IMG/VR virus record: IMGVR_UViG_3300042350_002797
Coordinates: 186,001-250,000 of that record
DNA: 64,000 bases
Reading direction: 5' to 3' (one strand)
DNA from: a virus
Positions within the stretch are counted from its first letter, which is position 1. Every line of letters begins with the position of its first letter. The notes below the pieces were generated by a model that ran no database searches, had not been told where the DNA came from, and was given only the letters and a program-made list of their open reading frames with translations. Of this stretch, positions 1 through 64,000 are shown one piece after another. The position numbers and the translations under genes are program-made.

Positions 1-222
1 CCATGCTTCGTATTTAATTTTAAGTTCGTAATACAGTTTCGAATTAGCATTAGTAGTTTGAATAATATCGCTCATTTCTATTTTTTTATCTGCGGGCAAT
101 TTGTTAAGATCCGCAGCAGGAGTCATCAAACTTGGCGGTGCATCGGGGAATTTCATCACAATAGGAACCGCAGTGCTAGAGCATCCTGATAAGAATATAC
201 ATAATAATAAAATTAATCTCAT
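1..222 (-). CDS. Outer-membrane spanin-like lipoprotein (Rz1-like), partial
   Basis: The gene starts at 222 and runs off the left edge. The first 74 residues open with a hydrophobic signal segment ending in LSGCSS, a typical lipobox, so the mature protein should be a lipid-anchored outer-membrane protein starting at Cys17. A Pro-rich stretch (PDAPPS) follows. Its ATG overlaps the TGA of the upstream coiled-coil membrane protein (ATGA), so the two are probably translationally coupled. A membrane-anchored coiled-coil protein followed by an overlapping small lipoprotein is the arrangement of i-spanin/o-spanin pairs, which fuse inner and outer membranes at lysis. The role is inferred from architecture only. 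Confidence 0.7.
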   Translation of the reverse strand, partial: MRLILLLCIFLSGCSSTAVPIVMKFPDAPPSLMTPAADLNKLPADKKIEMSDIIQTTNANSKLYYELKIKYEAW

Positions 223-701
223 TTTGTTTCTCCTGCAGGAGTTTGAAGTAATTCTGGGTTAGTCACTGATTTGTTAAACATTTCGATAGCATCAGGACTT
301 ACATCGCAGTTAGCATTTATGAGTTTTTCTTTTTCTATTATTTCTTGTTTTATAACTTCTTTAACAACTTCTACAGTTTTAATTTTAGTTATAACTTTTG
401 TTTCTATAACTTTTACAACTTCAGCCTGCCGTCCTTCTAATTCTTTAACTTTAGCCTGCACTTCTTGTACACGTTCTCTCCACATACGTTCTACGCCATA
501 CCCGCCTGCATAAAAAGCTCCGACACCATATAATATTACACCAACTAATTCCATTGGTAATTTGTAACCTTTAATAAAGGGTATCCAAGCTACAACTTTA
601 CTTAATATATAAAGTGTAATACCTGTAGCCAATATAGCGTATGTAGCTAATTCAATCCAGCTATCTGGTATTAAACTATACATGAATTGTAAATACCACA
701 T
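219..701 (-). CDS. Inner-membrane spanin-like protein (Rz-like)
   Basis: The protein has 160 residues, with hydrophobic segments at about 15-37 and 49-67 followed by a long charged, heptad-like region at about 70-130 rich in Val, Lys and Glu, which should form a periplasmic coiled coil. The start is the ATG at 701, overlapping the stop of the upstream gene (TAATG). The downstream lipoprotein gene overlaps its stop. Membrane anchor plus coiled coil plus overlapping lipoprotein suggests the inner-membrane half of a two-component spanin. Two membrane segments instead of one is slightly unusual. Another small structural membrane protein cannot be excluded. Confidence 0.6.
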   Translation of the reverse strand: MWYLQFMYSLIPDSWIELATYAILATGITLYILSKVVAWIPFIKGYKLPMELVGVILYGVGAFYAGGYGVERMWRERVQEVQAKVKELEGRQAEVVKVIETKVITKIKTVEVVKEVIKQEIIEKEKLINANCDVSPDAIEMFNKSVTNPELLQTPAGETK

Positions 702-1438
702 TATACTCTCTCTAGTGTTAGTGCATAGTTTTCATTTTCAAATACAAAATAATCACTTATTTTATTAATATTATAATTACCTATATATTTTGTAAAAAAT
801 AAAACTTCTGCTATATCTTTTGATTCTATCATTAACTTTCCAGTTAAATTTTTATATACAGATTCTTTTAATCCAAAATCTTTAATTCTCATACGCAAAG
901 GTTCTGCATATTTCTTTTGAAAAAGTAGTGTATCGTTATCAACATCTATACTTTCTAAATAACTTTTATTAAAAAAATTAGAAAAGTTGTTTAATTTATT
1001 TTCTTGAATTTTTAATTGATATTCGTCTTTATTTGTAGGAACAGTTTCTTGTAAACTATCTTCTGTTACTTCTACACTATGGAAACTTTTATAATATCTG
1101 AATTTAAAATCATTGATATCGCAAAGTTTTCCAACTCCGTATAAAATTTCCATAATTTGTTCAGGAACACGTTGAGTTCTTTCCATTTCTACAAAAACTT
1201 TATATTTTCCGTTCTGTAGTTCGCCAGGAGTCGAATCTGCATCTAGTACAAATTCATAACCTCTTTCGATAAAATTGACAAGATCTTGTGCTGGTTCTTT
1301 TTGTTCTACAGTGAAAGATATTACTACTATGTCTTCGTCAGATCCCATCTTGCTGGCATAACTATCGATTTCAAAGATATTATCTACCAGCATACGCAAG
1401 TCGCCTGCTAGCAATTCTTCATTAAGCTGCTGGTGCAT
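701..1438 (-). CDS. Conserved phage protein of unknown function
   Basis: The protein has 245 residues, is acidic and soluble, and has no membrane segment or motif that I recognise. It alternates hydrophobic and charged residues and reads as a folded alpha/beta protein. Its start overlaps the end of the upstream gene by 17 bases, and an AGGAG sequence lies about 7 bases before the ATG, which supports this start. It sits between an Ala/Pro-tailed unknown protein and the spanin-like pair and may be co-expressed with them from the late-type box at 2015-2023. No function is assigned. Confidence 0.75.
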   Translation of the reverse strand: MHQQLNEELLAGDLRMLVDNIFEIDSYASKMGSDEDIVVISFTVEQKEPAQDLVNFIERGYEFVLDADSTPGELQNGKYKVFVEMERTQRVPEQIMEILYGVGKLCDINDFKFRYYKSFHSVEVTEDSLQETVPTNKDEYQLKIQENKLNNFSNFFNKSYLESIDVDNDTLLFQKKYAEPLRMRIKDFGLKESVYKNLTGKLMIESKDIAEVLFFTKYIGNYNINKISDYFVFENENYALTLERV

Positions 1439-1991
1439 TAGGAGCTCCTATAGGTGCCGCTGCCGGAGCTGCTGCCGGAGCTGATGCTGATTGTAATGCG
1501 GCTTGATCTGCTGCTTGTGCTGGTGCTGCTTCCGCTTTACTAGTTTTGCCTATACCCATACTTTCTCTCATTTTAGTCATATAACCGTTAGTTGTGTCTT
1601 CTACTAGTTTTTTAGGCATAGTAAGTTTTACAACCCAAACTGGTTTTCTGTCCAATTTACCTTTTTTAGTACCAGGTCTAAAATCATCAGGGTCCTTGAC
1701 TTTTCTGGGAGACAGTAAATGTGTTTCTTCGTACACTACTTTACATCCATAATCTAGTAGTCGTTTAGCTGCCATAGGATCGGGCATTTTGGATTTCGGC
1801 CACATAAAACTGGCAGTTACCCAGTGACGCTCGACCACAGGGCCTTCTACTAATTCTCCGTCAATCCAATTTTTATACACATACATATCCATCTCATCTA
1901 GTACACGTTCGATGTCTTTTAAGGTGCTTAGGCTTGAATTACTGTTGTAAATTGTTTGAATATTTTCAATGACGTCTAGGATATCTCTCAT
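1422..1991 (-). CDS. Phage protein of unknown function with Ala/Pro-rich tail
   Basis: The frame is open from a TTG at 2003, but the ATG at 1991 (MRDILDVIEN) has GGA just upstream and is the likelier start, giving 189 residues. The first 145 residues look globular, with Trp-rich segments such as VWVVKLTMPKK. The last 35 residues are almost entirely Ala, Pro, Gln and Ser, a low-complexity flexible tail. Such tails occur on virion and accessory proteins, but I recognise no family. A TAAATA late-type promoter box lies 25 bases upstream of the start. Confidence 0.7.
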   Translation of the reverse strand: MRDILDVIENIQTIYNSNSSLSTLKDIERVLDEMDMYVYKNWIDGELVEGPVVERHWVTASFMWPKSKMPDPMAAKRLLDYGCKVVYEETHLLSPRKVKDPDDFRPGTKKGKLDRKPVWVVKLTMPKKLVEDTTNGYMTKMRESMGIGKTSKAEAAPAQAADQAALQSASAPAAAPAAAPIGAPNAPAA

Positions 1992-2014
1992 AACAGGTTC
2001 CAATAAATGCTATA

Positions 2015-2023
2015 CTTATTTAG
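2015..2023 (-). promoter_or_regulatory. Late-type promoter box
   Basis: The minus strand reads CTAAATAAG, matching the TATAAATA-like late promoter of T4-type phages. It lies 25 bases upstream of the ATG at 1991 in the short gap before the divergent phoH gene. Confidence 0.5.
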
Positions 2024-2082
2024 TTGGTTTAGATGTTTAAGTTACAACTTTACTTTTTGGAATAATGTATAAGTACTTTTGT

Positions 2083-2128
2083 AGGACCTCTGTAGTTACT
2101 GGGCGGTCGCTACAAGTCCTGCTTTTTT
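2083..2128 (+). terminator. Hairpin plus T-run in the phoH leader (possible attenuator)
   Basis: AGGAC (2083-2087) pairs with GTCCT (2116-2120), and TGTAG (2091-2095) pairs with CTACA (2110-2114). Together they form a two-part stem followed by GCTTTTTT. The element ends about 18 bases before the phoH start at 2146. It has the form of an intrinsic terminator, so it may act as an attenuator in the phoH leader or end a short transcript. Confidence 0.5.
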
Positions 2129-2145
2129 ACAAGTGGGAGAACTTA

Positions 2146-2862
2146 ATGAGTAAAAGAGTGAAAAAACGCTTTACTTCAGACGTAAATGTAATTGATTTTC
2201 AACCATACCTTCCTAACAAGAAGCAGCGAGTGCTGATTCATCCTCGAAATAAACACCAAGAAACATATCTAGCCAAGCTTAATGATGATAGTAAAAACAT
2301 AGTATTTGCTATCGGTCCTGCTGGAACAGGCAAGACTTTATTGGCTGTACAAATTGGTATAAGACTATTTCAAGAAGGTAAGGTCGATAAGATTATAGTT
2401 ACTAGACCCGCCGTTAGTGTAGACGAAGACCTAGGATTTTTGCCAGGAACATTAAATGAAAAAATGGCTCCGTGGACTCGTCCAATTTTTGATGTATTAG
2501 GAGAATATTATAATCAAAAAGACATTGAAACTATGTTGTATGAAAATGTTATAGAAATAAGTCCTTTAGCATATATGCGTGGCAGAACATTTAAACATGC
2601 TTACATTATAGCAGATGAAATGCAAAATGCTACACAGAATCAAATGAAAATGCTGTTAACTAGATTAGGGGAAGCCAGTAAAATGGTAGTCACTGGAGAT
2701 CTAGCACAAGCAGATAGATTGAAGGACAACGGATTAATAAATTTTATAGAAAGGATAGAACAACATAAAAAATTAGAATTTATAGATGTTGTAAGATTCG
2801 ACAGTAATGATATAGAACGTCATGACGCTGTAAAAGAAGTTTTAACGATCTACGGAGACTAA
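2146..2862 (+). CDS. phoH: PhoH-like P-loop ATPase
   Basis: This is a PhoH family NTPase, very common in marine phages. Family members are P-loop ATPases of unsettled role, possibly RNA-related. The Walker A motif GPAGTGKT lies at residues 57-64, and a Walker B-like IIADEMQNAT lies further on, typical of the PhoH domain. The frame is open from 2065, but the ATG at 2146 follows GGGAG at good spacing and begins MSKRVKKRF, so I use it (238 residues). It is a single plus-strand gene among minus-strand ones. Its stop overlaps the convergent dCMP deaminase stop, and a hairpin terminator follows at 2868. Confidence 0.95.
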   Translation: MSKRVKKRFTSDVNVIDFQPYLPNKKQRVLIHPRNKHQETYLAKLNDDSKNIVFAIGPAGTGKTLLAVQIGIRLFQEGKVDKIIVTRPAVSVDEDLGFLPGTLNEKMAPWTRPIFDVLGEYYNQKDIETMLYENVIEISPLAYMRGRTFKHAYIIADEMQNATQNQMKMLLTRLGEASKMVVTGDLAQADRLKDNGLINFIERIEQHKKLEFIDVVRFDSNDIERHDAVKEVLTIYGD

Positions 2863-3356
2863 GATGATAGGGGAGGAAACTCCCCTATTTGTTCTACTGG
2901 TATCCCTGACCGAAGTAGGAAATCAATTCCTGAGCTATCGCGGTAGTCTTGAGAATAAAACACCCTACTAATGCCAGACTGATAAATGAGTTTGGCGCAT
3001 TCAAGACAAGGGCTGTGTGTGATAAAAATATCAGCACCGGAGCCACTGTTAGGGCTACGAGCCAGTTTGCTGATTGCGTTTGATTCTGCATGAAGTACCT
3101 CCGGTTTAGTTTTTAAATTATAAGGCTTACTTTCGTTATCTATATATTGCCATTCGTTACTGTCAATAGTCCATTCGTTTGCATATACACGATCTTCACA
3201 TTCATTGTTCCATCCTGCTGGCATGCCATTATACCCATAACTAATTACAGTGTCATCTTTTACAATCACTGCTCCTACCTGTAATCGCCTAGCGTGGCTT
3301 AATTGTGAAAGGCGTTTAGCCCAATCCATGTACAAATGAACAAATTTTTGTTTCAT
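2859..3356 (-). CDS. Deoxycytidylate (dCMP) deaminase
   Basis: The zinc-dependent cytidine/deoxycytidylate deaminase fold is recognised from HAESNAI (His89, Glu91) and SPCLEC (Cys117, Cys120), the Zn ligands and catalytic Glu. The enzyme converts dCMP to dUMP, supplying thymidylate synthesis during phage replication. The 165-residue length is close to that of bacterial and phage enzymes. A Gly-rich N-terminal segment (GYNGMPAGWNNEC) with further His/Cys residues is typical of the dCMP rather than the cytidine branch. The ATG overlaps the stop of the upstream DUF2452-like gene. The 3' end overlaps phoH by 4 bases. Confidence 0.93.
   Translation of the reverse strand: MKQKFVHLYMDWAKRLSQLSHARRLQVGAVIVKDDTVISYGYNGMPAGWNNECEDRVYANEWTIDSNEWQYIDNESKPYNLKTKPEVLHAESNAISKLARSPNSGSGADIFITHSPCLECAKLIYQSGISRVFYSQDYRDSSGIDFLLRSGIPVEQIGEFPPLSS
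2868..2887 (+). terminator. Intrinsic terminator after phoH
   Basis: A perfect 8-bp stem (TAGGGGAG/CTCCCCTA) with a GAAA tetraloop is followed by TTTGTTCT. It starts 5 bases after the phoH stop and lies inside the 3' end of the convergent dCMP deaminase gene. Confidence 0.75.
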
Positions 3357-3790
3357 GCTATAGGATTTCCTTTTTCATCTACTTCTAACCAAGTATAATC
3401 TCCTAACCATTTCACTCTAGCAATATATTTGTATTTGTCAGGTGATCCAGTAGTCCAGTCGTTCGGGCCCATAGGGCTTAGTCTAGTTTTATTATCTTTA
3501 CTGTCAAATATTAACCAATATATTTGATTATGGTATACTTGGAATTGATATTCTGATGCATGAACTGCATCTGTAATTTCTATTCTACGTTTTATTTGAT
3601 CTGCTTGACGTTGCATTACTCTTACTACTTCCATAATGCGTTCATATTCTTGCTGAGCATGTAGTCTTGCTACATTAAGCATTATGTCTTTTTGTTTAGT
3701 AACAGGCACTAAATCGAACTTAGGTGCCCCTACCTCCATTGGATAGGTTAAACTATTACGTCTTTCAGGATCCTTAGGATCTAATTCCAT
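3353..3790 (-). CDS. DUF2452-like protein
   Basis: The 145-residue protein resembles the DUF2452 family. An early SLTYPMEVGAPKFDLVPV segment is followed by a helical region (about 35-75) rich in Gln, Arg and Glu, then a C-terminal beta segment around FQVYHNQIYWLI and YTWLEVDEKG. The family has no established function but recurs in bacteria and phages. It is coupled on both sides: its ATG overlaps the clamp-loader stop (TAATG) and its stop overlaps the dCMP deaminase start. It therefore belongs to a replication/nucleotide operon. Confidence 0.7.
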   Translation of the reverse strand: MELDPKDPERRNSLTYPMEVGAPKFDLVPVTKQKDIMLNVARLHAQQEYERIMEVVRVMQRQADQIKRRIEITDAVHASEYQFQVYHNQIYWLIFDSKDNKTRLSPMGPNDWTTGSPDKYKYIARVKWLGDYTWLEVDEKGNPIA

Positions 3791-4704
3791 TAGATATGCG
3801 ACAGTCTTATTAGTGTTGCTGCAAGATTAATCTCTGGATCACTGACTAGAGTATGATCTACTAAGCCTTGTTTGATAAACAAAATTGCTTTTTCTTGACG
3901 CTCATCGTCACCAAAGATTGCAACATTGTCGTACAACCATCTGAAAATTTCTTCCATCTCTTCAGGTCTAGCTTGACTACAAACAAGTTTACGTGCGTCC
4001 GATATTTTACCTTTTTTGAATAGTTCTACCATTTCAATTTTGTAATCTTGTTCTCCAGTATCTCCCTTTTCGGGAGTATGTAATGTACCAGATAAACTAT
4101 TCATTTGTACAGTATTAATACATTTACGCAAATCTGGATAAGTTGCTTTCACGAACGTATCAAGTGTATCCAACTCAAAATCAATCGCTTCGCTAACAAG
4201 AATAGTAGCAACACGAGCGGTAAACTCAGTAATATCCGTTCGCTCAACGTGAAATCCTTGACATCGTGAATGTATAGCAGGGATAATGCGATTAGGGTAG
4301 TTACAGGTGAGGATAAAACGAGAAGTCGTATGATACTCTTCCATGACACCCCTGAGAGCAGCCTGCGCATTAGGACTAAGATAATCAGCTTCATCTAATA
4401 ATACCACCTTAAAATTTCCAAAAGGAATCATTTGGACAAAATTTACAATTTTGTCTCTAACATCTTCTACACTGTTTGTACGGCTTGCATTAATTTCTAA
4501 AACATCTAAATCATTGATTTCTAATTCATTTAATAAAATTTTAGCTAATGTAGTTTTTCCAATACCTGCATTTCCGCTAAAAAGTAAATGGGGAATGCTT
4601 TCTTGTTTAACCCAACTTTCTATTTGTTCTTTTTGATGTGAATCTCGAAATACATATCCATCGAGTGTTTTAGGGCGATATTTTTCTACCCATAGCTCTT
4701 TCAT
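3790..4704 (-). CDS. Sliding-clamp loader AAA+ subunit (T4 gp44-like)
   Basis: This is an AAA+ ATPase of the RFC/gp44 type that loads the sliding clamp on primed DNA. An RFC-like start (ELWVEKYRPKTLDGYV) precedes Walker A GNAGIGKT at 44-51. Walker B is LLDEAD near 102-107, followed by the SRC arginine-finger motif (IHSRCQG) near 146-150. The length of 304 residues fits T4 gp44 (about 319). The start overlaps the stop of a 49-residue ORF by one base, with AAAGAGGTG inside that ORF as its ribosome-binding site. The gp62-type small subunit was not seen next to it. Confidence 0.93.
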   Translation of the reverse strand: MKELWVEKYRPKTLDGYVFRDSHQKEQIESWVKQESIPHLLFSGNAGIGKTTLAKILLNELEINDLDVLEINASRTNSVEDVRDKIVNFVQMIPFGNFKVVLLDEADYLSPNAQAALRGVMEEYHTTSRFILTCNYPNRIIPAIHSRCQGFHVERTDITEFTARVATILVSEAIDFELDTLDTFVKATYPDLRKCINTVQMNSLSGTLHTPEKGDTGEQDYKIEMVELFKKGKISDARKLVCSQARPEEMEEIFRWLYDNVAIFGDDERQEKAILFIKQGLVDHTLVSDPEINLAATLIRLSHI

Positions 4705-4853
4705 TAATACACCTCTTTAGTTAATTCATGCAATCTATCCGCACATTTTCTAATATCTTCACTTAGAAGTCCTATACCAATTTTTTGTTCAATAAATCTT
4801 GCTATGTTGTGCAAGTCTATTACAGATTGCTCAAGTTTATCTTTTTCAGTCAT
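4704..4853 (-). CDS. Small helical protein upstream of clamp loader
   Basis: A 49-residue ORF beginning MTEKDKLEQSVIDLHNIARF is acidic, helical and has no membrane segment. It starts 18 bases after the -10 box at 4871 with AAAGGAT as ribosome-binding site, and its TAA overlaps the clamp-loader ATG. The close fit between a promoter and a coupled downstream gene makes translation likely. A coupling leader or small regulatory peptide is possible. No family is recognised. Confidence 0.6.
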   Translation of the reverse strand: MTEKDKLEQSVIDLHNIARFIEQKIGIGLLSEDIRKCADRLHELTKEVY

Positions 4854-4870
4854 ATTTGATCCTTTCTAAT

Positions 4871-4899
4871 ATTATAGAGAAAATAATAGGGCCAGTCAA
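4871..4899 (-). promoter_or_regulatory. Sigma-70-type promoter inside a terminator hairpin
   Basis: TTGACT (4894-4899) and TATAAT (4871-4876) are separated by 17 bp on the minus strand. The -35 box is exactly the loop of the terminator hairpin at 4888-4905. It should drive the 49-residue ORF, clamp loader, DUF2452 protein and dCMP deaminase. Confidence 0.75.
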
Positions 4900-4905
4900 G
4901 GCCCT
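4888..4905 (-). terminator. Terminator after the MazG-like gene
   Basis: AGGGCC/GGCCCT (6 bp, A-flanked) has a 6-base loop and is followed on the minus strand by ATTATTTTC. It lies 4 bases after the MazG-like stop. The loop doubles as the -35 box of the next promoter. Confidence 0.55.
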
Positions 4906-4909
4906 TTGA

Positions 4910-5272
4910 TTAGATGTAAGGTTTTAGATTTGGTGGAGACCAGCCTTCTGGTTTAAGAACTTTGCCGTCTTCGCGTTTTCGAACTTTACCAGTTTCGGAA
5001 TCAATTTTGGCAAAGTTGGTGCGCATGACTTCGTTCCATGCTCCTTCGCCATCTGCTCCCATCGAATGAATAGCACCAATAGTAACAACTAGAATATCAA
5101 TTAATGCATCTAATGTTTCTACTTGATCATGATTACTAATTGCTGTAGAAAGTTCTTTGGTTTCTTCTTCAATCAATCCTAAGTACATATTGAATTGATT
5201 CTGGTTAAAATCATCTACATCTTGATCGCAAGCTCGCATGAATCTTTCTTGATCCTTAAACAAATTAGTCAT
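4910..5272 (-). CDS. MazG-like nucleotide pyrophosphohydrolase
   Basis: The 120-residue protein has the all-alpha NTP pyrophosphohydrolase signature. GLIEEETKELSTAI supplies the ExxE helix, and ETLDALIDILVVTIGA supplies the ExxD helix that binds Mg2+. The family cleaves NTPs or dNTPs to NMP and PPi, and phage members have been linked to nucleotide pools or (p)ppGpp. The C-terminal half (TNFAKIDSETGKVRKREDGKVLKPEGWSPP) is characteristic of the phage MazG/HisE-like subgroup. It is coupled to the upstream GroES-like gene and ends just before a terminator. Confidence 0.88.
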   Translation of the reverse strand: MTNLFKDQERFMRACDQDVDDFNQNQFNMYLGLIEEETKELSTAISNHDQVETLDALIDILVVTIGAIHSMGADGEGAWNEVMRTNFAKIDSETGKVRKREDGKVLKPEGWSPPNLKPYI

Positions 5273-5616
5273 CAGGATCCTTCCCCTACTTGTATGTCTG
5301 CAGGTTTTTCATCAGAAACAATTAGAATTTCATCATTATCAATTTTTCTAATAACGATTTCACCTGCTGTTTCATCCATAACTTTGATACCTCTAGTCCA
5401 CCTACCGTGAGCAACACATACCCAATCACCAATTTTAAGATCTGTAACTTCAGGCCCTATAGCCCATACACGGCCCCATCGAGGTTTAATTCCTTCTAAT
5501 TTACCATCTAATTTTTGTATAATAATTCCTGAACTAGTTCTTTCTTCACCGAACTCCATGTCAGTTATTAATATATTTTTTTTGAGTGGTTTTATTTTTC
5601 CTTGAACTACGTTCAT
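5272..5616 (-). CDS. GroES-like co-chaperonin
   Basis: The 114-residue protein matches the Cpn10 fold. It opens IKPLKKNILI, followed by a mobile-loop region TSSGIIIQ, then GRVWAIGPE and IGDWVCV blocks, and ends KIDNDEILIV as GroES does. GroES-like proteins cap GroEL; phage versions such as T4 gp31 redirect the host chaperonin to fold the capsid protein. It overlaps the upstream small gene by 4 bases and the MazG-like start follows directly, forming a small operon. Confidence 0.88.
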   Translation of the reverse strand: MNVVQGKIKPLKKNILITDMEFGEERTSSGIIIQKLDGKLEGIKPRWGRVWAIGPEVTDLKIGDWVCVAHGRWTRGIKVMDETAGEIVIRKIDNDEILIVSDEKPADIQVGEGS

Positions 5617-5852
5617 GCTTCACCTTTATTCTTAGGCATGATAATATTTTTAGAATCAGTATGATATTCTGTCATAATATCTTCTCTTTTCTTAATAATT
5701 TTTCCACCAGGACCTAGTTCATCTCCTCGGGCATTTACTCTAACATTTCCGACAGCTAATGTCATTTCATTCTTCATTCTAAGTTTGTCTAAATCAAGTT
5801 CTTTACCCTGCATTGTTTTATAAACTTTACGTGGTTGTTCTTTCATTCCCAT
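5613..5852 (-). CDS. Small phage protein of unknown function
   Basis: The 79-residue basic protein has mostly Lys, Asn and Gly in its second half (GPGGKIIKKREDIMTEYH). No transmembrane segment or known motif is visible. Its stop overlaps the ATG of the GroES-like gene, so it is the first gene of the short operon unknown-GroES-MazG. The start MGMKEQPRK follows an AGGAG-like sequence. Confidence 0.65.
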   Translation of the reverse strand: MGMKEQPRKVYKTMQGKELDLDKLRMKNEMTLAVGNVRVNARGDELGPGGKIIKKREDIMTEYHTDSKNIIMPKNKGEA

Positions 5853-5876
5853 AATAAACTCCTATAATATACTTAC

Positions 5877-6362
5877 TTATCTTAAAAATTCTTGCCAATT
5901 TAATTTATATTTGATACTATCAATTTTATGCACATCTAACAAAAATAGCACATAACTAGCCACACTAGATCCTCGTCCTACTCCCCAGACTATATTATTT
6001 TTTCTACAAGTATCGACAAAATATTTGAGCCAACGTAGCAAATCTATCATATTTCTGGCCCTGTATTCTTGAAGTTCTTCTATTAGACGTTGATAGTGTT
6101 CTTTTGGACATATATGAACAAGATATCCTTCTATATCCAAATTTTTATACTCATCAGGGACGAACCAATTTTTTTGTAATTGATCATCTAAATTTTCTGA
6201 GTTATTTTTTTGTATTTTTAAATTTGAAAATATTTCTAAACGTTCTATATCGTAGCTGGATTCAGATATGATATTTTCTAAAATATCTAACTCGTTGGTA
6301 TAAAGAAGTTCAAATATATCTTTGTCGTCAAAAATAGACTGACCAGTAGGACTAATTTTCAT
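5877..6362 (-). CDS. DNA polymerase III alpha-like fragment without catalytic residues
   Basis: The C-terminal half (about 75-161) aligns by eye with the region of bacterial DnaE just before the palm. It has a helical RLIEELQEYRARNMIDLLRW segment, then VWGVGRGSSVASYVLFLLDV and KIDSIKYKLNWQEFLR, equivalent to the GPGRGSAAGS...PLxYxLxFERFL block. The frame stops exactly where DnaE would continue to its catalytic PDxDxD motif, so no polymerase activity is possible. The stop has no obvious frameshifted continuation downstream. It may be a stand-alone domain kept for another purpose. The role is unknown. Confidence 0.7.
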   Translation of the reverse strand: MKISPTGQSIFDDKDIFELLYTNELDILENIISESSYDIERLEIFSNLKIQKNNSENLDDQLQKNWFVPDEYKNLDIEGYLVHICPKEHYQRLIEELQEYRARNMIDLLRWLKYFVDTCRKNNIVWGVGRGSSVASYVLFLLDVHKIDSIKYKLNWQEFLR

Positions 6363-6371
6363 AAAGTTATT

Positions 6372-6602
6372 TTAATTAACTTTTATTAATTTGTCAAGAT
6401 CTTGATTTCGATTTTCTAATTGTTGTTGTAAAAGTTTTGATCTACGATTTCGAAGTTCGTCATTATATACATCTAATAACATTCTAATTTGATGTTGAAC
6501 ATTCGAGTTTCTTGTTTGCCAATATTTTTTACTAAGATCCAGAATTTTATTTTCTAATTCTGGATCTTTCAAATCGGCAAGATCGTCTACTAATGGATGC
6601 AT
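6372..6602 (-). CDS. Small helical phage protein
   Basis: The 76-residue, strongly helical protein is rich in Leu, Asp, Arg and Gln, with no membrane segment, and is probably a coiled coil (KLLQQQLENRNQDLDKL). Its ATG overlaps the stop of the upstream virion protein gene (TAATG), so it is probably translated with the structural genes. No family is recognised. A small assembly or scaffold-type accessory role is possible but not shown. Confidence 0.65.
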   Translation of the reverse strand: MHPLVDDLADLKDPELENKILDLSKKYWQTRNSNVQHQIRMLLDVYNDELRNRRSKLLQQQLENRNQDLDKLIKVN

Positions 6603-7168
6603 TAAGAGAAGGTTCCTACATGTTTTACAAAAATATTGTCGCCGCCGTCTAGGGTACTAACTTCAAAAATATGTGTAACGTCTACAACTAGACCTGTACT
6701 GAAAGGAAGAGTTAAAGACGATTCTTTTCTAGTTAATCCTCCAGGCGATGACGAAGTGAAATTTACTGTAAAATCAACTTCTGTGCTGGTTGTATTAATA
6801 TGCAAAAATATTTTTCGATATAAATTATCGGCTGGCCATTGACTTAAAATAAAATTAGCATTGCCAGTACAACTAAGTTTAAACAAATCTGCATCTCGAG
6901 TATCTAACGTAACATCACCTGATACTCCAGGTTGATTATCTACAGAATGATATAATCTTCTAATTTCAGCATTTCCAATAATTACTCCATTGAAATCGTT
7001 GTCATCGTTGGTTTTTGCTGTGTTTAATTCTAAATTTCCAATTTCAGTTCTAGCAGTAGATAATGCATTTTTTATGATGTTAAAATTGTCTCTAAATCCT
7101 TGACTATTATTATCTTTTCCTGCTATTGGAAATTCTTCGTCGATGGTACTAAAAACTATTGAGCTCAT
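6602..7168 (-). CDS. Virion/fibre-associated protein with N-terminal adaptor motif
   Basis: The 188-residue protein has an N-terminus (NNSQGFRDNFNIIKNALSTARTEI) that is a divergent copy of the adaptor motif shared by several fibre genes in this window (LRTAF.KVNENF). The rest is Ser/Thr/Asp-rich beta sequence typical of fibre domains. It overlaps the stop of the 861-residue Ig-domain protein by 4 bases, so it is the last large gene of that structural run. It is probably a tail-fibre or baseplate-decorating protein. Confidence 0.65.
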   Translation of the reverse strand: MSSIVFSTIDEEFPIAGKDNNSQGFRDNFNIIKNALSTARTEIGNLELNTAKTNDDNDFNGVIIGNAEIRRLYHSVDNQPGVSGDVTLDTRDADLFKLSCTGNANFILSQWPADNLYRKIFLHINTTSTEVDFTVNFTSSSPGGLTRKESSLTLPFSTGLVVDVTHIFEVSTLDGGDNIFVKHVGTFS

Positions 7169-9750
7169 GATATTGTGGTCCTGTCGTTTCTGAAAGCAAT
7201 ATATTTATCTTTACTATATCCGGTAACTGCATCTATGATATATCTATCAATAGTATAATCAATTTGGCTAAAATCAAATCCGCTATTTTTAATTCTTAAT
7301 AATATATCAGTGGATTTTCCAGGTTTACAATAGCAAATAGGAATAGCAGTAATATACCCGAGGGGTTGTACTTGCCCAAGTTGAATACTGCGCATCCATA
7401 GTGGCAAATAATTACTGTCTATTAATCCTAATTCTCTAATTCTTTTACGCCAAATTGAAATACTGCTGGCAAATTTTAATGAAGATTCGGGATCGCTGGC
7501 GAAAACATCTGATCGATCCACAGTGGCTAGAAATGGATTAGCTCTGGAAAAACTAGGTGTATTTTGATCAAATGGTCCTGCGTAAAATTGATTGTTTTGA
7601 TCTACAGTAATTAATCTAGATTGTTTTGAAGTTACTACCGGAGTAGGCAAATATTTTTTTCCTATTTCTAGTGGATCGAACACTTCTAGATAAACTACTT
7701 CATAAACAACGGTATCTGTATACGGCACTGTAGCTATGGCAGTTTTTATTGATCCTAATTTGAATCTTTTAGGTTTATGATTTCTTCCAGTCATGCCTAC
7801 AACTTCTGCCGCTGTTTTAGTTTCGATACCAGCATACACTAACATTTTTAAATCTTTTTGTATACCAAAGTTTGGATCACTAGGTCTATAAATTGAATTA
7901 TTTTCAAAAATATCTGGATCATTAATGAAAGATTTCCAAACATTTCTTTGATCTGTTTTTAAAAACGGTTTTACGATTAAGTTACTGAATAATCTGTCAT
8001 TAGGAGTGTCTATGTTGATAGTGAATGTTCGTCTAACTGCACTGTATCCTAACACATCTCTTGCCTCGACTTCGAACGAATAAGATCTATCGATAGTAGT
8101 TTCACCGTCGTCAAAAGTTAATGCTCCTCCGTCGAACAGTATTAATCCGGGAGTATTATCAATTTCAAATTGATTTACTTTACCTACTATTTCTCCGTCA
8201 AAATTTAATGTTAATCCAGGTGGTAGTTGCCCGCTGATTAAGAAATATAATACAGGAGATTGTGTAAAAGTAGTAGTAGCACTGATGCTTAACGTACTAA
8301 CATAATTTGCACCAATTGATCCTAAATTGCTGTCAGTGTTCCAAACGATAGTTGAATCAATTTCTCCAATTATTCTAGCAGTGAATATTCTCTTACTGCT
8401 AGCAGTTTCCCCTTTTTCTGTGAATCGAGTAGCCTTAACGGTAAACTTATAATCTTTAGTAATAGCAGTTTGATAAGGTAAAACACCAAATACTTCGCTG
8501 GTTGTTGGATCAAATAACATACCAGGAGGTAATATACTATCTGTACCTAAATACAAATTGGTAAAATTTGGAATAGTACTAGTAAAATTACCAACAATAG
8601 TTAACAAATAATCTGTCTCTGATATTTTTACAACATTGGAAATTGTATAAACTGTGGCGCTGGCATTTTCAACGTATTCTGAAAGTTGTATCTTATGTCC
8701 TACTAAGGGGATCCCCTTTACATTTTTTAATCTTAATTTATTTGTGCCAATTTTATTTTCGGTCATGCTAGTAGTGTAAGATACACCAAAAATTTCTGGA
8801 TTTACACTTTCTAAAGAATACACAATAGGACCTACAACAAGAGCTTCGTAGGTATCTAATTTAAATGTCTTATAATTGTTTGCTCTAAATGTTCCTAAGA
8901 AATTAGGAGTAGTCCAAATAGGTGCTCTTGCGTAAGTAATATCTGCGGTAAAAGTATTGTTTCCTGCTGTAGTTACAGTGTTGTCTGCTCTAAAAAAATC
9001 ATCTCCGACTACAAAGATTCTAAATTTTCTTGCAGATTGACTGTCTCCATCGGTTACTATGACATTGAATTCAAAGTTTCTATTTAATTTTCTTGGAGGT
9101 AAACTTTCAGTTCCAAAATCAAACGTCAACAAATCAAAAATAAAACTGTCATAGCCATTAGTTGGTCTTAATCCGTAATCATAAGCATACTCATCAAACA
9201 GTTGTTTATCAAATCTGCCATTACCCTTAGCTAAAGGAGGAGCTAAAACCGGTTGTACCCAACCTACAATTCTTCCACTGTCCGTTAAAATTAATCCTGG
9301 AGGTAGCTCGCCGCCACCGCTAGGAATAAAATATTTTAACTCTTGTCCAGCAGCAGTATCTGTATCTGTAACGGACAGTTGAAAATCTATATACGAACTG
9401 TCTAAAATATAATATGCATCATTAGGACCTACTGGAAGTGCACCTGCTGCAATATTCCATTCTGGTATATCAGCACCAGTGACATTGATAAAAAAAGTTC
9501 TATCTGAGAAATCTGTACCTAATCTAGCTCTAACGACAAATTTAAATTCTGTATCTCTCGGAACTTCAAAAGCTGTTCCTACTATGGATGAATTTTCTAA
9601 TCTCAGACCTGGCGGTAGCTGACCAGAAATAACAGTGTATTCAATTCCTGGCCCTAATGGGCTTATTAGAGGTAATGAAATATTAACAGCGGTTCTTTCT
9701 GGGATAGTGCCAAAATTATATCCTGATCGTTCAGTCCAAATATCTAACAT
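7165..9750 (-). CDS. Virion protein with putative Ig (He_PIG-type) domains
   Basis: The 861-residue, beta-rich protein contains at least four copies of the putative-Ig signature LPPGL/M followed by a Gly turn and hydrophobic strand: about residues 43-60, 148-165, 405-425 and 500-520. Such cadherin/Ig-like repeats are common in phage fibres and bacterial adhesins, where they contact surface sugars. The C-terminal 250 residues differ and carry more charged sequence. It is transcribed from a strong late-type box at 9771 with a start-site hairpin. It is probably a long fibre or decoration protein. Confidence 0.75.
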   Translation of the reverse strand: MLDIWTERSGYNFGTIPERTAVNISLPLISPLGPGIEYTVISGQLPPGLRLENSSIVGTAFEVPRDTEFKFVVRARLGTDFSDRTFFINVTGADIPEWNIAAGALPVGPNDAYYILDSSYIDFQLSVTDTDTAAGQELKYFIPSGGGELPPGLILTDSGRIVGWVQPVLAPPLAKGNGRFDKQLFDEYAYDYGLRPTNGYDSFIFDLLTFDFGTESLPPRKLNRNFEFNVIVTDGDSQSARKFRIFVVGDDFFRADNTVTTAGNNTFTADITYARAPIWTTPNFLGTFRANNYKTFKLDTYEALVVGPIVYSLESVNPEIFGVSYTTSMTENKIGTNKLRLKNVKGIPLVGHKIQLSEYVENASATVYTISNVVKISETDYLLTIVGNFTSTIPNFTNLYLGTDSILPPGMLFDPTTSEVFGVLPYQTAITKDYKFTVKATRFTEKGETASSKRIFTARIIGEIDSTIVWNTDSNLGSIGANYVSTLSISATTTFTQSPVLYFLISGQLPPGLTLNFDGEIVGKVNQFEIDNTPGLILFDGGALTFDDGETTIDRSYSFEVEARDVLGYSAVRRTFTINIDTPNDRLFSNLIVKPFLKTDQRNVWKSFINDPDIFENNSIYRPSDPNFGIQKDLKMLVYAGIETKTAAEVVGMTGRNHKPKRFKLGSIKTAIATVPYTDTVVYEVVYLEVFDPLEIGKKYLPTPVVTSKQSRLITVDQNNQFYAGPFDQNTPSFSRANPFLATVDRSDVFASDPESSLKFASSISIWRKRIRELGLIDSNYLPLWMRSIQLGQVQPLGYITAIPICYCKPGKSTDILLRIKNSGFDFSQIDYTIDRYIIDAVTGYSKDKYIAFRNDRTTIS

Positions 9751-9752
9751 TA

Positions 9753-9786
9753 GATAATCCTATTATTACATATTTATAGGATTATC
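9753..9786 (-). promoter_or_regulatory. Late-type promoter inside a start-site hairpin
   Basis: The minus strand reads CTATAAATA at 9779-9771, 20 bases before the ATG at 9750. A perfect 10-bp inverted repeat (GATAATCCTA at 9753-9762 with TAGGATTATC at 9777-9786) encloses it. The transcribed arm contains the AGGA ribosome-binding site. Read-through mRNA would hide it; mRNA starting at the late promoter would not. Confidence 0.7.
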
Positions 9787-9791
9787 CTTTC

Positions 9792-11174
9792 TTAGTATAA
9801 GACGTTCCAAGCAGTACCGTCGCAATAGATTTCTTTAACAGCTAAAGCGTTTACTGTTGTAATTGTTGTTAAACCGTACTTAGCAGTTATTACCCAAGTA
9901 GCATCTTTATTGATAATACAAATACGTAATCCTGAGATAGTACTAGAAGGACTAGGCAAAGTTAAATCTCTGTTTGTACTCATACCTGTCGAATACATAT
10001 AATTGGACGCGATGTCATCGAAAGCTAGTGTAATATTACCACTAGAAAAATCTAATTCTTGAGGAGGAACAGTAATCGGTCCACCAAATGTAGCATATTT
10101 TTTACTAGTTAATATAATTATAGGTTGGGGAGTTCCTACATTATCATTAGTTCCTAGGACCAATGAACCATTTACATATCCTGAACTTACTGCTTCTACT
10201 TGCGTAGTTATAAATGTAGATCCTCGTTGAACAGTGCCGTCATTACCTGACATTATAATTGTGCCTAGATAATCTCCAATTTGCACTGCTGTTTCTGTGG
10301 CTAACGTTCCTCTAGATCTGGCAAAAATTGCAGCGTTAACAAATTGAGTATCGTATACATTTTTAAAAACAGTATGTGTAAGATTAGGATCAAAATCTAC
10401 ATTTTGTACTAATAGTTTTGTACTATATTCAGTTGAATCAATTGTGCCACCGAGAGTAACGAACGGATTAGACACACTTCTATTAACGATAGGTAAGATG
10501 GCACTATCGGTATAGATAAGATTAGTTTCTAGTCTAGTAGAGAATAATTTACCGGTAGGCTCATCGAAACTTAATGAACCAGTATCTGTACCTTCTACGT
10601 TGCTTGCGTTATTACGATAAAATGCAATTGAGCCAGCAGTTCCTACTTGTACACGCTCGTCGTTGGTAATAAGTATTTGATCTCCACCAGTCACGCTTAC
10701 AGTTATTGATCCGCCGCCTAGGAAATTTATTGTCTCACCATCTGTGATTGATCTAGTAGTAGTGCTGTCATCGCCAGTAATGCTGAAAGACGTCATTGAT
10801 CCGCCGCCACCAGTTTCAGCAGCATTAATCCAATTAGTTCCGTTATATTTTAAAATTTGACCAGTAGTAGCACTAGTAATAACTACGTCAGTTAGACCGT
10901 CTAAATTTGTTGAACCTGCACCAGTATTGTCAGTGCCATTTATCCAATTCGTACCATCAAATTTTAATACTTGTCCATTAGTGGCACTGTTAATAACAAC
11001 ATCGGATAAGCTATTGATAGTAACTGGTATAGCACCGCTGATACTATTGCCTCCTGCTGTAGATCCATCGCCTACATAGAGTTGTTTAGTGTCAGTAGTA
11101 TAAATTAATTCTCCGCTGGCAGGAGTTATGCTTAGTCTGTCGCTAGCTAACCCTTGTCTTAATTTCAATGCCAT
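9792..11174 (-). CDS. Fibre protein with Mtd-like N-terminal domain
   Basis: The 460-residue protein opens LKLRQGLASDRLSITPASGELIYTTDTKQLYVGDGST, the short beta domain seen at the N-terminus of many phage fibres and the Mtd receptor-binding protein. Two tandem repeats follow (residues 53-83 and 90-120) with VVIxSATxGQxLKxxGTNWIN. The remainder is Ser/Thr/Gly-rich beta sequence with a variable C-terminus. It is probably a trimeric fibre that attaches through its N-terminus. The start has GGAG 8 bases upstream. Confidence 0.75.
   Translation of the reverse strand: MALKLRQGLASDRLSITPASGELIYTTDTKQLYVGDGSTAGGNSISGAIPVTINSLSDVVINSATNGQVLKFDGTNWINGTDNTGAGSTNLDGLTDVVITSATTGQILKYNGTNWINAAETGGGGSMTSFSITGDDSTTTRSITDGETINFLGGGSITVSVTGGDQILITNDERVQVGTAGSIAFYRNNASNVEGTDTGSLSFDEPTGKLFSTRLETNLIYTDSAILPIVNRSVSNPFVTLGGTIDSTEYSTKLLVQNVDFDPNLTHTVFKNVYDTQFVNAAIFARSRGTLATETAVQIGDYLGTIIMSGNDGTVQRGSTFITTQVEAVSSGYVNGSLVLGTNDNVGTPQPIIILTSKKYATFGGPITVPPQELDFSSGNITLAFDDIASNYMYSTGMSTNRDLTLPSPSSTISGLRICIINKDATWVITAKYGLTTITTVNALAVKEIYCDGTAWNVLY
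10815..11018 (-). repeat. Tandem 31-residue repeat inside fibre gene
   Basis: Two in-frame copies of a roughly 31-residue unit (core SATxGQ, then GTNWIN) lie at residues 53-83 and 90-120 of the fibre. A looser third copy (VGQALVWQGATWGPG) occurs in the neighbouring 184-residue protein. Confidence 0.7.
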
Positions 11175-11190
11175 TTGTTTCTCCTAAACC

Positions 11191-11745
11191 TTAAAATGTT
11201 CCTAAATCTAAATTTAATTCTGTATCAAACGATGTTATAATAAATGGACCAAAATCTAAATCAGTTTGCCCTAATAAAAATTGTATAGGGTTAGTAAACG
11301 ATCCATCTAAGTCCGGAAAACTAAAGTCTATGCCCGATTCAGAGGAGCTACCAGGACCCCATGTAGCTCCTTGCCATACTAATGCTTGACCTACGGTTGG
11401 AGTAACTGCTGATACGTTACCAAGATCTTGTAAATTATGATTGGAAATATCGCTTACTTGACCAGTAAAAGTCGCTGTTGATGCAATAGTAATACTAGAG
11501 CCATCGTAGGCAATTTGTATATTTGCACCACTACTTAAACTTCTAAAAGTAAGATTATCACCTACTTCTAAACTACCAACTTTTCCTGCAAATACCGGAG
11601 CGCCTGCACCTAAATTAGTAGCATTAGAAATAGTAACATTGTCTAAAGCAGTAAAATTACCATTTACCTTTTCAAAAGCCGTGCGTAGATCGTCACCTGT
11701 TCCGTCGTTTGCAAAATTTCCTAAATCTACTAGTGTAATAGGCAT
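11191..11745 (-). CDS. Fibre-associated protein with N-terminal adaptor motif
   Basis: The 184-residue protein starts ITLVDLGNFANDGTGDDL followed by RTAFEKVNGNFTALDN. This is the N-terminal adaptor shared with the 101- and 2545-residue proteins further right. A middle segment resembles the GQxLxWxGxxW repeat of the adjacent fibre, and the last 35 residues are acidic. It probably links or decorates fibres. A late-type box at 11762 lies 16 bases upstream and overlaps the stop codon of the desaturase gene. Confidence 0.7.
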   Translation of the reverse strand: MPITLVDLGNFANDGTGDDLRTAFEKVNGNFTALDNVTISNATNLGAGAPVFAGKVGSLEVGDNLTFRSLSSGANIQIAYDGSSITIASTATFTGQVSDISNHNLQDLGNVSAVTPTVGQALVWQGATWGPGSSSESGIDFSFPDLDGSFTNPIQFLLGQTDLDFGPFIITSFDTELNLDLGTF

Positions 11746-11761
11746 GTCATTCTCTTTAATT

Positions 11762-11770
11762 TATTTATCT
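11762..11770 (-). promoter_or_regulatory. Late-type promoter box
   Basis: The minus strand reads AGATAAATA; the TAA of the desaturase stop codon is part of the box. The ATG at 11745 is 16 bases downstream. Confidence 0.55.
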
Positions 11771-12469
11771 GGTTTTGGTTTTTGCTAATCTGAGCATTTG
11801 TAAAATTCGTATATAAAACCAGCCGATGTCAAATTCCCAACATTTTCTACTTAATTTAGGGCTGGCTGGATCTAAATGATGATTGTTGTGTAGCTCTTCA
11901 CCGCCAATTAATATACCCCAAGGACTGACATTGCGACTGTGATCCTTAGTTTCGCCGTTGCGATAGCCCCACCAGTGTCCAATGCCATTGATAAATCCAG
12001 CGGCCCAGAATGGAATCCAGATCATTTGTACACCCCACACTAGAAAACCCCACGGCCCAAATAATAACAAGTCTATGACTAACATTACAAGAATACCGTG
12101 GCGGTGATATCTAGTGTAGAATTTTTCAATACGATCTTTAGGAGTGCCCATGCCGTACTTTATGACCATGTTAGGATCTTTAGTTGCTTCGTGGTACAAA
12201 CTCCATCCGCCTAGTAGTAATCGTTTAATACCAAATACGTGTGGACTGTGTGGATCGCCTTCAACATCTGTGGTTTGATGATGTTTTCTATGTACTGCTA
12301 CCCATGCTTTAGTAGTCATTCCAGTTGTAAGCCATAGCCAAAATCGCATAAAATGATTGACCGCAGGATGAAATTCTACACTTCTGTGCGCTTGACAACG
12401 ATGTAGATACAAGGTAACACACATGATTGTGATGTGTGTTAGTAGTAATGTGATTAAAATTATTGTCAT
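11765..12469 (-). CDS. Membrane fatty-acid desaturase (acyl-CoA/ACP Delta-9 type)
   Basis: The 234-residue integral membrane di-iron desaturase has the three His boxes of the family: HRCQAH (23-28), HRKHH (60-64) and HNNHH (near 195). Hydrophobic segments lie between them. Such enzymes insert a double bond into a saturated acyl chain using O2 and an electron donor. It is one of four desaturases in the window, the only one sitting among fibre genes, and somewhat richer in G+C than the others. It follows a 17-residue ORF that looks like a broken fibre start, so the gene may have been inserted here. Confidence 0.93.
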   Translation of the reverse strand: MTIILITLLLTHITIMCVTLYLHRCQAHRSVEFHPAVNHFMRFWLWLTTGMTTKAWVAVHRKHHQTTDVEGDPHSPHVFGIKRLLLGGWSLYHEATKDPNMVIKYGMGTPKDRIEKFYTRYHRHGILVMLVIDLLLFGPWGFLVWGVQMIWIPFWAAGFINGIGHWWGYRNGETKDHSRNVSPWGILIGGEELHNNHHLDPASPKLSRKCWEFDIGWFYIRILQMLRLAKTKTR

Positions 12470-12472
12470 TTG

Positions 12473-12526
12473 TTATTGATTACCAGGTGTCGCCACATTG
12501 CCGATATTAATTGTTTGTATAGTCAT
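12473..12526 (-). pseudogene. 17-residue remnant of a fibre-adaptor N-terminus
   Basis: The ORF reads MTIQTINIGNVATPGNQ and then TAA. The first 15 residues match the start of the adaptor motif in the 101-residue protein (AKQTINLGTADKGNG) and others, after which the motif is lost. Its ATG overlaps the glycosyltransferase stop (ATGA). It looks like a truncated fibre gene left beside the desaturase, though it could serve as a coupling peptide. Confidence 0.55.
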
Positions 12527-13314
12527 GTTACACTCTCTTTAGTATATTTACTGTGAAGTTCTCGATATTTTCTAGGGCTAATGTATGTTGGATTGCTTAA
12601 TGAATTACTACCTTTTACAGCCAAACTAAGATCATTAGTGGTACTATATAATTGCCACTGATCTTGATTCTGTTCTGTATAATAGCTGTCTAGTCTAACC
12701 ACTGTGGCAGTGACAGATACTATATCAACTATCTTTAGCCCTAAATGTGCTTCTGTACAGACCACACCTCTTTGTTGTGCGTGATCAATAAGTTTCTGTG
12801 CTGCCTGTGGTTTTATGATGTAGCCATAAGCCCCAACATAGTAGCCACCACTGCTGTGATACTCATAGTCCGCTGGTCTGCGATAGTAGTCTATGGGCTG
12901 ATCTAAACTGGCCTTGACCTTCTCATCGTAGTCCTTGACAAAGGCCTGGAAGCAGTCTAATCTCAACACTTCATCAAAATGATCTAACACATCTTCCGGT
13001 AAATCTCGGATAAAGATGCCATCGTGTTCTAAGATAATGACAGGTTCGTCTAATTTCACACACTTCTGCCACAGTTCAAAGTGGCTCAAGAAACAACCTT
13101 GATGTCCGGGCTTGTCTATTATGGTATAGTTTAAAAACTTATCTATACCGTATTTTTCAAATAATGGTCGGCTATTGTAGCCCAGTACAGCATCATATAT
13201 TTCTAAGGCAACACCGTGTAATGCAGCGGCAGCTACAGCTTTGGCACTGATTGTCTGTGCTAATTCACTTTCTTTCAGTACTATAGCAAATGCTCGCATA
13301 TTACCAAACGCCAC
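12523..13314 (-). CDS. Family-25-type glycosyltransferase (LPS-type)
   Basis: The 263-residue protein has the GT25 pattern: a substrate segment GCFLSHFELWQKCVKLDEP, then IILEHDGIF in place of the usual EDD, then GAYGYIIKPQAAQKLIDHA. GT25 enzymes add galactose or glucose to lipooligosaccharide. It overlaps the upstream 1413-residue fibre gene by 14 bases and shares that gene's higher G+C, so the two may have entered together. It could modify host surface sugar or glycosylate the neighbouring fibre. Confidence 0.8.
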   Translation of the reverse strand: MAFGNMRAFAIVLKESELAQTISAKAVAAAALHGVALEIYDAVLGYNSRPLFEKYGIDKFLNYTIIDKPGHQGCFLSHFELWQKCVKLDEPVIILEHDGIFIRDLPEDVLDHFDEVLRLDCFQAFVKDYDEKVKASLDQPIDYYRRPADYEYHSSGGYYVGAYGYIIKPQAAQKLIDHAQQRGVVCTEAHLGLKIVDIVSVTATVVRLDSYYTEQNQDQWQLYSTTNDLSLAVKGSNSLSNPTYISPRKYRELHSKYTKESVT

Positions 13315-16300
13315 CTGTTAGCTCCACACGCTTCCAAATGTCAGTGGTGCCATCATAGGACGCTGTGCAGTAATAGATATGGGTTGACGAAAAGGCAATC
13401 TGCCCTGTAACATCTCCAGATTGCCCTTTGCTACTTGTTGGCACATCCGCTGACATTCTTATTCGATCACTTGCAATCCTAACAGTAGTAGTATATCCCG
13501 TAGTAGCAGTTCCAATGTAAATGTTGGCAGGTGGATCCCCTTGATAACCAATTTCAATAGTACCACCAACTCCCGCTTCAATACTTGTGGTGTATCCAGC
13601 AGCGGCTCTAAGAGTAAGGTCAGCTGTTCCTAATATTAGTTCAGGAACTGTTAAATCACCGTTGGCAGCAAATGTTAAAGTGTTTGTTACAGGTCCAGGA
13701 GGACTACTCAATCCTAGATAGGATGTAGAAATTGTAAAATCTTCTTCGTACTCTACTACAATTCCTCCTGGAACATTTAAAACACCATCCTCACCAAACT
13801 GCCATCTACGCAGAGTTGAGTCACTCAAGTTGATATCAATATTGATGTTGCCTTCACTATGTATATGGCCTGGTACAGTTAACGAACCATCTGTGCCAAA
13901 TGTCCAAAGTTTGGTCCCATCGTCTGTAAAAACTTTTATACCTTTATTTTCACCAGCGGCAAAGACCACATGATCTAAATTGTCTCCACCTATTGCTCCA
14001 TTGAATGCTCCATACTCGTCATAGAACCTAATAACTCTTTGGTTAGGGGCGTTTAGGAATCCATTGGAGTCAAAAGTCCACTTGCCGTTACCATCACCGC
14101 TTGGATATAGGAATGTGTTTATTTCAATACCGCCATCAGTGGTAGTACGCACATTGTGATTGTCAGTGCCTAAGAAGATACTGGTTTCTTCCAAGTCGCC
14201 TGTGGTCAAGTGTAGGTGATGCTCAACATTAAAAGTAGGTGCGTCAGCGTTGATCAAGCCTGTTTCAACACCTACACTCGAAGGGTCATAGTTATTCTCT
14301 TCAGGTGACACACGAATAGTAAACTCATTGTCATCACTGTCTAGTTCAAAACTAATAGTGCCGTTACTGCCAGTCAATACTACTGTGCCTGATCCTGGAT
14401 CTGATATGTTAGCACCCTCTGGATAGATCCACCAGTAGAGCGTTTGGTCAGCGTAAGTAGGTGAATATATGTAGAAAGTAAGAGTATCACCAACTAGAGC
14501 GGTGTTATTATAATAGTTTATGTTTATACCATTGTCAGTATAGGTATAATTAAAGCCTCCGCCGCCTTTGATCACCAACTTCTGACTGGCCACATCTGGG
14601 CTTGCTGGAGTAAGTTGAATTGTAGGATTGCTGGTAACATATCCTTCAGTGATAGTACCACCTGCTGGCAATGTCACTGTGCCAGTATCGCCTAAAACAA
14701 CGGAATACACACCGTTAACTAAACTGTTGTCGCCGCCAGGTGCTGTGTATAAAGTACCTATGAGGAAGGCGAGGACTTGTGTTTCAAGAGTAACTGAGTC
14801 AGCACTGACAGTTAACGCATTGTCTGAGTCAGTTAGATCGGCGTTGACTACTCCAATGTCACTGGCTGTGCCGTTGAGTGTGCCGCTGAGGTTTGCGACT
14901 GTAACGCTCCAAGGGCCCGCTGCGAACACATTGCCCGTGTCTGAAACTTGTAGCACAGCGGCATAAGCCTGCTGGTCAAAACTACCAAATCCGCCTGCCA
15001 GTGCCACATAACCCTGTCTAACTGCTATGTTGCTGCCGCCACTTTCTGGGCCAAAAAGCCCACCAGCAAATGTCCAACTATCAGTGTTTTCAATAAATCG
15101 TTGCCATTCTACAAGACCATCAAGACTGTATTTGGCCACTACCCAAGTAAACGTCTCCGCAATCTCGTCGCCATTAACGCCTGATATATAAAGTTTGTCA
15201 TCAGGTCCAACTACTATACTGGTAGCGGTTGAAATACAGTCGCCTGTTACACGACGGCTCCACTGTTTAACACCTGTGCTGTCAAATTTAACCAAGGCTA
15301 TACCAGTACCAGGAAAAGGGCCGCCGGTAATGTCAAATTGTCCGCAAATGTAGATATTGCCATTGCTGTCAATGTCAGCATCTGCTCCTGAGCAGTCATA
15401 GTCCGCGTCAAACTGTATGGCCTTTTGCCAAGCAATAGTTCCGTCACTGGCATATTTGACCACTACCATACGGTCGGACATGTCTTCGCCAGTAGTTGTT
15501 CCTACTCTAATTTCCATGTTAGTGGATCCAGATCCTAACTGACTAGCATTAAAAGTACCAATCAAGTCGCCCTCGTAGCGATTGCCATCTGTATCAACAA
15601 TATTGCTAAATGTAGGAACGCCGTCAGTGAAGGTAACATCATAAGTTAAACCGCCAACAGTTGCTCCTAGTATATCAGTAGTCCAGTCTGGATCGCTAGC
15701 GGGAGTAGCAGTTAGAGTAACAATCGTGCGATATGGTTCTGGATAGTTAAGATTATCCACAGTACCAACAGCCACTATCTCACCAGTAGGACCCACTGCC
15801 ATACCATAGGCCTGTTCGTTAGTCTGCCCGTCTAATTTTCTTGTCCATGTAACGTTACCGTTGGTTTTGTCAATCTTAGTAACTGTTAGATAACTATCAG
15901 TTCCGTTGTTAGCCCAGCCAACCATAACAGGATTGCCATCACTGTCCACATCAACTACAGGACTTGAACTGGCAAAACCAAAGTCATAAATTTTACTCCA
16001 CACCACGCTACCGTCACTACTATCAATTTTAGTCAAGGTAGATAAGTCATAGGTGTAAACGTCTCCGCCAGTTTGTCCTGCGACATAAATCCAACCATCA
16101 GCATTGTCAACGGCCAAGCCCCAACCGTCTGTTTCAAGATCGTCGGCAAATCTTGCTGTCCATAATTTAGTACCAGTGTCAGTGTATTTGCCCACTGAGA
16201 AATATCTGCCGCCAGACTCACCAATATCAGGCAGGCTATGACTGAACAGAGCAATGACATTGCCGTCACTGTCATATTCTACACTGGTTGCGATTTGTGG

Positions 16301-17542
16301 GAAATCTGTTTCGGGAGTACTGGACACAAATGTCTGTACCCAAATATTATTGTTGGCCATACCACTTAACACTGAGTTGCCTTCGCTGTCTACAATGTCT
16401 CCACTTGTAGGCAAGTGTAGTACACCGTTGGCATCAAACTTCCACTCTTTGTTGCTACCTGTTTCTTTTTCTGTAATGATCTTGAGAAAACCTTCTGTGG
16501 GGTCTCCATCGGTTGCGTCATTGCCCACATCCAATGTTACTAATTCTGTAGGGTCATTGCCTGAGGAGTGACGACCTTCTGCGTTCCAGAATCTTAATGC
16601 TGATGTACTATTGCCATCAAATTCGCCGATGCCAGTAAATCTTACGCTGTTGCCACCTGTGATGTAAACATCGCCGTCGTTGAACAGACCCGCAATACCT
16701 GCATTGAGATTGTTTAAAACAATGCCGTCAGTACCGTTGAATATTGCTGTGCTTGGCAATACAGTTTTACCTGTGTCGTCAAATGTCCAAGTTTTGCTTA
16801 GACGTGTCGTAATCAATAACACTTCCAGCCCTCGGTTAAAGGTGACTGTTTGCGGTCCAGCATTAAATTCCGCAGTAATATCTTGATCAAAGTGCAGAGC
16901 CCAAGTGTCTGCACCAGTGTCTTGTACAATATTGGTAATGGTAGCAGTTATGGGGGTTCCCCAAGATGTAGTTACGGTGTCGCCTACTTGAACAGTTGTA
17001 CCTAAATTAGGATAATCTGCGTCAAGAAAAAACATACGCCAAACGCCGCCTGGGCCTAGTTCATCTACTACATCCACCGCAACATTTTCTATTTCTGCAT
17101 TAAGTCCGGTTCTAATCACTACATCATCTGAGGTATCACTGACACGCACAAATGTTTTTTCGCCACCAATGTACAAATCAGCAGTTGATGCATCCTGTGT
17201 ACCACCAGCACGGATACGAATTCCGCCTGTGGGATCGATAATGAGATATTGATCGTTGCCAGTATAATCGCTTAGACTGGCATCCGGGATTAACTTGATA
17301 GTGTCGCGGCTATTGCCGTCACCGGAATCAGCATCCGACCCATACAAACGACCGGGAGCCAATACCATACTCTTAAGGTGTGTTCTTGTACCATCAAACA
17401 TCATTAGGGTAAGTTTGTCTGGATTTGGCTCAGTGTTTAAGTATACCGCAATTTCACCAAAAGGGCGAATTTCGTTTGTGTCAGTGGAATCAGCACTGTT
17501 GCCGTCTACTTTACTTGTTACAATTTTTCTAATAGTTGTCAT
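13301..17542 (-). CDS. Very long fibre protein with beta-propeller-like repeats
   Basis: The 1413-residue protein has an N-terminus resembling the Mtd-like fibre domain (EIRPFGEIAVYLNTEPNPDKL). Residues about 395-880 contain several blade-like repeats of the type VxKIDxTNGxVTWxRxL and NGNIYICGxF, as in SBBP/PQQ-type beta-propellers. The C-terminal third repeats a shorter unit with WTFGTDGSLTVPGHI / WQFGEDGVLNVPGGI. It is probably a host-recognition fibre. Its base composition is clearly more G+C-rich than the flanking fibre genes. Confidence 0.72.
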   Translation of the reverse strand: MTTIRKIVTSKVDGNSADSTDTNEIRPFGEIAVYLNTEPNPDKLTLMMFDGTRTHLKSMVLAPGRLYGSDADSGDGNSRDTIKLIPDASLSDYTGNDQYLIIDPTGGIRIRAGGTQDASTADLYIGGEKTFVRVSDTSDDVVIRTGLNAEIENVAVDVVDELGPGGVWRMFFLDADYPNLGTTVQVGDTVTTSWGTPITATITNIVQDTGADTWALHFDQDITAEFNAGPQTVTFNRGLEVLLITTRLSKTWTFDDTGKTVLPSTAIFNGTDGIVLNNLNAGIAGLFNDGDVYITGGNSVRFTGIGEFDGNSTSALRFWNAEGRHSSGNDPTELVTLDVGNDATDGDPTEGFLKIITEKETGSNKEWKFDANGVLHLPTSGDIVDSEGNSVLSGMANNNIWVQTFVSSTPETDFPQIATSVEYDSDGNVIALFSHSLPDIGESGGRYFSVGKYTDTGTKLWTARFADDLETDGWGLAVDNADGWIYVAGQTGGDVYTYDLSTLTKIDSSDGSVVWSKIYDFGFASSSPVVDVDSDGNPVMVGWANNGTDSYLTVTKIDKTNGNVTWTRKLDGQTNEQAYGMAVGPTGEIVAVGTVDNLNYPEPYRTIVTLTATPASDPDWTTDILGATVGGLTYDVTFTDGVPTFSNIVDTDGNRYEGDLIGTFNASQLGSGSTNMEIRVGTTTGEDMSDRMVVVKYASDGTIAWQKAIQFDADYDCSGADADIDSNGNIYICGQFDITGGPFPGTGIALVKFDSTGVKQWSRRVTGDCISTATSIVVGPDDKLYISGVNGDEIAETFTWVVAKYSLDGLVEWQRFIENTDSWTFAGGLFGPESGGSNIAVRQGYVALAGGFGSFDQQAYAAVLQVSDTGNVFAAGPWSVTVANLSGTLNGTASDIGVVNADLTDSDNALTVSADSVTLETQVLAFLIGTLYTAPGGDNSLVNGVYSVVLGDTGTVTLPAGGTITEGYVTSNPTIQLTPASPDVASQKLVIKGGGGFNYTYTDNGININYYNNTALVGDTLTFYIYSPTYADQTLYWWIYPEGANISDPGSGTVVLTGSNGTISFELDSDDNEFTIRVSPEENNYDPSSVGVETGLINADAPTFNVEHHLHLTTGDLEETSIFLGTDNHNVRTTTDGGIEINTFLYPSGDGNGKWTFDSNGFLNAPNQRVIRFYDEYGAFNGAIGGDNLDHVVFAAGENKGIKVFTDDGTKLWTFGTDGSLTVPGHIHSEGNINIDINLSDSTLRRWQFGEDGVLNVPGGIVVEYEEDFTISTSYLGLSSPPGPVTNTLTFAANGDLTVPELILGTADLTLRAAAGYTTSIEAGVGGTIEIGYQGDPPANIYIGTATTGYTTTVRIASDRIRMSADVPTSSKGQSGDVTGQIAFSSTHIYYCTASYDGTTDIWKRVELTGGVW

Positions 17543-17557
17543 TGTTGTTCGTCCTTG

Positions 17558-19948
17558 TTAATCGTATAGTTCCGAACCGTAGAATACCTTAGCGGTCCAA
17601 TGTATTTTCAGTGTTTTGCTTTCACCGTCTATGCGACGATACTTTATTTGGCCTTCTGTGGTCACTAACCAGAGATCATCGTTCTCACCGTCTGTGCTAC
17701 CACTTTGTACTTCTTGATGACTGATATGTTCTTCACCATCATCGTCTACGATGTGTATAGTGCCGATGATAGTTGATTCGCCGGTATAGGCGTGATAGTC
17801 AATGACAGCACCACGGAAGTTACCTGCACCTCCAGGCAAGTCTGCCTTGTCCCACCACACAACTGATCCCCCTCCTGTCTTGTATCTAAAGTAAACTGTG
17901 TCACCTTGTAGATAAGTTAAAGGTTGTGTTACACTATACCCCGTGCTATTGCCACTGTTACCAATTCCGCCTGTCCATGTGTACCAAACAGTATTGTTTA
18001 AGGAAAATTCAAACTCATAGGCATCGCCATAATTCGCAGGAGTGTTTATGATATCGTCTATAGTAGTTGCGGTACTGTCAATCCAGATATAATAACCGCC
18101 TGTTTCTGCTCTTGAAGCCACAGTGGTTAGATTAGTAGTTACCCGTTGAGTAACTGTGACTTGATTGTAACCTGTGGTTTCTTCTATTCTACGATTACCG
18201 GAGGCTGTTGATTTTACACGACCAATGCCTTGTGCGGATTTTAATATTGTACCGTCTGGGAATTTAATGCCTTCGTTGACCTTGGTTAAATCTATCTCTT
18301 TACGTGTGTAACTAAACCCACCACCCATATCGCCTTGTGTCCAACTTAGGAATTGAATAGCGTAATATTTTTCTATGCTAGGTACATACATTACACATTC
18401 TGTACCTACTATCTTGTTTCCTAAACCACCTTCACCAAATGCTGCGTATAGATTATCGTATGTTCTTGTTTCAATGTTGGACAGATCGGCCCAACCATCT
18501 ATGTTCCATACTGTGCCCTGTGGACTGACATCTTCATCCCATCCTTCTTCAATGAATGGATTGTAGATACCGTTATTATTTCCGCGAGTAATACCAATCT
18601 GTAATGTGGAGTCGTCTTCAATAACGTCTACGTTGTTGGCAGTGGCGTAGTCATCTTTCTTAAAATAATTAGGATCAGTTACTTCTGTCCTAGTGTAACT
18701 GTAGCCACCGTTGTTGCCACCCCAAGCAGCAAAATCAAACTTATAATACTTGTCGTTGGCTATGTCGTGCATGACTAGTTCGCTGGCAACGATGTAGTTA
18801 CCCACTTGATTGTTTAAGGCCTGACGCCAGGGTGTGTATGACCTAGCGCCTATTCCTGTTAAATCCCCCCATCCATCCGCATTCCATTCTGTGCCTAAAG
18901 GACTGAGATAAGTGCTATTATCGTATTCTAGTTCCACTGCACTGTTGTAGATACCTTGATTTAGATCTCGTGTCAGAATCAATCCTGGTCCAATCTCATC
19001 AAATATTTGTACTGGTTGATAATCAATGCCAACATTGCCGTAACCTGCTGGATTGTTTGTTGCAACACCAGTAAAGGCAGCATTGGCGACAGTTAATATG
19101 CCGCCTGACCCGTTTACTGTGTCTATGGTAAATGTTATACTATCAGTAGCATCGTTGGAGCCGCCAATTTGATAACCGTAGATTTTATAAGTCGTACCTG
19201 GTACATAACCTGTACCTGGAGCAACTACTATGACATCGCTTAATATTGGGTATCCAGGGCCTCCTATAATATTAACTTGAACTTGAGCATTGATACCTGT
19301 TACAGGTACTGTAACAGTAACTGGTGTGCCTAATATCACGGGTCGTGTAATAAAAGGTTCATTGGTTAGTTCTAAGTATGGTTGTACTGATCCGAAAGGA
19401 TCACCGTTTAATTCTACAGTACCATCATCTAAAAGTACAAAAGTATTAACACCGTTTGTTAATCTATCTGTGGTCACCCTGCTTGGTCCAGGAACCGGTG
19501 ATTCATTGGCCTGTCCAGGATTAGTAACCTGTTGAACAATTAACTGGCCGTTATCGTTACTCAGTTTAATATCACCGATGTATACAGAGCCGTTGCTGAC
19601 GAATATATCTCGCCACTGTTTTGTTGGACTACCTAATGATGAATTTAAATTAATAGTAGGTTCTAAATTCCCTGCAACTTTTAAATCACTTTTTATTTCA
19701 ACTGCTTGATCTATAATAACATTACTACTGTCATTAGTTGTTATCACATTACCAGTAAAATCAAATGCACCAATAGATGCAGTTTCTTTATCATCCCAGT
19801 AGGCAAGACTGTTCCAGGCAGTAGTACCAGTACCTATTTTAATTTTATTATTGGTCAAGTCAATACCAATCTCACCTTGAGCCAAGGTAGGATTAGTGCT
19901 TAACCAATTTGCTGCTGTATCTCTTCTTAATTGTATTCTACGTGCCAT
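17558..19948 (-). CDS. Long fibre protein with Mtd-like N-terminal domain
   Basis: I choose the ATG at 19948 (MARRIQLRRDTAANW) because GGAGG lies just upstream, giving 796 residues; the frame is open 6 codons further. The N-terminal 45 residues (LAQGEIGIDLTNNKIKIGTG) are the short beta domain found on many fibres. Two related segments occur in the middle (SYTRTEVTDPNYFKKDDY and SYTRKEIDLTKVNEG), indicating an internal duplication of about 130 residues. The start overlaps the upstream gene's stop. It is probably a tail fibre. Confidence 0.75.
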   Translation of the reverse strand: MARRIQLRRDTAANWLSTNPTLAQGEIGIDLTNNKIKIGTGTTAWNSLAYWDDKETASIGAFDFTGNVITTNDSSNVIIDQAVEIKSDLKVAGNLEPTINLNSSLGSPTKQWRDIFVSNGSVYIGDIKLSNDNGQLIVQQVTNPGQANESPVPGPSRVTTDRLTNGVNTFVLLDDGTVELNGDPFGSVQPYLELTNEPFITRPVILGTPVTVTVPVTGINAQVQVNIIGGPGYPILSDVIVVAPGTGYVPGTTYKIYGYQIGGSNDATDSITFTIDTVNGSGGILTVANAAFTGVATNNPAGYGNVGIDYQPVQIFDEIGPGLILTRDLNQGIYNSAVELEYDNSTYLSPLGTEWNADGWGDLTGIGARSYTPWRQALNNQVGNYIVASELVMHDIANDKYYKFDFAAWGGNNGGYSYTRTEVTDPNYFKKDDYATANNVDVIEDDSTLQIGITRGNNNGIYNPFIEEGWDEDVSPQGTVWNIDGWADLSNIETRTYDNLYAAFGEGGLGNKIVGTECVMYVPSIEKYYAIQFLSWTQGDMGGGFSYTRKEIDLTKVNEGIKFPDGTILKSAQGIGRVKSTASGNRRIEETTGYNQVTVTQRVTTNLTTVASRAETGGYYIWIDSTATTIDDIINTPANYGDAYEFEFSLNNTVWYTWTGGIGNSGNSTGYSVTQPLTYLQGDTVYFRYKTGGGSVVWWDKADLPGGAGNFRGAVIDYHAYTGESTIIGTIHIVDDDGEEHISHQEVQSGSTDGENDDLWLVTTEGQIKYRRIDGESKTLKIHWTAKVFYGSELYD

Positions 19949-19949
19949 G

Positions 19950-20255
19950 TTATGCTCCGCCTCCATCTAAAAGTGTTTCGTCATCATATATTGTGGAGGC
20001 CGCTCCTCCGTCGTAGTCTTGTGCAACAATAATATTTAATTTATTGTTTACATCGTCATACTCTACAGTAGCACCTTCGTGATTACCGTTGACTAACATT
20101 TGTGCTGCATAATCTTGAGCTAGTTCTGTTAAGCTAGCCACACCTACTAAGGTATACAGTTCAGTAAAATTTTCATTTACTTTATTAAATGCAGTACGTA
20201 ACGGATCGCCATTACCTTTATCAGCCGTACCTAAGTTTATTGTTTGTTTTGCCAT
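19950..20255 (-). CDS. Small virion protein with adaptor motif
   Basis: The 101-residue protein consists mainly of the adaptor motif: AKQTINLGTADKGNGDPL, then RTAFNKVNENFTELYTLVG, followed by an acidic tail ending in LLDGGGA. The same motif starts the 2545-residue fibre just upstream and the 184-residue protein at 11745. It starts at the base where the upstream gene ends (TAATG-type overlap). It is likely a minimal fibre-attachment or connector protein. Confidence 0.7.
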   Translation of the reverse strand: MAKQTINLGTADKGNGDPLRTAFNKVNENFTELYTLVGVASLTELAQDYAAQMLVNGNHEGATVEYDDVNNKLNIIVAQDYDGGAASTIYDDETLLDGGGA

Positions 20256-23200
20256 TATACACGCCCCACAGCGACTTCGATAACACCAGCTTCTAGTGTA
20301 TCCTTATTTTCTAATGCTTTACCTATAATTGTACCGACTTGAGGATTAATAGCTTTAGCAGCATATCCTGCTACACCAGCTGTGGTAAGCATTTCTCCTT
20401 TTTTAATTTTACCAACTACCTTACATGGAACTCGCCCTTGTAGTGCGATACATGCTCGTGTTCCCTGTAATGATCCATTCATTTTGAATCCTGGATCTGT
20501 CGAAACAACACCTGCCACACGACTATCACCAAATGTTGTAGTAGTAGTCACTTCAGCATCTCCACCGAATATCAACACAGTTCCAGGTTCGTATTCTATA
20601 TCTGCACTATACCATTCTGCCAAGTCAGCGAATGTAGCTTCTAACGTAGCACTAGCTCCTAGTTGCCATTGACCTTTTACTTCCACAGGAGTTGTTGCAG
20701 CATTATTGCCTGCATATGTTAGTATAGGAACACCACCTTGAGTTTTTAACTGAGTAGTAACAGATGGATCGAATGCAGTAAAAATAGTCAATAAGCCTGA
20801 AAAATCTGCAGGCTGGTCAATTATGGTGCTCGATGATAGTTTATAAGCAGTGGCATCAATTTCTCCAGTACTCGAAGTTTTCACAATACTGTTATTAGCT
20901 CCTGATGTACTTACTATTGTCATAGCAAATGTGCTAGCGGCTTCGGTCGCACCAGGAGTGAATGTGTAAGCATAATTTGTTCCTGAAGTTGTGCTACCAT
21001 TAAACGAATCCCATGTGCCTCTCTTAAACAAGTTAGTCGGAGTTATAGCACCAGGTGTAGCCGCACTTGTTCCTAAATTTCCTATAACTGAATTAGCAGT
21101 CAACGTGGCCATTTCGCCGAGAGATACACCGTTGGCTTTAATACCAATCCATCCATTGTTAGATACTTCAAAGTTTGCGGTATCAAATAATGCAGAACCT
21201 CTTTGTAAGGTAATATTACCACCACTAACATAACTGTTAGTTAGACTACATGTTATCGAAGTTATAGTAGTTGATGAATCAACCACTACCCATTCTTGGT
21301 TATATATGTTAGGAGTAACATTAGTTAATACTATTCTTTGGCCTATGCTATATGGGATACTACCAACTGCGCCGTATGTTATTCTTACTTGACCAGGAGT
21401 CGCTCCGATAGCACCAGTAGAACCTGTACTTGGGAATAGTCCTGTTATAGGAATACTAATTGCACCATCACTTGATGATACTTGACCGTTGGCTAAAGTA
21501 AGTTTAGATTGTTGTATACCCGATGCATAATCAATTTCTGTATTACCAATAGCATTAGCAGTAATTACAGCAGCTACAGTATTTGCAGAGCTGTCAAATT
21601 GTAGTTGAACATCACCAGTTACAGTGGCATTTTGCCATAAATTTAGTGTGCTGCTATCTCCAGTACCTACATAAATTAATAAATCTCCTGCTTCAGGATA
21701 ATTTACTTCTACGTCTTTTAATTTAAATAAACTATCTACGCTGGCAACTTGTGTGTCTACATAAACTTTATTAGCAGCATCGTCATCTAATGTAGGTGCT
21801 TGTAAATTATTAATCTGAAAACCGCCGAGATCCATATTAGCCGTAGCAGCAATAGCTCCGTTTCTTGGCATATATCCAGGGCCAATAAATTTAGTAGAAA
21901 TACCTCCGTCCCTGTTCAGATGTAAAACATAACTGATATAGTTTACAATAGCCTGTTCAGTTGGCACAGTGTCCGGAGCAGCATCAGTCATTTCGTCATC
22001 TGAACTGAATTCGTTTACTGTTACTCCTCGTTTAAAACCAATACCAGTTAAGTTTGTAAGTGCAATACCTGCATTAAAACTTACATCTCCAGTGCCTTGG
22101 TCAACTCTGAAATACCTTCCTACTCTAAAAATACCATCCTGGTCGGTTGTGACATAGAATACCCGTCCAGTTGTTTGTTCAAAAACTTCTTTAGATGAAT
22201 CTTTCTCCGAAACAGGATCTCCAAAAATATTATTAGGATAGTTGGAACTATTGTATCCTCCTGTGCCAACATTTAATAAATCGTGTCCTGTAGCTCGCAT
22301 AGTGCTAATACGCACATAGATGTTAGCAGGAACTCCTCCTTGAAATCCTGCTCTAAGAGCGTAATCTTGAATAGCACTGAAAGGAACTTGTATTCCGTCT
22401 GCTACAGGTGATGTGTTAATATTCACATCAGGGATTAAATTAGCTATCTCGACATAAGCAGGAATTACACCAGAGCTTTCTACATACTGAACAATTCTGT
22501 GTGTCTTGCCTCTCCATGCAAAAATTTTATCTCCCTCATTAAGAGCAGCAATAGTTATAGGATCAGTTATGTCTAATACCGCTAACCTAGTATCACCAGC
22601 CGTGGCACCCATAGTTTTTGGAGCGCCGTCGACTGGGTCAGTTGTTGTAGTATTAAGAGCTTCTACTTGAGGTAACCAGTAGCTAAAACTAGTATCGGTA
22701 GTGATCACGGCATGGTTATCTGGGAGATCGCCTAACGCACTAGGTGCATTTATACTAAAGGCAATAGATCTATATACTACATTGTCTTGATCGTCAAAAA
22801 TGATAGCAGTACTAGGTCTAGTTACAGGAATTTCATCTAAGTTTGAAAACTGTTGTTGTTGTAGTACACGAATATCTAAAATTTCTTTGTTTACAACCTG
22901 TTCTTGTAAGCCGCCGGCACTACCACCTGTTGTACCAGCAGTGCTTAACTGAGCTCTCATGATTTCACTACCGCCGTAAGCTACACCTCCACTAGTGTAT
23001 GCGCTATATGCAATAGTATTTGTATTTAGAGAAGTTACTAGTTGTTGATCAGTATATAAAGAAAACTGTGTTGAACTTATATTTTTAATGTAATAAACAC
23101 TTCCGCTTACATTATTATTAATTGCGGTCATACCTGCTACATTTTTAATTCGTAGCATATTACCGTCTATAAGATTATGTCCAGGTGCTGCTACTGTGAC

Positions 23201-26200
23201 TACAGCTGGATTAGCTTTACTAATATTTGTTATAGTAAATGCTTCCCATGCACGACCATTGCCTGATCCAACACCAGATGCAGTAAATTGTGTATCTACA
23301 GCAGGTTGTCCAGTTATAGTAGTTGAGCTAACATTCTGGGTATTGTTAACCACATAAGTACCCATTCCGCCTGTACCAGTTCCAAACTGCTCAATGAATG
23401 TTCCAGGTGTAATACCAGTTCCTGTGATATATGTTCCTAGAGCTAATGTACCAGATGTAACAAAAGTCACATTTAAAATTGTACCTGATCCGCCGAATCC
23501 ATCACCGATAGTACCAGTGACTACTGCCGAAGCAGTGGCTCCAATACTGACAAAATTAGTAGTTCCTACAAATTGTATAATATAGTTTCTTGTAGCAACA
23601 AATTCTCCTGCTGCTATACCAGCTGCTACACTAGTTTTTTGTAAGCTGGTTATTTCGTATCTAGTCAACCCTTCTACAGGATGACTAAACTCTGCTTCGC
23701 TAACATTAAAAGGAGGATATGCATAATCGTAGATGTAAAATACAGTGCTTCCATCATCTAATGTCGGATAAGGGTTTCTGTCGGTTACAAAAACTTTAGC
23801 TGATTGTACTTGCTTGAAAACTAAGTTTACATCATCAGGAATTTCAGTAGGATCCTGCCCTCTTGCTCTTAATCCATACACTCCGTAACAACTTGATCCA
23901 TTAGTGGCACGTATTTGTGCTCCATTACTTGCCATGTACGAAGTGTGACAGTAGTATGTAAATGTACTAACTTGTTCAGTTAATCCATTATTTGTCGCTA
24001 AAATTCCGTAGCCTAGATCATTAACCTGTGTAAAATCATTAGCCAGCATTGATCTATAACCAGCTGTCTCGATATCGATGTCCGGAGTTCTTGGATAAGT
24101 CCACGGCACAGGCTGTTGTGTAATTTTAGTTTCAATTGGTACTAATTGGGGAGCACCGCTGACTGTGTAGGATCCGATTCCGCCTGTGGTTCCAGATGTC
24201 TGTGCTACAATGGTAGTTGATGCTGCAACACCTGTGCCAGTAATTGTTGCACCTGGTAATAAAGTTCCTCTAATTATATCTGAAACGATTAGAATATTTC
24301 CAGGTGCTCCGGAACCGTTTTGTATCTCCGCTTCGAATATAGCTTCGGTTCCTGGATCATTCGCTGGCCAGGGTGTGCTAGGATTTAATAAAACAGCAGT
24401 GTTTCCAGAACTAGGGTCATAAGAAGATACACTGTCGATTTGTAATCTAACATCGTTAATATAAAAACTAGTAGGTGTTTGTAGTTGTCTTCTTTGTAAG
24501 TCTGCACCTGTTAAGTTTAAAACCTGAACTCCACTGGTAACATAGAAACTATTAATAGTAGCTCTAGTTCTTCCAGTAAATCCGTCAATAAATTGACCTC
24601 CAGCAAATCGTTGTCTATTAGTACTGCCACTTATGCTCGAACAAGTCTGTGCATATGGTGATCTACTAAGTATCTGACCACTTGGATCTAGTACCATCAT
24701 AAATCCGCCGTGACCTTGGCAAGTAATGTTTCTTAAAATAGTTGCATCATTACATAAGAATACATCCATTAATCTATTATTTTTAGGAGGATTATATGCT
24801 GGATCAAACGCAAAAGACACAGTAGAAACTAAATTGTTTACTACAACTTTTGCAGCAGTACTTTCACTAGGAATTATAAATGTGTTGATATATGTAGAAA
24901 TGTAATTTATGCCAGCAATACGACTAACAGTAAATGTTACATCTGAAAATTTTCCCTGTTGTTCTAGACTATATTCTCTACCGCCTAATCTTAAATCTTT
25001 GACAATTGAATCTACAACAAATCCAATATCCCGTTCGCTTTCTTCGATTTCACTCGGAGAAAGTGTTGGCCCCAAGCCTGAAGTATAAATTGTTACAGCA
25101 TTTGCTATAATAAGTTTGCTACTTTCAATTGTGTCAGCAGCTGAATTGTATTCCCCAGGATTCGCAAAACTAGGTCCTACATTAATATCACGATCTGGGT
25201 CACGTAAATAATGATATCCAAATTCTGTTGTTTCGTAGATATACCATTCGGTGGCAGGAATACCGACTTTACTAATTAGGTCGTCATGAAGCTCCACTGT
25301 CATGTTTCCAAGATTAATGGCTTTGATGACGCCCTCGCCTCCATTACCTCCCCAGATTTGACCAATCCATGAAGTGCTTGCTACACCTGTACCTAATGCT
25401 ACATTGATTGTTCCAGTTGTAGCTGAAGGTCTAAATGCAGTGCCTGTTCCAGATCCAACACCTGTTGTAGTAAATTCTGTTCCTATAGCATAGCCTACTG
25501 GAGCACCAATGGCCGTCCAGTTAGTAGTTCCAATACTGTCGATGATATATGTCGCGCCAATAACAAAACTACCAGCAATGACCGGGCCTTGGCCTGGATA
25601 AGATTTTACTCCTGGAGGTGCATTGTTTGTAGGGTTAGGAGATCCGATGAAATCAGTAACTCGAAGTCCATCAAACACTGAGTCTCTTCTAAAGAAAGTA
25701 TTTGCCCAAGGACTTTGACTTACTCGATTAGCAGGACGAATTAGAACACGTCTAAATTCGTCGCCTTTAATAGAAATATTCTCGGATAATCTAATAGGAT
25801 AGTCTTCAAAATATACTCCGCTTTCAACATGGATAGTAATATTGAGATCTTTAATAGACTCGCCATATTCTATCTCCTCTCCTTCTATGAAATTAATAGG
25901 TCTTAGTAGTTGGAGACTTAGTCTATCTTTACCAGCAGACGGGTTTCTTTCATATCTAAATATTTTACCTACAGCACCACTAGATTTTCCTCTAACTAAT
26001 TTTCCTGCAATAATATCAGTGTTTGCAGGATTTCCTTGATCTACATATCCGGTAGCACCATTGCTAAATTCAAATCTGTAGATTCCATTGCCAAATGTTG
26101 GTGCTGCGATTCCTTCATAACCATTTTTAATAATGTTGATCAATGTTACATAGCGTGTTAATACTATGTCATCTGTTATATTAAATTCAGCTGGAGTAGA

Positions 26201-27892
26201 ACCATAAGGAGTAAAAATTACAATGTTATTGTAATACGTCGCTGGAGCAGAATTGTCTAATGCTAATTGTAATAATTGTTGAAAATAATCTAACGCAACT
26301 AGTGTCTGGCCTAACTGTCTACCTCTTGCTAACAAAGCACTAGCGTTTCTGTAGTAAGATTTGCCTGCCCATATTGTTTGATACGTTCCGCCGGTTAAAA
26401 GATCAATGCACAGTCCTTCAATGATCAATCCAAGATCACGTTTGCACAGTTCTTTGTTATAAACAAAATCTTCAAAGTTAACATCACCGTACCCCGATAG
26501 TGTAATTGTTAGATCATTTTCTACCAAGTAATCAATGTAAGCAATAACTTCTTCTTGTATAAAGAATTTATTTTCTAGTATATGAGCTACTGTATCATTA
26601 TATCCTGTAGAGTTTACAATCTCATAAGAACTAGATGAAATAGTAGTATTATATTGTGTGTTTCCAATAGTGTAAGAAATAGTTTGAGTATAATTACCTA
26701 ATTCTTGATTAGCTATTTCTAATAATTGTTGTGCTCTTAAACAAGCAGCTCCAACAGTTGCATAAGCATAAGAGTAACTGCGTCCTTCACTGCCAGAAGG
26801 TGTTTTACGTTGTAAGTCGTCTCCAATAGTAGAAACGAATAAATTTGTTGGACTTCTGTGACTAGAATTATCTACATAATATTTGGTAGCTGCCTGTAAG
26901 TCATCACCTGCATTAGGTGTTCCGAATCCTTGTAATTGTCCAGGGTGATCATTAAGTGTTAATGCACCAGTCATAGTATCGCCTTGACGACGAACTACAG
27001 AATTTCTTGGTAATATTTCGTCGGTTAACCAATTGCCTTCCAACAATTCATTGTAAGTTATGTCAGTAAAAGTTTGTGTACCGGTTCCTGATCCATCGGG
27101 AATTATAATTTTATTTGTGTTAGCTCTTGCTTCTAGTTCAGTTGGATGTAAACTTAAGTGATCTCCGTCAACATATCTAATGTAATAAAAACTGTCATTA
27201 GCTAGTCCAGTAGCCGGAGTTCCAGTAGTGTTATATCTAATCTTTAAACCATCGCTGCCTGCATTAAATCCATGACCGACAATTTTTGCAAGGCCTGGAC
27301 CAAATGCACTAATAGTTTCCCATCCGACTAATGTATATGTCGATTCTGGAGTTAACGGTTCTGACCTTGCACGTTGAGGTTTTCCTACTCCGTTAAGAGA
27401 TTTTTGCTGATATCTTCTATCATTATATCCTTTATCTGTAACAAAGTCGTCTTCTAGAATCGCAGTGCTGCCTTCTAGATTATGCACAGTATTGAATTGA
27501 TTTATAACTGCTGTGCTAGGATCGGCAACTTTAGCAATTGCAAAATTATTGCCAAATAATGAAGCACCGAGACTTGGACTAATGTCTGAGTTTAATTCTG
27601 AAGAAGTGCTTTCAACGGTTACAGTTGTATCGGTTTGAGTGATTCCGATGCCATCGCCTGCTACTAGAGTTTTTGCCAGTACATTATCGCCTGCATTATT
27701 AACAACGAATATCTGTTGTGCTTCATATGTAGCAGGAAAATCGTCTAAATCTGTACTTTTTATAAAATCGCCTTGACCGAATACCGCGTATAAATCTCTA
27801 AAGTTTTCATTAACCTTTCTAAAAGATTCGCGAATACTGTCACCAGTTCCGTCATTACCTACAACACCAATGTCAATTATTCTTCTAGCCAT
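20255..27892 (-). CDS. Giant fibre/structural protein (2545 residues)
   Basis: It starts [19 protein letters not shown] followed by [20 protein letters not shown], the shared adaptor motif. The very long middle has repeated Gly/Thr-rich segments (for example [11 protein letters not shown] and [11 protein letters not shown]) and passages resembling other long structural proteins of marine T4-like phages. The C-terminal 120 residues (ADLAEWY, then [46 protein letters not shown]) are the conserved C-terminal fibre domain of such phages. It is probably the main long tail fibre and is the largest gene in the window. Confidence 0.8.
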
Positions 27893-27905
27893 TTATTAAC
27901 CTCTT

Positions 27906-28238
27906 TTAATATTCTGATGGAGCAAAACTTGATCCGCAACCACAAGTAGTTTCTGCATTTGGGTTGTTAATAACGAAGGAAGATCCGTGTATATCTTCCT
28001 TGTAATCAACTTCTGCTCCTTGAATGTATTGAAAACTCATGGAGTCGACTAATACTTTAACACCATGAGATTCTATAGAAAAATCGTCTTCATTTTCTAT
28101 TTCATCTAATGTAAATCCATATTGAAAACCAGAACATCCTCCACCTTGAACAAACATTCTAAGTTTTAGATCTGGATTTCCTTCTTCTTCGCACACTTCT
28201 TTAATTTTGTTAGCAGCAGATTCTGAAATTATCAGCAT
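27906..28238 (-). CDS. A-type iron-sulfur cluster carrier (HesB/IscA/ErpA family)
   Basis: The 110-residue protein has the three conserved cysteines of the family: Cys35 in GGGCSGFQY and Cys99/Cys101 in [10 protein letters not shown]-type carriers receive Fe-S clusters from the IscU/SufB scaffold and pass them to target proteins. Related genes are a known auxiliary gene in T4-like marine phages. The Rieske protein and desaturase electron donors encoded elsewhere are possible clients, but that link is inferred. A late-type box within a start-site hairpin lies upstream, so translation may be limited to late infection. Confidence 0.93.
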
Positions 28239-28240
28239 AC

Positions 28241-28273
28241 AATCCTCTTTGATACAATATTTATCAAAGGATT
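28241..28273 (-). promoter_or_regulatory. Late-type promoter inside a start-site hairpin
   Basis: The minus strand has TGATAAATA at 28266-28258, 19 bases before the ATG at 28238. TATCAAAGGATT (28262-28273) is the inverted partner of AATCCTCTTTGATA (28241-28254) with a 2-base bulge. The downstream arm contains AGAGGA, the ribosome-binding site. Confidence 0.7.
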
Positions 28274-28287
28274 TTATAATCCGAATG

Positions 28288-28293
28288 TAAATA
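28288..28293 (+). promoter_or_regulatory. Possible late-type promoter box
   Basis: TAAATA ends 4 bases before the ATG at 28298. If used as a promoter, the mRNA would be essentially leaderless, so this may be chance in AT-rich DNA. Confidence 0.25.
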
Positions 28294-28297
28294 AATT

Positions 28298-28585
28298 ATG
28301 TTCATTCGCGAAGAAAAATTAGAGGAAGTTTACTATCGCATTAGTAAATCGGGCATTCAACACAAATATACACGTACAAGAACCAATGTTGTGTTTACTT
28401 GTGATAATTGCGGTTGTAATTTTTCTAGGCCAAAAGGTGATGTTAGTCCAAAGAGATTAAGTAACAATTATTTTCATTGCTGCAACAATTGTGACAGTAA
28501 AAGATTTGCTCAAAAAAAGGGTGTTGAGCGTAGATTTATTTGGGACTTACCTGCTAGTAGTACATTGCCTATAAACAGATTTTAA
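28298..28585 (+). CDS. Small Cys-rich, probably zinc-binding protein
   Basis: The 95-residue basic protein has CDNCGC (about 35-40) and CCNNC (about 62-66), two Cys clusters 25 residues apart that could bind one zinc ion. The spacing and the surrounding Arg/Lys residues suggest a nucleic-acid-binding zinc ribbon. No catalytic motif is visible. It is divergent from the Fe-S carrier gene. No clear Shine-Dalgarno precedes the ATG. Confidence 0.6.
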   Translation: MFIREEKLEEVYYRISKSGIQHKYTRTRTNVVFTCDNCGCNFSRPKGDVSPKRLSNNYFHCCNNCDSKRFAQKKGVERRFIWDLPASSTLPINRF

Positions 28586-28606
28586 TTTATACGTGTTTTA
28601 ATTCAC

Positions 28607-28612
28607 TAAATA
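28607..28612 (+). promoter_or_regulatory. Late-type promoter box
   Basis: ACTAAATAAC lies 18 bases upstream of the ATG at 28631, which has a good AAGGAG ribosome-binding site. Confidence 0.5.
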
Positions 28613-28630
28613 ACTCACAAGGAGATTTCT

Positions 28631-28978
28631 ATGGAAATTATTATTGCTATCGCACTTATCGCTGCAATGGTTTATGTTGGATACCGAGTCTTGAACAAAG
28701 AAGATTCGGATGGAAAACATCCATTAGATGCTGCTACAAAAGCACCTTATAAAGTTGAACCACCACATACAACAACTAAAGTAGATGGAATTGGTCATGA
28801 GAGTATTCCAGTGATGCCAACATTAACTAATGTTTTAGATGTTAATGGTGATGGAAAAGTAAATTTAGAAGATGCTAAAGAAGCAGTGAAAAAGACCAAG
28901 AAAAAGGTCAAAGAAGTAACAGAAGAAGTAGTGGAAAAAGTTAAAAAACCACGCGGCAGAAAACCAAAAGCAGAATAA
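28631..28978 (+). CDS. Membrane-anchored protein with EF-hand/dockerin-like loop
   Basis: The 115-residue protein has an N-terminal hydrophobic segment (2-20) that would anchor it in the inner membrane. One DVNGDGKVNLEDA loop (about 77-89) matches a Ca2+-binding EF-hand or dockerin loop. The C-terminal tail is Lys/Glu/Val-rich and highly charged. A single loop is not a full EF-hand pair, so calcium binding is a guess. It is followed directly by a strong terminator. Confidence 0.65.
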   Translation: MEIIIAIALIAAMVYVGYRVLNKEDSDGKHPLDAATKAPYKVEPPHTTTKVDGIGHESIPVMPTLTNVLDVNGDGKVNLEDAKEAVKKTKKKVKEVTEEVVEKVKKPRGRKPKAE

Positions 28979-28980
28979 AA

Positions 28981-29000
28981 AAGGGCTCTTCGGAGCCCTT
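28981..29000. terminator. Bidirectional intrinsic terminator
   Basis: AAGGGCTC/GAGCCCTT has a TTCG tetraloop. A T-run follows on the plus strand, and the A-run before it gives a T-run on the minus strand. It separates the convergent membrane-protein gene and UV endonuclease gene. Confidence 0.85.
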
Positions 29001-30020
29001 TTATTTTAATAAACTTTGTTCGTATAATGCAAAACTAGCTAAATTTTTAGCTTTTGATTCGCACATAATATCAAATTGATCATTAAAACTCAATGCCCAT
29101 TGATTAACTGCGGTGTTCCAATAGAAATCACTATGTGCTCTAAGTTTTTGTTTTTTGTGTCCTACTAATAGTAATTGTGTATGATCCGGCAGCGTGTCTA
29201 CACAATGCTTAATAAGTATGTCCTCGCGGCTAACACTATAATGACAGACAGGACGCACCCCGCGCCAGCTATCAATAACACGTTTAACCCTATCGTCATT
29301 AGGTTGGATATACTCTCCTTCACGGATCCAGTGGTGATGTATATCCATAACAATAGGCACAAGGTCGCCAATAAGTAAGCAGTCGTTAAGTCCATAACTT
29401 ATTTCTTCATTTTCAATTGTGAGTGTGTTACGTGCTTCAGGGCTAAGACGTTGATAGGCAGCACGAACACCATCAGGTCCTTGCCTACCAGATATATGTA
29501 CATTAATTTTAAAATCTTGGAAAGTTCGACCATAGCCCATCCAGCGAGCCATGTCTACATGGTATTCAAACTCGTCGATGCTACGGGAGACAATATCTGG
29601 ATCACTGCTTGCCAGAACGCAAAATTGGCCTGGATGAAAAGATAGACGCACGTCACGGCTACGAGCCAACTCACCCACTTGGCTAAACTGTGATTCACAG
29701 TAAGCCCTAACGTCACTGCGACGCCAAAAATAACTCCAAGTCCGCTCAGTGTATACTGGTAAAATGTCAGAACTGATACGAACCATTCTAAGTCGTTCAT
29801 TTAAATCCCCCACTCGTTCAACGAGTAATCTAGTTGCTTCAATATTTTGGACCATGAGGTCCCATAGTTTTTGTTCTGCGACTTCTTTAGATTGCCGATT
29901 TAGCCAAGCCACAGTAGTAGCACCCGTGTTGTATTTTTTACAGTCGTCTTTGGGTTTAATTCCATCCACTTGATGAGGATGGTCGATCCATTTGCAAGCA
30001 AAGCCTATACGTTTAGTCAT
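29001..30020 (-). CDS. uvsE: UV damage endonuclease (UvdE/UvsE family)
   Basis: The 339-residue protein has the TIM-barrel metal-dependent UV endonuclease pattern: RIGFACKW at the start, MVRISSDILPV, LSFHPGQFCVL, NVHISGRQG, TIENEE, VMDIHHHW and HYSVSR, which supply the metal ligands. UVDE nicks DNA 5' to UV photoproducts and starts their repair, useful for a phage in sunlit water. The start is fixed by the family N-terminus. The -10 box of its promoter ends 7 bases before this ATG, so the mRNA is probably leaderless. Confidence 0.92.
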   Translation of the reverse strand: MTKRIGFACKWIDHPHQVDGIKPKDDCKKYNTGATTVAWLNRQSKEVAEQKLWDLMVQNIEATRLLVERVGDLNERLRMVRISSDILPVYTERTWSYFWRRSDVRAYCESQFSQVGELARSRDVRLSFHPGQFCVLASSDPDIVSRSIDEFEYHVDMARWMGYGRTFQDFKINVHISGRQGPDGVRAAYQRLSPEARNTLTIENEEISYGLNDCLLIGDLVPIVMDIHHHWIREGEYIQPNDDRVKRVIDSWRGVRPVCHYSVSREDILIKHCVDTLPDHTQLLLVGHKKQKLRAHSDFYWNTAVNQWALSFNDQFDIMCESKAKNLASFALYEQSLLK

Positions 30021-30026
30021 ATGTAT

Positions 30027-30055
30027 ATTATAAACACATCAGCGCCAGTTGTCAA
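30027..30055 (-). promoter_or_regulatory. Consensus sigma-70 promoter of the UV endonuclease
   Basis: TTGACA (30050-30055) and TATAAT (30027-30032) have a 17-bp spacer. The start codon is the seventh base after the -10 box, so transcription should begin at the ATG. Confidence 0.85.
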
Positions 30056-30737
30056 CGATAATTGGATCTTGTACGTCCGAAGGTTTTGGTTCACCGTGGA
30101 ACACTAACACTTTAGTTCTAGGATCAATTTTTGGATTTTCGATTGATCTAAAAATACGTTTATTTTCTAATCTTATAACATCTGTTTTGTTTCTTATTTC
30201 CCATTTGTAACTTTGTATCCATTCGTCTGGCCAGAAACAAAAATTAGTTTTAATTTGACTAAAAATCCAGTCTTGATCTCCGTGCATTCTTTTTACAACA
30301 TCTTTTTCTTTTAAAAAGTTTTCCCAGACATACGAGTGACTACCTTTTTCTAGTTTAAAGATACTGCTGTTAAATTTGTTCCAATTTTTTACAGTACTAC
30401 GATTGAAATCCCTTATAATACAAAATTGACCATTGTTGTAGTTCCATAAGTCATCAATCGAGTTTATAACTACAACATCTAGATCAAAGAAAAGAATGGA
30501 ACCAGAAAGAGGTAGTTCATTGCTGAACACCCAGGTTTTGTACCACCAACCTGACAAAGTCACATGAATAGGAATAGGAATAATTTTAATTTTATCATTC
30601 AGTCCACTAGGATTTTCAGTAATGCAGGCAAAGTTAAAAGGAATAGTGCTATTTCTTTTAACCATGTTGTACAATTTGTTTACATAATCAGAGCTGTATT
30701 TTTCTCCATGCTTTAAACATACCAGCCATTTATCCAT
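30039..30737 (-). CDS. GT-A fold glycosyltransferase
   Basis: The 232-residue protein has ILFFDLDVVVI, a DxD motif for metal and sugar-nucleotide binding. It also has MHGDQDWIF, and VLVFHGEPKPSD near the C-terminus resembling the HFxGxxKPW end of family-8-like enzymes. Its start overlaps the KdsA stop, so the two are co-translated. Together they suggest modification of the host lipopolysaccharide inner core or of phage glycans. The donor and acceptor are not evident. Confidence 0.75.
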   Translation of the reverse strand: MDKWLVCLKHGEKYSSDYVNKLYNMVKRNSTIPFNFACITENPSGLNDKIKIIPIPIHVTLSGWWYKTWVFSNELPLSGSILFFDLDVVVINSIDDLWNYNNGQFCIIRDFNRSTVKNWNKFNSSIFKLEKGSHSYVWENFLKEKDVVKRMHGDQDWIFSQIKTNFCFWPDEWIQSYKWEIRNKTDVIRLENKRIFRSIENPKIDPRTKVLVFHGEPKPSDVQDPIIVDNWR

Positions 30738-31548
30738 TAACTGCCTCGTAAACTTTTTTTATACTTTCTAATAGATCTCTTAATTCGTTTAATGGTATCA
30801 TATTAGGGCCATCACTTGGTGCAGAATTTGGATTCTCATGTGTTTCTATAAAAACTGCATTTACACAACCAGTGGCTACAGCCGCCCTCGCCAAGTATGG
30901 GACCATTGATCTATCTCCACCTGAGCTTGTTCCCATTCCTCCAGGCTGTTGTACACTGTGAGTACAATCAAAGACCACGGGATAACCAGAACGTTCCATA
31001 ATAGGTAGACTACGCATGTCAACCACAAGATTATTGTATCCATGTGTTACTCCTCTTTCACATAACATAATACGATTATTACCAGTACTGGCAATTTTTT
31101 CAGCAGCTTTACTGATATCGTTCGGAGCCATAAATTGGCCTTTTTTAATATTAACAGCAAGGCCTGTTTCTCCTGCTGCTAATAATAAGTCTGTCTGTCT
31201 AGATAGAAAAGCTGGAATTTGTAAAACATCAATATTAGCTTCTTTACAGAGTACGGCTTGTTCAGGATGATGAATATCTGTAAGTGTAGCAACATTTAAA
31301 TTTTGTTTCACTCCAAACATAACATCAAGGCCTTCTTTGATACCTGGACCTCTTTTAGTGCTTATACTAGTTCTATTAGCTTTATCAAAACTGCTCTTAT
31401 AGATAAAGTTCATACCTAATCTATCTGTAATTTCTTTTACAGTTTCGGCTATCATCAAGGCATGTTGTAGTGATTCAATTTGACACGGACCAGCAATAAC
31501 AGTTAATGGTTGGCCTTTACCTATTTTAAAGTTCTTAATTGTAATCAC
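30730..31548 (-). CDS. kdsA: 3-deoxy-D-manno-octulosonate 8-phosphate synthase
   Basis: The 272-residue protein closely follows the KDO8P synthase family: VIAGPCQIES, YKSSFDKANRTS, GPGIKEGL, VATLTDIHHPEQ, DVLQIPAFLSRQTDLL, KKGQFMAP, ERGVTHGYNNLV and FDCTHSVQQPGG. The enzyme condenses arabinose 5-phosphate with PEP to make the precursor of KDO, the inner-core sugar of lipopolysaccharide. The length is near the bacterial 284. It overlaps QueD upstream and the glycosyltransferase downstream. It strongly implies a Gram-negative host. Confidence 0.95.
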   Translation of the reverse strand: MITIKNFKIGKGQPLTVIAGPCQIESLQHALMIAETVKEITDRLGMNFIYKSSFDKANRTSISTKRGPGIKEGLDVMFGVKQNLNVATLTDIHHPEQAVLCKEANIDVLQIPAFLSRQTDLLLAAGETGLAVNIKKGQFMAPNDISKAAEKIASTGNNRIMLCERGVTHGYNNLVVDMRSLPIMERSGYPVVFDCTHSVQQPGGMGTSSGGDRSMVPYLARAAVATGCVNAVFIETHENPNSAPSDGPNMIPLNELRDLLESIKKVYEAVNG

Positions 31549-32138
31549 ACAAATAAATCCTCATTCCATTCTCTATGGCCTTCTCTAAAAGCCATATTGC
31601 TCTGTGTTTCGCGCACTTCTACTCGATAACACCAAAGACGTTCTGCTTCGCCTGGACCCCACATTTCTGGAATGTAAACACCATTAACATACTTGTACAG
31701 CATGTCAGCAAGACCTTCGCAGCCTAATCGAGGCAGCACAACAATCTTGGCCATGTTGCGTTCTTTCAGAAGTTGGAATGTTTCCATTTCTGGATCATCT
31801 TGTGCTACAATTAATGTGTGATCAAATTGATCTTCTAGAATTTTTTTAAGTTCTTTGAGACCGCCATAGTCAGCTGCCCAATTACGCACATCTAAATCGT
31901 CTGTGCCAAAGTAAAACTTCATGCTAAATGAATAGCCATGAATTAGATTACAATGACTATCCGCACGCCATTGTCGATAGGCACATGGAAATGCGTCGTG
32001 ATATTCTTTGGTACTGGTATATTTGTAAGTTCTATTACGAGCAAATGCTCTTCGAATAGTTTCAAGGTGAGCCGCTGCTTCTTCTGAGCTCATATTGGCT
32101 ACATCAATATAATGTATTGTTTTGTTTTCTTGCGACAT
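31545..32138 (-). CDS. QueD / 6-pyruvoyl-tetrahydropterin-synthase-like protein
   Basis: The 197-residue protein has FPCAYRQWRADSHCNLIHGY with the catalytic Cys and a zinc His, and later DYGGLKELKKILEDQFDHTLIV, the VDF-lk-LDHtfL block of the family. The second His of the usual HGHxY is Tyr (HGYSF), so zinc binding may differ. QueD makes 6-carboxy-tetrahydropterin for queuosine and phage 7-deazaguanine DNA modification. No QueE, QueC or FolE is visible here. Two sigma-70-type promoters lie upstream. Confidence 0.72.
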   Translation of the reverse strand: MSQENKTIHYIDVANMSSEEAAAHLETIRRAFARNRTYKYTSTKEYHDAFPCAYRQWRADSHCNLIHGYSFSMKFYFGTDDLDVRNWAADYGGLKELKKILEDQFDHTLIVAQDDPEMETFQLLKERNMAKIVVLPRLGCEGLADMLYKYVNGVYIPEMWGPGEAERLWCYRVEVRETQSNMAFREGHREWNEDLFV

Positions 32139-32156
32139 GCTTATTCTCCTATGTTA

Positions 32157-32186
32157 ATTATAGCATAGGCTTGCAGAATTTGTAAA
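32157..32186 (-). promoter_or_regulatory. Sigma-70-type promoter of the QueD-like gene
   Basis: TTTACA (32181-32186) and TATAAT (32157-32162) have an 18-bp spacer. The leader is about 12 bases and contains AGGAG. Confidence 0.7.
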
Positions 32187-32220
32187 GCGGGAATGAAAGC
32201 CAGAAAGGCCGCTATGCGTT

Positions 32221-32250
32221 ATTATATACTTATAATTTTGTTATTGTCAA
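32221..32250 (-). promoter_or_regulatory. Second sigma-70-type promoter in tandem
   Basis: TTGACA (32245-32250) and TATAAT (32221-32226) have an 18-bp spacer and overlap the end of the upstream gene. The DNA between the two tandem promoters contains GCATAG and CTATGC as inverted ends of a possible hairpin. Confidence 0.7.
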
Positions 32251-32811
32251 GTTCTTAATATTCTTCCACTGTTCTGGAATTCTCCAACCTTCCGGTTGTA
32301 ATTGTTCAAACTCGATATTAGAGTAATGATCAAATAATTTTTTAAGTTGATAAATCCAAAAATCTGGAGCGACTCTTCTATCATGAGGGCCTGCATAATT
32401 TGCAGTTCCTTTATAGATATTATTGATAAAACTAGTTTTACTCCAAAGGTCAAATCCTAGTAGTATTATTTTTTTTGGATTTTTTAAACAAGCAAGCAGA
32501 ACTGCATAAGGTCCGCTATTCCAATGAAACGGTTGATCTACTTTATTAACACCGGTAAAAGGTAATATAGGTAAAGATTTTACTTGTTGAGTAAGTTTAT
32601 AATTATCAAACCAATCTTCCCTAGTGTAAATTGTTTTATCTTTGTTAGCTTCGTTTCTTAATATTTCGTCAACCATTCTTCGGTCAACCGCAACATATTC
32701 ATCACAAGTGTGATCTCTATGTACTGCATTACACCCTATAGTGTGATCTTTAATTTGATTAAGGGCAAAGCCTTCTCGACTTTGCCCATTGCCTATAACC
32801 CAGATTTTCAA
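32230..32811 (-). CDS. DUF115/MptE-like protein, possible glycosyl- or sugar-related enzyme
   Basis: The frame is open to 32886, but those codons lie inside the upstream fibre gene. A TTG at 32811 gives KIWVIGNGQSREGFALNQI as the start, a natural Rossmann-type beginning with GNGxS (193 residues). Later segments FTGVNKVDQPFHWNSGPYA and IILLGFDLW resemble the DUF115/MptE-like proteins that occur with sugar-transferase genes. It lies between a fibre gene and the QueD-KdsA-glycosyltransferase group. Function is uncertain and the start is not certain. Confidence 0.6.
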   Translation of the reverse strand: MKIWVIGNGQSREGFALNQIKDHTIGCNAVHRDHTCDEYVAVDRRMVDEILRNEANKDKTIYTREDWFDNYKLTQQVKSLPILPFTGVNKVDQPFHWNSGPYAVLLACLKNPKKIILLGFDLWSKTSFINNIYKGTANYAGPHDRRVAPDFWIYQLKKLFDHYSNIEFEQLQPEGWRIPEQWKNIKNLTITKL

Positions 32812-32819
32812 TTGTTTTT

Positions 32820-34160
32820 TTAAGTTCTTGTTATTGCGCCGAAAGGAGCCCAGATACCAGGAGTTCCAGGAGTAATACATACCCAACCTATATAACTAGT
32901 TGGTTTAGGATCATCATTCCATACAATATCTCCTTTATTGTATTGACCGGATGAAGGATAATTAGATCCGATTTCAAATTTCTTTCTTTGAAAACTAACA
33001 GGACCATCTACAGTCAATGCTACACCGTCTTGAGGAGCCGATACACCTATAGTTACGTTTCCATATAAGTTTAAAGGTCTGGATAAATTTTCATAGTTTC
33101 CTATTACTATATGGTCTGATAATTCAAAATCTACTATGTTAGAATTTTTAATAGAAAAATTTTGTTGGAATGTAATCTGATGTTCATCAATAACAAAATT
33201 TCCTACCTCTATTTGACTGGTACTAAGTCGTCTTGTTACCGCAGCATCACCTGCTACTTGTAGTTCTGTCAATACACCTACAGATGTTAACGAACTTGTT
33301 GTTACACTTGGTCCAAGAGTGTTTCTGTTTAGAACTGTTCTTCCATCAATCATATACGACTTTTCTAAAGGCAAGTCCAATGATTCAGTAGAATAGAATC
33401 TTTCTGGTTGATTATGTAGTACAAATTGCTTGCTAGGACCTTTTAAATTTGCCCACATTAATCCTTTACCGTAATTACTTACAGTTTCTGTTTCTTTAAA
33501 AATTAATAAAGTTGTTTTTTCAGTGTGTATTTCATCAGCAGTTAGTCTTCCATGAACTCTGACTTCTCCGTTTCTATATACAGTGATTCTCGCCTTATTA
33601 TCGGTAACTATATCTAAATGACTGCTAGTAAGGGTACCAATAATACCAGTTTCTGATTTAGAACTACCTATACCTAAATCAACACCGTTTTCTCTGATTC
33701 CTAAAGCTAGTTGTGGGCTGTCGTTGTTGATGCCTATTTTATTTTGATCACTGCTAATATAAAAGAATTCTCCGAATTCTCCATTACCTGCAACCTTTAA
33801 TGTTTTAAGTGTACCAACAGTTTTTAAATTACTTTTTACAACCGTATTTCCTAATTCGTATAAGGACAAAACTGTAGTATTTGAAATTTTATAATTTTGA
33901 TCCTCATCGAGATCTATTGATAAATCGGAATAGATGCTTTCTTTTTTATAAAATAACCCTTTATTTTTTCTGCCGTCGGACCAACTAAATCCTTTATTTT
34001 CTAATTCAGAAAAACTATTAGCTGTTATTTTAACAGCCGATGTTCCTTCTACATTAGCAACAGTGATTTTACCGTTGGTTATAAGCAAGGTATCTTGTGT
34101 AGCTAAATCAGATATACCTTGACTGCGAAATTTCAGGGGTTCATAAACGTTTAAGGCCAT
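32820..34160 (-). CDS. Fibre protein with short-fibre C-terminus
   Basis: The 446-residue beta-rich protein contains Ser/Thr/Val-rich repeats with two related segments around YKISNTTVLSLYELGNTVVK and YMIDGRTVLNRNTLGPSVTT, indicating an internal duplication. The C-terminus (KGDIVWNDDPKPTSYIGWVC, then TPGTPGIWAPFG) is typical of phage fibres and short tail proteins. It sits apart from the main fibre block. A late-type box with a start-site hairpin lies upstream. Confidence 0.72.
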   Translation of the reverse strand: MALNVYEPLKFRSQGISDLATQDTLLITNGKITVANVEGTSAVKITANSFSELENKGFSWSDGRKNKGLFYKKESIYSDLSIDLDEDQNYKISNTTVLSLYELGNTVVKSNLKTVGTLKTLKVAGNGEFGEFFYISSDQNKIGINNDSPQLALGIRENGVDLGIGSSKSETGIIGTLTSSHLDIVTDNKARITVYRNGEVRVHGRLTADEIHTEKTTLLIFKETETVSNYGKGLMWANLKGPSKQFVLHNQPERFYSTESLDLPLEKSYMIDGRTVLNRNTLGPSVTTSSLTSVGVLTELQVAGDAAVTRRLSTSQIEVGNFVIDEHQITFQQNFSIKNSNIVDFELSDHIVIGNYENLSRPLNLYGNVTIGVSAPQDGVALTVDGPVSFQRKKFEIGSNYPSSGQYNKGDIVWNDDPKPTSYIGWVCITPGTPGIWAPFGAITRT

Positions 34161-34197
34161 AGAAATACTCTCTTTTGGAGTATTTATCCATGGCCTT
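34153..34197 (-). promoter_or_regulatory. Late-type promoter inside a two-part start-site hairpin
   Basis: The minus strand has GGATAAATA at 34189-34181, 20 bases before the ATG at 34160. Outer arms AAGGCCAT (34153-34160) and ATGGCCTT (34190-34197) and inner arms AAATACTC and GAGTATTT are complementary. The start codon and AGAG sequence are within the downstream arm. Confidence 0.75.
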
Positions 34198-34204
34198 ACT
34201 TATT

Positions 34205-35383
34205 TCACTGTACTTTTAATAGTATTGTTTCTTCGTTTATTCTACCATTCATTTTAGTATCTGTAGCTTTTATGTCCTCGAGAAACTTACGTAGTGCTAC
34301 TTTACCAGCTGATTTAAACTCTTTTAGTTGGTCTGCGGGCTTTCTAAGTGTTTTTTGAACACTAAGAGTCTCACTGAATCCAGTAATACTAGCACCCTTA
34401 ACACCAAGTTCGTTAAAGTCGGCAGCTACATATTTGCCTAATTTACGAGTTTTAGTATTATAAATCCACAATTCTTTGGAACCAATAATATCAGCAGGAT
34501 TAATACTGACCAATTTCAAAGGTTCGTCAGACTTTTTATATTTGAGTTTAGCAACAATCTTGTCAGCAGGCACTACTTTTTTAGCACGTGGCTTACGATT
34601 GATTTTACTTTCTTGCATGAGCATAGTACATGCAGAATTTACTTCTGCGTAAAAATCAATAAGCTTTCGAATTTGTTTTTTACTGCGATGACTATACGCT
34701 TCACGTAATTGTTCGTCGGCTTGTCCACTAGCTAGTTCTTCTAGTTCAGCAAGATTGCCCGAGTAAAAGTCTCGGATGATACGTGCGTGAGCAGCTTTGG
34801 CATCTTTACCTTTTAGCAAGTTAAGAACTTTGAAAGCTTTTGGATCGAACGTTTCTGGATCTTCGTTCCAATTTTCGATAGCTGTTTCAATATCTTCCGT
34901 CATTGACATAGCAACTTCGCGAAGTCTATCTTGAATGCTAGGCTGTATCGTTGTAGTTTTAGCAATATCGTCTGTTACTTCTTCAACGTCATACGTGCCC
35001 TCACCTATAACTTTATTAACTTGAGCTAACAACCAATCCGCAGTGTTTCTGCCGTGATTAAAATCAGCTCGCTGTTCGGGCATACCCTTCAGTAAGCATG
35101 AAGCAATAGTTCCCATGGTAAGATGACTGCGCCAGTCTTTAGTACGCTTAAACGACGCTATAATGCTTTTGTCCACGCCTTTTTGCGTTAACCATTTAAT
35201 AACTTGAGGCTTTAGTTCTTTGCCACCGTATTCGGAACGGTAGTATAAAGAACTGTTATGAAAATGTGCATAAAACTTGTCAATGTCCCAACTTTCACTA
35301 CCTTCCCAATTTGGGCTAGTATCTCGTTTGGATTTAGAAGTTGCGGATTTTACAACGACTTTTTTAGCTTTAACGCGAGCCAT
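34205..35383 (-). CDS. Phage protein of unknown function (basic, 392 residues)
   Basis: The ATG at 35383 (MARVKAKKVV) follows AGGAG at good spacing; the GTG two codons upstream is less likely. The protein is Lys-rich at its N-terminus and mostly helical after that, with segments such as WDIDKFYAHFHNSSLYYRSE and HSRKKQIRKLIDFYAEVNSA-like basic helices. I recognise no domain. The basic character would suit nucleic-acid binding. A sigma-70-type promoter at 35412-35441 lies just upstream. Confidence 0.65.
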   Translation of the reverse strand: MARVKAKKVVVKSATSKSKRDTSPNWEGSESWDIDKFYAHFHNSSLYYRSEYGGKELKPQVIKWLTQKGVDKSIIASFKRTKDWRSHLTMGTIASCLLKGMPEQRADFNHGRNTADWLLAQVNKVIGEGTYDVEEVTDDIAKTTTIQPSIQDRLREVAMSMTEDIETAIENWNEDPETFDPKAFKVLNLLKGKDAKAAHARIIRDFYSGNLAELEELASGQADEQLREAYSHRSKKQIRKLIDFYAEVNSACTMLMQESKINRKPRAKKVVPADKIVAKLKYKKSDEPLKLVSINPADIIGSKELWIYNTKTRKLGKYVAADFNELGVKGASITGFSETLSVQKTLRKPADQLKEFKSAGKVALRKFLEDIKATDTKMNGRINEETILLKVQ

Positions 35384-35411
35384 AATCACTCCTAGTTGTT
35401 AATTGTGAGTA

Positions 35412-35441
35412 ATTATAGCACGGTTGGGTCTTTTTTGTCAA
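35412..35441 (-). promoter_or_regulatory. Sigma-70-type promoter
   Basis: TTGACA (35436-35441) and TATAAT (35412-35417) have an 18-bp spacer. It overlaps the 3' end of the small membrane protein gene and drives the 392-residue gene. Confidence 0.75.
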
Positions 35442-35637
35442 CCTGTTCTTTCGGCATCTCGGCTGGATTCATAATGGTATGCCTTAACCATTTAGCAATA
35501 CCCATGGAAATGTAAAACCTCATTATTAGATTGTTAACAATTAACAATCCAGCAATGATTATAATCATTCCAAGAGTTAGTAAGAAAGCACTATTAACAA
35601 AGTTAATAGCGGATATTACAGCAGAATAATCGTTCAT
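35413..35637 (-). CDS. Small membrane protein
   Basis: The 74-residue protein has a long hydrophobic stretch at about 12-38 (SAFLLTLGMIIIIAGLLIVN) followed by an amphipathic basic segment and a charged C-terminal tail. It should be a single-pass inner-membrane protein. No family is recognised. It starts 15 bases downstream of a terminator hairpin and ends inside the next promoter. Confidence 0.6.
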   Translation of the reverse strand: MNDYSAVISAINFVNSAFLLTLGMIIIIAGLLIVNNLIMRFYISMGIAKWLRHTIMNPAEMPKEQVDKKDPTVL

Positions 35638-35652
35638 TTTTTAAACTTATAG

Positions 35653-35689
35653 AAAAACCCGAACATGAGCTATGCATCAGAGGTCCGGG
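35653..35689 (-). terminator. Intrinsic terminator
   Basis: On the minus strand CCCGGAC pairs with GTTCGGG (7 bp, one G-T) around a long loop and is followed by TTTTT. It lies 14 bases after the stop of the small exported protein gene. Confidence 0.65.
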
Positions 35690-35703
35690 CCGTGTTAATC
35701 GAA

Positions 35704-35943
35704 TTACTTCTTTTTTGGTTCGTCTTTTGGTGCCTTAACTACAGGCTTTTCAACTTTCGGCATTTCTTTAGGCTGCTTTTTACATTCAGTTTTATCTGCG
35801 TTTTTAGCATCCTTACAGTCAATTTTTGCTGACTTTGGTACACGAACTTCATAAGTCTTGCCATCGACTTTTACATTCTTATCTTCACCTGATACAGCGA
35901 AGGTTGCTGCTGTGGCTAATACAAGTGCTGTGATCATTTTCAT
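35704..35943 (-). CDS. Small exported Lys/Pro-rich protein
   Basis: The 79-residue protein has a clear signal peptide (MKMITALVLATAATFAVSG), so it should reach the periplasm. The mature part has two cysteines (IDCKDAKNADKTECKKQ), which could form a disulfide, and a Lys/Pro-rich tail of about 25 residues. It is possibly a periplasmic or virion-associated peptide, for instance in lysis or superinfection control, but nothing shows this. A late-type box lies 19 bases before its start, with AAAGGAG as the ribosome-binding site. Confidence 0.6.
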   Translation of the reverse strand: MKMITALVLATAATFAVSGEDKNVKVDGKTYEVRVPKSAKIDCKDAKNADKTECKKQPKEMPKVEKPVVKAPKDEPKKK

Positions 35944-35962
35944 AGCGGTCTCCTTTGTTGAA

Positions 35963-35971
35963 TATTTATTA
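35963..35971 (-). promoter_or_regulatory. Late-type promoter box
   Basis: The minus strand reads TTAATAAATA-like sequence, 19 bases before the ATG at 35943. A weak 5-bp dyad (CTTTG/CAAAG) flanks it. It overlaps the stop codon of the upstream gene. Confidence 0.5.
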
Positions 35972-36784
35972 AGTCCAAAGACTTTCTCGGACTTTGATAA
36001 GACGAATCATCATCTCTTCATCCTCCTTATTGTATGCTGCTTCAATTTCTCGACTCTTATCTAAGGCAGTGTTACACATTTCAGCTTCTTCCGGAGTTTT
36101 ATCATCCATGTCCAGTAAGTGATATCCTTTTTCACGACGCATTTCGCAGTAGTCACTCCACCCGCTGGCATCGTACATATCGGGACGTGTTGGATAAATT
36201 TCCTTCCACCAAGTGTACAGTTCGTAAATTTCTCGAGCAGCCTTAGCTTGATAAGTGGGCTCAGCTAAATGCTTTTCACCCTCTTCGAGAAACTCTACAG
36301 TGGTTAGCTCCATTTCCCATTTTAAATGGGCAATGCCTGCTTCTGGACAACGCCATTGACGGAACCAACGACGCCACCAAGGATATCCAAATGTCTTACG
36401 AGCATCGTCGTCCCAAACACAGTGTGTCCACGCTTTCTCTATTTCAACAAAATCCACAAGCTCGTTGAAAAGACAAGGCAAAAAGCGATTGCCCACATCA
36501 CACCAATTACCTGGCGCAATATCTCTGGGATGGGCAGTAAGGGAATTAGTGCGAGTAACCCAGCGATTATTAACGTAATACCTAATATCATTTATTCTTT
36601 CCGGAATCCAGCACCAAACGTCTTGAATATGGTCTAACCCTTCTTCGGCCAGCCACCAACGGATCGGATATTTCTCTTTAGCGGCTTTTTCCCATTCTCT
36701 CCATTCTTTTCCGGTACCACATTTTAGTTTGGTAGTACCGCGAATCCAATCGGCAAATTTACTACAAGTCCAATAATTTCTCAT
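35969..36784 (-). CDS. Trp-rich phage protein of unknown function
   Basis: The 271-residue protein has unusually many Trp, Tyr, Arg and Glu residues, including YPWWRRWFRQWRCPE near the middle and WWKEIYPTRPDMYDASGWSDY later. No membrane segment or catalytic motif is recognised, and its aromatic content suggests an intracellular folded protein. Its ATG overlaps the stop of the BI-1-like membrane protein gene (ATGA), so the two are coupled. Confidence 0.65.
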   Translation of the reverse strand: MRNYWTCSKFADWIRGTTKLKCGTGKEWREWEKAAKEKYPIRWWLAEEGLDHIQDVWCWIPERINDIRYYVNNRWVTRTNSLTAHPRDIAPGNWCDVGNRFLPCLFNELVDFVEIEKAWTHCVWDDDARKTFGYPWWRRWFRQWRCPEAGIAHLKWEMELTTVEFLEEGEKHLAEPTYQAKAAREIYELYTWWKEIYPTRPDMYDASGWSDYCEMRREKGYHLLDMDDKTPEEAEMCNTALDKSREIEAAYNKEDEEMMIRLIKVRESLWT

Positions 36785-37452
36785 TCGTTTTTACTTCCAA
36801 AAAGATGTAATAGGTTAAGGAATATGTTAATAAAATCTAAGTACAAAGTCAAGGCTCCGGCTACCTCAGCATTGCCATTGTTATCATAGCTAACCATTTC
36901 ACGAATACGTTGTGTATCATAAGCGGTTAGCCCCAAAAAGATTATGATAGCCAACGCACTGATTACAGTAGTCATTACACTACTACCCACAAAAATATTA
37001 ACAATGCTAGCGATACAAATAGCAATTAGTCCTACAATCAAAAATTGTCCGAAACTCTCTAAACTACGTTTTGTAAAATAACCATAAAAGGTCATACAGC
37101 CAAAAAGTATAGCTGCGCTCATAAATGACATAACAATACTAGCACCGGTATAGATTACAAAAATAGCACTGAAACTTAGTCCCATTAATACAGAAAATAC
37201 CCATAGTAGCATAGTGGCCGTATCTTTGCTAAGGTCTTCCATTTTAAAACTAAAAAATAAAATGAATCCAATGGGCGCCAGCATAATCAACCATTTTAAT
37301 GGCGTTCCGAAAAACAGTGCCATCATCATGGGTGTATTGCCTACTATGAAACTAGTAACCATACTAATCAAAACGGCTATCATCATATTTTGATAAACAC
37401 GTATCATTGCTGAATTGACTTCAGCAGCACTTTTATAAGTTGTAACAAACAT
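36781..37452 (-). CDS. Bax inhibitor-1 / YccA-type membrane protein
   Basis: The 223-residue protein has seven hydrophobic segments and the family landmarks: an N-terminal soluble stretch ending near MIRVYQNMMIAV, GLSFSAIFVIYTG, MTFYGYFTKRSLESFGQFL, and the C-terminal FLGLTAYDTQRIREM with conserved Asp/Arg, then ALTLYLDFINIFLNLLHL. TMBIM proteins are Ca2+-leak channels or stress modulators; the bacterial YccA member inhibits the FtsH protease. In a phage it could protect phage or host proteins from FtsH, which is inference. It is coupled to the gene downstream. Confidence 0.85.
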   Translation of the reverse strand: MFVTTYKSAAEVNSAMIRVYQNMMIAVLISMVTSFIVGNTPMMMALFFGTPLKWLIMLAPIGFILFFSFKMEDLSKDTATMLLWVFSVLMGLSFSAIFVIYTGASIVMSFMSAAILFGCMTFYGYFTKRSLESFGQFLIVGLIAICIASIVNIFVGSSVMTTVISALAIIIFLGLTAYDTQRIREMVSYDNNGNAEVAGALTLYLDFINIFLNLLHLFGSKNE

Positions 37453-37464
37453 TATGTGTCTCCT

Positions 37465-37653
37465 TTAATTCTGTGGTAATTGATGAAATCTACTTAAAAA
37501 GCTTTCTGTGTAACAACTAAACTCTTTAGGTTCATCGTACTCACTATCGATTCTACGATAATGAACCCACATGTTACCTTCTACTTCAACTTCATTAATA
37601 ACTTGAAATCTTCTACCATCCGCACTTTGCCATAGTGATCCTTGTGTTATCAT
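37465..37653 (-). CDS. Small phage protein of unknown function
   Basis: The 62-residue protein is predicted to be a small beta barrel or sheet, with ITQGSLWQSADGRRFQVINE and NMWVHYRRIDS resembling short SH3-like or DUF1653-like domains. A good AAAGGAG ribosome-binding site precedes the ATG. It lies between the DNA ligase and the BI-1-like gene on the same strand, with short gaps, so all are likely one transcript from the promoter at 39029. Confidence 0.6.
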   Translation of the reverse strand: MITQGSLWQSADGRRFQVINEVEVEGNMWVHYRRIDSEYDEPKEFSCYTESFLSRFHQLPQN

Positions 37654-37677
37654 AAGTAACTCCTTTGTTATGATATA

Positions 37678-38997
37678 TTATATCTTTTCTCCTACTTCGA
37701 AACCTCTGAAATGAAGAAATCTTGGAAATCTCAAACTATAACTGCCATCTTGATTTTGGGTCACGGCGTCTGCTCTTACTTCAACAATTTTTCCAAAAAG
37801 AGAACTCCGTGAATTCCAAAAAGTATCGCGATCAGAGTCGCTAAAACCGGAACCAACGTTAACCCTGATGTGCCTAGCGTCGTCATTACCCTCACAGACA
37901 AGAGCACCAAGCCGTCCCACATTCCTTCCAGTACCTTCTTCAACATCTGTGACCTCCAATGAAACTTCGATAAATGGTTTTAATTTTAACCAACTAGTAG
38001 TACGTTTACATTCATAAGGAGCCAGGGGATCCTTGATCATAATACCTTCGTAATTATTTTCAATAGCAGATTTGTTATACATACGAAATAGATTTTGTCC
38101 TTCATCTGTATCTAAATCTACAATAGCTTGATCTAAGCACCGTACATATGACATCGACTTGTTAAGCTTATTATTATACCAGTTGTGCAACCAGCTACTA
38201 CGGTCTCTTTGGATCGTATTAAAAATACCTGATTCAAAAGCTGACAACGGTAAAATATCGAATAACCACAAGACTGCATCATTAGCCGCAACATTGTCTT
38301 TACGATGAACCTGTTTCATTAGGTCCTGGAAACTTGAACTCATAACTTCACCGTCAAGCACCATTGGTTCTGTAAATGTATTGGCGTTTAGTGCAAGTTC
38401 TTCTTTGATGTGTTCAAAGTTTACAAGCTCTTTGCCATTCCGGCTAAATTGAAGAACACGACCATCTGGCCAAACAACAGTAATAACACGCACACCATCC
38501 AACTTGACTTCCACCAATTTTTTACCTGTAAGTTTTCCTTCATGATTAGCACTATCGTGAGCAAGCTGGCAGCTGAAAGTAGGTATAATGTAATCTGCAT
38601 ATTTTTTCTCCACTACTTTGTTAATTGTTTTTTCACTTACACCACAACGTAGGTCTTTAATAAGAATACGACGATACCAATCATTCCATTCATTCTTTTT
38701 AGCAATAGTAAGACAGAGTTCAATAGCGTCTTTAGCATCGTGACCGGTAAGTTCACGTTTCGCTAATTTGTCTGCCAGATCTTCAAACACTTCCCAAGGT
38801 AGTCCTTGGCCGTCTGGACCGCTATGGCTAGGAACTTTTTTAACACCAAATGTGACCATTGGATCTAGTGCTAGGCGAACGCCTTTAAAAAATTCGTCAT
38901 TACCTTGTTCAGCTTGTACCAAAATAATGGCTTCCTTGTCTAAACGACTATTATGTGTTTCTAATGCGGTGATAACATATTGGCAAGGATCGGACAT
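37678..38997 (-). CDS. ATP-dependent DNA ligase
   Basis: The 439-residue protein has the nucleotidyltransferase motif I VEVKLDGVR with Lys165 as the AMP-accepting residue. Later motifs are LDGEVMS (III), LWLFDILPLS (IIIa-like), YEGIMIKDP (IV) and SWLKLKPF (V). The N-terminal 150 residues form a helical DNA-binding domain, and the C-terminus has an OB-fold pattern ending in FPRFLHFR. It closes nicks in phage DNA replication and repair. It is similar in size and layout to the T4 gp30-type ligase. Confidence 0.93.
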   Translation of the reverse strand: MSDPCQYVITALETHNSRLDKEAIILVQAEQGNDEFFKGVRLALDPMVTFGVKKVPSHSGPDGQGLPWEVFEDLADKLAKRELTGHDAKDAIELCLTIAKKNEWNDWYRRILIKDLRCGVSEKTINKVVEKKYADYIIPTFSCQLAHDSANHEGKLTGKKLVEVKLDGVRVITVVWPDGRVLQFSRNGKELVNFEHIKEELALNANTFTEPMVLDGEVMSSSFQDLMKQVHRKDNVAANDAVLWLFDILPLSAFESGIFNTIQRDRSSWLHNWYNNKLNKSMSYVRCLDQAIVDLDTDEGQNLFRMYNKSAIENNYEGIMIKDPLAPYECKRTTSWLKLKPFIEVSLEVTDVEEGTGRNVGRLGALVCEGNDDARHIRVNVGSGFSDSDRDTFWNSRSSLFGKIVEVRADAVTQNQDGSYSLRFPRFLHFRGFEVGEKI

Positions 38998-39028
38998 AGT
39001 TTTTGTATATGATTAGTTAATACGCTGA

Positions 39029-39057
39029 TTATACTTGAATTTGTTTAGTATGTCAAG
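39029..39057 (-). promoter_or_regulatory. Consensus sigma-70 promoter of the DNA ligase
   Basis: TTGACA (39052-39057) and TATAAT (39029-39034) have a 17-bp spacer. The leader to the ATG at 38997 is about 25 bases. Confidence 0.85.
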
Positions 39058-39773
39058 TAATCTGAAGTTTTAAATGGTTTGCCAATTTTGGCATAGGGTA
39101 AGTAATATATTACTTTCTTTTTAAGTTTTTTGATTATAGGATGATTATGATCGAAATTGAATGTTCTCAGATATCTAAGGTAGCTACTTCTTTTACATCG
39201 ATTAGCTTGATTACTGTCTAGATATTTTTTGGATTTCGACCAATTCGTTCCAAATTTATCATATAATTCACAGGCTATGTTAAAAGCATAAGCACCAATT
39301 TCGTCTGGGTGTCCGTAATAGTTTTGATTACGTCTTTGTGTGATCAAATGGGCTGTACTTTGATATCCAGGAATGGTTTTCCAATTTCTAGTTCTATACT
39401 GTCTCATATGTATGATTTCATGCAGTATAGTATCAGCGAAAACCTCGCATATTCTGTGCCAACGATACTGGGTGATTTTTAAGTATTCGTCCCAAATGAA
39501 ATAACTAAACACTATTTCAATAAATCGTTTTTCGTTTTCTTCATCTTCGTCACCATAATAACAGCCGCCTATATAAATGATACCGTGCTCTTGTTCGGCA
39601 GTGCGTACCATTTTAGTTTTGACTGGAAGATATTTTTTGGTTTGATTTGCGAGAATACTGTGTATTTTTTCAATAGTAAGTACCTGCCCTACTATGCGTT
39701 TTCGGGCACCGTTGAGGAAACCATAAAGTGTAGATCGATCCAGTTTGGACCAATCAAATACTGCTTGGGCCAT
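39045..39773 (-). CDS. HExxH protein, possible zinc metallopeptidase
   Basis: The 242-residue protein contains ILHEIIHMRQYR at about 116-127, an HExxH zinc-binding motif in a hydrophobic helix. A downstream HPDEIGAYAFNIA with Glu may supply the third ligand. The overall layout is SprT/peptidase-like, but no full family is recognised. The C-terminal 60 residues are basic. It has a late-type box within a start-site hairpin, so it is likely a late product, possibly a virion or head-maturation protein. Confidence 0.65.
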   Translation of the reverse strand: MAQAVFDWSKLDRSTLYGFLNGARKRIVGQVLTIEKIHSILANQTKKYLPVKTKMVRTAEQEHGIIYIGGCYYGDEDEENEKRFIEIVFSYFIWDEYLKITQYRWHRICEVFADTILHEIIHMRQYRTRNWKTIPGYQSTAHLITQRRNQNYYGHPDEIGAYAFNIACELYDKFGTNWSKSKKYLDSNQANRCKRSSYLRYLRTFNFDHNHPIIKKLKKKVIYYLPYAKIGKPFKTSDYLTY

Positions 39774-39807
39774 AGTCTGCTCCTACATATATTTATAGCA
39801 GACTATG
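39771..39807 (-). promoter_or_regulatory. Late-type promoter inside a start-site hairpin
   Basis: The loop carries CTATAAATA on the minus strand (39798-39790), 16 bases before the ATG at 39773. A perfect 11-bp inverted repeat, CATAGTCTGCT (39771-39781) with AGCAGACTATG (39797-39807), includes the start codon in one arm. Confidence 0.78.
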
Positions 39808-39828
39808 TAACCTAATTATATACGCATA

Positions 39829-40416
39829 TTATCTTTTAGTGATAATTTCGTCAATTAGTCCATATTCTAATGCTTCTTGGGCACTCATGAACTTATCACG
39901 TTCCATGTCAGCAAGCAACTGTTCGTAAGTCTTGCCCTTGCTATTATGATTAACATAGAGTTCAGTTAAGCTCTTTTTCATTTTAAGAATTTCTTCAACT
40001 TGAATCTGCATGTCTGTAGCTTGTCCACGAGCACCACCGCTAGGTTGGTGAATCATGTGCCTAGCATTAGGAAGCATACGCCGCTTACCAGGAGCACCGG
40101 AGGTAGCCAAAAGACTGCCCATAGAACAGGCCTGGCCGATAACAATAGTAGCAACATCGGGTTTGATAAATTGCATTGTATCATAAATCGCCATACCAGC
40201 GGTAACGACACCGCCAGGGCTATTAATAAAAAACTGAATGTCATCATTGCCTTGACTTTCTAAAAATAATAGCTGTGCTACGATTATACTGGCGCTGTGT
40301 TCGTTAACATCAGTGTCTAACATAACAATACGATCTTTAAGTAGACGACTATAAATGTCATAGGCACGTTCGCCACGTGCTTCTTGTTCTACAACCATTG
40401 GTACTAAATGTGGCAT
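39829..40416 (-). CDS. clpP: ClpP-type ATP-dependent protease, proteolytic subunit
   Basis: The 195-residue protein has the serine protease ClpP motifs: [29 protein letters not shown] with nucleophile Ser98, and [12 protein letters not shown] with His123. A later Asp near 172 would complete the triad. The length and residue positions match bacterial ClpP. Phage ClpP-like proteins may serve as prohead proteases or act with host ClpX/ClpA on host proteins. It lies in an operon-like run with small genes upstream. Confidence 0.93.
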
Positions 40417-40425
40417 ATATTTCCT

Positions 40426-40791
40426 TTATCTGATAACCTGTTTTGATTGTGATCCGATCTTATATAGTTCTCGACCTCTTGCTCTTATTTGAGTTACTGC
40501 TTCTTGTGGATCGGAATTGAACCATTGTTTAACTTGTTCTTCTGTAATTCCTTGTTCTACAGTCATTGTATAAATTTCATAATTACGTTGACTGTTTATT
40601 CTTGCTCTCATTAACAAAGAATTTAAATTAAAAGGCCGTTCTAATGGTTCTCCTTTTAATGCTTTAATCATGTTACGTTTTTCTATGACAGTCACATCTT
40701 GACAAAATTCTAAACCATACATATCCCACATAAAAAGAAATACGTGAGGAATGCGTTCATCATTTTCCAAGTTGTTGTCTGAGTTCTGCAT
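40426..40791 (-). CDS. Phage protein of unknown function
   Basis: The 121-residue protein, predicted mainly helical, begins acidic and Asn-rich (MQNSDNNLENDERIP) and carries MWDMYGLEFCQDVTVIEKRNM in the middle. No motif is recognised. Its ATG lies inside the end of the upstream 45-residue ORF (32-base overlap) with AAGGA as the ribosome-binding site. ClpP follows 9 bases after its stop. Confidence 0.65.
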   Translation of the reverse strand: MQNSDNNLENDERIPHVFLFMWDMYGLEFCQDVTVIEKRNMIKALKGEPLERPFNLNSLLMRARINSQRNYEIYTMTVEQGITEEQVKQWFNSDPQEAVTQIRARGRELYKIGSQSKQVIR

Positions 40792-40897
40792 TTTCGTCCT
40801 TTAGACGTTTAATTTCCTCAACAAGATACATTAGTAGATTTTTAAAATTCTCTGCTGTAGTCTCTGCTTCTTTAATAAAGTCAATTTCTTGTTCCAT
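40760..40897 (-). CDS. Small coiled-coil protein
   Basis: The ORF of 45 residues begins MEQEIDFIKEAETTAENFKN and ends in KRLKDENAELRQQLGK, a short leucine-zipper-like coiled coil. It overlaps the next gene by 32 bases in another frame. Its acidic, heptad-like composition looks protein-like. Function unknown. Confidence 0.55.
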   Translation of the reverse strand: MEQEIDFIKEAETTAENFKNLLMYLVEEIKRLKDENAELRQQLGK

Positions 40898-40906
40898 ATA
40901 TTTTTC

Positions 40907-41305
40907 CTATTCTTTAGTGAGTGAACTTAATTGTTTATAACCTTTGTATGTCGGATGTACTTTATCTTGGGAAAGTTCTGGAATAATGATAAAAGTATCG
41001 CCGTAGTACCTGGCAATTTTTTTAACTAATTCTTGTTTTTCAGGTTTTATAGCCGGAACAATCCAGAAGATATGATCAGAGTTTACAAACGATCTTAACG
41101 CTACTAGTTCAATCTCTGTGTTAAGATTTTTATAATCATTACTGCCTAAACTGATAATAGTAGTTTTTGCCGGAACAATTTTTTTAACAAATCGATCATT
41201 CCAATCTCTACTATTAATACCACTTTGGACATAAGCAACACATTCTTTTCTTATGTCGCTTATACCCTTAGCAATACTATCACCTAGTATTAAACAATCT
41301 AGCAC
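40907..41305 (-). CDS. SGNH/GDSL-type hydrolase
   Basis: The 132-residue protein has the three SGNH blocks: LGDSIAKG with the nucleophile Ser (block I), SLGSNDYKN with the oxyanion Asn (block III), and DKVHPTYKGY with Asp-x-x-His (block V). The family hydrolyses esters, for example acyl or acetyl groups on lipids and glycans. At 132 residues it is short for the family, and the block II Gly is not obvious. Deacetylation of surface glycan or acyl hydrolysis is possible. Confidence 0.8.
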   Translation of the reverse strand: MLDCLILGDSIAKGISDIRKECVAYVQSGINSRDWNDRFVKKIVPAKTTIISLGSNDYKNLNTEIELVALRSFVNSDHIFWIVPAIKPEKQELVKKIARYYGDTFIIIPELSQDKVHPTYKGYKQLSSLTKE

Positions 41306-41306
41306 A

Positions 41307-41510
41307 TTAGGCTCCGAAATGATTTTTAAGAACTTCTAATTTATCTTCATATTCGGCGATATGTGCTATTTCATTCTCCATAGCTGTCATCCAATCTGTG
41401 TGATCGTGAATAGCTATAGGATTGTTTAACATAACTTCTACATTCATTCGATGCTTTTCAATATGACTTTCAAAATGTAGCTTTGCTGCTTTTACTAATT
41501 GATCTTTCAT
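41307..41510 (-). CDS. Small helical phage protein
   Basis: The 67-residue protein is helical, His- and Glu-rich (HFESHIEKHRMNVEVM and HIAEYEDKLEVLKNHF) with no membrane segment. It is packed between the phosphoesterase and SGNH hydrolase with one-base gaps, so it is probably translated as part of that operon. No family is recognised. Confidence 0.62.
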   Translation of the reverse strand: MKDQLVKAAKLHFESHIEKHRMNVEVMLNNPIAIHDHTDWMTAMENEIAHIAEYEDKLEVLKNHFGA

Positions 41511-41511
41511 T

Positions 41512-42408
41512 TTATACCTCCACGTATTTTAGTTTAAAGTTATCTGCACGTTCTTCATATCCATCGTATCCACGAGGATTACAAACAATGCGAGTAGTAC
41601 CAATCATGTAGTCAAAGTCTTCATGTGTATGACCATGAGTCCATAATTTAATTTGCCTACGATCCAAAATGAAGTTATCTAAATTAGTGCTGTAAGCACC
41701 ATTCATAGTAAATTCGGACTTGTATCGAGGATGCGTACTGGCCTTACTAGGTGCGTGATGTCCGACTACTACTGTAGGCAGGTCTGGGTGTAGAGCCAAT
41801 ACCTCATCCAATCCTTTAAGAAAAGCTCGATGATCTTCTACACTGTCCTCGGGTCGAAACTGAGCAGGTCTTTCTTTAAAAGAAAACGCATCTACTTCAT
41901 CTTTAGTCAAGTCAGGCACACGATATGAAACTGTCTTATTAGAGTTTTGTACGCCTCTGTAATCATTCATACAGTATGCCATCTCACGCAGAGTTTTTGG
42001 ATCTTCATTATTCATGTCTGTCCATAGTGTACCACCAAAGAACAGCACACCATTAATGATACGCCACTCTTTGTCTAAGAAATGAACATTACTCATTTCA
42101 CCGACTACAGTACGAATTACACTAGCAGATTCCGCATAGTCACCGTGATAGTGTTCATGGTTACCCATGATTAAAATAACCTGTGGGAATCTTTCACTAC
42201 AACGTTTTAAGAAGTTGTAATAACGCTCTCCACGAGCTAACATACTTGGAGTAGCTGCCATAATCTGCTCGTCCACGTAACTGAAGTTTTTAACATCTTC
42301 AGCCACAAGGATATCTCCACCGAGGATCAGCACATCGGCATTTTCATCATTGTGTAGGTCCAAATCTCCAAACTCAAGATGGACATCACTGGTTACTGCG
42401 ATTTTCAT
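41512..42408 (-). CDS. Calcineurin-like metallophosphoesterase
   Basis: The 298-residue protein carries all blocks of the family: AVTSDVHLEF (Asp8, His10), LGGDILV, IMGNHEHY, VVGHHAPS and WTHGHTHEDFDY. The binuclear metal site is intact, so it should hydrolyse phosphodiesters or monoesters. The substrate is unknown; related phage proteins are thought to act on nucleic acids or nucleotides. The start overlaps the upstream unknown gene (ATGA). Confidence 0.88.
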   Translation of the reverse strand: MKIAVTSDVHLEFGDLDLHNDENADVLILGGDILVAEDVKNFSYVDEQIMAATPSMLARGERYYNFLKRCSERFPQVILIMGNHEHYHGDYAESASVIRTVVGEMSNVHFLDKEWRIINGVLFFGGTLWTDMNNEDPKTLREMAYCMNDYRGVQNSNKTVSYRVPDLTKDEVDAFSFKERPAQFRPEDSVEDHRAFLKGLDEVLALHPDLPTVVVGHHAPSKASTHPRYKSEFTMNGAYSTNLDNFILDRRQIKLWTHGHTHEDFDYMIGTTRIVCNPRGYDGYEERADNFKLKYVEV

Positions 42409-43094
42409 TTTTTTACCTTTACATAATTTAATCTGGTTTCTGCTTTTTTAGTAAGCCAATTTTGATTATTATCTTTTACTTTAGCAGACACAATCTCTAC
42501 TCTATTTTGCCTGATTGGAAATTTGCTGAACCAGCTGGCCAGTTTATTGTCAACAATGGCAAGAATATTATAAGCATCATAATTCTTCGAACGTTCACAA
42601 TCTACAATAGTAGCTTCCAAATTCATTAACTTAGTTTCTTTACTGCCTAAGTAGTTGTTATCGCACTCTCTGATAATTTTAGTAATATCGTTACGCTTAC
42701 GATCCCTTTCGTAAACGTGCGGTAAACAGGCAACAAATCCTAGTTTATTTTCATTCATTATTTCTTTGTTAAGTAAACTCAAAATCTCTTGTAAGAATTG
42801 ATTTTCAGGTTGTGCTAACACACTAAACATAAGACGACGATAATATGTTCTAATATCTTCTGTTAACAAACGATCGGAGTCATTAGCTTCGATCACGGGA
42901 GGCAAGTACTGTGGATCAGCAGTTATTCGCCTTTCTTGATCCAAAGTCCAAATCATCAGTGTTTTGTTGCTATGTTTATAACCCATAGCTTTCCCATCAT
43001 CAGTATATAACGTTTCGCTTTCTTTTTGATAGCATTGGTTGTAACGCTGAGCAGCACAGGCTAGTTCGAGTGCTCGCTGTACAGGAAAGTCCAT
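42405..43094 (-). CDS. Phage protein of unknown function
   Basis: The 229-residue, charged, mostly helical protein has a Cys/Tyr-containing N-terminal helix (LELACAAQRYNQCYQKES) and C-terminal basic beta strands. No family is recognised. It is first in an operon reading into the metallophosphoesterase, with a consensus sigma-70 promoter 24 bases upstream and a TTTGGAG ribosome-binding site. Confidence 0.65.
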   Translation of the reverse strand: MDFPVQRALELACAAQRYNQCYQKESETLYTDDGKAMGYKHSNKTLMIWTLDQERRITADPQYLPPVIEANDSDRLLTEDIRTYYRRLMFSVLAQPENQFLQEILSLLNKEIMNENKLGFVACLPHVYERDRKRNDITKIIRECDNNYLGSKETKLMNLEATIVDCERSKNYDAYNILAIVDNKLASWFSKFPIRQNRVEIVSAKVKDNNQNWLTKKAETRLNYVKVKK

Positions 43095-43124
43095 GATTAC
43101 TCCAAATTGGTTGATATTTTCTGT

Positions 43125-43153
43125 ATTATACTATCAATTAAAATGGATGTCAA
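43125..43153 (-). promoter_or_regulatory. Consensus sigma-70 promoter
   Basis: TTGACA (43148-43153) and TATAAT (43125-43130) have a 17-bp spacer, upstream of the 229-residue gene and phosphoesterase operon. Confidence 0.85.
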
Positions 43154-43375
43154 CTATAATCTGAAGGTAATTCTACCTTTGGTTAGATCGTATGGGCTAA
43201 CTTCTATTCGAACATTGTCACCCAAAATTACTTTGATTTTGTGTTGTTTAAGTTTACCGCCCATATAACAAATAAGTTCATGTGCAGTATCGTCTACTTT
43301 GACTTTAAAAGTACTATTAGGAAGAACATCGACGACTTCTCCGGTGAATTCTATCAGTTCACTGTTTTTAGCCAT
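43154..43375 (-). CDS. infA: Translation initiation factor IF-1
   Basis: The ATG at 43375 (MAKNSELIEF) gives a 73-residue protein, close to bacterial IF-1 (72). It shares the OB-fold pattern FTGEVVDVLPNSTFKVKVD, the HELICYMGGKLKQHKIKV segment and the ending VSPYDLTKGRITFRL, nearly identical to the PYDLSKGRI end of bacterial IF-1. IF-1 binds the ribosomal A site during initiation. An earlier in-frame TTG is less likely. It overlaps the AbrB-like gene by 8 bases and may bias host ribosomes toward phage mRNAs. Confidence 0.93.
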   Translation of the reverse strand: MAKNSELIEFTGEVVDVLPNSTFKVKVDDTAHELICYMGGKLKQHKIKVILGDNVRIEVSPYDLTKGRITFRL

Positions 43376-43538
43376 TTTTTGATATAACAATCGAATTGTC
43401 TTGAACTTTAATAGTCAATTGATCGCCTTCCTTCCAACCGTTTAAGTCTAAAATTTCTTGTGGTATTTTCATAAGTATGTTATCTGGATCCCCTTCAATT
43501 TCTTCGAATATTTCTTCTGATTTAAAAATAAGTTTCAT
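43368..43538 (-). CDS. AbrB/MazE-like swapped-hairpin protein
   Basis: The 56-residue protein contains ILMKIPQEILDLNGWKEG, then DQLTIKVQDNSIVISKNG, the pattern of AbrB/SpoVT or MazE-like DNA-binding domains (IPKEIREELGLKEGDxLxVxVxDxxIVI). These bind DNA as dimers and can be transition-state regulators or antitoxins; no toxin partner is seen. It is the first gene after a sigma-70-type promoter and overlaps IF-1, so both are likely made together. Confidence 0.75.
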   Translation of the reverse strand: MKLIFKSEEIFEEIEGDPDNILMKIPQEILDLNGWKEGDQLTIKVQDNSIVISKNG

Positions 43539-43561
43539 TTTGATATAAAGTCTTTCTGTGA

Positions 43562-43590
43562 AGTATAAGTATAATTATATTTTTTGTCAA
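43562..43590 (-). promoter_or_regulatory. Sigma-70-type promoter of the AbrB-IF-1 pair
   Basis: TTGACA (43585-43590) and TATACT (43562-43567) have a 17-bp spacer on the minus strand. A plus-strand TATAAT (43570-43575) overlaps it and could serve the divergent acyl carrier protein gene, but it lacks a good -35 box. Confidence 0.75.
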
Positions 43591-43595
43591 TTAAA

Positions 43596-43844
43596 ATGAA
43601 TAACATAGAGCAGCAAATTTTACAAACAATTAAAGATATGAAGATCGGTAAAGACCAATCTATCACTATGCATTCAACTCTTAAAGAAGATTTAAATTTG
43701 GACAGTTTAAGCTTTACAGAATTGTTGATATCGTTAGAAGAACAGTTTGAAATCGAAGTGGACTTAGATGATCCAGAGTTACCAAAGCTTAATACATTAA
43801 ATGATATCAATGAAGTTATCTCAAAATTAATCAGTCTTAAGTAA
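43596..43844 (+). CDS. Acyl carrier protein 1
   Basis: The ATG at 43596 gives 82 residues. LNLDSLSFTELLISLEEQFE is the ACP helix-II signature, with Ser37 as the phosphopantetheine attachment site. Acidic residues after it (EIEVDLDDPELPKL) are typical. ACPs carry growing acyl chains as thioesters. It is divergent from IF-1 and overlaps the convergent desaturase by 18 bases. The AcpS gene that would activate it lies 1.3 kb away. Confidence 0.9.
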   Translation: MNNIEQQILQTIKDMKIGKDQSITMHSTLKEDLNLDSLSFTELLISLEEQFEIEVDLDDPELPKLNTLNDINEVISKLISLK

Positions 43845-44612
43845 TTTTATCACCCAATAAGTCGGGTCTATTTCCCACCAACGCTTTCCATAGTTGATGT
43901 TTGTAGGATCTCCGTGATGATTATTGTGCCAACTTTCCCCTAACGTAATAGGCCAAATCCAAACAATATTTACACTGTCGTCTTTAGTTTCGAGATTTCT
44001 ATAACCTAGTTTCTTAATGTGAGTCACACTTGTTTGTATATTAAAAACTTGATAGGTAATGAATGCAGGTAGTATTACAGCATATAACCAAAGATTTATA
44101 TCAATTAATAAAAAAGCGGCATGACTGATTAAAAAGATTTTAGCGTAATTTTTATGAAAGAAAATACAATCTTTGTCTTTAAGCAAATCTACAATATGCT
44201 TTGTATTATATTGTCCTTCCTTTAGTTTAAACATCCACCAGATATAACTGTGCCAAAACCCATGATGAGGGCTGTGAGGATCTTTATCTTCATCACTATA
44301 TCTATGATGATAACTTCTGTGTATTGTGGCCCATTGAATAGGACTACCTTGTCCTGATAAATTTCCAAACCAAAGAATTATTATCTTTACCCATCTTTTT
44401 ACTTTAAAACTTTTGTGACTGAACAATCTATGATAGCCGGCGCTTACTCCAATAATTTTAATACAAATGAAACCAATAATATAGTATGCCCACCAATAAG
44501 GAGTATAATCTACAAACAGATTATAAATGCTGTATAATCCTAAAATATGGATAGGAATCACACCACACCAAAGATTACTAAATGATATAATGTTTTTAAA
44601 AATTTGTTTCAT
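43827..44612 (-). CDS. Membrane fatty-acid desaturase 2
   Basis: I use the ATG at 44612 (MKQIFKNIISF), which overlaps the upstream stop (ATGA), giving 261 residues. His boxes are HRLFSH, HRSYHH and HNNHH, with four to five membrane segments as in acyl-CoA or acyl-lipid Delta-9 desaturases. A bi-iron site inserts a double bond into a C16-C18 acyl group. It ends the block AcpS-GNAT-like-desaturase, in which each start overlaps the previous stop, tying it to the acyl-carrier chemistry. Confidence 0.92.
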   Translation of the reverse strand: MKQIFKNIISFSNLWCGVIPIHILGLYSIYNLFVDYTPYWWAYYIIGFICIKIIGVSAGYHRLFSHKSFKVKRWVKIIILWFGNLSGQGSPIQWATIHRSYHHRYSDEDKDPHSPHHGFWHSYIWWMFKLKEGQYNTKHIVDLLKDKDCIFFHKNYAKIFLISHAAFLLIDINLWLYAVILPAFITYQVFNIQTSVTHIKKLGYRNLETKDDSVNIVWIWPITLGESWHNNHHGDPTNINYGKRWWEIDPTYWVIKLLKTD

Positions 44613-45151
44613 TTGTGTTTCCAGGAATTCAATAAAGAGTCGTCGCCGTGATATATGATATGTTGCCAACAACTATCATCATCACTATTTGGGCAAGTTT
44701 GATATTTATAGTTGTTGGTATCAAACGTCAAGTCAGAATATTTTTTAAAATCTCTTATTAGCATACTTTGCCAATGGTTGTATTGTCTGCTTACAAATAC
44801 TAATTTTGAATCAGTGTTATTTTGTAACCATTTAACTTGTTCTGACACCATTAAACAGATTTGAGGACTGACAAATTTAGTAATGGGAATTCTCTTTATT
44901 TTCCACATTCTATTCAAAATTCTATAAACTCTATCTGGCCAGCAATCTCTTCGTATAATACTGCTACAATGAGTAGGGTCTCCATTTTCGTCGAACGCTA
45001 TACTAAAAGCTGCTGATCTTTCAAAAAGATACTTGTTGTAATTTACTGCTAATGGATCTGTTTTGTTATTGTGCTGATGTTGTCTTAAATTTTCGAAAAG
45101 TTTGTCTAAGTACGAGTCGGATCCCGGAGTCCAAATTTTAACACTAATCAT
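44609..45151 (-). CDS. GNAT-like acyltransferase, tentative
   Basis: The 180-residue protein has an alternating pattern suggestive of a GNAT fold. FSIAFDENGDPTHCSSIIRR could be strands 2-3, QICLMVSEQVKWLQNN a helix, and LVFVSRQYNHWQSMLIRDFKK the region after strand 5. The V/Q-x-x-G-x-G/A coenzyme A loop is not obvious, so this is tentative. It lies between AcpS and a desaturase with overlapping frames. A transferase moving an acyl group from ACP would fit the setting. Confidence 0.45.
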   Translation of the reverse strand: MISVKIWTPGSDSYLDKLFENLRQHQHNNKTDPLAVNYNKYLFERSAAFSIAFDENGDPTHCSSIIRRDCWPDRVYRILNRMWKIKRIPITKFVSPQICLMVSEQVKWLQNNTDSKLVFVSRQYNHWQSMLIRDFKKYSDLTFDTNNYKYQTCPNSDDDSCWQHIIYHGDDSLLNSWKHK

Positions 45152-45507
45152 GTTACTTCCAAAATAGCACTGGCTATGAGATAGTCTCGTTCGTGACTAA
45201 AACTAAGATGACAAGTTGGTCCTGCTAATTGTTCTTTAAACTGTACTGTTGGACGACCTTCGTGATTGGATTTAATTTTAATATTTTTCCAAGTTACTTT
45301 ATCTCGTATTCCTTTTCCAAAAGCCTTGGCAATGGCTTCTTTTCCTGCCCATATTTTAGCCAAATATTGAAATTTTAATTTGTGGTTTTTGAATTCTTCT
45401 AATTCTTCATCTGTGCAAATACGCATTGCAATTTTAGTTAGTCGTAGATCGTTCATCATATGAAAACGATTTAAATCTACAATATCAATTCCGTGTCCTA
45501 ATATCAT
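45148..45507 (-). CDS. acpS: Holo-[acyl-carrier-protein] synthase
   Basis: The 119-residue protein opens MILGHGIDIVDLNRF with the Mg-binding Asp8, has WAGKEAIAKAFGKGI with Glu57, and ends with CHLSFSHERDYLIASAIL. These are the three AcpS signatures. AcpS moves 4'-phosphopantetheine from CoA onto the ACP serine. The two ACPs on either side are its obvious substrates. Its promoter's -10 box ends 7 bases before the ATG, so the mRNA appears leaderless. Confidence 0.95.
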   Translation of the reverse strand: MILGHGIDIVDLNRFHMMNDLRLTKIAMRICTDEELEEFKNHKLKFQYLAKIWAGKEAIAKAFGKGIRDKVTWKNIKIKSNHEGRPTVQFKEQLAGPTCHLSFSHERDYLIASAILEVT

Positions 45508-45513
45508 ACAGTA

Positions 45514-45542
45514 ATTATACTTTTTTTAAATCTGTGTGTCAA
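45514..45542 (-). promoter_or_regulatory. Consensus sigma-70 promoter of acpS
   Basis: TTGACA (45537-45542) and TATAAT (45514-45519) have a 17-bp spacer. The ATG at 45507 is the seventh base after the -10 box. Confidence 0.85.
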
Positions 45543-45550
45543 TAGCCTGG

Positions 45551-45556
45551 TAAATA
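45551..45556 (+). promoter_or_regulatory. Late-type promoter of the acyl operon
   Basis: GGTAAATACA lies 14 bases before the ATG at 45571, which has GGAGG as ribosome-binding site. It shares a 60-bp gap with the divergent acpS sigma-70 promoter. Confidence 0.5.
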
Positions 45557-45570
45557 CACCGGAGGATATT

Positions 45571-46380
45571 ATGTTTATAGGACACATTAACGACTTAGAA
45601 ATCGGCCAAGCCAAATCGATTGAAGTTCTTGAAAACAAAAAAGTTTTAATCAATGAAAATGGTGTATACAAAATAGGTAGTAATATTTGCCCTCATCAAA
45701 ATAGCAGAATTATTTCCGGAACACGTACAGAACTTAGATGCCAGTACCACGGATGGTCGTGGAATATGGATGGATCACCTAAAGATTCAGGTGCTAGTAC
45801 TATGTGTAATAAGCAAAAATTACATATGAAAACAGCGTATGAATATAAAGGTCTTTTATTCGAAGAAGAATTAGATTTTTCAATGCTCGAAGAATTAAGT
45901 TTTGAAAATTTAAGATTAGAAGAATTTAGAATCGATACGGTTAATGCTGATCCAAAAATTAGTATGGATATATTTTTAGACGTCGATCATATTCCAATCG
46001 TTCATAACGGAGTCTATGATTTATTAGGAATCGAAGGTAAAGCAGATGTTAAATGGAGTTATGCAGACTGGGGAAGTATGCAGACTGTTAGTGACGAATC
46101 GGGAAAAGTTATTGCTCGTTGGATCGCTATCTATCCTTATACTATGATAGAGTGGCAAGATAAAGCATTGTTTATAACACGGTCTTTCAATGAAACACAA
46201 ATGGCAGTATGGAAATATAAAGATATAACCGAGTCAGAAGAAAACTATAGAACTAATGAAAGTATGTGGGAAAATGCATTTTCACAAGATAAAGCTCAAG
46301 CAGAGCAAATGGTAAGATTTCCTTCTGCTAATTTAGAAGAAGCCAAAATTCATTACAGAGAGTGGTTAAGTAAAAAATGA
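45571..46380 (+). CDS. Rieske-type non-heme iron oxygenase
   Basis: The 269-residue protein has a Rieske [2Fe-2S] site: CPHQ (Cys40, His42) and CQYHGWSWN (Cys57, His60). A catalytic domain follows with DVDHIPIVH (Asp137, His140, His145), the DxxHxxxxH iron motif of ring-hydroxylating and demethylating oxygenases. It is shorter than typical alpha subunits (about 350-450). Such enzymes hydroxylate or demethylate small molecules with O2; no reductase partner is visible. It is the first gene of the 6-kb operon to 51571, and its stop overlaps the next start (ATGA). Confidence 0.88.
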   Translation: MFIGHINDLEIGQAKSIEVLENKKVLINENGVYKIGSNICPHQNSRIISGTRTELRCQYHGWSWNMDGSPKDSGASTMCNKQKLHMKTAYEYKGLLFEEELDFSMLEELSFENLRLEEFRIDTVNADPKISMDIFLDVDHIPIVHNGVYDLLGIEGKADVKWSYADWGSMQTVSDESGKVIARWIAIYPYTMIEWQDKALFITRSFNETQMAVWKYKDITESEENYRTNESMWENAFSQDKAQAEQMVRFPSANLEEAKIHYREWLSKK

Positions 46381-47285
46381 AATTGTTGTATAATGATTAC
46401 ATGCGTAGTTCAGGAAATGGGTCAACTTGGTCAGTAGAAATAGACCCTCCTACTAGATCAGTTAAAAGTTATTTCGAAGAAACTAAAATTGCTTGTGGGT
46501 TAATATATGAGCAAAGAACTGCTCCTTTACAACTATGTTATAGTGGAGGCCTTGATAGTGAATATGTTCTAAGTACGTTATTATACTTAGGCATACCAGT
46601 AGAAGTATTCATTATGAATACTCAATACAATTATCATGAAACCAAATATGCATTTAAATTTTGTGAATCAAAGAACATTACTCCTACCATAGTTGATCTA
46701 GATTATGATAAATTTGTAGAATCTGGTAAACTAATAGAAATAGCAGAATCCATGTGTTGCGCACAGTGGCAAATACCTGCTAATATGTGGCTAGTGGAAC
46801 AATTAACAGGTACAGTTATAATTGGTAATGATCCTCCACATATGAAGTTAAACAAAGAAGATAATCTTTGGTATCTCGATGAAGAGGAAGTTATTCATAG
46901 TCAATTTAATTTTTGGAGAAATCGAGATATACTTGGAACACCTTTTCTGTTAAGCTATACTCCTGAATTAATGTTAAGTTTTTTATTAGATCCGACTATG
47001 GAAAAATTAGCTAATCATGGATTTCCAGGTAAATTAGGAACTAACAGTACTAAAGTTCATGTGTTTAATAGAGACAGCAATTTTAATTTAGAACAACGTG
47101 TTAAACAACACGGATATGAAAATGCTGAAAAAAGTTTGATTTTTAATCATCCTGACATTCAAACTGTGATTAGTTGGAAAGATCGCTGGGGCGGAACTAG
47201 CGACCATCAGTATCATACTGTAGTAGAAAAACTCAGTTCGGGAAAATCTTCTAAAGCTTTTTCAGTATGTCCTTCAAATTCTTAA
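46377..47285 (+). CDS. PP-loop ATPase (asparagine-synthetase-C-like)
   Basis: The 302-residue protein has LCYSGGLDSEYVL (residues 53-65), the PP-loop that binds ATP in the N-type ATP pyrophosphatase superfamily. It also has IPVEVFIMNTQYNYHETKYA and later IIGNDPPH, matching the asparagine-synthetase-like or queuosine/thiouridine branch. Such enzymes adenylate a carboxylate or a tRNA base. No glutaminase domain is present, so ammonia or another amine would have to be supplied. In this operon it may activate an acyl or amino acid carboxyl group, which is inference. Confidence 0.78.
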   Translation: MKLLYNDYMRSSGNGSTWSVEIDPPTRSVKSYFEETKIACGLIYEQRTAPLQLCYSGGLDSEYVLSTLLYLGIPVEVFIMNTQYNYHETKYAFKFCESKNITPTIVDLDYDKFVESGKLIEIAESMCCAQWQIPANMWLVEQLTGTVIIGNDPPHMKLNKEDNLWYLDEEEVIHSQFNFWRNRDILGTPFLLSYTPELMLSFLLDPTMEKLANHGFPGKLGTNSTKVHVFNRDSNFNLEQRVKQHGYENAEKSLIFNHPDIQTVISWKDRWGGTSDHQYHTVVEKLSSGKSSKAFSVCPSNS

Positions 47286-47288
47286 TAT

Positions 47289-47747
47289 ATGAATCAATTA
47301 ACTAACCAAGAAGTTCTTTCAATATTGCCTCATCGTTATCCATTTCTGATGATTGATAAAGTTATCGAATACTCCGACACAGATCTAATAGCAGTGAAAA
47401 ATTTCACAATCAATGAGCCATATGTACAAGGACATTTTCCAAACAATCATATAATGCCAGGTGTAATGATGGTAGAATCTATGGCACAAGCCAGCACAAT
47501 TTTAGGGTTCAAGTACATAGAAAAGAATGCAACTATGGAACAAATTTTGTCACAATTTTCTGGAGGATTTTTGTTTGTAGCTGCTGATGAAGTGAGATTT
47601 AAACGAGTTGTGCATCCTGGAGATCAATTAAAAATATTTTCTAAATTGACTAGATGTGCTAGAACTTTATTTGAATTTGAAACTAGAATAGAAGTTGATA
47701 GGATTATAGTTGCTTCGGCCAAGTTAAAAGCCACTGCTGGTATTTAA
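47289..47747 (+). CDS. FabZ-type 3-hydroxyacyl-ACP dehydratase
   Basis: The 152-residue hot-dog-fold protein has LPHRYPFLMIDKV, GHFPNNHIMPGVMMVESMAQ with His49 and Glu63 as catalytic pair, and DEVRFKRVVHPGDQL, all FabZ signatures. It removes water from 3-hydroxyacyl-ACP during chain elongation. Length and motifs match bacterial FabZ, so activity is likely. It sits between a PP-loop protein and ACP 2 in the operon with a 3-base gap. Confidence 0.94.
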   Translation: MNQLTNQEVLSILPHRYPFLMIDKVIEYSDTDLIAVKNFTINEPYVQGHFPNNHIMPGVMMVESMAQASTILGFKYIEKNATMEQILSQFSGGFLFVAADEVRFKRVVHPGDQLKIFSKLTRCARTLFEFETRIEVDRIIVASAKLKATAGI

Positions 47748-47756
47748 TATTAAATA
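47741..47756. promoter_or_regulatory. Palindrome with internal late-type box before ACP 2
   Basis: TATTTAATATTAAATA is a perfect 16-bp palindrome; on the plus strand its TAAATA (47751-47756) lies 17 bases before the ATG at 47774, which has AGGAGG. It may be an internal late promoter. Confidence 0.45.
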
Positions 47757-47773
47757 GCTATATAGGAGGACGT

Positions 47774-48142
47774 ATGGATTTAGAAAATTGGACACCATTG
47801 ACTACGCAAGAAATAGAAAAGAAATTTATTGGAATGATTAATGACTATCTAAAATTAAATTTAGAATATCCTGTAGATCCAAATCTTTCTTTAAAAGATT
47901 TGAGATTAGTTGGGGATACGAAAGTTATTGAACAATTACAAGATGTTGATGAAGAATCATTAGAAATTATAAAAAAGAATTTTGAAATCGATAGCATAGA
48001 TATATTGGAATTAGTAATTCAGATCGAAGAAGAATTTGGCGTAGTAATTGACGATAAAGATGTGGCCACTCTACTTAGATGGGAAGATCTTATTGGTTAT
48101 ATAGCAGATAGTCAAGACCCTAAAAAAATGAAACAAAAATGA
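47774..48142 (+). CDS. Acyl carrier protein 2, with N-terminal extension
   Basis: The 122-residue protein carries NFEIDSIDILELVIQIEEEF, with Ser74 as the phosphopantetheine site, and the acidic helix that follows (GVVIDDKDVATLL). The first 65 residues are an extension absent from ordinary ACPs, predicted helical and acidic. ACPs with extensions are common in polyketide-like systems. Its stop overlaps the ketosynthase start (ATGA), so it is likely that enzyme's partner. Confidence 0.85.
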   Translation: MDLENWTPLTTQEIEKKFIGMINDYLKLNLEYPVDPNLSLKDLRLVGDTKVIEQLQDVDEESLEIIKKNFEIDSIDILELVIQIEEEFGVVIDDKDVATLLRWEDLIGYIADSQDPKKMKQK

Positions 48143-49317
48143 AACCTGTTTATATAGTTGATTATGCAGTAATAGATACAATAGGATTTGATATAGAATC
48201 GAACTATAAAAATCTTACTCTATTAGCTAAAGGTCCTCAGACCTGCACTAGATACGATGTAACAGAGTATCCTCACATACTCTGTACTAAAGGTTATGAA
48301 ATTTCTCAGTATGATGGACGTAATATTTTTTCAAAGTTGCATAACGATTTATCTGATCAGTTATTATCGAAAGCTACTATTCCATCAGATTCTGCCGTAA
48401 TAGTGAGTGCGTTTGCTCATTCAGGCAACGAAGTAAGAAATGATTTTGATAACTCATTCCGAGGCGGAATGAGCCGATTTAGTCCTACAAAGCTTTTTCT
48501 AAATAATAATGATTTAATGAGTGCTAACATAGCGAAAAAATTAAAATTAGAAGGATTCAGCTCTGGGGTAATGGCAGCGTGTAGTTCTAGTATGTTCAAC
48601 TTACACTATGCTTTCACTTGCATACAATCAGGAGTGATTTCGTCCGCTGTAGTTGGAGCTATAGAAACTCCAATACATCCTTCTGTGCAATATTACTGGC
48701 AATGTACTAGTGCAATTTCTACTCGAGATGGAGGAATCTGTAAACCATTTGATAAGAACAGAGATGGGTTTGTTCAAGCCGAGGGAGGAACATTATGGTT
48801 AATATGCGATGAAGAAACATTGAAAAAATATAATTTAACTCCTAAAGCTAAAATTCTTTCTATAGTGCTGTCTTCTAAATGCTATGATACTGCTACTATG
48901 ACTGCTCACGATAAAACAGGAAAGAGTCAAATTGATACAATTAATAAAGCACTAACTATTGCAAATAAAAAATCGGAAGATATAGCTTTTTTTAATGCAC
49001 ATGCTACTAGTACTTTGATAGGAGACGATATTGAATTAGACGTTTTTCAGCAAAAATTTAAAGACGTTGATATTCCGTGTGTTAGTTTTAAAGGTTATAT
49101 CGGCCACACTATGAGTGCAAGTGGTATGGTTGAATCTGCTTACGGATTAGAAGCATTAAAAAATCAGTATCTGCATCCAAACTACGATTTAACAGATCCA
49201 ATAAGCGACGATCCTAGATTAATTACAAAAGCGATTCCTATCAAAGGAGATACATTTATTAAAGCTTCTTTTGGGTTTGGGGGCAGAACTGCTATAGCAG
49301 TATTTCAAACAATTTAG
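48139..49317 (+). CDS. Beta-ketoacyl-ACP synthase (FabF/FabB-like)
   Basis: The 392-residue condensing enzyme has an intact Cys-His-His triad: Cys148 in MAACSSSM, His288 in FFNAHATST and His323 in YIGHTMSASG. KPFDKNRDGFVQAEGGT (202-218) and the glycine-rich end ASFGFGGRTAIAVF also match. KAS enzymes join malonyl-ACP to an acyl-ACP. The N-terminal 90 residues are weakly conserved, so it is divergent from housekeeping FabF and may accept an unusual chain. It is coupled to ACP 2. Confidence 0.92.
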   Translation: MKPVYIVDYAVIDTIGFDIESNYKNLTLLAKGPQTCTRYDVTEYPHILCTKGYEISQYDGRNIFSKLHNDLSDQLLSKATIPSDSAVIVSAFAHSGNEVRNDFDNSFRGGMSRFSPTKLFLNNNDLMSANIAKKLKLEGFSSGVMAACSSSMFNLHYAFTCIQSGVISSAVVGAIETPIHPSVQYYWQCTSAISTRDGGICKPFDKNRDGFVQAEGGTLWLICDEETLKKYNLTPKAKILSIVLSSKCYDTATMTAHDKTGKSQIDTINKALTIANKKSEDIAFFNAHATSTLIGDDIELDVFQQKFKDVDIPCVSFKGYIGHTMSASGMVESAYGLEALKNQYLHPNYDLTDPISDDPRLITKAIPIKGDTFIKASFGFGGRTAIAVFQTI

Positions 49318-49327
49318 GTTTCAATAT

Positions 49328-50161
49328 ATGTACAATCATACTTCAGATACAAATACTGACCCGAGACATTTGTTGCGGTTGAAAATGGAAAAAATCGATG
49401 GATCAAGTTTTATGACAGACGGACCTCCGGCTGGTTACGACTTACCTACCGAATACATTGAAAAAATGAAAGTTATCAGTGAAAAGTATAAACCCATACA
49501 ATGGCTACCGTTGGATATACCTAAAATTGATATAGGCGATCCTAAAGAATTTTTAGAAATTTACGATAGTCAACGTTATCCTGTTGTAAGAATTAAACCT
49601 GATGTAGCAGAACCATGGAGTAAGGAAGATCATCCTTTTAAGCAAGATAGTAGCTGGAATAAAGCAGCATTTAATGGTCTTCATCTATATCAAAATCCTA
49701 TGATTGATCTTAAGCTAAGTACCTTTTACGGAAAAGTTTATCTTGGAGATATTCCTGTTTTCAAAAGGATTATTGAACAAGTGCATGATTATATTCCTCA
49801 TCACCCTTTTATCAGTATATTCATCTGGGAAAGTTTATCGACTATTATTCCTCATAGGGATGCCGCATCATATTGGAAATGTCCTACAGATTTTAGATCT
49901 ATGTTATATGATGAAAATGATAAACCTACTTTGTATGTAGCAGAAGACGGATCAGATGAACCAATCTATATTGACCTTCCTGAGGATACTAATACTTTTT
50001 GTTGGAGCAATGGAAAAATGGTTCATGGATCTGATTATCATGGAAAAAGAAAATTACTACTAATTATGACAGGAATACAGCATACAAGAAAATCTGTAGA
50101 GTTGTTTGATCGCAGTATTGCAAAGTATAAAGACAAATTAAATTATAAATTAGAAATGTAA
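49328..50161 (+). CDS. 2OG-oxygenase-like (aspartyl/asparaginyl-hydroxylase-like) protein 1
   Basis: The 277-residue protein has IIPHRDAASYW, an HxD pair, and FCWSNGKMVHGSDYHGKRKLLL, with a distal His and basic residue, in the double-stranded beta-helix pattern of Fe(II)/2-oxoglutarate hydroxylases related to aspartyl/asparaginyl hydroxylase. Such enzymes hydroxylate side chains or carbons. It lies right after the ketosynthase and its paralog follows with a one-base overlap (TAATG). It may hydroxylate the acyl product or a protein. No metal-binding test is possible here. Confidence 0.72.
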   Translation: MYNHTSDTNTDPRHLLRLKMEKIDGSSFMTDGPPAGYDLPTEYIEKMKVISEKYKPIQWLPLDIPKIDIGDPKEFLEIYDSQRYPVVRIKPDVAEPWSKEDHPFKQDSSWNKAAFNGLHLYQNPMIDLKLSTFYGKVYLGDIPVFKRIIEQVHDYIPHHPFISIFIWESLSTIIPHRDAASYWKCPTDFRSMLYDENDKPTLYVAEDGSDEPIYIDLPEDTNTFCWSNGKMVHGSDYHGKRKLLLIMTGIQHTRKSVELFDRSIAKYKDKLNYKLEM

Positions 50162-51030
50162 TGGATCTAAGTATCTTACAAAAAAAAATTGAAGAGGCGA
50201 AAGTCTCTCAATTTGATTATTCAAAATTAAACACTAGTTACACAAAACTAGGTCCTTCCTTGCATAAAAATGCAAGTTTTATTCAGGCTTCATGGTCACC
50301 CGAGATACCTATTTCTGAATCTTATCTAAAAAAAATAAAGTTATTAGAAGAAAAATATGAATCTATTTTTTGGTTACCTTTAGATATACCTAAAATTCAA
50401 ATAAGCGATTGGAAACTTTTTTTAGAAATTTGGGAAAGAGAAAAAATACCTATTGTTAAAAAAAACGATCCAGATTTTATTCAAGAATTTTACGGAATGC
50501 ATATTGCATCTAACCCATTAATTGACTTTTACTGTCATGATTTGTACGATTCAAAAGGTAAGATGATAGAAAATCAAATTTCGGAAAAAAGCGGATTTAC
50601 TCAAGGAAGAGACAATATAGGTTTATACACTAAAAAACTTTATAAAGATAGATTTTTTAATTCTTTAGTTAGTAATATTATGGCAACTTTTCCTATTAGT
50701 GTTATTAATACTATATCTATATTCGAAGTTATGAATGATGTAGCACCTCATAGGGAGGAAACTTGGTACTGGAAATGTCCTACTGAATTTAGAATAAATC
50801 TTTATGATGAAAATAAAACCCCTGTATTTTACGTAACGGATATCGAAAGCGGTGAAACGAGATATATAGATCTACCTCAAGATACAAACAGTTTTTGTTG
50901 GAGTAATGGAACTAAATTATACGGGGGTGATTATCACGGAAAAAAGAATTTTCAAATAGTTGTTAACGCGATATGGGATACAGCAAAGTTAGATAATTTG
51001 CTAAGTACAAGTTTAAAAAAATACGGATAA
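50161..51030 (+). CDS. 2OG-oxygenase-like protein 2, paralog with altered metal site
   Basis: The 289-residue protein is about the same length as the preceding one and matches it in CPTEFRINLYDENK and FCWSNGTKLYGGDYHGKKNF. The predicted iron ligands differ: HRD is HRE, and the distal MVHG is KLYG, so the His is Tyr. It may be inactive or use the pair as a heterodimer. The two probably arose by tandem duplication; the overall identity is modest, so the duplication is old. Confidence 0.68.
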   Translation: MDLSILQKKIEEAKVSQFDYSKLNTSYTKLGPSLHKNASFIQASWSPEIPISESYLKKIKLLEEKYESIFWLPLDIPKIQISDWKLFLEIWEREKIPIVKKNDPDFIQEFYGMHIASNPLIDFYCHDLYDSKGKMIENQISEKSGFTQGRDNIGLYTKKLYKDRFFNSLVSNIMATFPISVINTISIFEVMNDVAPHREETWYWKCPTEFRINLYDENKTPVFYVTDIESGETRYIDLPQDTNSFCWSNGTKLYGGDYHGKKNFQIVVNAIWDTAKLDNLLSTSLKKYG

Positions 51031-51031
51031 A

Positions 51032-51571
51032 ATGGAATACTGGAAATATTTAGAATTAGATAATGTAGAAAAGATTCAAGAAAAAACTTTAACGTTTATT
51101 CGAGAAAAAACAGATTTTATGGATAAATCTAAATATAAAGGTCCATATATTAATTTGCCCTTTTTCGATTACAATAAGGATGTTCCAGAGCTTCAAGAAA
51201 GTTTTTTAAATTATGGGTTGTATGTCACTGGTATTCATATATTTTTAATGTGGAATAACACCGATTGTATTCCCCATAAAGATTATACAGATGCCATTGG
51301 TAGAGTGAATATCCCTATATTAAATTGTCAAGGATCTAAAACCATATTTTATAAAAATTTAAAATCTAAAAGATTAATGTTGCCTACTAGGTCTCCATTT
51401 TATATGACTATAAACAAAGATTACGAAGAAGTTGGCGGAGTTGAAATAGATCGTCCTACTATTGTCAGAATAAGTGAAGGACATACCGTAGTAATGAATG
51501 ATAAAAGTTTTCCTAGAATTACACTTACTGTTTCAACAATTCCTGATGTAGGATTATTATTGGACGATTAA
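51032..51571 (+). CDS. 2OG-oxygenase-like protein 3 (short form)
   Basis: The 179-residue protein has CIPHKDYTDAIGRVNIPILN, an HxD pair in a PHxD context, followed by TIFYKN and a C-terminal RPTIVRISEGHTVVMNDKSF with a distal His and SFPRITLTV with Arg. This matches the small 2OG hydroxylase-like form, similar in layout to the proteins at 60502 and 61073. It is the last gene of the 45571 operon and its stop overlaps the convergent ABM-like gene by four bases. Function unknown. Confidence 0.65.
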   Translation: MEYWKYLELDNVEKIQEKTLTFIREKTDFMDKSKYKGPYINLPFFDYNKDVPELQESFLNYGLYVTGIHIFLMWNNTDCIPHKDYTDAIGRVNIPILNCQGSKTIFYKNLKSKRLMLPTRSPFYMTINKDYEEVGGVEIDRPTIVRISEGHTVVMNDKSFPRITLTVSTIPDVGLLLDD

Positions 51572-51891
51572 ATTTCGCTATCTTCCAAAGCAAAATCAAT
51601 TCCGTATTGATTCGTTATAATTTCAAAGTAATTCCAAATAAATTCGTTCTCCTCCTTAGAGTAAAAATTATTAAATTCTTCTTTACTTTCAAAAATTACA
51701 GAACTATATAATATTGTTCCTTGAGGTTGTTCGACAAATTTAGTTTCCTTTCTTATAAATCCAGGAACTATATACAATGCATTTAGATAAGGTTCATACA
51801 TCGAATGTGAACGTATATCTCGTATGAAATTCAATAACCGTTCTTTATCTGATGCATCTCTTGACTTTAAAATTGCAGTTCTGCTAAACAT
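51568..51891 (-). CDS. Small ABM-like protein 1
   Basis: The 107-residue protein looks like a ferredoxin-like alpha/beta monooxygenase-like domain: LLNFIRDIRSHSMYEPYL, GFIRKETKFVEQPQGTILYS and VIFESKEEFNNFYSKEENEFIW. Such proteins either cleave aromatic substrates without cofactor or just bind ligand. It is coupled to an upstream GNAT-like gene (9-base gap). A second ABM-like protein is on the other strand at 52549, and the two share a pattern of Trp/Glu-rich helix plus strand. Confidence 0.5.
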   Translation of the reverse strand: MFSRTAILKSRDASDKERLLNFIRDIRSHSMYEPYLNALYIVPGFIRKETKFVEQPQGTILYSSVIFESKEEFNNFYSKEENEFIWNYFEIITNQYGIDFALEDSEI

Positions 51892-51900
51892 AATTTTCCT

Positions 51901-52497
51901 TTAATCTTCAATTTTAAACGCTGTTCGGAATCCAATTCTTATAGGCCACGACCTATTTAATATCATATTTTTTTGATAATCATATTTTGGAATAGAATTC
52001 GACTCTAATACATGTTCAGTTATATAGTGATATTTAGATAAATTATAATCTTTTTTGAAATTTTTAGAAAATCTAAGAAGTCTATCTATTCCTCCAATCG
52101 AACGTACACCCAAGTGTTCTGCATTATAAGCAAAATGCCATCTATTTAATTTTCTTTTATTTTCCATTTCGTCGAAAATAATTTGATCAATGTCTTTAAA
52201 CATGTCGATCATTTCAGTATTATTAATTAAAAATCCTCTATTTTCGAATAAATGGTGTGCCCAACACCATGCCGGTGCCGTAGAAAATTCTTTCAAGATT
52301 ATTGCCCCTACTAGATTATTTTTGTTAAATATTCCAACATTAAAAAATAACTTATCGTTTAACATTGTTTCTGTAGACTGTATTAAGTAGTCTTGATACT
52401 GATGATCGGTATATCCGTTAAATACTTGAGGGTTTTTAACAAATAAATTTTTTAAAATACTTTGGTCTTCTTTTTGTAAAATTTTAATATTAAACAT
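51901..52497 (-). CDS. GNAT-like acetyltransferase, tentative
   Basis: The 198-residue protein reads like a GNAT fold. FFNVGIFNKNNLVGAIILKEF resembles strands 2-4, and the middle and C-terminal parts have helices with RSIGGIDRLLRFSKNFKKDY. The coenzyme A loop is not certain. It and the 180-residue protein at 44609 are both tentative GNAT-like transferases in this region. Its start codon lies in a short dyad at 52495-52515, with a TAAGTA box in the loop, like the start-site hairpins of other genes. Confidence 0.5.
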   Translation of the reverse strand: MFNIKILQKEDQSILKNLFVKNPQVFNGYTDHQYQDYLIQSTETMLNDKLFFNVGIFNKNNLVGAIILKEFSTAPAWCWAHHLFENRGFLINNTEMIDMFKDIDQIIFDEMENKRKLNRWHFAYNAEHLGVRSIGGIDRLLRFSKNFKKDYNLSKYHYITEHVLESNSIPKYDYQKNMILNRSWPIRIGFRTAFKIED

Positions 52498-52515
52498 GAT
52501 AACTTACTTATCATG
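52495..52515 (-). promoter_or_regulatory. Start-site hairpin with variant late-type box
   Basis: CATGATAA (52495-52502) and TTATCATG (52508-52515) form an 8-bp inverted repeat that contains the ATG at 52497. On the minus strand the box reads GATAAGTAAG instead of GATAAATA. Confidence 0.45.
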
Positions 52516-52548
52516 TTCAAAAAAAAAATAATTTAATTAGGAAAATGT

Positions 52549-52881
52549 ATGTATATAAGAAGTTATAAGTTAGTATGTCAAGGTCAACCTAAAATGGATC
52601 GATTTCGAATAGTCACTACACAGGGGTTAAAATTCAATCAATTAATGAAAAATTACAATGTTAAATTTCAAGGGTTTGTTGAAGCACGTGATGATCACTA
52701 TGATAACGAACGTTGGGAAATTACCACTGTATGGGAATCAAAGTCAGATTGGGAAAAAGCTATGCAACATCCTATGCGAAAAATGTTCTGGTCTCGATTC
52801 GAAATGGAGGCGTTAAAGCATGATATTGATTTGACTATAACAGACAGTCTCGGTGAAACAATTAAACCTTTAGAAATTTAA
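52549..52881 (+). CDS. Small ABM-like protein 2
   Basis: The 110-residue protein has VCQGQPKMDRFRIVTTQGL, FQGFVEARDDHYDNERWEITTVW and ESKSDWEKAMQHPMRKMFW. The strand-plus-helix pattern of a ferredoxin-like monooxygenase (ABM) domain resembles that of the protein at 51568. His/Arg residues in the central sheet could line a ligand pocket. It begins a plus-strand group with the unknown gene at 52892 and the UbiB-like kinase. AGGAAA precedes the ATG. Confidence 0.5.
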   Translation: MYIRSYKLVCQGQPKMDRFRIVTTQGLKFNQLMKNYNVKFQGFVEARDDHYDNERWEITTVWESKSDWEKAMQHPMRKMFWSRFEMEALKHDIDLTITDSLGETIKPLEI

Positions 52882-52891
52882 GGAATATGAT

Positions 52892-53287
52892 ATGGAAAAA
52901 TTTATAAAAATACTGACAGTAACACAAACTGCTCCTGATATCGATGGCGAAATTAATGTGATAAAAACTTTAGAGACATCTGTTGCATGGCACCAATTAT
53001 ATTACTGTCATCCTCATCCATCTAATTATATCGACAATGTTACAGTTAATTTAAGTGAAGATAAATCGTATGCCGAGTTTCACGCTGATCATAATTCTTT
53101 GGAAACATATAACGACTGGTTTAAAACATTTGGAGAAATTTCAGAAGAGTTATATAAAGAATGTATCGATGAGTTAGAAACTGAAGGACTAATATTCGAA
53201 AGATTCTTTTCTGATGTAGATAATGCTCAATTAGAAGTGTTAGGCAATCATGCTCAACCTTTGAAAAATTTTATAAGCAAAATTTAA
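52892..53287 (+). CDS. Protein of unknown function (131 residues)
   Basis: The 131-residue acidic protein has no recognised domain. It contains WHQLYYCHPHPSNYIDNVTV and FHADHNSLETYNDWF, clusters of His and aromatic residues that could bind metal, and a C-terminal helix. It is between an ABM-like gene and the UbiB-like gene, with short gaps and the same strand, so it probably shares their transcript. Confidence 0.6.
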   Translation: MEKFIKILTVTQTAPDIDGEINVIKTLETSVAWHQLYYCHPHPSNYIDNVTVNLSEDKSYAEFHADHNSLETYNDWFKTFGEISEELYKECIDELETEGLIFERFFSDVDNAQLEVLGNHAQPLKNFISKI

Positions 53288-53290
53288 TAG

Positions 53291-54589
53291 ATGTTAAGAA
53301 TTATCGATGTTCTTCAAGTTATTGTAAAATATAATCTTGAGGAACATCTATTTCAAAATTCAAATTTCAAATTACTTTCAATCGCAAAACTTTCTTTTAA
53401 GAATCTATTCGGCATAACAACTCCGCACGGAACTTTTGAATATCGATTACGTTGTGCGCTAGAGGAACTAGGACCAGTTTTTATCAAATTTGGACAAATG
53501 TTATCATCTAGACCTGATTTAATTCCTGCAAGTATTGTTAAAGAATTAAAATTTCTTAGAGAGTCAGTAAAGCCTTTTTCTGAACATGATGTAGAAAAAA
53601 TAATAGAATTAGAATTAAAAAACTCTACAGAAAACATATTTAAAAAGTTTGATAAATCTCCTATTGCTGCGGGTAGTGTAGCGCAAGTTCATTATGCTGA
53701 ACTACACACTGGTGAGTTAGTTGCGGTTAAAATATTAAGGCCTAAAATAGAATGTATTATTAAAAAAGACATAAAGTTATTTAGAAATATTTTACAATTA
53801 ATTTTTTTGTATAATAAAAATTTAAAAAAAATTAAGATAGAAAAAATTTTAGATGAGTTATCAAATAGTTTAATGTTAGAACTAGATTTATTGATAGAAT
53901 CTGATCATATGAAAAAGTTTGCATCTAATATGAAACATGTTTCATATGTATGTGTTCCTAAAGTATATGACAAATATAGTACAAAAACTATTTTAGTGAT
54001 GGAAAGAATGTTTGGAATTCCTATTGATCAAAAACAACAACTTATTGATCAAGGTGTTGATGTTAGGATAGTAGTTCAACAAGGTGTCGAAGTAATGATG
54101 TTACAACTATTCCGAGACGGATTTTTTCATGCAGATCAACATCCCGGAAACTTATGGATTAAACCTGATGGATCTCGAATTTATTTAGATTTTGGAATAG
54201 TTGGGTCTATTACAGAGGCAGATAGAAAATCATTATTGCAAATTCTTTTCTTTTTATATTCTAAAAATAATAAAAAAACGATTGAAAAATTAATAGATGC
54301 CGGATGGTTAAACAAAAATCAAAACTTAGACCAATTAGAAGTCGATTTAATTGATATAGCACAGCTATTTGTTAATCGAAAACAAAAAGATTTTTCAATT
54401 GGTAATGTATTAAATAAATTTTTCAATTTAGTAGAAAATTATCAAGGCAATGTGCCTTATCAATTTACATTATTGGTAAAAACAATTTTAGTAACTGAAG
54501 GTATAGTAAAGCAACTAACACCTGATCTAAATATTCAAAGTATAGCAGAGCCGGTTCTTTTAAAGTTTTTTACTAAATCTTTTACTTAA
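53291..54589 (+). CDS. UbiB/ABC1-family atypical kinase
   Basis: The 432-residue protein has the family N-terminal KxGQ motif (FIKFGQMLSSRPDLIP), the Ala-rich nucleotide loop AAGSVAQVH, VAVKILRP with the ATP-binding Lys, FFHADQHPGNLWI and YLDFGIVG. UbiB/COQ8 proteins act in ubiquinone synthesis and lipid metabolism as ATPases or kinases. It lacks the C-terminal transmembrane pair of E. coli UbiB (546 residues), so membrane contact may be through the conserved KxGQ helix. It is located next to the acyl cluster. A role in handling lipid-like intermediates is inferred. Confidence 0.85.
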   Translation: MLRIIDVLQVIVKYNLEEHLFQNSNFKLLSIAKLSFKNLFGITTPHGTFEYRLRCALEELGPVFIKFGQMLSSRPDLIPASIVKELKFLRESVKPFSEHDVEKIIELELKNSTENIFKKFDKSPIAAGSVAQVHYAELHTGELVAVKILRPKIECIIKKDIKLFRNILQLIFLYNKNLKKIKIEKILDELSNSLMLELDLLIESDHMKKFASNMKHVSYVCVPKVYDKYSTKTILVMERMFGIPIDQKQQLIDQGVDVRIVVQQGVEVMMLQLFRDGFFHADQHPGNLWIKPDGSRIYLDFGIVGSITEADRKSLLQILFFLYSKNNKKTIEKLIDAGWLNKNQNLDQLEVDLIDIAQLFVNRKQKDFSIGNVLNKFFNLVENYQGNVPYQFTLLVKTILVTEGIVKQLTPDLNIQSIAEPVLLKFFTKSFT

Positions 54590-55339
54590 GAGAAATCCTA
54601 TATAACCCTCTATATCTATTTCCCACCAACGATGTTGAAGTATCAATCGTCCAGGATGAGCATGATGATTATTGTGCCATCCGAACCCCATACCTAACCA
54701 ACCTAACCATAAATTATTCGTAGTTGCATCGTCTGTAGAAAAATTTCTATAACCTGATCTATGACACCAATAGTTAACTGCACCTAGTCTAAAAAAATCC
54801 ACACAGTAGGCCAAACAGTACATCATGAAGTACACCGGATCAATCAAAACAAGTGTAAAACAAAATGTAAAAATTATTTTATAATGATGTCTATGAAAGA
54901 AAAGATAAAACGGGTCACGCAACATCTGTACAGCTAATTTTTTAGCATACTTGTCTTGTAAATATTCTTGTTCGTTATTTCCCTGAGGAAATGTCCAAGC
55001 ATAGAATACGTAGAACCAACTGTTATACATTGGACTATGAGGATCGTTAACTTTATCTGCTCTAAGATGATGAGCTTTATGCTGTATGACCCAAAATGTC
55101 ACTGGACCAATAGCGCCTAAAGTAGATAAAAATCCTAATAGCCATTTTACAGGTTTATAGGTTTCGAACTGACCATGAGCAAAATATCTATGTGCTGCTA
55201 CACCATTGCCTACTACACCAATGACAAACCAAATTACTAAGAAACTGATCCAATGATTAGGTAGTTCCCATATAGCAATTAGTCCCCATATATGAAAAGG
55301 TAGAAATACTACCCAAAAGTTAAATCCATATTTTTTCAT
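54560..55339 (-). CDS. Membrane fatty-acid desaturase 3
   Basis: The 259-residue protein has His boxes HRYFAH, HKAHH and HNNHH with four to six hydrophobic segments. It resembles acyl-CoA Delta-9 type desaturases but differs in the second box, which lacks the usual Arg. It overlaps the upstream desaturase 4 (ATGA), so the two are translated together. Its 3' end overlaps the convergent UbiB-like gene by 30 bases. Confidence 0.92.
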   Translation of the reverse strand: MKKYGFNFWVVFLPFHIWGLIAIWELPNHWISFLVIWFVIGVVGNGVAAHRYFAHGQFETYKPVKWLLGFLSTLGAIGPVTFWVIQHKAHHLRADKVNDPHSPMYNSWFYVFYAWTFPQGNNEQEYLQDKYAKKLAVQMLRDPFYLFFHRHHYKIIFTFCFTLVLIDPVYFMMYCLAYCVDFFRLGAVNYWCHRSGYRNFSTDDATTNNLWLGWLGMGFGWHNNHHAHPGRLILQHRWWEIDIEGYIGFLLSKRFSKKL

Positions 55340-56094
55340 TGTTTAATCAATCTAATAATGTAAGCAGGTATATCAAACTCCCACCAACGTTCTTGATTGT
55401 TCCAAGCATATGGTTTAGCGTGATGTGTATTATGCCACCCTTCTCCTAATGTGATAAGATTGGCAATCCAACTATTACGGCTTTGATCTTTGACGTCCGG
55501 ATAAGGTCTATAACCATGTCTATGTGCTATAACAATAATAGCACTAGTGCTGTGTAAGCAAAGACAAGCAGGTATAGCAAACACATATATTATCATTAAT
55601 GGATCATAAGCAAATAAAATTGATATCCAAATTAGAATTACCAGCAAATATTTTTTGTGTAGTTCTCGTTGAAAGACATTTTCACGCATATCACGAACTA
55701 GTTTTAAATCTAATCTAGGCATATTCCATATACCGAACCATGCTCGAAAATTTCCCAGTATATAAGGACTATGAGGATCTCCAGGACGTTCTGCTGATCT
55801 ATGATGCTGTCTATGTACAGCTACCCAAGCTAATGGACTACCTACCACAGTAATAACACCTATAAGACTAAACAGTTGCTCCCAGAATCGATGTGTTTTA
55901 AAACTACGATGACTGAGTAGTCTATGGTAACCAATGTTAATACCAAGTACACCTATGATCCAATAGGTTACTAAGGACACAAATAATAAACTATATTCAG
56001 CAATGTAGATAGCATATATTATACCTATTGTAGCAATTACATGATTAATTACTTGTAGTGTTCTTACAGTTTGATTATGTGTCATTTTTATCAT
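55336..56094 (-). CDS. Membrane fatty-acid desaturase 4
   Basis: The 252-residue protein has HRLLSH, HRQHH and HNTHH boxes, and hydrophobic stretches typical of acyl-lipid desaturases. The start could be the ATG at 56094 or 56085 (MTHNQTV); both lie in the end of the upstream gene, and no strong ribosome-binding site decides. Adjacent desaturase 3 overlaps its stop. Two desaturases in tandem could make different positions or chain lengths. Confidence 0.92.
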   Translation of the reverse strand: MIKMTHNQTVRTLQVINHVIATIGIIYAIYIAEYSLLFVSLVTYWIIGVLGINIGYHRLLSHRSFKTHRFWEQLFSLIGVITVVGSPLAWVAVHRQHHRSAERPGDPHSPYILGNFRAWFGIWNMPRLDLKLVRDMRENVFQRELHKKYLLVILIWISILFAYDPLMIIYVFAIPACLCLHSTSAIIVIAHRHGYRPYPDVKDQSRNSWIANLITLGEGWHNTHHAKPYAWNNQERWWEFDIPAYIIRLIKQ

Positions 56095-56644
56095 CTACAA
56101 CTAGCCATCCTAATTTAAGTAAGTCATCTCGAATTTCTTCAGTGACAACGCCTTCAGACACAAACTTAGTACGAGCAGCCCATTCGCAGAAAGTCTCTTC
56201 ATCTTTATCCCAACTGCCTGCAAGCCCTCCCATGCCACTACAGTACCAGTCAATGTAGTCACCTTCTTGACGCATGTCAGCAATGATGCCTCCAGCATAG
56301 CGCCAACTAGCACTCCATGTCTCTTCTTTTAATACTGGCCACAAATCACGTTTTTGAAATTCATTATTACACATTGCTGCATATAAATTTTGAGCGTAAT
56401 GTTCTTTATTGCGAACTTTTTCCAAAATCCAATCGCAAGTACGCAGATCATATTCTAAGTTATTTTTTTGCCACTCAGGATTTGTTTCATTTTCCTCGGC
56501 TCGAATTCCCCAGCTATTATAAAACTCTAGCATAGTCTTGACATGTTCATCATTTTCAGGAGTGCGACCTTTTTCAGCCCATCTTTCAAGGGACTTAGAT
56601 TTTTGAAAACTATAACGATCAGGACTTTTACTTGGCTTGTTCAT
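56075..56644 (-). CDS. Phage protein of unknown function
   Basis: The 189-residue, Trp- and Glu-rich, mostly helical protein has DYIDWYCSGMGGLAGSW as a distinctive segment. It reads as a folded cytosolic protein with no motif I can place. It overlaps desaturase 4 by up to 20 bases, so the three genes 56075-54560 form one operon. Upstream is the noncoding stretch with the possible structured RNA. Confidence 0.62.
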   Translation of the reverse strand: MNKPSKSPDRYSFQKSKSLERWAEKGRTPENDEHVKTMLEFYNSWGIRAEENETNPEWQKNNLEYDLRTCDWILEKVRNKEHYAQNLYAAMCNNEFQKRDLWPVLKEETWSASWRYAGGIIADMRQEGDYIDWYCSGMGGLAGSWDKDEETFCEWAARTKFVSEGVVTEEIRDDLLKLGWLVVDDKNDT

Positions 56645-56673
56645 ATCTGTACTTATCGAAATTAAAAAGGAAT

Positions 56674-56906
56674 GTGGGCATACAAGGCTGTTTTAGCGAC
56701 CTAAAGCTTTGTACTATATTCACTAGCTAGGTGATCTCAACAACTTTTCGGACTAATTGAAAAACTATCTGGACCCTCAGGAGTACCTGATATTCGCACG
56801 GGGATCAAACAACTGTACTACCGATTTCAACTAAGCCTATTCAGGTAACAGCATCCGCTACAATGATTATGCCCACAACTATATTTTACATTCAGTAGAA
56901 TGTAAA
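56674..56906 (+). ncRNA. Candidate structured noncoding RNA
   Basis: Between 56645 and 56910 there is no ORF of useful size. GTGGGCA (56674-56680) can pair with TGCCCAC (56870-56876) as a closing stem. Inside, TACAAGGCT (56681-56689) pairs with AGCTTTGTA (56705-56713), TCAGG with CCTGA around AGTA (56777-56790), and CTGT..TACC (56813-56822) with GGTA-ACAG (56844-56851). A further 9-bp hairpin (TTTACATTC/GAATGTAAA, AGTA loop) lies at 56885-56906. Two G-U pairs work only on the plus strand, which favours that strand. I found no match to tmRNA, RNase P or a known riboswitch. Confidence 0.45.
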
Positions 56907-56910
56907 GTCA

Positions 56911-56934
56911 AAAAAATAGGCACCGAAGTGCCTA
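56911..56934 (-). terminator. Intrinsic terminator of the phosphoesterase gene
   Basis: On the minus strand TAGGCAC and GTGCCTA enclose TTCG and are followed by TTTTTTT, directly after the stop at 56935. This is a classical UUCG-loop terminator. Confidence 0.85.
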
Positions 56935-57534
56935 TTACATAGTTGGACCGTTGCCGTTTTTAAAACCAACTGTGCCACCTTCTGCTTCGATACGTTTGAT
57001 TACGTCTTCGAATAATATAGGCGTGTAGTCAGTTTGTTCTACACAAACGCAATGATAACGAGGATCGATTTCGTCACTGTACAGAACTTCACCTGTTTTA
57101 GCATTTATGCCACGTGCTTTTTTAACACGACCTGCATGTAAGTGTCCGTGTATGTTTACACCAAAACGTCCTAAACTTGCTTCGTGTACAGGAATATGAC
57201 TCAGTATCATTCCATTCATAACGTGGTAAGCACGAAGTTCTCGAAAATATTCGTTATATTCTGTATCACGAAAGATGTCGTGATTGCCTCGGATTAACAC
57301 TTTATCTCCGTTTAATCGAGACAATGTAGATAACGCTTTACGGTTAATAACCACATCACCTAAATGATAAACTTTATCGTTTGGGCGAACACGGTCGTTC
57401 CAACGGCGGATCATTTCTTCGTCCATTTCGCTAGGATCGTCCCAAGGACGAAGTTTAGTTCCGTCGTCGCGTAAGAATCGGCACACACCAGCATGACCAA
57501 AGTGCGTGTCGCTAACTAAAAATACTGCTGGCAT
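56935..57534 (-). CDS. Calcineurin-like metallophosphoesterase 2
   Basis: The 199-residue protein has SDTHFGHAG (Asp, His), LGDVV, RGNHDIF and HGHLHAGR, the blocks of the calcineurin-like phosphoesterases; the small MPE type is often seen in phages. It differs from the protein at 41512 in size and sequence. Substrate unknown. A sigma-70 promoter lies 26 bases upstream, AGGAGG precedes the ATG and a strong terminator follows, so it is an isolated transcription unit. Confidence 0.87.
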   Translation of the reverse strand: MPAVFLVSDTHFGHAGVCRFLRDDGTKLRPWDDPSEMDEEMIRRWNDRVRPNDKVYHLGDVVINRKALSTLSRLNGDKVLIRGNHDIFRDTEYNEYFRELRAYHVMNGMILSHIPVHEASLGRFGVNIHGHLHAGRVKKARGINAKTGEVLYSDEIDPRYHCVCVEQTDYTPILFEDVIKRIEAEGGTVGFKNGNGPTM

Positions 57535-57559
57535 AGTGCCCTCCTTTCTTTAAAATTGT

Positions 57560-57588
57560 ATTATACTATCAATCGGATGTAATGTCAA
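57560..57588 (-). promoter_or_regulatory. Consensus sigma-70 promoter
   Basis: TTGACA (57583-57588) and TATAAT (57560-57565) have a 17-bp spacer. It drives the phosphoesterase at 57534 with a short leader containing AGGAGGG. Confidence 0.85.
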
Positions 57589-57594
57589 CCGTTG

Positions 57595-58200
57595 CTATAC
57601 TGCTAGGTATTCTACGTCTGCTGCCAAAATAAATCTAAATTTGTTGCTCTGAACTATTCCAGGTCTGTGCCAATAATCACTAGGGTATACTAACCAACTA
57701 AATTTTTCTGGTTTAACATAAAATTTTCCAGAGTTTTCTGGACCGTTAGGTGCAAACTCTGTGCCACAATAATTTAGATCAGTTACATCGTCAGGAATAT
57801 CTAAATACCAAATTCCGCTTAATAATTTACTTTTTTCAGTGCTAGGATGCCAATGATGATGCCAAAGATTGTTTCTATCTTCTGCACCTTCTAAGTTAGT
57901 CATGAAACTCCAAGCCTGCATATTAAAAACTTTGACTTCTCTTCCTAGATACATGAATACACTGAAAAGAAAACTCATTCTGTATTTTAACCAAACTTCT
58001 TCTGTTCGATTAAAAATATTTTCTTTAGTTTGATATTTTGGGCTGTTAGTATAGTAGTTGCCGTTATCAATAATTTGTTTTACAATATTGCAAGCATTAT
58101 CGTTATCTTGTTTGTTAATGACAGAACTGAAGTCGAACTTTTTAAAGATTTGATTGCTATCTATTACAGTAGAATTTTTAGGTAGGATAATATTATTCAT
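57595..58200 (-). CDS. 2OG-Fe(II)-oxygenase-like protein 4
   Basis: The 201-residue protein has LWHHHWHPSTEKSKLLSGIW with His residues and Tyr/Leu-rich strand, then WLVYPSDYWHRPGIV and FRFILAADV, matching the 2OG oxygenase fold where a His-x-His/Asp site and distal His plus Arg coordinate Fe and 2-oxoglutarate. The sequence resembles the TIGR02466-like group known in marine phages. It is just before the tRNA-Pro gene. The substrate is unknown; protein or nucleic-acid hydroxylation are both plausible. Confidence 0.65.
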   Translation of the reverse strand: MNNIILPKNSTVIDSNQIFKKFDFSSVINKQDNDNACNIVKQIIDNGNYYTNSPKYQTKENIFNRTEEVWLKYRMSFLFSVFMYLGREVKVFNMQAWSFMTNLEGAEDRNNLWHHHWHPSTEKSKLLSGIWYLDIPDDVTDLNYCGTEFAPNGPENSGKFYVKPEKFSWLVYPSDYWHRPGIVQSNKFRFILAADVEYLAV

Positions 58201-58207
58201 ATATTAA

Positions 58208-58287
58208 TGGTCGGGGAAGAGGGATTCGAACTCTCGATCTCCTGCTCCCAAAGCAGGCGCTTTAAACCAGACTAAGCTACACCCCGA
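58208..58287 (-). tRNA. tRNA-Pro (TGG)
   Basis: The acceptor and T arm (GTTCGAATC) are clear, and CCTGC-TTTGGGA-GCAGG gives anticodon TGG. The CCA end is encoded. Confidence 0.92.
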
Positions 58288-58291
58288 AACT

Positions 58292-58367
58292 TGGAGCGGG
58301 TGATCAGGTTCGAACTGACGACATTCTGCTTGGAAGGCAGACGCTCTACCAACTGAGCTACACCCGC
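58292..58367 (-). tRNA. tRNA-Gly (TCC)
   Basis: GCGGGTG pairs with CACCCGC, the anticodon stem TCTGC/GCAGA encloses CTTCCAA, and the T-loop is TTCGAAC. The CCA end is encoded. Confidence 0.93.
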
Positions 58368-58377
58368 ATGTGTTCTT

Positions 58378-58567
58378 GTTAGGCTACTAATCCTCATTAG
58401 CCCCTAACTGAGTTGTTACCCTGTCCCCTGACGTTCCTTATGGCTTGTGCCAGCTAAACCTACGATTTTTCTTGCACCCATGTAAGCGGGTTCTGAGGCG
58501 TCATCGTATGAGCCCTGGTATTTTGGTGACACCAACCACCCCCTTTAATAACGCAGAAGGGACTGCG
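58378..58567 (+). ncRNA. Possible structured RNA between tRNA-Gly and tRNA-Thr
   Basis: The stretch holds several plus-strand hairpins: GTTAGG/CCTAAC with inner CTAAT/ATTAG (58378-58408), TGGC/GCCA (58441-58452), CTTGCA/TGTAAG with a G-U pair (58471-58486), and CGCAG/CTGCG (58552-58567). T4's tRNA cluster encodes two stable RNAs of unknown role, so this may be comparable. A minus-strand ORF listed next overlaps it, and both readings cannot be certain. Confidence 0.3.
58416..58532 (-). CDS. Possible 38-residue peptide
   Basis: A GTG at 58532, 6-7 bases after AAAGGGGG, opens a 38-residue ORF (SPKYQGSYDDASEPAYMGAR..., ending in KERQGTG) on the same strand as the flanking tRNAs. The sequence composition is protein-like, with few rare combinations. 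No homolog is recognised. It overlaps the hairpin-rich stretch, so it could be fortuitous. Confidence 0.3.
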   Translation of the reverse strand: MSPKYQGSYDDASEPAYMGARKIVGLAGTSHKERQGTG

Positions 58568-58574
58568 AGGTTCT

Positions 58575-58650
58575 TGGTGCTGGTCGCAGGACTCGAACCC
58601 GCCACCTACGGATTACAAATCCGTTGCTCTACCTGATGAGCTAGACCAGC
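58575..58650 (-). tRNA. tRNA-Thr (TGT)
   Basis: GCTGGTC and GACCAGC form the acceptor. ACGGA-TTTGTAA-TCCGT gives anticodon TGT. The D-loop has GG and CCA is encoded. Confidence 0.93.
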
Positions 58651-58657
58651 GTAAACT

Positions 58658-58849
58658 TTATTCTACTACTGTTTCTTCAACTTTGTGTCCGTATTTAATT
58701 AAAGTATTAATGCGACGTTGAATTTTCATTTTGTGCTTAGGACGACAAGATCCGAGCAATTCATTTAATTGTTTAACATTCAAAGGACCAAGACGTGTTT
58801 TACCAGTCTTGGTTTTCATAGGATCACGTTTAAAACTTTTAGCTGCCAT
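58658..58849 (-). CDS. Small basic phage protein
   Basis: The 63-residue protein is rich in Lys and Arg (MAAKSFKRDPMKTKTGKTR) with a helical second half and no membrane segment. Basic small proteins like this can bind RNA or DNA. It is between the tRNA-Thr gene and the CDGSH-like gene, whose stop overlaps its start (TAATG). The function is unknown. Confidence 0.6.
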   Translation of the reverse strand: MAAKSFKRDPMKTKTGKTRLGPLNVKQLNELLGSCRPKHKMKIQRRINTLIKYGHKVEETVVE

Positions 58850-59076
58850 TATTCCTCATCCTTAAATTCTTCAAGCAATTTTGCCTGCCATTCTGATTCG
58901 GATAAGTTATGTAGTCCAGTACAATATCCGCTGGCACTACGACCACATCCGCAAGGGACTTGATTTTCTTCTATAGTACTCATATTTTTACCTTTATTAA
59001 AAATAGCATCCCAGTTTTTATCATAAGTCGATTGACTTACACTAAAAGGTCTAGGACGAGATCCTTTGCCTGCCAT
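58849..59076 (-). CDS. Small protein with CDGSH-like iron-sulfur motif
   Basis: The 75-residue protein has a short basic N-terminal part (MAGKGSRPRPFSVSQSTYDK) and then CGCGRSASGYCTGLH, which resembles the CDGSH Fe-S binding motif (CxCx2Sx3PxCDGSH) but is one residue shorter and lacks the Asp. An internal Met at residue 32 could start a smaller form with just the motif. It may bind zinc or a [2Fe-2S] cluster. No other family is recognised. Confidence 0.5.
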   Translation of the reverse strand: MAGKGSRPRPFSVSQSTYDKNWDAIFNKGKNMSTIEENQVPCGCGRSASGYCTGLHNLSESEWQAKLLEEFKDEE

Positions 59077-59077
59077 T

Positions 59078-59248
59078 TTATTCTGCTGTCCCAGTGTTAC
59101 GATCTGCTTTACTAGCCTTAGGCCTGATAGCTGCTGCTAGTTCTGCTTGAATCATTGCACGTTTAAATTCGTAACTACGAGGAGGCAACATGCTGGCCAT
59201 TATCATTTTACTAGACTTACTTAGTTTAAAATTACCTTTAGCTTTCAT
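59078..59248 (-). CDS. Small basic phage protein
   Basis: I use the ATG at 59248 (MKAKGNFKLSKSSKMIMASM, 56 residues), which follows GGAG at good distance; the earlier in-frame ATG at 59275 is less likely. The protein is Lys/Ala-rich with no known motif. It overlaps the upstream membrane protein gene by 11 bases. A nucleic-acid-binding role is possible. Confidence 0.55.
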   Translation of the reverse strand: MKAKGNFKLSKSSKMIMASMLPPRSYEFKRAMIQAELAAAIRPKASKADRNTGTAE

Positions 59249-59414
59249 TTTTACGATTCTCCGGAATAAATTCATTCATTGCTACAACTAGCCATCCAGT
59301 AAATCCAGTAACATAGGCACTGAACATGTTTGGATTATCAAAATTAGTTCCCATACCAATAGCAGTAAAAACTACTATTAATACAGGAGTCCACTTCTTT
59401 AAGAATAATAGCAT
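59238..59414 (-). CDS. Small two-segment membrane protein
   Basis: A 58-residue ORF starts MLLFLKKWTPVLIVVFTAIG and has a second hydrophobic stretch (YVTGFTGWLVVAM) before a short charged tail. Two membrane segments are predicted. It has a GAAAGAAG ribosome-binding region and overlaps the next ORF by 11 bases. Small membrane proteins are common in phages, but no function is assigned. Confidence 0.6.
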   Translation of the reverse strand: MLLFLKKWTPVLIVVFTAIGMGTNFDNPNMFSAYVTGFTGWLVVAMNEFIPENRKNES

Positions 59415-59435
59415 TTGCTTCTTTCAAAAAAAAAT

Positions 59436-59527
59436 TGGCGGAGATAGTTGGATTCGAACCAACGGTAGAGTTTAATCCCTACGACAGTTTAGCAAACTGC
59501 TGCCTTAAGCCTCTCGGCCATATCTCC
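59436..59527 (-). tRNA. tRNA-Ser (GCT)
   Basis: The class II layout has a long variable arm. GCAGT-TTGCTAA-ACTGT gives anticodon GCT. The acceptor is GGAGATA/TATCTCC and CCA is encoded. Confidence 0.93.
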
Positions 59528-59535
59528 GTAAAACT

Positions 59536-59742
59536 TTACTTCTGATATTTCTGATTCATTTCGTCTATAGTTTGATCCCACTTTAATTGTGCTAAAGCTA
59601 ATGTATATACAAGATAACCAGCAAATGAAAGTGCCAACACTGCTACTGCCCAATTAGGCAAATAACTCATTACAAAACCGGTAACAAAACCAGTTAACAT
59701 TACTCCCGCAGTTATTAGAGCTGCTTTAAGTTTTATGTTCAT
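59536..59742 (-). CDS. Small membrane protein
   Basis: The 68-residue protein has two hydrophobic segments (about 8-28 and 32-50) separated by PNW, and a charged C-terminal helix with WDQTIDEMNQKYQK. A two-pass membrane protein with an exposed tail is predicted. No homolog is recognised. It lies in the tRNA cluster between tRNA-Ser and the atypical tRNA-like element. Confidence 0.6.
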   Translation of the reverse strand: MNIKLKAALITAGVMLTGFVTGFVMSYLPNWAVAVLALSFAGYLVYTLALAQLKWDQTIDEMNQKYQK

Positions 59743-59828
59743 TTCTGTTTCCTTTCAAGAACTTAACTAATGAACCTATATATTACATGAAGTTCAAAAA
59801 AAGTTCAAGAACTATTTTTACCAAAATC

Positions 59829-59927
59829 TGGTGTGGTCGGTAGGCTTCGAACCTACAAGAGCTTGGCTTTGCCTGTGCCCATCCCCGACCCAACGAGTGG
59901 GAGCTTTTCCAGTTTGCTTACGACCAC
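59829..59927 (-). tRNA. Atypical tRNA-like RNA with no clear anticodon arm
   Basis: GTGGTCG (5') and CGACCAC (3') form a perfect acceptor stem, the T arm is GTAGG-TTCGAAG-CCTAC, a D-like arm has TGG in its loop, and CCA is encoded. The middle 45 bases do not fold into a standard anticodon hairpin: the only stem (CCCA/TGGG) leaves a 5-base loop or a loop lacking U33. The promoter at 59933 places the transcription start at the predicted 5' end. It may be a degenerate tRNA or a different tRNA-like RNA. Confidence 0.5.
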
Positions 59928-59932
59928 AGCTA

Positions 59933-59961
59933 ATTATATAGTCGTAAATGGTAACTGTCAA
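59933..59961 (-). promoter_or_regulatory. Consensus sigma-70 promoter
   Basis: TTGACA (59956-59961) and TATAAT (59933-59938) have a 17-bp spacer. The expected start is at or next to 59927, the 5' end of the tRNA-like element. Confidence 0.82.
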
Positions 59962-59963
59962 GC

Positions 59964-60143
59964 TTATTCTGCTCTCCATTCTACTCTGCCATATTGATCA
60001 ATATGAGCAATACTTTGCTGTCTTTTTACTTCAACGTATTCTCGACGATCTTCTATAATAGTCCCGCCTCTCTGAACCAATTCAGAGATTTTTATTTTAG
60101 CAACTTGTGTTGCTGGTTCAAATTTTTTAAATTTAATTTCCAT
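59964..60143 (-). CDS. Small basic protein
   Basis: A 59-residue ORF (MEIKFKKFEPATQVAKIKIS...) ends in HIDQYGRVEWRAE. It has a good AAGGAG ribosome-binding site. It is basic, mixed alpha/beta, and has no recognised family. It sits between tRNA-Arg and the tRNA-like element, and its stop is 3 bases from the -35 box of the next promoter. Confidence 0.6.
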   Translation of the reverse strand: MEIKFKKFEPATQVAKIKISELVQRGGTIIEDRREYVEVKRQQSIAHIDQYGRVEWRAE

Positions 60144-60157
60144 AATTATCTCCTTAT

Positions 60158-60232
60158 TGGCCGGTCCGGAGAGATTCGAACTCCCGACAGCTGGTTTCGA
60201 AGACCAGAACTCTTCCGCTGAGCTACGGACCG
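60158..60232 (-). tRNA. tRNA-Arg (TCG)
   Basis: CTGGT-CTTCGAA-ACCAG gives anticodon TCG. The acceptor is CGGTCCG/CGGACCG, the T-loop is TTCGAAT, and CCA is encoded. Confidence 0.93.
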
Positions 60233-60238
60233 AAAACT

Positions 60239-60313
60239 TGGAGCGGATAATCAGATTCGAACTGATGACCTACACGTTGGCAACGTGTCGCACTACCACT
60301 GTGCTATACCCGC
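60239..60313 (-). tRNA. tRNA-Gly (GCC)
   Basis: ACACG-TTGCCAA-CGTGT gives anticodon GCC. The acceptor is GCGGGTA/TATCCGC, the T-loop is TTCGAAT, and CCA is encoded. Confidence 0.93.
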
Positions 60314-60317
60314 TTAT

Positions 60318-60400
60318 TGGTGCGCATGGAGGGACTCGAACCCCCACCCCGAAAGACTAGTTCCTAAGACTAGCGTGTCTACCATTCCACCACATGCGCA
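60318..60400 (-). tRNA. tRNA-Leu (TAG)
   Basis: CTAGT-CTTAGGA-ACTAG gives anticodon TAG. It is a class II tRNA with a variable arm and acceptor TGCGCAT/ATGCGCA; CCA is encoded. Confidence 0.93.
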
Positions 60401-60422
60401 TAAAACTATTTAAAAATAAACT

Positions 60423-60500
60423 TGGAGCTTAGGGTCGGATTTGAACCGACGACTTTACGGTTTTGCAGACCGTTCCATTGGACCACTCTGGCACCTAAGC
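60423..60500 (-). tRNA. tRNA-Cys (GCA)
   Basis: ACGGT-CTGCAAA-ACCGT gives anticodon GCA. The acceptor is GCTTAGG/CCTAAGC, the T-loop is TTCAAAT, and CCA is encoded. Confidence 0.92.
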
Positions 60501-60501
60501 G

Positions 60502-61062
60502 TTAAAATTCTACCCACTCACGAAATCTTACACTCAACGATAATCGTTGTTGTGATCCTGAGTTGAATATACTATGAGGAACATCTATTCTATACAATGT
60601 CGGTTCTGTCAAATAATAGCTGTCAATTTCTTCTACATCCTCTAACTCGAATACATGCCCTTCAGGCAAAGAATTATATTCTAAATATTCTTTAGATTCA
60701 ACTTTTTTCTTATCAGAGTTTTTAGTTATAAATTTTTCTTGATCTTTAACTTTATAAAAACTAGTTCTAGTTTCCGTTGTACAATTGTAAATTGGTATGT
60801 TAAGTGAAAAAGGAAAAGTTATTTTCCAATCAGTATGAATTGGCCATAATTTATTCGGAGGAACCGAAACAACTGCAACATCATTAACATTACTCCAATC
60901 AGTATATATTGAAATACCATCGACTAAAGGTTTACATTTTTGAAATAAGATCGGATCATGACTTCTAAAACCTCCATGTATTTTATAATCATCAGGTAGA
61001 TTCTTATAAACAATATCGCCAATTTTTTCCCAATCGGGTATTTTCACAGATTTGTATAGCAT
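60502..61062 (-). CDS. 2OG-oxygenase-like protein 5 (short form)
   Basis: The 186-residue protein has LWPIHTDWKITFPFSLNIPI with an HxD pair, TSFYKV, and a C-terminal EPTLYRIDVPHSIF with the distal His and RLSLSVRF with Arg. This layout matches the short 2OG-oxygenase-like proteins at 51032 and 61073 and fits an Fe(II)/2OG enzyme. The start at 61062 is divergent from 61073 with only 10 bases between. Function unknown. Confidence 0.65.
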   Translation of the reverse strand: MLYKSVKIPDWEKIGDIVYKNLPDDYKIHGGFRSHDPILFQKCKPLVDGISIYTDWSNVNDVAVVSVPPNKLWPIHTDWKITFPFSLNIPIYNCTTETRTSFYKVKDQEKFITKNSDKKKVESKEYLEYNSLPEGHVFELEDVEEIDSYYLTEPTLYRIDVPHSIFNSGSQQRLSLSVRFREWVEF

Positions 61063-61072
61063 AAGTATATAT

Positions 61073-61708
61073 ATGACAAATTTTTATTCACTTTCTTTTC
61101 CTGTATTGCCTGACAATTTAAATCGACAACTTTTACAATATGCTCTCGATAAAAAAGATACATCAGGGTTCGACGTAATTAACATCAACGAAGTAAACCA
61201 GGAGACTTTAACATTTAAAGACTTTCATAAAGAAACAAACACAAATATAACTTCTTATTTTATAATCCCATTATCTGAAGAATTAAAAAAAGAAATACAC
61301 TCTTTTTTAGGAGATTCTTTGTTTCCGCATTCTAAAATAGATTATTATTTACATTATATAGTCGGAGATTCAAAATTTGTTCCCCATCGAGATCCTGGAA
61401 GGACAGTTTGTTTTCTTTATAATTTAACTGATGACAATGCCGATACAATTTGGTTTAAATCTAAAAATAATGATAAAAAAATAATGTATCTTTTAAATGA
61501 GATCGATCAGATTGAGTCTAAAAAATTTGAAAAGCACCAGTGGTATTTGTTAAACACAGATGAAATACATGCTGTTTTTGGTATTAACGGACCTCGTATA
61601 GGATTGACCTGCAATCTAACTACGAGTTTTTCTAATATAACTACCTTCGAATCTTTTGTAAAACAATACGACAATTTACTGGTTGCGGAGAACAGGAATC
61701 GAACCTGA
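61073..61708 (+). CDS. 2OG-oxygenase-like protein 6
   Basis: The frame is open from a TTG at 61052, but the ATG at 61073 (MTNFYSLSFPVLPD, 211 residues) is the likelier start. FVPHRDPGRTVCFLYNL gives the HxD pair, and LLNTDEIHAVFG and GPRIGLTCNL carry the distal His and Arg. The gene's end overlaps the antisense tRNA-Met by 29 bases. Its start is 10 bases from the divergent gene at 61062. It is most similar in layout to the protein at 60502. Confidence 0.65.
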   Translation: MTNFYSLSFPVLPDNLNRQLLQYALDKKDTSGFDVININEVNQETLTFKDFHKETNTNITSYFIIPLSEELKKEIHSFLGDSLFPHSKIDYYLHYIVGDSKFVPHRDPGRTVCFLYNLTDDNADTIWFKSKNNDKKIMYLLNEIDQIESKKFEKHQWYLLNTDEIHAVFGINGPRIGLTCNLTTSFSNITTFESFVKQYDNLLVAENRNRT

Positions 61709-61755
61709 TGTCTTCAGCTTATGAGACTGACGAGTAAACCGTTTCTCCCCTCCGC
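61680..61755 (-). tRNA. tRNA-Met (CAT)
   Basis: TCAGT-CTCATAA-GCTGA gives anticodon CAT. The acceptor is GCGGAG/CTCCGC plus one G-T pair, and the T-loop is TTCGATT. Whether it is elongator, initiator or lysidine-modified Ile2 type is not decided. There is an extra A before CCA. Its 3' end is antisense to the end of the ORF at 61073. Confidence 0.85.
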
Positions 61756-61760
61756 CATTA

Positions 61761-62588
61761 TTAATCTGTATAAATTTTCGAATAATCGAAAGCTATTCGA
61801 TGTAAAACTCTATTGGCCATATCTTCAAATGGCCAACGTTTATGAATACTTAACCATTGTTCAGAAATTACAATGTCTCCGTCTTCCCAATCATGATGAT
61901 AAACATATTTTTCTTGTAAGATATGATCAGTTAAAAGATTCATAATTTCTTTAAACTCTTTTTCTTCGTAGTTTTCAAATCCGAAAATTTGTAGAAAAGG
62001 AAAAAATAAACCTTTGTTTCCTTCTTTATTAATTTGTACTAAATTAACCGGATTATCTTTATCTATATGTTCTATAAAAAATCTACTATTGGAATATGAA
62101 CCTACTTTGTATCCACAGTATACTTTGATATTGTTAATTTTTTCTTTTATGTCGCTAGGCAAATCTTCATAAGAACGGATGTTGTTTATCCAACTAGTTC
62201 TTGAACCTTTTGTTCCTTCTACACCATACAACCAAATTAATGGAGATCGTTGCTTGTTGCTAGGTTGATTTGCATGCCAATCTAAAGCAGCTTTATGACC
62301 AAATAATCCTTCCTCACCATACTCGTTCTTTTTTCCGGTAACACGTAGTATACCATCATTTACTCTGATGTGTTTAATTCTTTCTACGTCTGGAGGATAA
62401 TATTGATATTTTCCTATTTTAGAACAAAAATTTAACTCTTGTTCAGGAGTAAGTTTTTGATTTTTAAAAACAACAACCATGTTTTTTACAACTAACTTAC
62501 CTATTTCTATAATTTCTTGATCGGACAGATCATTTAAATTTTCATTTATAAAAACGGTCCACCCGTTGTCTGCATAACTTATATTCAT
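61761..62588 (-). CDS. TauD/TfdA-like 2OG oxygenase
   Basis: The 275-residue protein resembles TauD-type dioxygenases. ALDWHANQPS is the usual HxD region but reads H-A-N, with Asn in place of Asp. The distal segment IHKRWPFEDMANRVLHRIAF carries conserved His and Arg residues. The fold suits oxidation of small substrates such as sulfonates or amino acids, but the changed iron ligand may alter activity. The adjacent tRNA-Met begins 5 bases after its stop. A zinc-ribbon-like gene overlaps its start (ATGA). Confidence 0.75.
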   Translation of the reverse strand: MNISYADNGWTVFINENLNDLSDQEIIEIGKLVVKNMVVVFKNQKLTPEQELNFCSKIGKYQYYPPDVERIKHIRVNDGILRVTGKKNEYGEEGLFGHKAALDWHANQPSNKQRSPLIWLYGVEGTKGSRTSWINNIRSYEDLPSDIKEKINNIKVYCGYKVGSYSNSRFFIEHIDKDNPVNLVQINKEGNKGLFFPFLQIFGFENYEEKEFKEIMNLLTDHILQEKYVYHHDWEDGDIVISEQWLSIHKRWPFEDMANRVLHRIAFDYSKIYTD

Positions 62589-62878
62589 AGATCTTCTACA
62601 TCTTTTCCATTATCTACATAAAATTTATCTTGTTTGTGTTTACGTTCCTGCATAGTTTCTTCTTTGAACCATTTTCGAGGATTACCACACATATAACACT
62701 TGGGATCACCGCAGTTTAGTATATGTTTCTTATGATTACGATGCGGTTGTTCTAAATACTTCCACTTACCATTGTGATGCATATAGTAATCTTTGGCTAT
62801 ACGCACTTGTCTTTCGATTGCCACTTCATCTTTATGAAGTCTCTTGCTATGATGAAACTTATCTAATTCTGTACTCAT
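62585..62878 (-). CDS. Small phage protein with CxxC zinc-like motif
   Basis: The 97-residue basic protein is helical and His-rich at its N-terminus (HHSKRLHKDEVAIERQVR), followed by CGDPKCYMCGNPRKW, with three or four Cys in a zinc-knuckle-like cluster. It has a Lys/Asp-rich C-terminus. Similar small phage proteins with CGNPRKW are familiar but have no known role. It overlaps the TauD-like gene start and lies just after tRNA-Ser (TGA). Confidence 0.62.
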   Translation of the reverse strand: MSTELDKFHHSKRLHKDEVAIERQVRIAKDYYMHHNGKWKYLEQPHRNHKKHILNCGDPKCYMCGNPRKWFKEETMQERKHKQDKFYVDNGKDVEDL

Positions 62879-62892
62879 AACAATCTCCTAGT

Positions 62893-62982
62893 TGGCGGAA
62901 GCGGTGAGATTCGAACTCACGGAACATTTCTGTTCGTCTGTTTTCAAGACAGGTGCAATAAACCGGACTCTGCCACACTTCC
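62893..62982 (-). tRNA. tRNA-Ser (TGA)
   Basis: CTGT-CTTGAAA-ACAG gives anticodon TGA. The acceptor is GGAAGTG/CGCTTCC, the class II variable arm is clear and CCA is encoded. Confidence 0.92.
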
Positions 62983-63001
62983 ATAATACTTATACTAATA
63001 T

Positions 63002-63093
63002 TGGTACCAGCGGTAGGAATCGAACCTACTCAAGAACGCTAATCTGGCGCTAAAAGGTGTATAAGACCTCTCTGACTTCCAAGTCTCGCTGGC
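63002..63093 (-). tRNA. Class II tRNA with anticodon TAT (isotype uncertain)
   Basis: GCCAGCG and CGCTGGT form the acceptor (one G-T pair), GAGGT-CTTATAC-ACCTT gives anticodon TAT, and T arm and CCA are standard. The D arm is reduced and the variable arm is long (AGCGC/GCGTT stem), although isoleucine tRNAs normally have short ones. It could read AUA as isoleucine or be a modified Leu/Tyr-type tRNA. Confidence 0.65.
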
Positions 63094-63112
63094 ATATTTG
63101 GTAGGAAAAATT

Positions 63113-63186
63113 TGGTAGCCCGTGACAGAATCGAACTGCCGTAACCGCCGTGTAAAGACGGAGTTCTACCATTAAACTAACGGGCC
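63113..63186 (-). tRNA. tRNA-Val (TAC)
   Basis: CCGTC-TTTACAC-GGCGG gives anticodon TAC. The acceptor is GGCCCGT/ACGGGCT, and CCA is encoded. Confidence 0.9.
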
Positions 63187-63241
63187 TTAAATTCTCTAAG
63201 ATAAGAATTTCGTTTTGTATCTTTTTTGTATCGTCTGTAGT

Positions 63242-63265
63242 TTCTACCAACTGAGCTAACCTCCC
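63242..63265 (-). pseudogene. 5'-half remnant of a tRNA gene
   Basis: The minus strand reads GGGAGGTTAGCTCAGTTGG then TAGA, a clear tRNA 5' acceptor strand and D arm with normal spacing. It is then followed by unrelated AT-rich sequence with no anticodon or T arm. The adjacent 63270-63325 forms a hairpin (ACACACTC/GAGTGTGT with inner ATATGC/GCATAT). Nothing else is seen between 63187 and 63329. Confidence 0.6.
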
Positions 63266-63329
63266 ATACAGGAACACACTCACGTTTCTTATGTCTCTAT
63301 ATGCTATCTGCATATCGAGTGTGTTTTTA

Positions 63330-63407
63330 TATGGCGTCCCGTACCGGATTCGAACCGGTGTGTTCGCCGTGAAAGGGCGGTATCCTAGGCCTCTAGATGA
63401 ACGGGAC
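63330..63407 (-). tRNA. tRNA-Glu (TTC)
   Basis: CCGCC-CTTTCAC-GGCG gives anticodon TTC. The acceptor is GTCCCGT/ACGGGAC, the T-loop is TTCGAAT, and CCA is encoded. Confidence 0.92.
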
Positions 63408-63447
63408 TTTGTTTTTAAAATTGTTAAAGAACACTTACTATGCCAAC

Positions 63448-63476
63448 AGTATACAATCTTACTTTGTTACTGTCAA
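63448..63476 (-). promoter_or_regulatory. Sigma-70-type promoter
   Basis: TTGACA (63471-63476) and TATACT (63448-63453) have a 17-bp spacer. It should drive tRNA-Glu and downstream minus-strand tRNAs. Confidence 0.78.
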
Positions 63477-63483
63477 CAGTATT

Positions 63484-63559
63484 TGGTGCTGCCTCCAGGT
63501 TACGATCCTGGTTCCTCGGTTCTTCAGACCGGTGCTATGACCACATCAGCTAAAGCAGC
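63484..63559 (-). tRNA. tRNA-Phe (GAA)
   Basis: CGGT-CTGAAGA-ACCG gives anticodon GAA. The acceptor is GCTGCTT/AGGCAGC and CCA is encoded. The T-loop is ATCGTAA in place of TTCGAAT. Confidence 0.87.
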
Positions 63560-63561
63560 TT

Positions 63562-63637
63562 TGGGGTGTCCTACCGGTATCGATCCGGTACTTCCAGTTT
63601 CACAGACTAGTATGCAGGCCACTACATTAAGGACACC
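63562..63637 (-). tRNA. tRNA-His (GTG)
   Basis: CTAGT-CTGTGAA-ACTGG gives anticodon GTG. The acceptor GTGTCCT/AGGACAC with an extra 5' G opposite C73 is the histidine hallmark, and CCA is encoded. The T-loop is ATCGATA. Confidence 0.88.
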
Positions 63638-63643
63638 ATTGTT

Positions 63644-63718
63644 TGGCACCGCCTAAGAGAATCGAACTCCTATTTCCTGGTTCGCAACCAAGTGTACTAT
63701 CCATTGTACTAAAGCGAT
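63644..63718 (-). tRNA. tRNA-Arg (GCG)
   Basis: CTTGG-TTGCGAA-CCAGG gives anticodon GCG. The acceptor is ATCGCTT/AGGCGGT with two G-T pairs, and CCA is encoded. Confidence 0.85.
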
Positions 63719-63720
63719 AA

Positions 63721-63726
63721 TAAATA
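63721..63726 (+). promoter_or_regulatory. Possible late-type promoter box
   Basis: TAAATA lies 5 bases before the ATG at 63732 and immediately next to the tRNA-Arg 5' end. As with the box at 28288, it would give a leaderless mRNA. Confidence 0.3.
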
Positions 63727-63731
63727 TTGCC

Positions 63732-64000
63732 ATGGAACTTCTTGATATATTATATACACCACTGGATCTGCCTGCTCCGCCTACTTGCAATGCACAATCT
63801 ATAATTGATTGGATCGATCATAATAAAGAACAATTAGAACCTTACAAACAATATGCATATGATAATGAATTAACTTCTGAAAAAAATACTAAAGTTAAAT
63901 GGCCTTGGAACATGGGGCTTGCTTATCTTAATTGGCAAGATCAAGGACCTGGGTGGCTATGTAACTTTGACAAAGAGTTTCCAGAACTCAGTAAGTATAT
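63732..64000 (+). CDS. Protein of unknown function, partial
   Basis: An open frame begins at the ATG at 63732 and runs to the right edge without a stop for 89 codons. It begins MELLDILYTPLDLPAPPTCN and contains VKWPWNMGLAYLNWQDQG. The acidic/aromatic composition resembles the starts of the 2OG-oxygenase-like proteins nearby, but the diagnostic His/Asp motifs lie beyond the window. The function is not assigned. Confidence 0.6.
   Translation, partial: MELLDILYTPLDLPAPPTCNAQSIIDWIDHNKEQLEPYKQYAYDNELTSEKNTKVKWPWNMGLAYLNWQDQGPGWLCNFDKEFPELSKY

Follow-up and report, generated by a model that had tools for sequence, protein, structure and literature searches.

The window analyzed here comprises 64,000 nucleotides (positions 186,001 to 250,000) of IMG/VR record IMGVR_UViG_3300042350_002797, a 364,554 bp genome of a bacteria-infecting virus (jumbo phage). 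It contains a 12.5 kb cassette of about 19 genes at positions 43,584-56,094 (Table 1). The open reading frames named in the initial annotation are all present, and their junctions are ATGA overlaps or have near-zero spacing, as in AcpS/GNAT-1 (45148-45151), Rieske/PP-loop (46377-46380), ACP2/KS (48139-48142), and DES2/DES3 (55336-55339). For ACP1, the ATG at 43596 is a more likely start than the TTG at 43584.

Table 1. Genes of the cassette, with coordinates in the window and the evidence for each assignment.
Feature	Position	Strand	Evidence
ACP1, acyl carrier protein	43596..43844	+	Pfam PP-binding 28.8 bits; Ser37 in DSL
DES1, membrane fatty acid desaturase	43827..44672	-	Pfam FA_desaturase 5e-16; boxes HRLFSH / HRSYHH / HNNHH
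GNAT-1, GNAT-fold acyltransferase-like protein	44609..45151	-	AF2 pLDDT 93; PDB GNAT matches
AcpS, holo-ACP synthase	45148..45507	-	Pfam ACPS 71.7 bits, 6.6e-20
Rieske non-heme-iron oxygenase-like protein	45571..46380	+	Pfam Rieske 45.7 bits, 6e-12; CPH...CQYH; DVDHIPIVH
PP-loop ATP-dependent ligase-like protein (SGGLDS)	46377..47285	+	AF2 pLDDT 94; Foldseek matches
FabZ, 3-hydroxyacyl-ACP dehydratase	47289..47747	+	Pfam FabA/FabZ 85.6 bits, 3e-24
ACP2, N-terminally extended acyl carrier protein	47774..48142	+	Pfam PP-binding 24.5 bits; Ser74 in DSI
KS, beta-ketoacyl-ACP synthase	48139..49317	+	Pfam PF00109/PF02801 74.0/70.4 bits, 2e-20/2e-19
OG1, 2OG-oxygenase-like	49328..50161	+	HxD...H retained; family alignment
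OG2, OG1 paralogue	50161..51030	+	HxE...Tyr, distal His lost
OG3, 2OG-oxygenase-like	51032..51571	+	HxD...H...R retained
ABM1, small ABM-like protein (tentative)	51568..51891	-	weak PDB match; related to ABM2; 8/8 cassettes
GNAT-2, putative N-acyltransferase (tentative)	51901..52497	-	weak GNAT matches, E 0.04; 8/8 cassettes
ABM2, small ABM-like protein (tentative)	52549..52881	+	weak PDB match; highly conserved, dN/dS 0.02
X131, small protein, no assigned fold	52892..53287	+	homologues in 6/8 cassettes
UbiB/ABC1-type atypical kinase	53291..54589	+	Pfam ABC1 241.6 bits, 9e-72; KxGQ, DFG retained
DES2, membrane desaturase	54560..55339	-	Pfam FA_desaturase 1.6e-13; His boxes
DES3, membrane desaturase	55336..56094	-	Pfam FA_desaturase 5.9e-18; His boxes

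Scored against curated cut-offs, Pfam recovers both ACPs (PP-binding cut-off, 20.8 bits), AcpS, FabZ, the KS, the three desaturases (59.7, 51.5, and 66.0 bits), the Rieske protein and the UbiB-type kinase. The locus thus holds an ACP-based gene set, as first proposed, and the catalytic residues named at that time are in place and conserved in diverged relatives where these could be aligned. ACP1 and ACP2 combine the PP-binding domain with the DSL/DSI serine of acyl carrier proteins and match each other by profile, and neither reaches the AcpP equivalog cut-offs. The serine is invariant across 3 phages in ACP1 and conserved in diverged relatives in ACP2. AcpS exceeds the NCBIfam equivalog_domain cut-off of TIGR00516 (86 vs. 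59.8 bits), with invariant metal ligands Asp8 and Glu57. FabZ exceeds that of the equivalog NF000582 (146.4 vs. 113), falls slightly below that of TIGR01750 (140.3 vs. 155), and keeps an invariant His49/Glu63 pair. The KS has both domains of its superfamily, and C148, H288, H323, and K318 are invariant in 9 phage KSs. It does not qualify as FabF (KAS II) proper, scoring 158 bits with TIGR03150, for an equivalog cut-off of 493.75.

The assignments of the tailoring genes are more uneven. In the Rieske protein, the oxygenase residues C40, H42, C57, H60, D137, H140, and H145 are invariant, and a homologue additionally matches Ring_hydroxyl_A. The protein initially called a PP-loop ATPase is below threshold in Pfam; its motif and a confident model, with Foldseek matches to asparagine synthetase (AsnB), LarE, and beta-lactam synthetase, support the label. 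Three 2OG-like proteins had been announced, and none has a Pfam match. The metal-binding motif is kept in OG1 and OG3, and a wider phage homologue of OG3 matches Asp_Arg_Hydrox (PF05118), but OG2 may be a non-working oxygenase given the loss of a metal ligand. Neither the PP-loop protein nor OG2 has a match in INPHARED. As for the two GNAT-like proteins, GNAT-1 has no match in Pfam and a confident GNAT fold in its AF2 model. The fold is compatible with an AHL synthase (TofI, E 3e-4), AAC(6') and SpeG rank above TofI, and inspection by eye revealed none of the conserved LuxI residues. A search for GNAT-1 relatives in 399 genomes of one bacterial order (that of Sutterella), run without a positive control, returned none. 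Of the remaining proteins, ABM1 and ABM2 are mutually related and lack Pfam matches, and the ABM label, which comes from PDB matches at E 0.37-1.6, is only suggestive. For these two, GNAT-2, and X131, family evidence from sequence is weak or none.

The cassette sits in a tailed phage genome: the same record encodes a portal (1.5e-113), a major head protein (1.5e-103), a baseplate wedge, and tail fibres. Bacteria are the typical source of fatty-acid genes and the cassette has a lower G+C content than the whole genome (31.4% vs. 36.3%), as one would expect if the assembly were chimeric or bacterial DNA had been fused to the phage contig. Yet a second assembly spans both edges with identical junctions (99.995% identity across 21,176 bp), homologous cassettes are present in seven further phages, and in a related phage the corresponding site is without the cassette. 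Moreover, the phage KSs form a separate clade in our tree, outside all bacterial KSs sampled and with at most 33% identity to any bacterial KS found (one of them, from L120, is of unsure placement because of its long branch), and a search of bacterial genome contigs yielded no relatives of the PP-loop protein. This answers the concern raised with the initial annotation, and the chimera is refuted in practice. A further 27 KS matches in INPHARED (23-28% identity) were judged to be bacterial DNA, nearly all of them being unannotated, short, or draft-type "phage" records.

The seven other KS cassettes are diverged and occupy, with this one, at least three genomic contexts. All eight encode AcpS, GNAT-1, FabZ, ACP2, KS, a 2OG-family protein, ABM1, ABM2, and GNAT-2. 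The initial annotation advised looking for the same gene order in other phages, and it is largely the same across the eight: AcpS-GNAT-1 lies opposite FabZ-ACP2-KS, with ABM1-ABM2-GNAT-2 downstream. Between L103 and L104, dN/dS is 0.02-0.05 for FabZ, ACP2, KS, ABM2, and PP-loop (between the window and L004, synonymous sites are mostly saturated). This strong purifying selection on core genes, together with the conserved catalytic residues, agrees with the earlier view that the region is not decaying. Around this steady core, the tailoring genes turn over mosaically. The KS of L103 and L104 is 94% identical, against 51-52% for DES1, GNAT-1, and ACP1. The UbiB-type kinase is in 4 of the 8 cassettes; L004 has an additional desaturase, radical SAM protein, and short-chain dehydrogenase (SDR), and L109 a radical SAM protein and an SDR. 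ACP1 and Rieske are missing from L106 and L108, and Rieske and PP-loop from L109, so that ACP1, Rieske, and PP-loop are not essential to the core. Such mosaic content, the several insertion sites, the other cargo adjoining the cassette-free site, and the presence of desaturases and 2OG-like genes elsewhere in the genome would also fit a permissive hotspot where unrelated auxiliary metabolic genes gather and few cooperate. We regard this as quite improbable: nine gene families are found together in 8/8 phages, in conserved order and at different sites, and AcpS, ACP, and KS are sensible only as a group.

How complete is the pathway? Calling it near-complete was too strong, since loading, enoyl reduction, and release have no assigned gene and the genome has no ketoreductase. 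The genes do not constitute a complete type II fatty acid synthase, with ketoreductase, enoyl reductase, malonyl transferase, and initiating KS. Enoyl reductase, FabD, and FabH are absent among the Pfam matches of the cassette genes, and none of the genes was assigned to loading or release as an acyltransferase, thioesterase, or AMP-ligase. The ketoreductase had been reported as missing. This holds for the whole 364-kb genome, where we found no SDR, but not for all relatives: since two encode an SDR inside the cassette, the missing reduction step is sometimes phage-encoded.

Our main reading, to which we give a probability of roughly 60%, is that the cassette is a phage-borne, ACP-dependent biosynthetic cluster. 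With malonyl-ACP and a reductase from the host, it would produce, in infected cells, a specialised acyl compound that is both unsaturated and oxidised. Family membership suggests the following steps. AcpS would put phosphopantetheine onto ACP1 and ACP2, and the KS would condense an acyl group on ACP2 with host malonyl-ACP. The 3-keto group would be reduced by the host ketoreductase (by the phage SDR in the two relatives) and FabZ would then dehydrate the product. Membrane desaturases, one of them gene-paired with ACP1, would introduce double bonds. Oxidation of the chain would fall to the Rieske and 2OG-type enzymes. The PP-loop enzyme could use ATP to activate a carboxylate and form an amide or similar bond. 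Finally, GNAT-fold proteins may hand the chain over to an amine and so release it. That the cassette has convergent and opposed transcription units is in itself no proof of a single pathway; that all cassette genes function jointly in one is what we infer from their co-occurrence.

The phage might instead remodel membrane lipids, augmenting or altering host fatty acid synthesis to change the chain length and unsaturation of phospholipids, with KS, FabZ, and ACP boosting elongation and desaturases acting on lipids. The closest families of the KS and FabZ, namely FabF and FabZ, indeed serve ordinary fatty acid synthesis, the genome encodes six desaturases (three more outside the cassette), and viromes are known to contain desaturases and fab genes as single genes (PMC10653327). 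We find this unlikely, as it leaves unexplained the Rieske, 2OG, PP-loop, GNAT, and ABM-like genes and the conserved GNAT/ABM core, and as the KS is far under the FabF cut-off and outside the bacterial KSs. Since the genes for condensation remain constant as tailoring genes are exchanged among the phages, bulk membrane lipid seems a less likely product than one that acts inside the infected cell or against competing bacteria. It is very improbable that the ACP-made acyl group ends up on DNA, tRNA, or protein; in that case, the PP-loop enzyme would have a role like that of TilS or asparagine synthetase, and the GNATs would be the transferases. The PP-loop profile weakly matches the tRNA-modifying TtuA, MnmA, and TilS, and phage tRNA genes lie 2 kb from the cassette. 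However, PP-loop functions are diverse and the best folds are those listed above, jumbo phages commonly carry tRNA clusters, and membrane desaturases are ill-suited to nucleic-acid modification.

Several known systems offer comparisons with a cluster of this kind. Small type II polyketide-like clusters, e.g., that of cispentacin (Amc), use a stand-alone ACP, a KS, and a FabZ-like dehydratase to produce a tailored small acid. The NCBIfam models AmcB, AmcE, and AmcF are among the matches of ACP1, ACP2, FabZ, and KS, all below cut-off; the cassette differs in being phage-borne and in its desaturases, Rieske, and 2OG proteins. It shares families and catalytic residues with bacterial type II fatty acid synthesis (FabF, FabZ, AcpP, AcpS), but has no identified FabD, FabH, or enoyl reductase, no FabG in the genome, and a KS from another clade, and adds oxygenases, GNATs, and a PP-loop enzyme. 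Phages were already known to carry lipid genes one at a time and, in rare cases, an ACP by itself. Eneladusvirus jumbo phages have a single ACP, standing alone near a spanin-like gene and without a pathway, in a study that terms ACPs rare in phages (PMC7760394). Cyanophages carry lipid desaturases (cited in PMC8224337) and FA_desaturase is also found in Pelagibacter phage Mosig, in both cases as single auxiliary genes uncoupled from ACP, KS, and AcpS. Predicted prophages of roseobacters encode fabG-acpP-fabF, i.e., both ACP and KS genes; the passages considered here mention no AcpS, FabZ, or tailoring set (PMC8224337). Since these genes are arranged as in the E. coli fab operon, they are possibly host DNA at the prophage edge. 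The claim that the set is new agrees with our search of the published open-access literature, in which no description of an ACP gene set in phages turned up.

The seven diverged and selectively maintained versions suggest that some phages make their own lipid-like compound. If so, a virus would be able to run an acyl-assembly pathway, beyond boosting one, which raises the question of whether the compound is a membrane agent, a signal, a weapon against competitors, or a cofactor. The cassette would offer a new source of enzymes, and its carriers have natural counterparts for comparison in the relatives that lack it. More tentatively, a phage lineage may have its own class of carrier-protein biosynthetic cluster, with a virus-specific KS clade, that produces specialised acyl metabolites in infected cells and varies them, and the wider islands of Rieske, PP-loop, desaturase, and radical SAM genes in other large phage contigs may represent the same viral chemistry. 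Some of these wider Rieske/PP-loop phages also have an ACP, which is present in 10 of the 17 records searched, KS-cassette phages included.

Also in favour of the main reading, the genome encodes a scaffold protein resembling IscU and an A-type carrier, both for Fe-S clusters, together with radical SAM proteins and the three additional desaturases; against it, a search for a 2Fe-2S ferredoxin found none. The IscU-like protein has up to 80% identity to proteobacterial IscU and 28% to that of one planctomycete, a weak hint that the host may be proteobacterial.

The cassette is genuine and unusual, encoded by phages and conserved among them. With the PP-loop protein and an alignment of the β-ketoacyl-ACP synthase (KS) as queries, KS cassettes were identified in seven further phages (L004/L105, L016/L107, L103/L112, L104, L106, L108, and L109, paired handles being one phage). 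Their KSs are 53-58% identical to that of the window. AcpS (counted in L108 from a tblastn match), FabZ, ACP2, KS, a 2OG-family protein, GNAT-1, GNAT-2, ABM1, and ABM2 are common to all eight phages, window included. The PP-loop protein is present in 7 of the 8, ACP1 and the desaturase DES1 in 6 each, and Rieske and UbiB in 4 each. In most of these phages AcpS adjoins GNAT-1, on the strand opposite to FabZ-ACP2-KS. L004 and L109 have an extra radical SAM protein and an SDR (TGGxxGxG and YxxxK motifs), the latter being a candidate ketoreductase.

The reading frames initially annotated are present as described, and Pfam and NCBIfam confirm the families named for the carrier, activating, condensing, dehydrating, desaturating, Rieske, and kinase proteins. 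The catalytic residues had been given correctly and are retained in diverged relatives. Other labels are weaker: the PP-loop protein yields a confident predicted model (AsnB/beta-lactam-synthetase/LarE-like), a GNAT fold is confidently predicted for GNAT-1, the label of GNAT-2 is weak, and the ABM-like labels of the two small proteins are suggestive only. Among the 2OG-like proteins, the triad is retained in OG1 and OG3 but lost in OG2, whose two substitutions recur in its L004 and L016 orthologues.

The DNA carrying the cassette is that of a phage. The 364,554-bp record encodes portal and major head proteins, a baseplate wedge homologue, tail fibres, a ligase, and an endonuclease, and 17 tRNA genes adjoin the cassette. 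A chimeric assembly with bacterial DNA had been a concern; a second IMG/VR record (3300042402_003111) matches at 99.995% over 21,176 bp across both edges. The left end of the record (L222:1-171) has a 45-base fold-back followed by 126 bp common to the right end, a sign that the genome may be nearly closed, the fold-back/overlap itself being a probable assembly artefact.

Core genes of the cassette are under purifying selection, with dN/dS of 0.02-0.05 between L103 and L104 for FabZ, ACP2, KS, ABM2, and the PP-loop protein. Between the same phages, proteins of the ACP1-DES1-GNAT-1 block share 51-52% identity against 94% for KS, a much deeper divergence, which suggests that the tailoring part was exchanged between phages. 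In a maximum-likelihood tree of nine phage and 60 bacterial KSs, one branch (98/99) sets all phage KSs to one side, and eight of them group as a clade whose stem branch is very long. The best bacterial matches reach at most 33% identity. A search for bacterial relatives of the PP-loop protein found none, and the GNAT, ABM, PP-loop, and 2OG families are absent from the neighbourhoods of 80 bacterial KS loci.

The data establish the protein families, the retained residues, the shared gene set, and purifying selection; by inference, the cassette enzymes would act in one shared pathway, in a putative order of steps, with malonyl-ACP and ketoreductase drawn from the host and the presumed product released by a GNAT. 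Lone ACPs occur in Eneladusvirus (PMC7760394), fabG/F/Z in viromes (PMC10653327), and a fabG-acpP-fabF trio is described for predicted prophages (PMC8224337). We found no comparable phage set in the open literature searched, which cannot prove absence. We classify the cassette as phage auxiliary biosynthesis made of known enzyme families; there is a sizeable chance that it represents a distinct viral biosynthetic class.

A metallophosphoesterase gene flanks the cassette in five phages (window, L004, L016, L106, L108), IF-1 homologues adjoin it in L106 and L108, glycosyltransferase genes in L103 and L104, and nrdB in L109. In the phage locus L024, ~170 bp lie between an IF-1-like gene and the R189 gene, and the cassette is absent from this gap; ~12.7 kb separates the same pair in the window. 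The differing sites and the cassette-free L024 imply that the cassette either moves between phages or was lost repeatedly. Farther out, L024:4389-7941 encodes other cargo proteins, in which CxxxCxxC-like motifs characteristic of the radical SAM family can be made out by eye; they may represent a different type of biosynthetic cargo in the same region.

A Rieske search returned 32 loci, in many of which the Rieske gene adjoins a PP-loop gene and desaturases are also present. ACP occurs in L122-L125, an AcpS-like gene in L124 and L125, and several radical SAM/B12-type proteins and an ATP-grasp protein in L122. We found no ACP in the 73-kb L120 record, which has a second phage KS, and neither ACP nor KS in L015, a locus of a 524-kb contig encoding radical SAM, Asp/Arg-hydroxylase-like, and PP-loop proteins.

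Coordinates of individual features in the window, its genome, and locus L120
Feature	Location	Strand	Remarks
ClpP protease	window 39829-40416	-	1.1e-76; near cassette's left edge
Translation initiation factor IF-1	window 43154-43372	-	Pfam 3.9e-19; cassette's left edge
OG2	window 50161-51030	+	Tyr replaces distal His ligand, Glu replaces Asp
Sixth desaturase	window 11765-12469	-	Pfam 3.4e-19; downstream of tail-fibre genes
Two adjacent radical SAM proteins	genome 261525-264445 (L232:12525-15445)	-	one with sub-threshold B12-binding match
Two desaturases next to heme oxygenase	genome 269402-271463 (L233:1402-3463)	-	heme oxygenase PF01126, 1.8e-19
IscU-like and A-type Fe-S proteins	genome 280301-280991 (L233:12301-12991)	-	NifU_N 2e-51
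Second phage KS	L120:14115-15329	-	deeply diverged, 28% to window KS; among several desaturase-like ORFs

Elsewhere in the genome of the window, the IscU-like and A-type Fe-S proteins may possibly support the demand of the Rieske and radical SAM enzymes. A third radical SAM protein lies at about 27.5 kb, and the heme oxygenase and desaturase genes are followed, by eye, by ClpS, Hsp20, and DnaK genes.

Follow-up and report, generated by a model that had tools for sequence, protein, structure and literature searches.

An orphan structured RNA element, probably encoded on the minus strand, near the tRNA array of a tailed jumbo phage

What is encoded in the gap between a metallophosphoesterase gene and a 189-aa open reading frame (ORF) at positions 56645-56934 of this viral DNA, and on which strand? 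The window, by which we mean the whole 64,000-nucleotide stretch that was analysed, covers bases 186001-250000 of a virus record totalling 364,554 bases (364.6 kb). Its source is a tailed jumbo phage, as indicated by the tail fibre, virion and DNA ligase families among its genes. From 54560 to the end of the window, the genes and tRNAs flanking the gap all lie on the minus strand, bar one doubtful ORF. Two fatty-acid desaturase genes come after the 189-aa ORF, and an array of tRNAs, every one of them on the minus strand, runs from 58208 onward, 1.3 kb from the element described here. Host-like metabolic genes are found at 53291-56094 of the window, namely an ABC1/UbiB-type kinase and two fatty-acid desaturases.

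A first-pass annotation had proposed a structured RNA of about 200 nt at this site, read from the plus strand. In our analysis the gap contains a real, selected and structured RNA element, most likely a folded non-coding RNA, which we call W. W is an orphan structured RNA element and is probably read from the minus strand instead. The features needed for the argument are these, in minus-strand order:

56935-57534, minus: metallophosphoesterase gene
56915..56936, minus: intrinsic terminator of the metallophosphoesterase gene, directly upstream of the W promoter; also present in L004
56883..56911, minus: sigma-70-type promoter TTGACT-N17-TAAAAT, with the -35 at 56911-56906 and the -10 at 56888-56883
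56885..56906, minus: inverted repeat TTTACATTC-TACT-GAATGTAAA over the promoter spacer; imperfect in L004
56674..56876, minus: W, structured RNA element of 203 nt, with predicted +1 at 56876 and predicted body end at 56674
56868..56876, minus: 5' strand of closing stem P1, GUGGGCAUA; invariant
56845..56861, minus: hairpin A, GUAGCGG-AUR-CUGUUAC, 7 bp, with two G-U pairs that exist only on the minus strand
56756..56831, minus: arm B, four stacked helices with the end UCRGG-UNCU-CCYGA; local z -2.2
56792..56798, minus: UGCGAAU in the internal loop of arm B, T-loop-like by sequence only; kept in L004
56720..56734, minus: hairpin C, a 4-bp covarying stem with the loop palindrome UAGCUA
56674..56682, minus: 3' strand of P1, UAUGCCCAC; invariant
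56075-56644, minus: 189-aa ORF of no known family, a possible cis target, starting 29 nt after the P1 3' strand

Conservation and consensus folding of the gap

W was found only in this phage and in one diverged homologue, another IMG/VR contig (L004); a further sequence, L003, is an identical copy. Identity between the phage and L004 is 84% across the gap. Within W, 166 of 203 columns are identical, compared with 161 of 275 fourfold-degenerate sites in four flanking genes of the same phage pair. W therefore changes more slowly than these sites (82% versus 59% identity, Fisher p=6e-8) and is under purifying selection, although it is non-coding. Conservation spans all 203 nt. No open frame of useful length lies within the element; a 32-codon plus-strand frame at its start is open in both phages and was judged to be too short, and to differ too much between them, for a gene.

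The single-sequence fold of W is mildly better than shuffles (z -1.96 on the plus strand, -1.59 on the minus strand). The consensus fold of the two sequences is considerably stronger, with z of -4.3 for plus and -3.7 for minus and none of 600 column shuffles as good on either strand. When P1 is left out the values become -3.2 for plus and -1.6 for minus, and in these models the strand is not settled by structure alone. Covariation across the homologous gap, which had been put forward as a check of the original proposal, did yield compensatory changes: three double changes in the minus model, whose score is reached by 60 of 500 shuffles, and four in the plus model, reached by 40 of 500. As there is only one diverged homologue and shuffles reach these scores often, we regard the three to four double changes as suggestive only. 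The proposal of a structured RNA of about 200 nt thus finds support in selection, in the consensus fold and in a handful of compensatory changes, but the proposed strand does not.

Further copies of W were sought widely. Related phages that have the 189-aa ORF, the phosphoesterase or the desaturases do not have W; both W-bearing phages carry the ORF, which also occurs elsewhere without W. Scans of viral contigs with five patterns of sequence or stem, and scans of bacterial and archaeal genomes, supported only the two known W sequences; the other matches were unsupported by nhmmer and by covariance model R1, the latter run on part of the loci from the last two scans. Covariance models of the plus fold (R1) and minus fold (R2) found nothing further in about 35 related records, three of which measure 347-353 kb. 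Two R2 matches at 13.9 bits, which mostly overlap a short open frame located between tRNA genes, were discarded. Comparison of W with phages and plasmids by blastn returned only short chance matches. The rarity of W may be due in part to sampling.

Promoter, strand and predicted fold

Reading along the minus strand, one passes from the phosphoesterase terminator straight to TTGACT-N17-TAAAAT, then through six bases, and then to the first G of P1, such that the predicted +1 coincides with the first base of the closing stem. In L004 both hexamers and their spacing are the same and the spacer sequence is changed. Equally good promoter matches at that offset occur at 0.27% of window positions. Consistent with the use of such promoters, the phage contains 20 perfect TTGACA-N17-TATAAT sites and one of the reversed pattern, and several perfect sigma-70-type sites stand upstream of genes within the window. 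On the plus strand of W we found no comparable promoter, the best match being 8/12 (p 0.13). Furthermore, relative L022 has TTGACT-N16-TATAAT at the same place, with a tRNA gene behind it on that strand. Since promoter, neighbouring-gene direction and the arrangement in L022 all point the same way, it is likely that W is transcribed from the minus strand, contrary to the first-pass annotation.

The inverted repeat over the promoter spacer has no other copy in the record at up to three mismatches. Read on the plus strand, it is the hairpin TTTACATTC-AGTA-GAATGTAAA (56885-56906), one of two that had been described as sharing an AGTA loop. Both sequences exist in the window, but as a shared RNA feature the AGTA loops were not upheld: the first most likely lies outside the RNA, because it falls within the minus-strand promoter spacer, and the loop of the second, CAGG-AGTA-CCTG, is AGCA in L004. 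About half of the structural features originally named are unsupported. The 8-bp internal helix ACAAGGCT/AGCTTTGT keeps only 3 of its 8 pairs in L004. The closing stem, by contrast, is present, and with 9 bp (GTGGGCATA/TATGCCCAC, 56674-56682 with 56868-56876) it is invariant in L004.

On the modelled minus-strand structure, P1 encloses hairpin A, arm B and hairpin C. Hairpin A has a local z of -2.3 on the minus strand and 0 on the plus strand. The helices of arm B (GUUGRAA/UUUCAAY; GUUUG with CAGAU or CAAGU; CCC/GGG) carry one double change together with four one-sided changes that keep pairing via G-U on the minus strand. Taken alone, each of these two parts favours the minus strand, and the G-U pairs first noted on plus do not mark out that strand, as the minus strand has both the two G-U pairs of hairpin A and four substitutions that preserve pairing through G-U there only. 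In hairpin C, two of the four pairs show double changes and the palindrome UAGCUA is unchanged. An alternative long-range helix, GCUGU/ACAGC, covaries too and excludes part of hairpin A, so alternative conformations of W are possible.

A second promoter-like match lies inside W on the minus strand, at 56713-56740, and overlaps hairpin C. It reads TTGAGA-N16-TATAGT here and TTGATG-N16-TATAGT in L004, and could serve the 189-aa ORF as a promoter.

Independent RNA or leader

We would put at about even the chances that W is an independently promoted, stable phage non-coding RNA of the minus strand that acts in trans. This reading is favoured because W has a private promoter, a closed fold that begins at the predicted +1, and a position occupied in a relative by a tRNA gene. 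Host sigma-70 RNA polymerase would transcribe W from its own promoter behind the metallophosphoesterase terminator, starting at the first base of the 9-bp closing stem, and the transcript would fold into a closed multi-branch structure of hairpin A, arm B and hairpin C. Its body would end at the P1 3' strand, at 56674, probably through processing, since no intrinsic terminator follows. The product may then act in trans, as a stable RNA produced at the same time as the tRNAs of the phage. Candidate contact sites are the self-complementary loop UAGCUA and the T-loop-like UGCGAAU, for which any function is speculative.

The lack of a minus-strand terminator between W and the 189-aa ORF fits equally well with W being a cis-acting 5' leader, of the riboswitch or translation-control type, for an operon of the 189-aa ORF and the two desaturases. 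We consider this rather unlikely on balance, yet it is a serious rival, as the ORF lies on the same strand a short distance downstream with no terminator in between, and W and the ORF are both missing in relative L080. There the phosphoesterase and its terminator are followed directly by the desaturases, which suggests a joint gain or loss of W and the ORF. In L004 about 24 nt immediately before the ORF start are unchanged, and no obvious Shine-Dalgarno sequence is seen. Several observations nonetheless weigh against a leader: in other phages the ORF homologues are preceded by tRNA genes or other genes and not by W, the desaturases occur without W, the W fold does not clearly hide the ORF start region, and there is no match to known riboswitches. 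More generally, the slot behind the phosphoesterase terminator holds different genes in different relatives.

That W is instead the plus-strand RNA of the earlier proposal, running from 56674 into a terminator hairpin near 56920-56940, appears improbable. The consensus fold scores better on plus, both whole and without P1, the plus model has four double changes, and the conserved 24-nt block stands just upstream of P1 on that strand. This block, however, is not repeated elsewhere in the window, and its position ahead of the 189-aa ORF would account for it just as well. In L004 the plus-strand form of the AGTA hairpin at 56885-56906 contains a C-A mismatch, the plus-strand promoter match is poor and the neighbouring genes are on the minus strand. 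It is more improbable still that the inverted repeats are mainly DNA-level signals, such as operators at one or two promoters, with no functional RNA fold: one repeat does span the promoter spacer, and the second, weaker promoter-like match, which recurs in L004, has hairpin C in its own spacer, but conservation covers the full element, and neither promoter spacer includes P1, hairpin A or arm B.

Catalogued RNAs and further families in the tRNA arrays

The absence of a known RNA class, as first noted for this gap, is confirmed by comparison with Rfam. Only tRNAs in the window reached the gathering threshold of Rfam 15, and no meaningful match was obtained over 56400-57100 at E up to 10. Neither ARAGORN nor the Rfam models recognised W as a tRNA or tmRNA, and the tmRNA model (RF00023) matched the whole record only at a tRNA-Leu, below the cut-off. 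No Rfam match to 6S RNA was found for W, and its predicted fold is branched, whereas 6S RNA is a rod with one central bubble.

W does resemble riboswitches and structured 5' leaders in having a closing P1 stem and a multi-branch fold upstream of a same-strand ORF; unlike riboswitches, it has no match among the Rfam riboswitch models and no consistent link to one gene family. A precedent is provided by the T4 rnaC and rnaD genes (species 1 and 2 RNA), annotated as small, stable, structured RNAs at the tRNA gene cluster of a large tailed phage. We found no sequence or model match between W and T4 RNA C or RNA D, and W differs from both in being longer, in having its own promoter and in lying outside the tRNA array. 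RNA C also has a tRNA-type T arm (CCGGGTTCGAATCCCGG), which W lacks. For such structured phage RNAs near tRNA clusters, including T4 RNA C and D, GOLLD and ROOL, there is to our knowledge no agreed function. GOLLD and ROOL, which are precedents too, are ornate, phage-encoded RNAs of unknown function that often lie near tRNA islands and form kissing loops (PMC12286853). A search of the whole record with the GOLLD covariance model (RF02032), at E up to 10, gave no match, and ROOL was not among the Rfam matches for the W region at the same limit. Many GOLLD RNAs exceed 800 nt, in contrast to the 203 nt of W. W is thus a new addition to a known kind, the structured RNAs near phage tRNA clusters, and matches no catalogued family. 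Being compact, with predicted ends and a clear candidate promoter, this orphan is suited to direct tests in a laboratory host.

The gap had been described as the only long non-tRNA gap in the window; a second one, between two tRNA genes, holds another structured RNA. This RNA, family X, and two further elements are located as follows:

58368-58574 of the window, minus: family X RNA, 207 nt, Rfam-blank, between tRNA-Thr and tRNA-Gly
L413:2702-3178, and also L020, L022, L061, L084, L089, L060, L008, L012 and L030: elements Z and Y, in tRNA arrays

Like W, family X is an Rfam-blank RNA of about 205 nt near tRNA genes, in the same phage and on the same strand; unlike W, it has homologues in the tRNA arrays of about ten related phages. 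In an alignment of 10 sequences, double changes affect 21 of the 34 predicted pairs, and the number of double-change cells (50) compares with 15.4 in shuffles, none of 500 of which was as high. The structure was derived from the same alignment, a circumstance that biases the sliding control, although the shuffle result is large. No match was found between family X and Rfam, or between a family X member and deposited phage genomes. Being more widely shared and strongly covarying, family X is better resolved by comparative methods than W.

In several phages, family X runs straight into a conserved, Rfam-blank element, Z, of which we have seven distinct sequences with covarying hairpins, often directly after X. 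Element Y, also Rfam-blank, occurs in the tRNA array of three phages, in 3 sequences 87-89% identical. No homology was found when W was compared with families X, Y and Z; W has no sequence match to X and misses model R3 even with filters off. Tentatively, and with a chance that we would place below even, these related jumbo phages may encode at least four unrelated, uncatalogued families of structured RNA (W, plus X, Y and Z from the tRNA arrays), produced in the manner of stable RNAs along with phage tRNAs. Among these W would be the narrowest in distribution, acting in trans and possibly forming a dimer via its palindromic loop.

A diverged second copy of family X lies near the record end (record 364061-364263, L416:7562-7764; E 1e-8), in a 400-nt non-coding stretch among small early-type genes. 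A nine-base string, GCGAATATC, is common to W and this second RNA region, and was judged to be due to chance. The surrounding segment (L416:6100-8055, record 362600-364554) contains strong, nearly identical promoters in series, each with a small ORF behind it, and several of these promoters have an inverted repeat around the -10 box (GTGTATGTGTGCTATAATGTACACATACAC).
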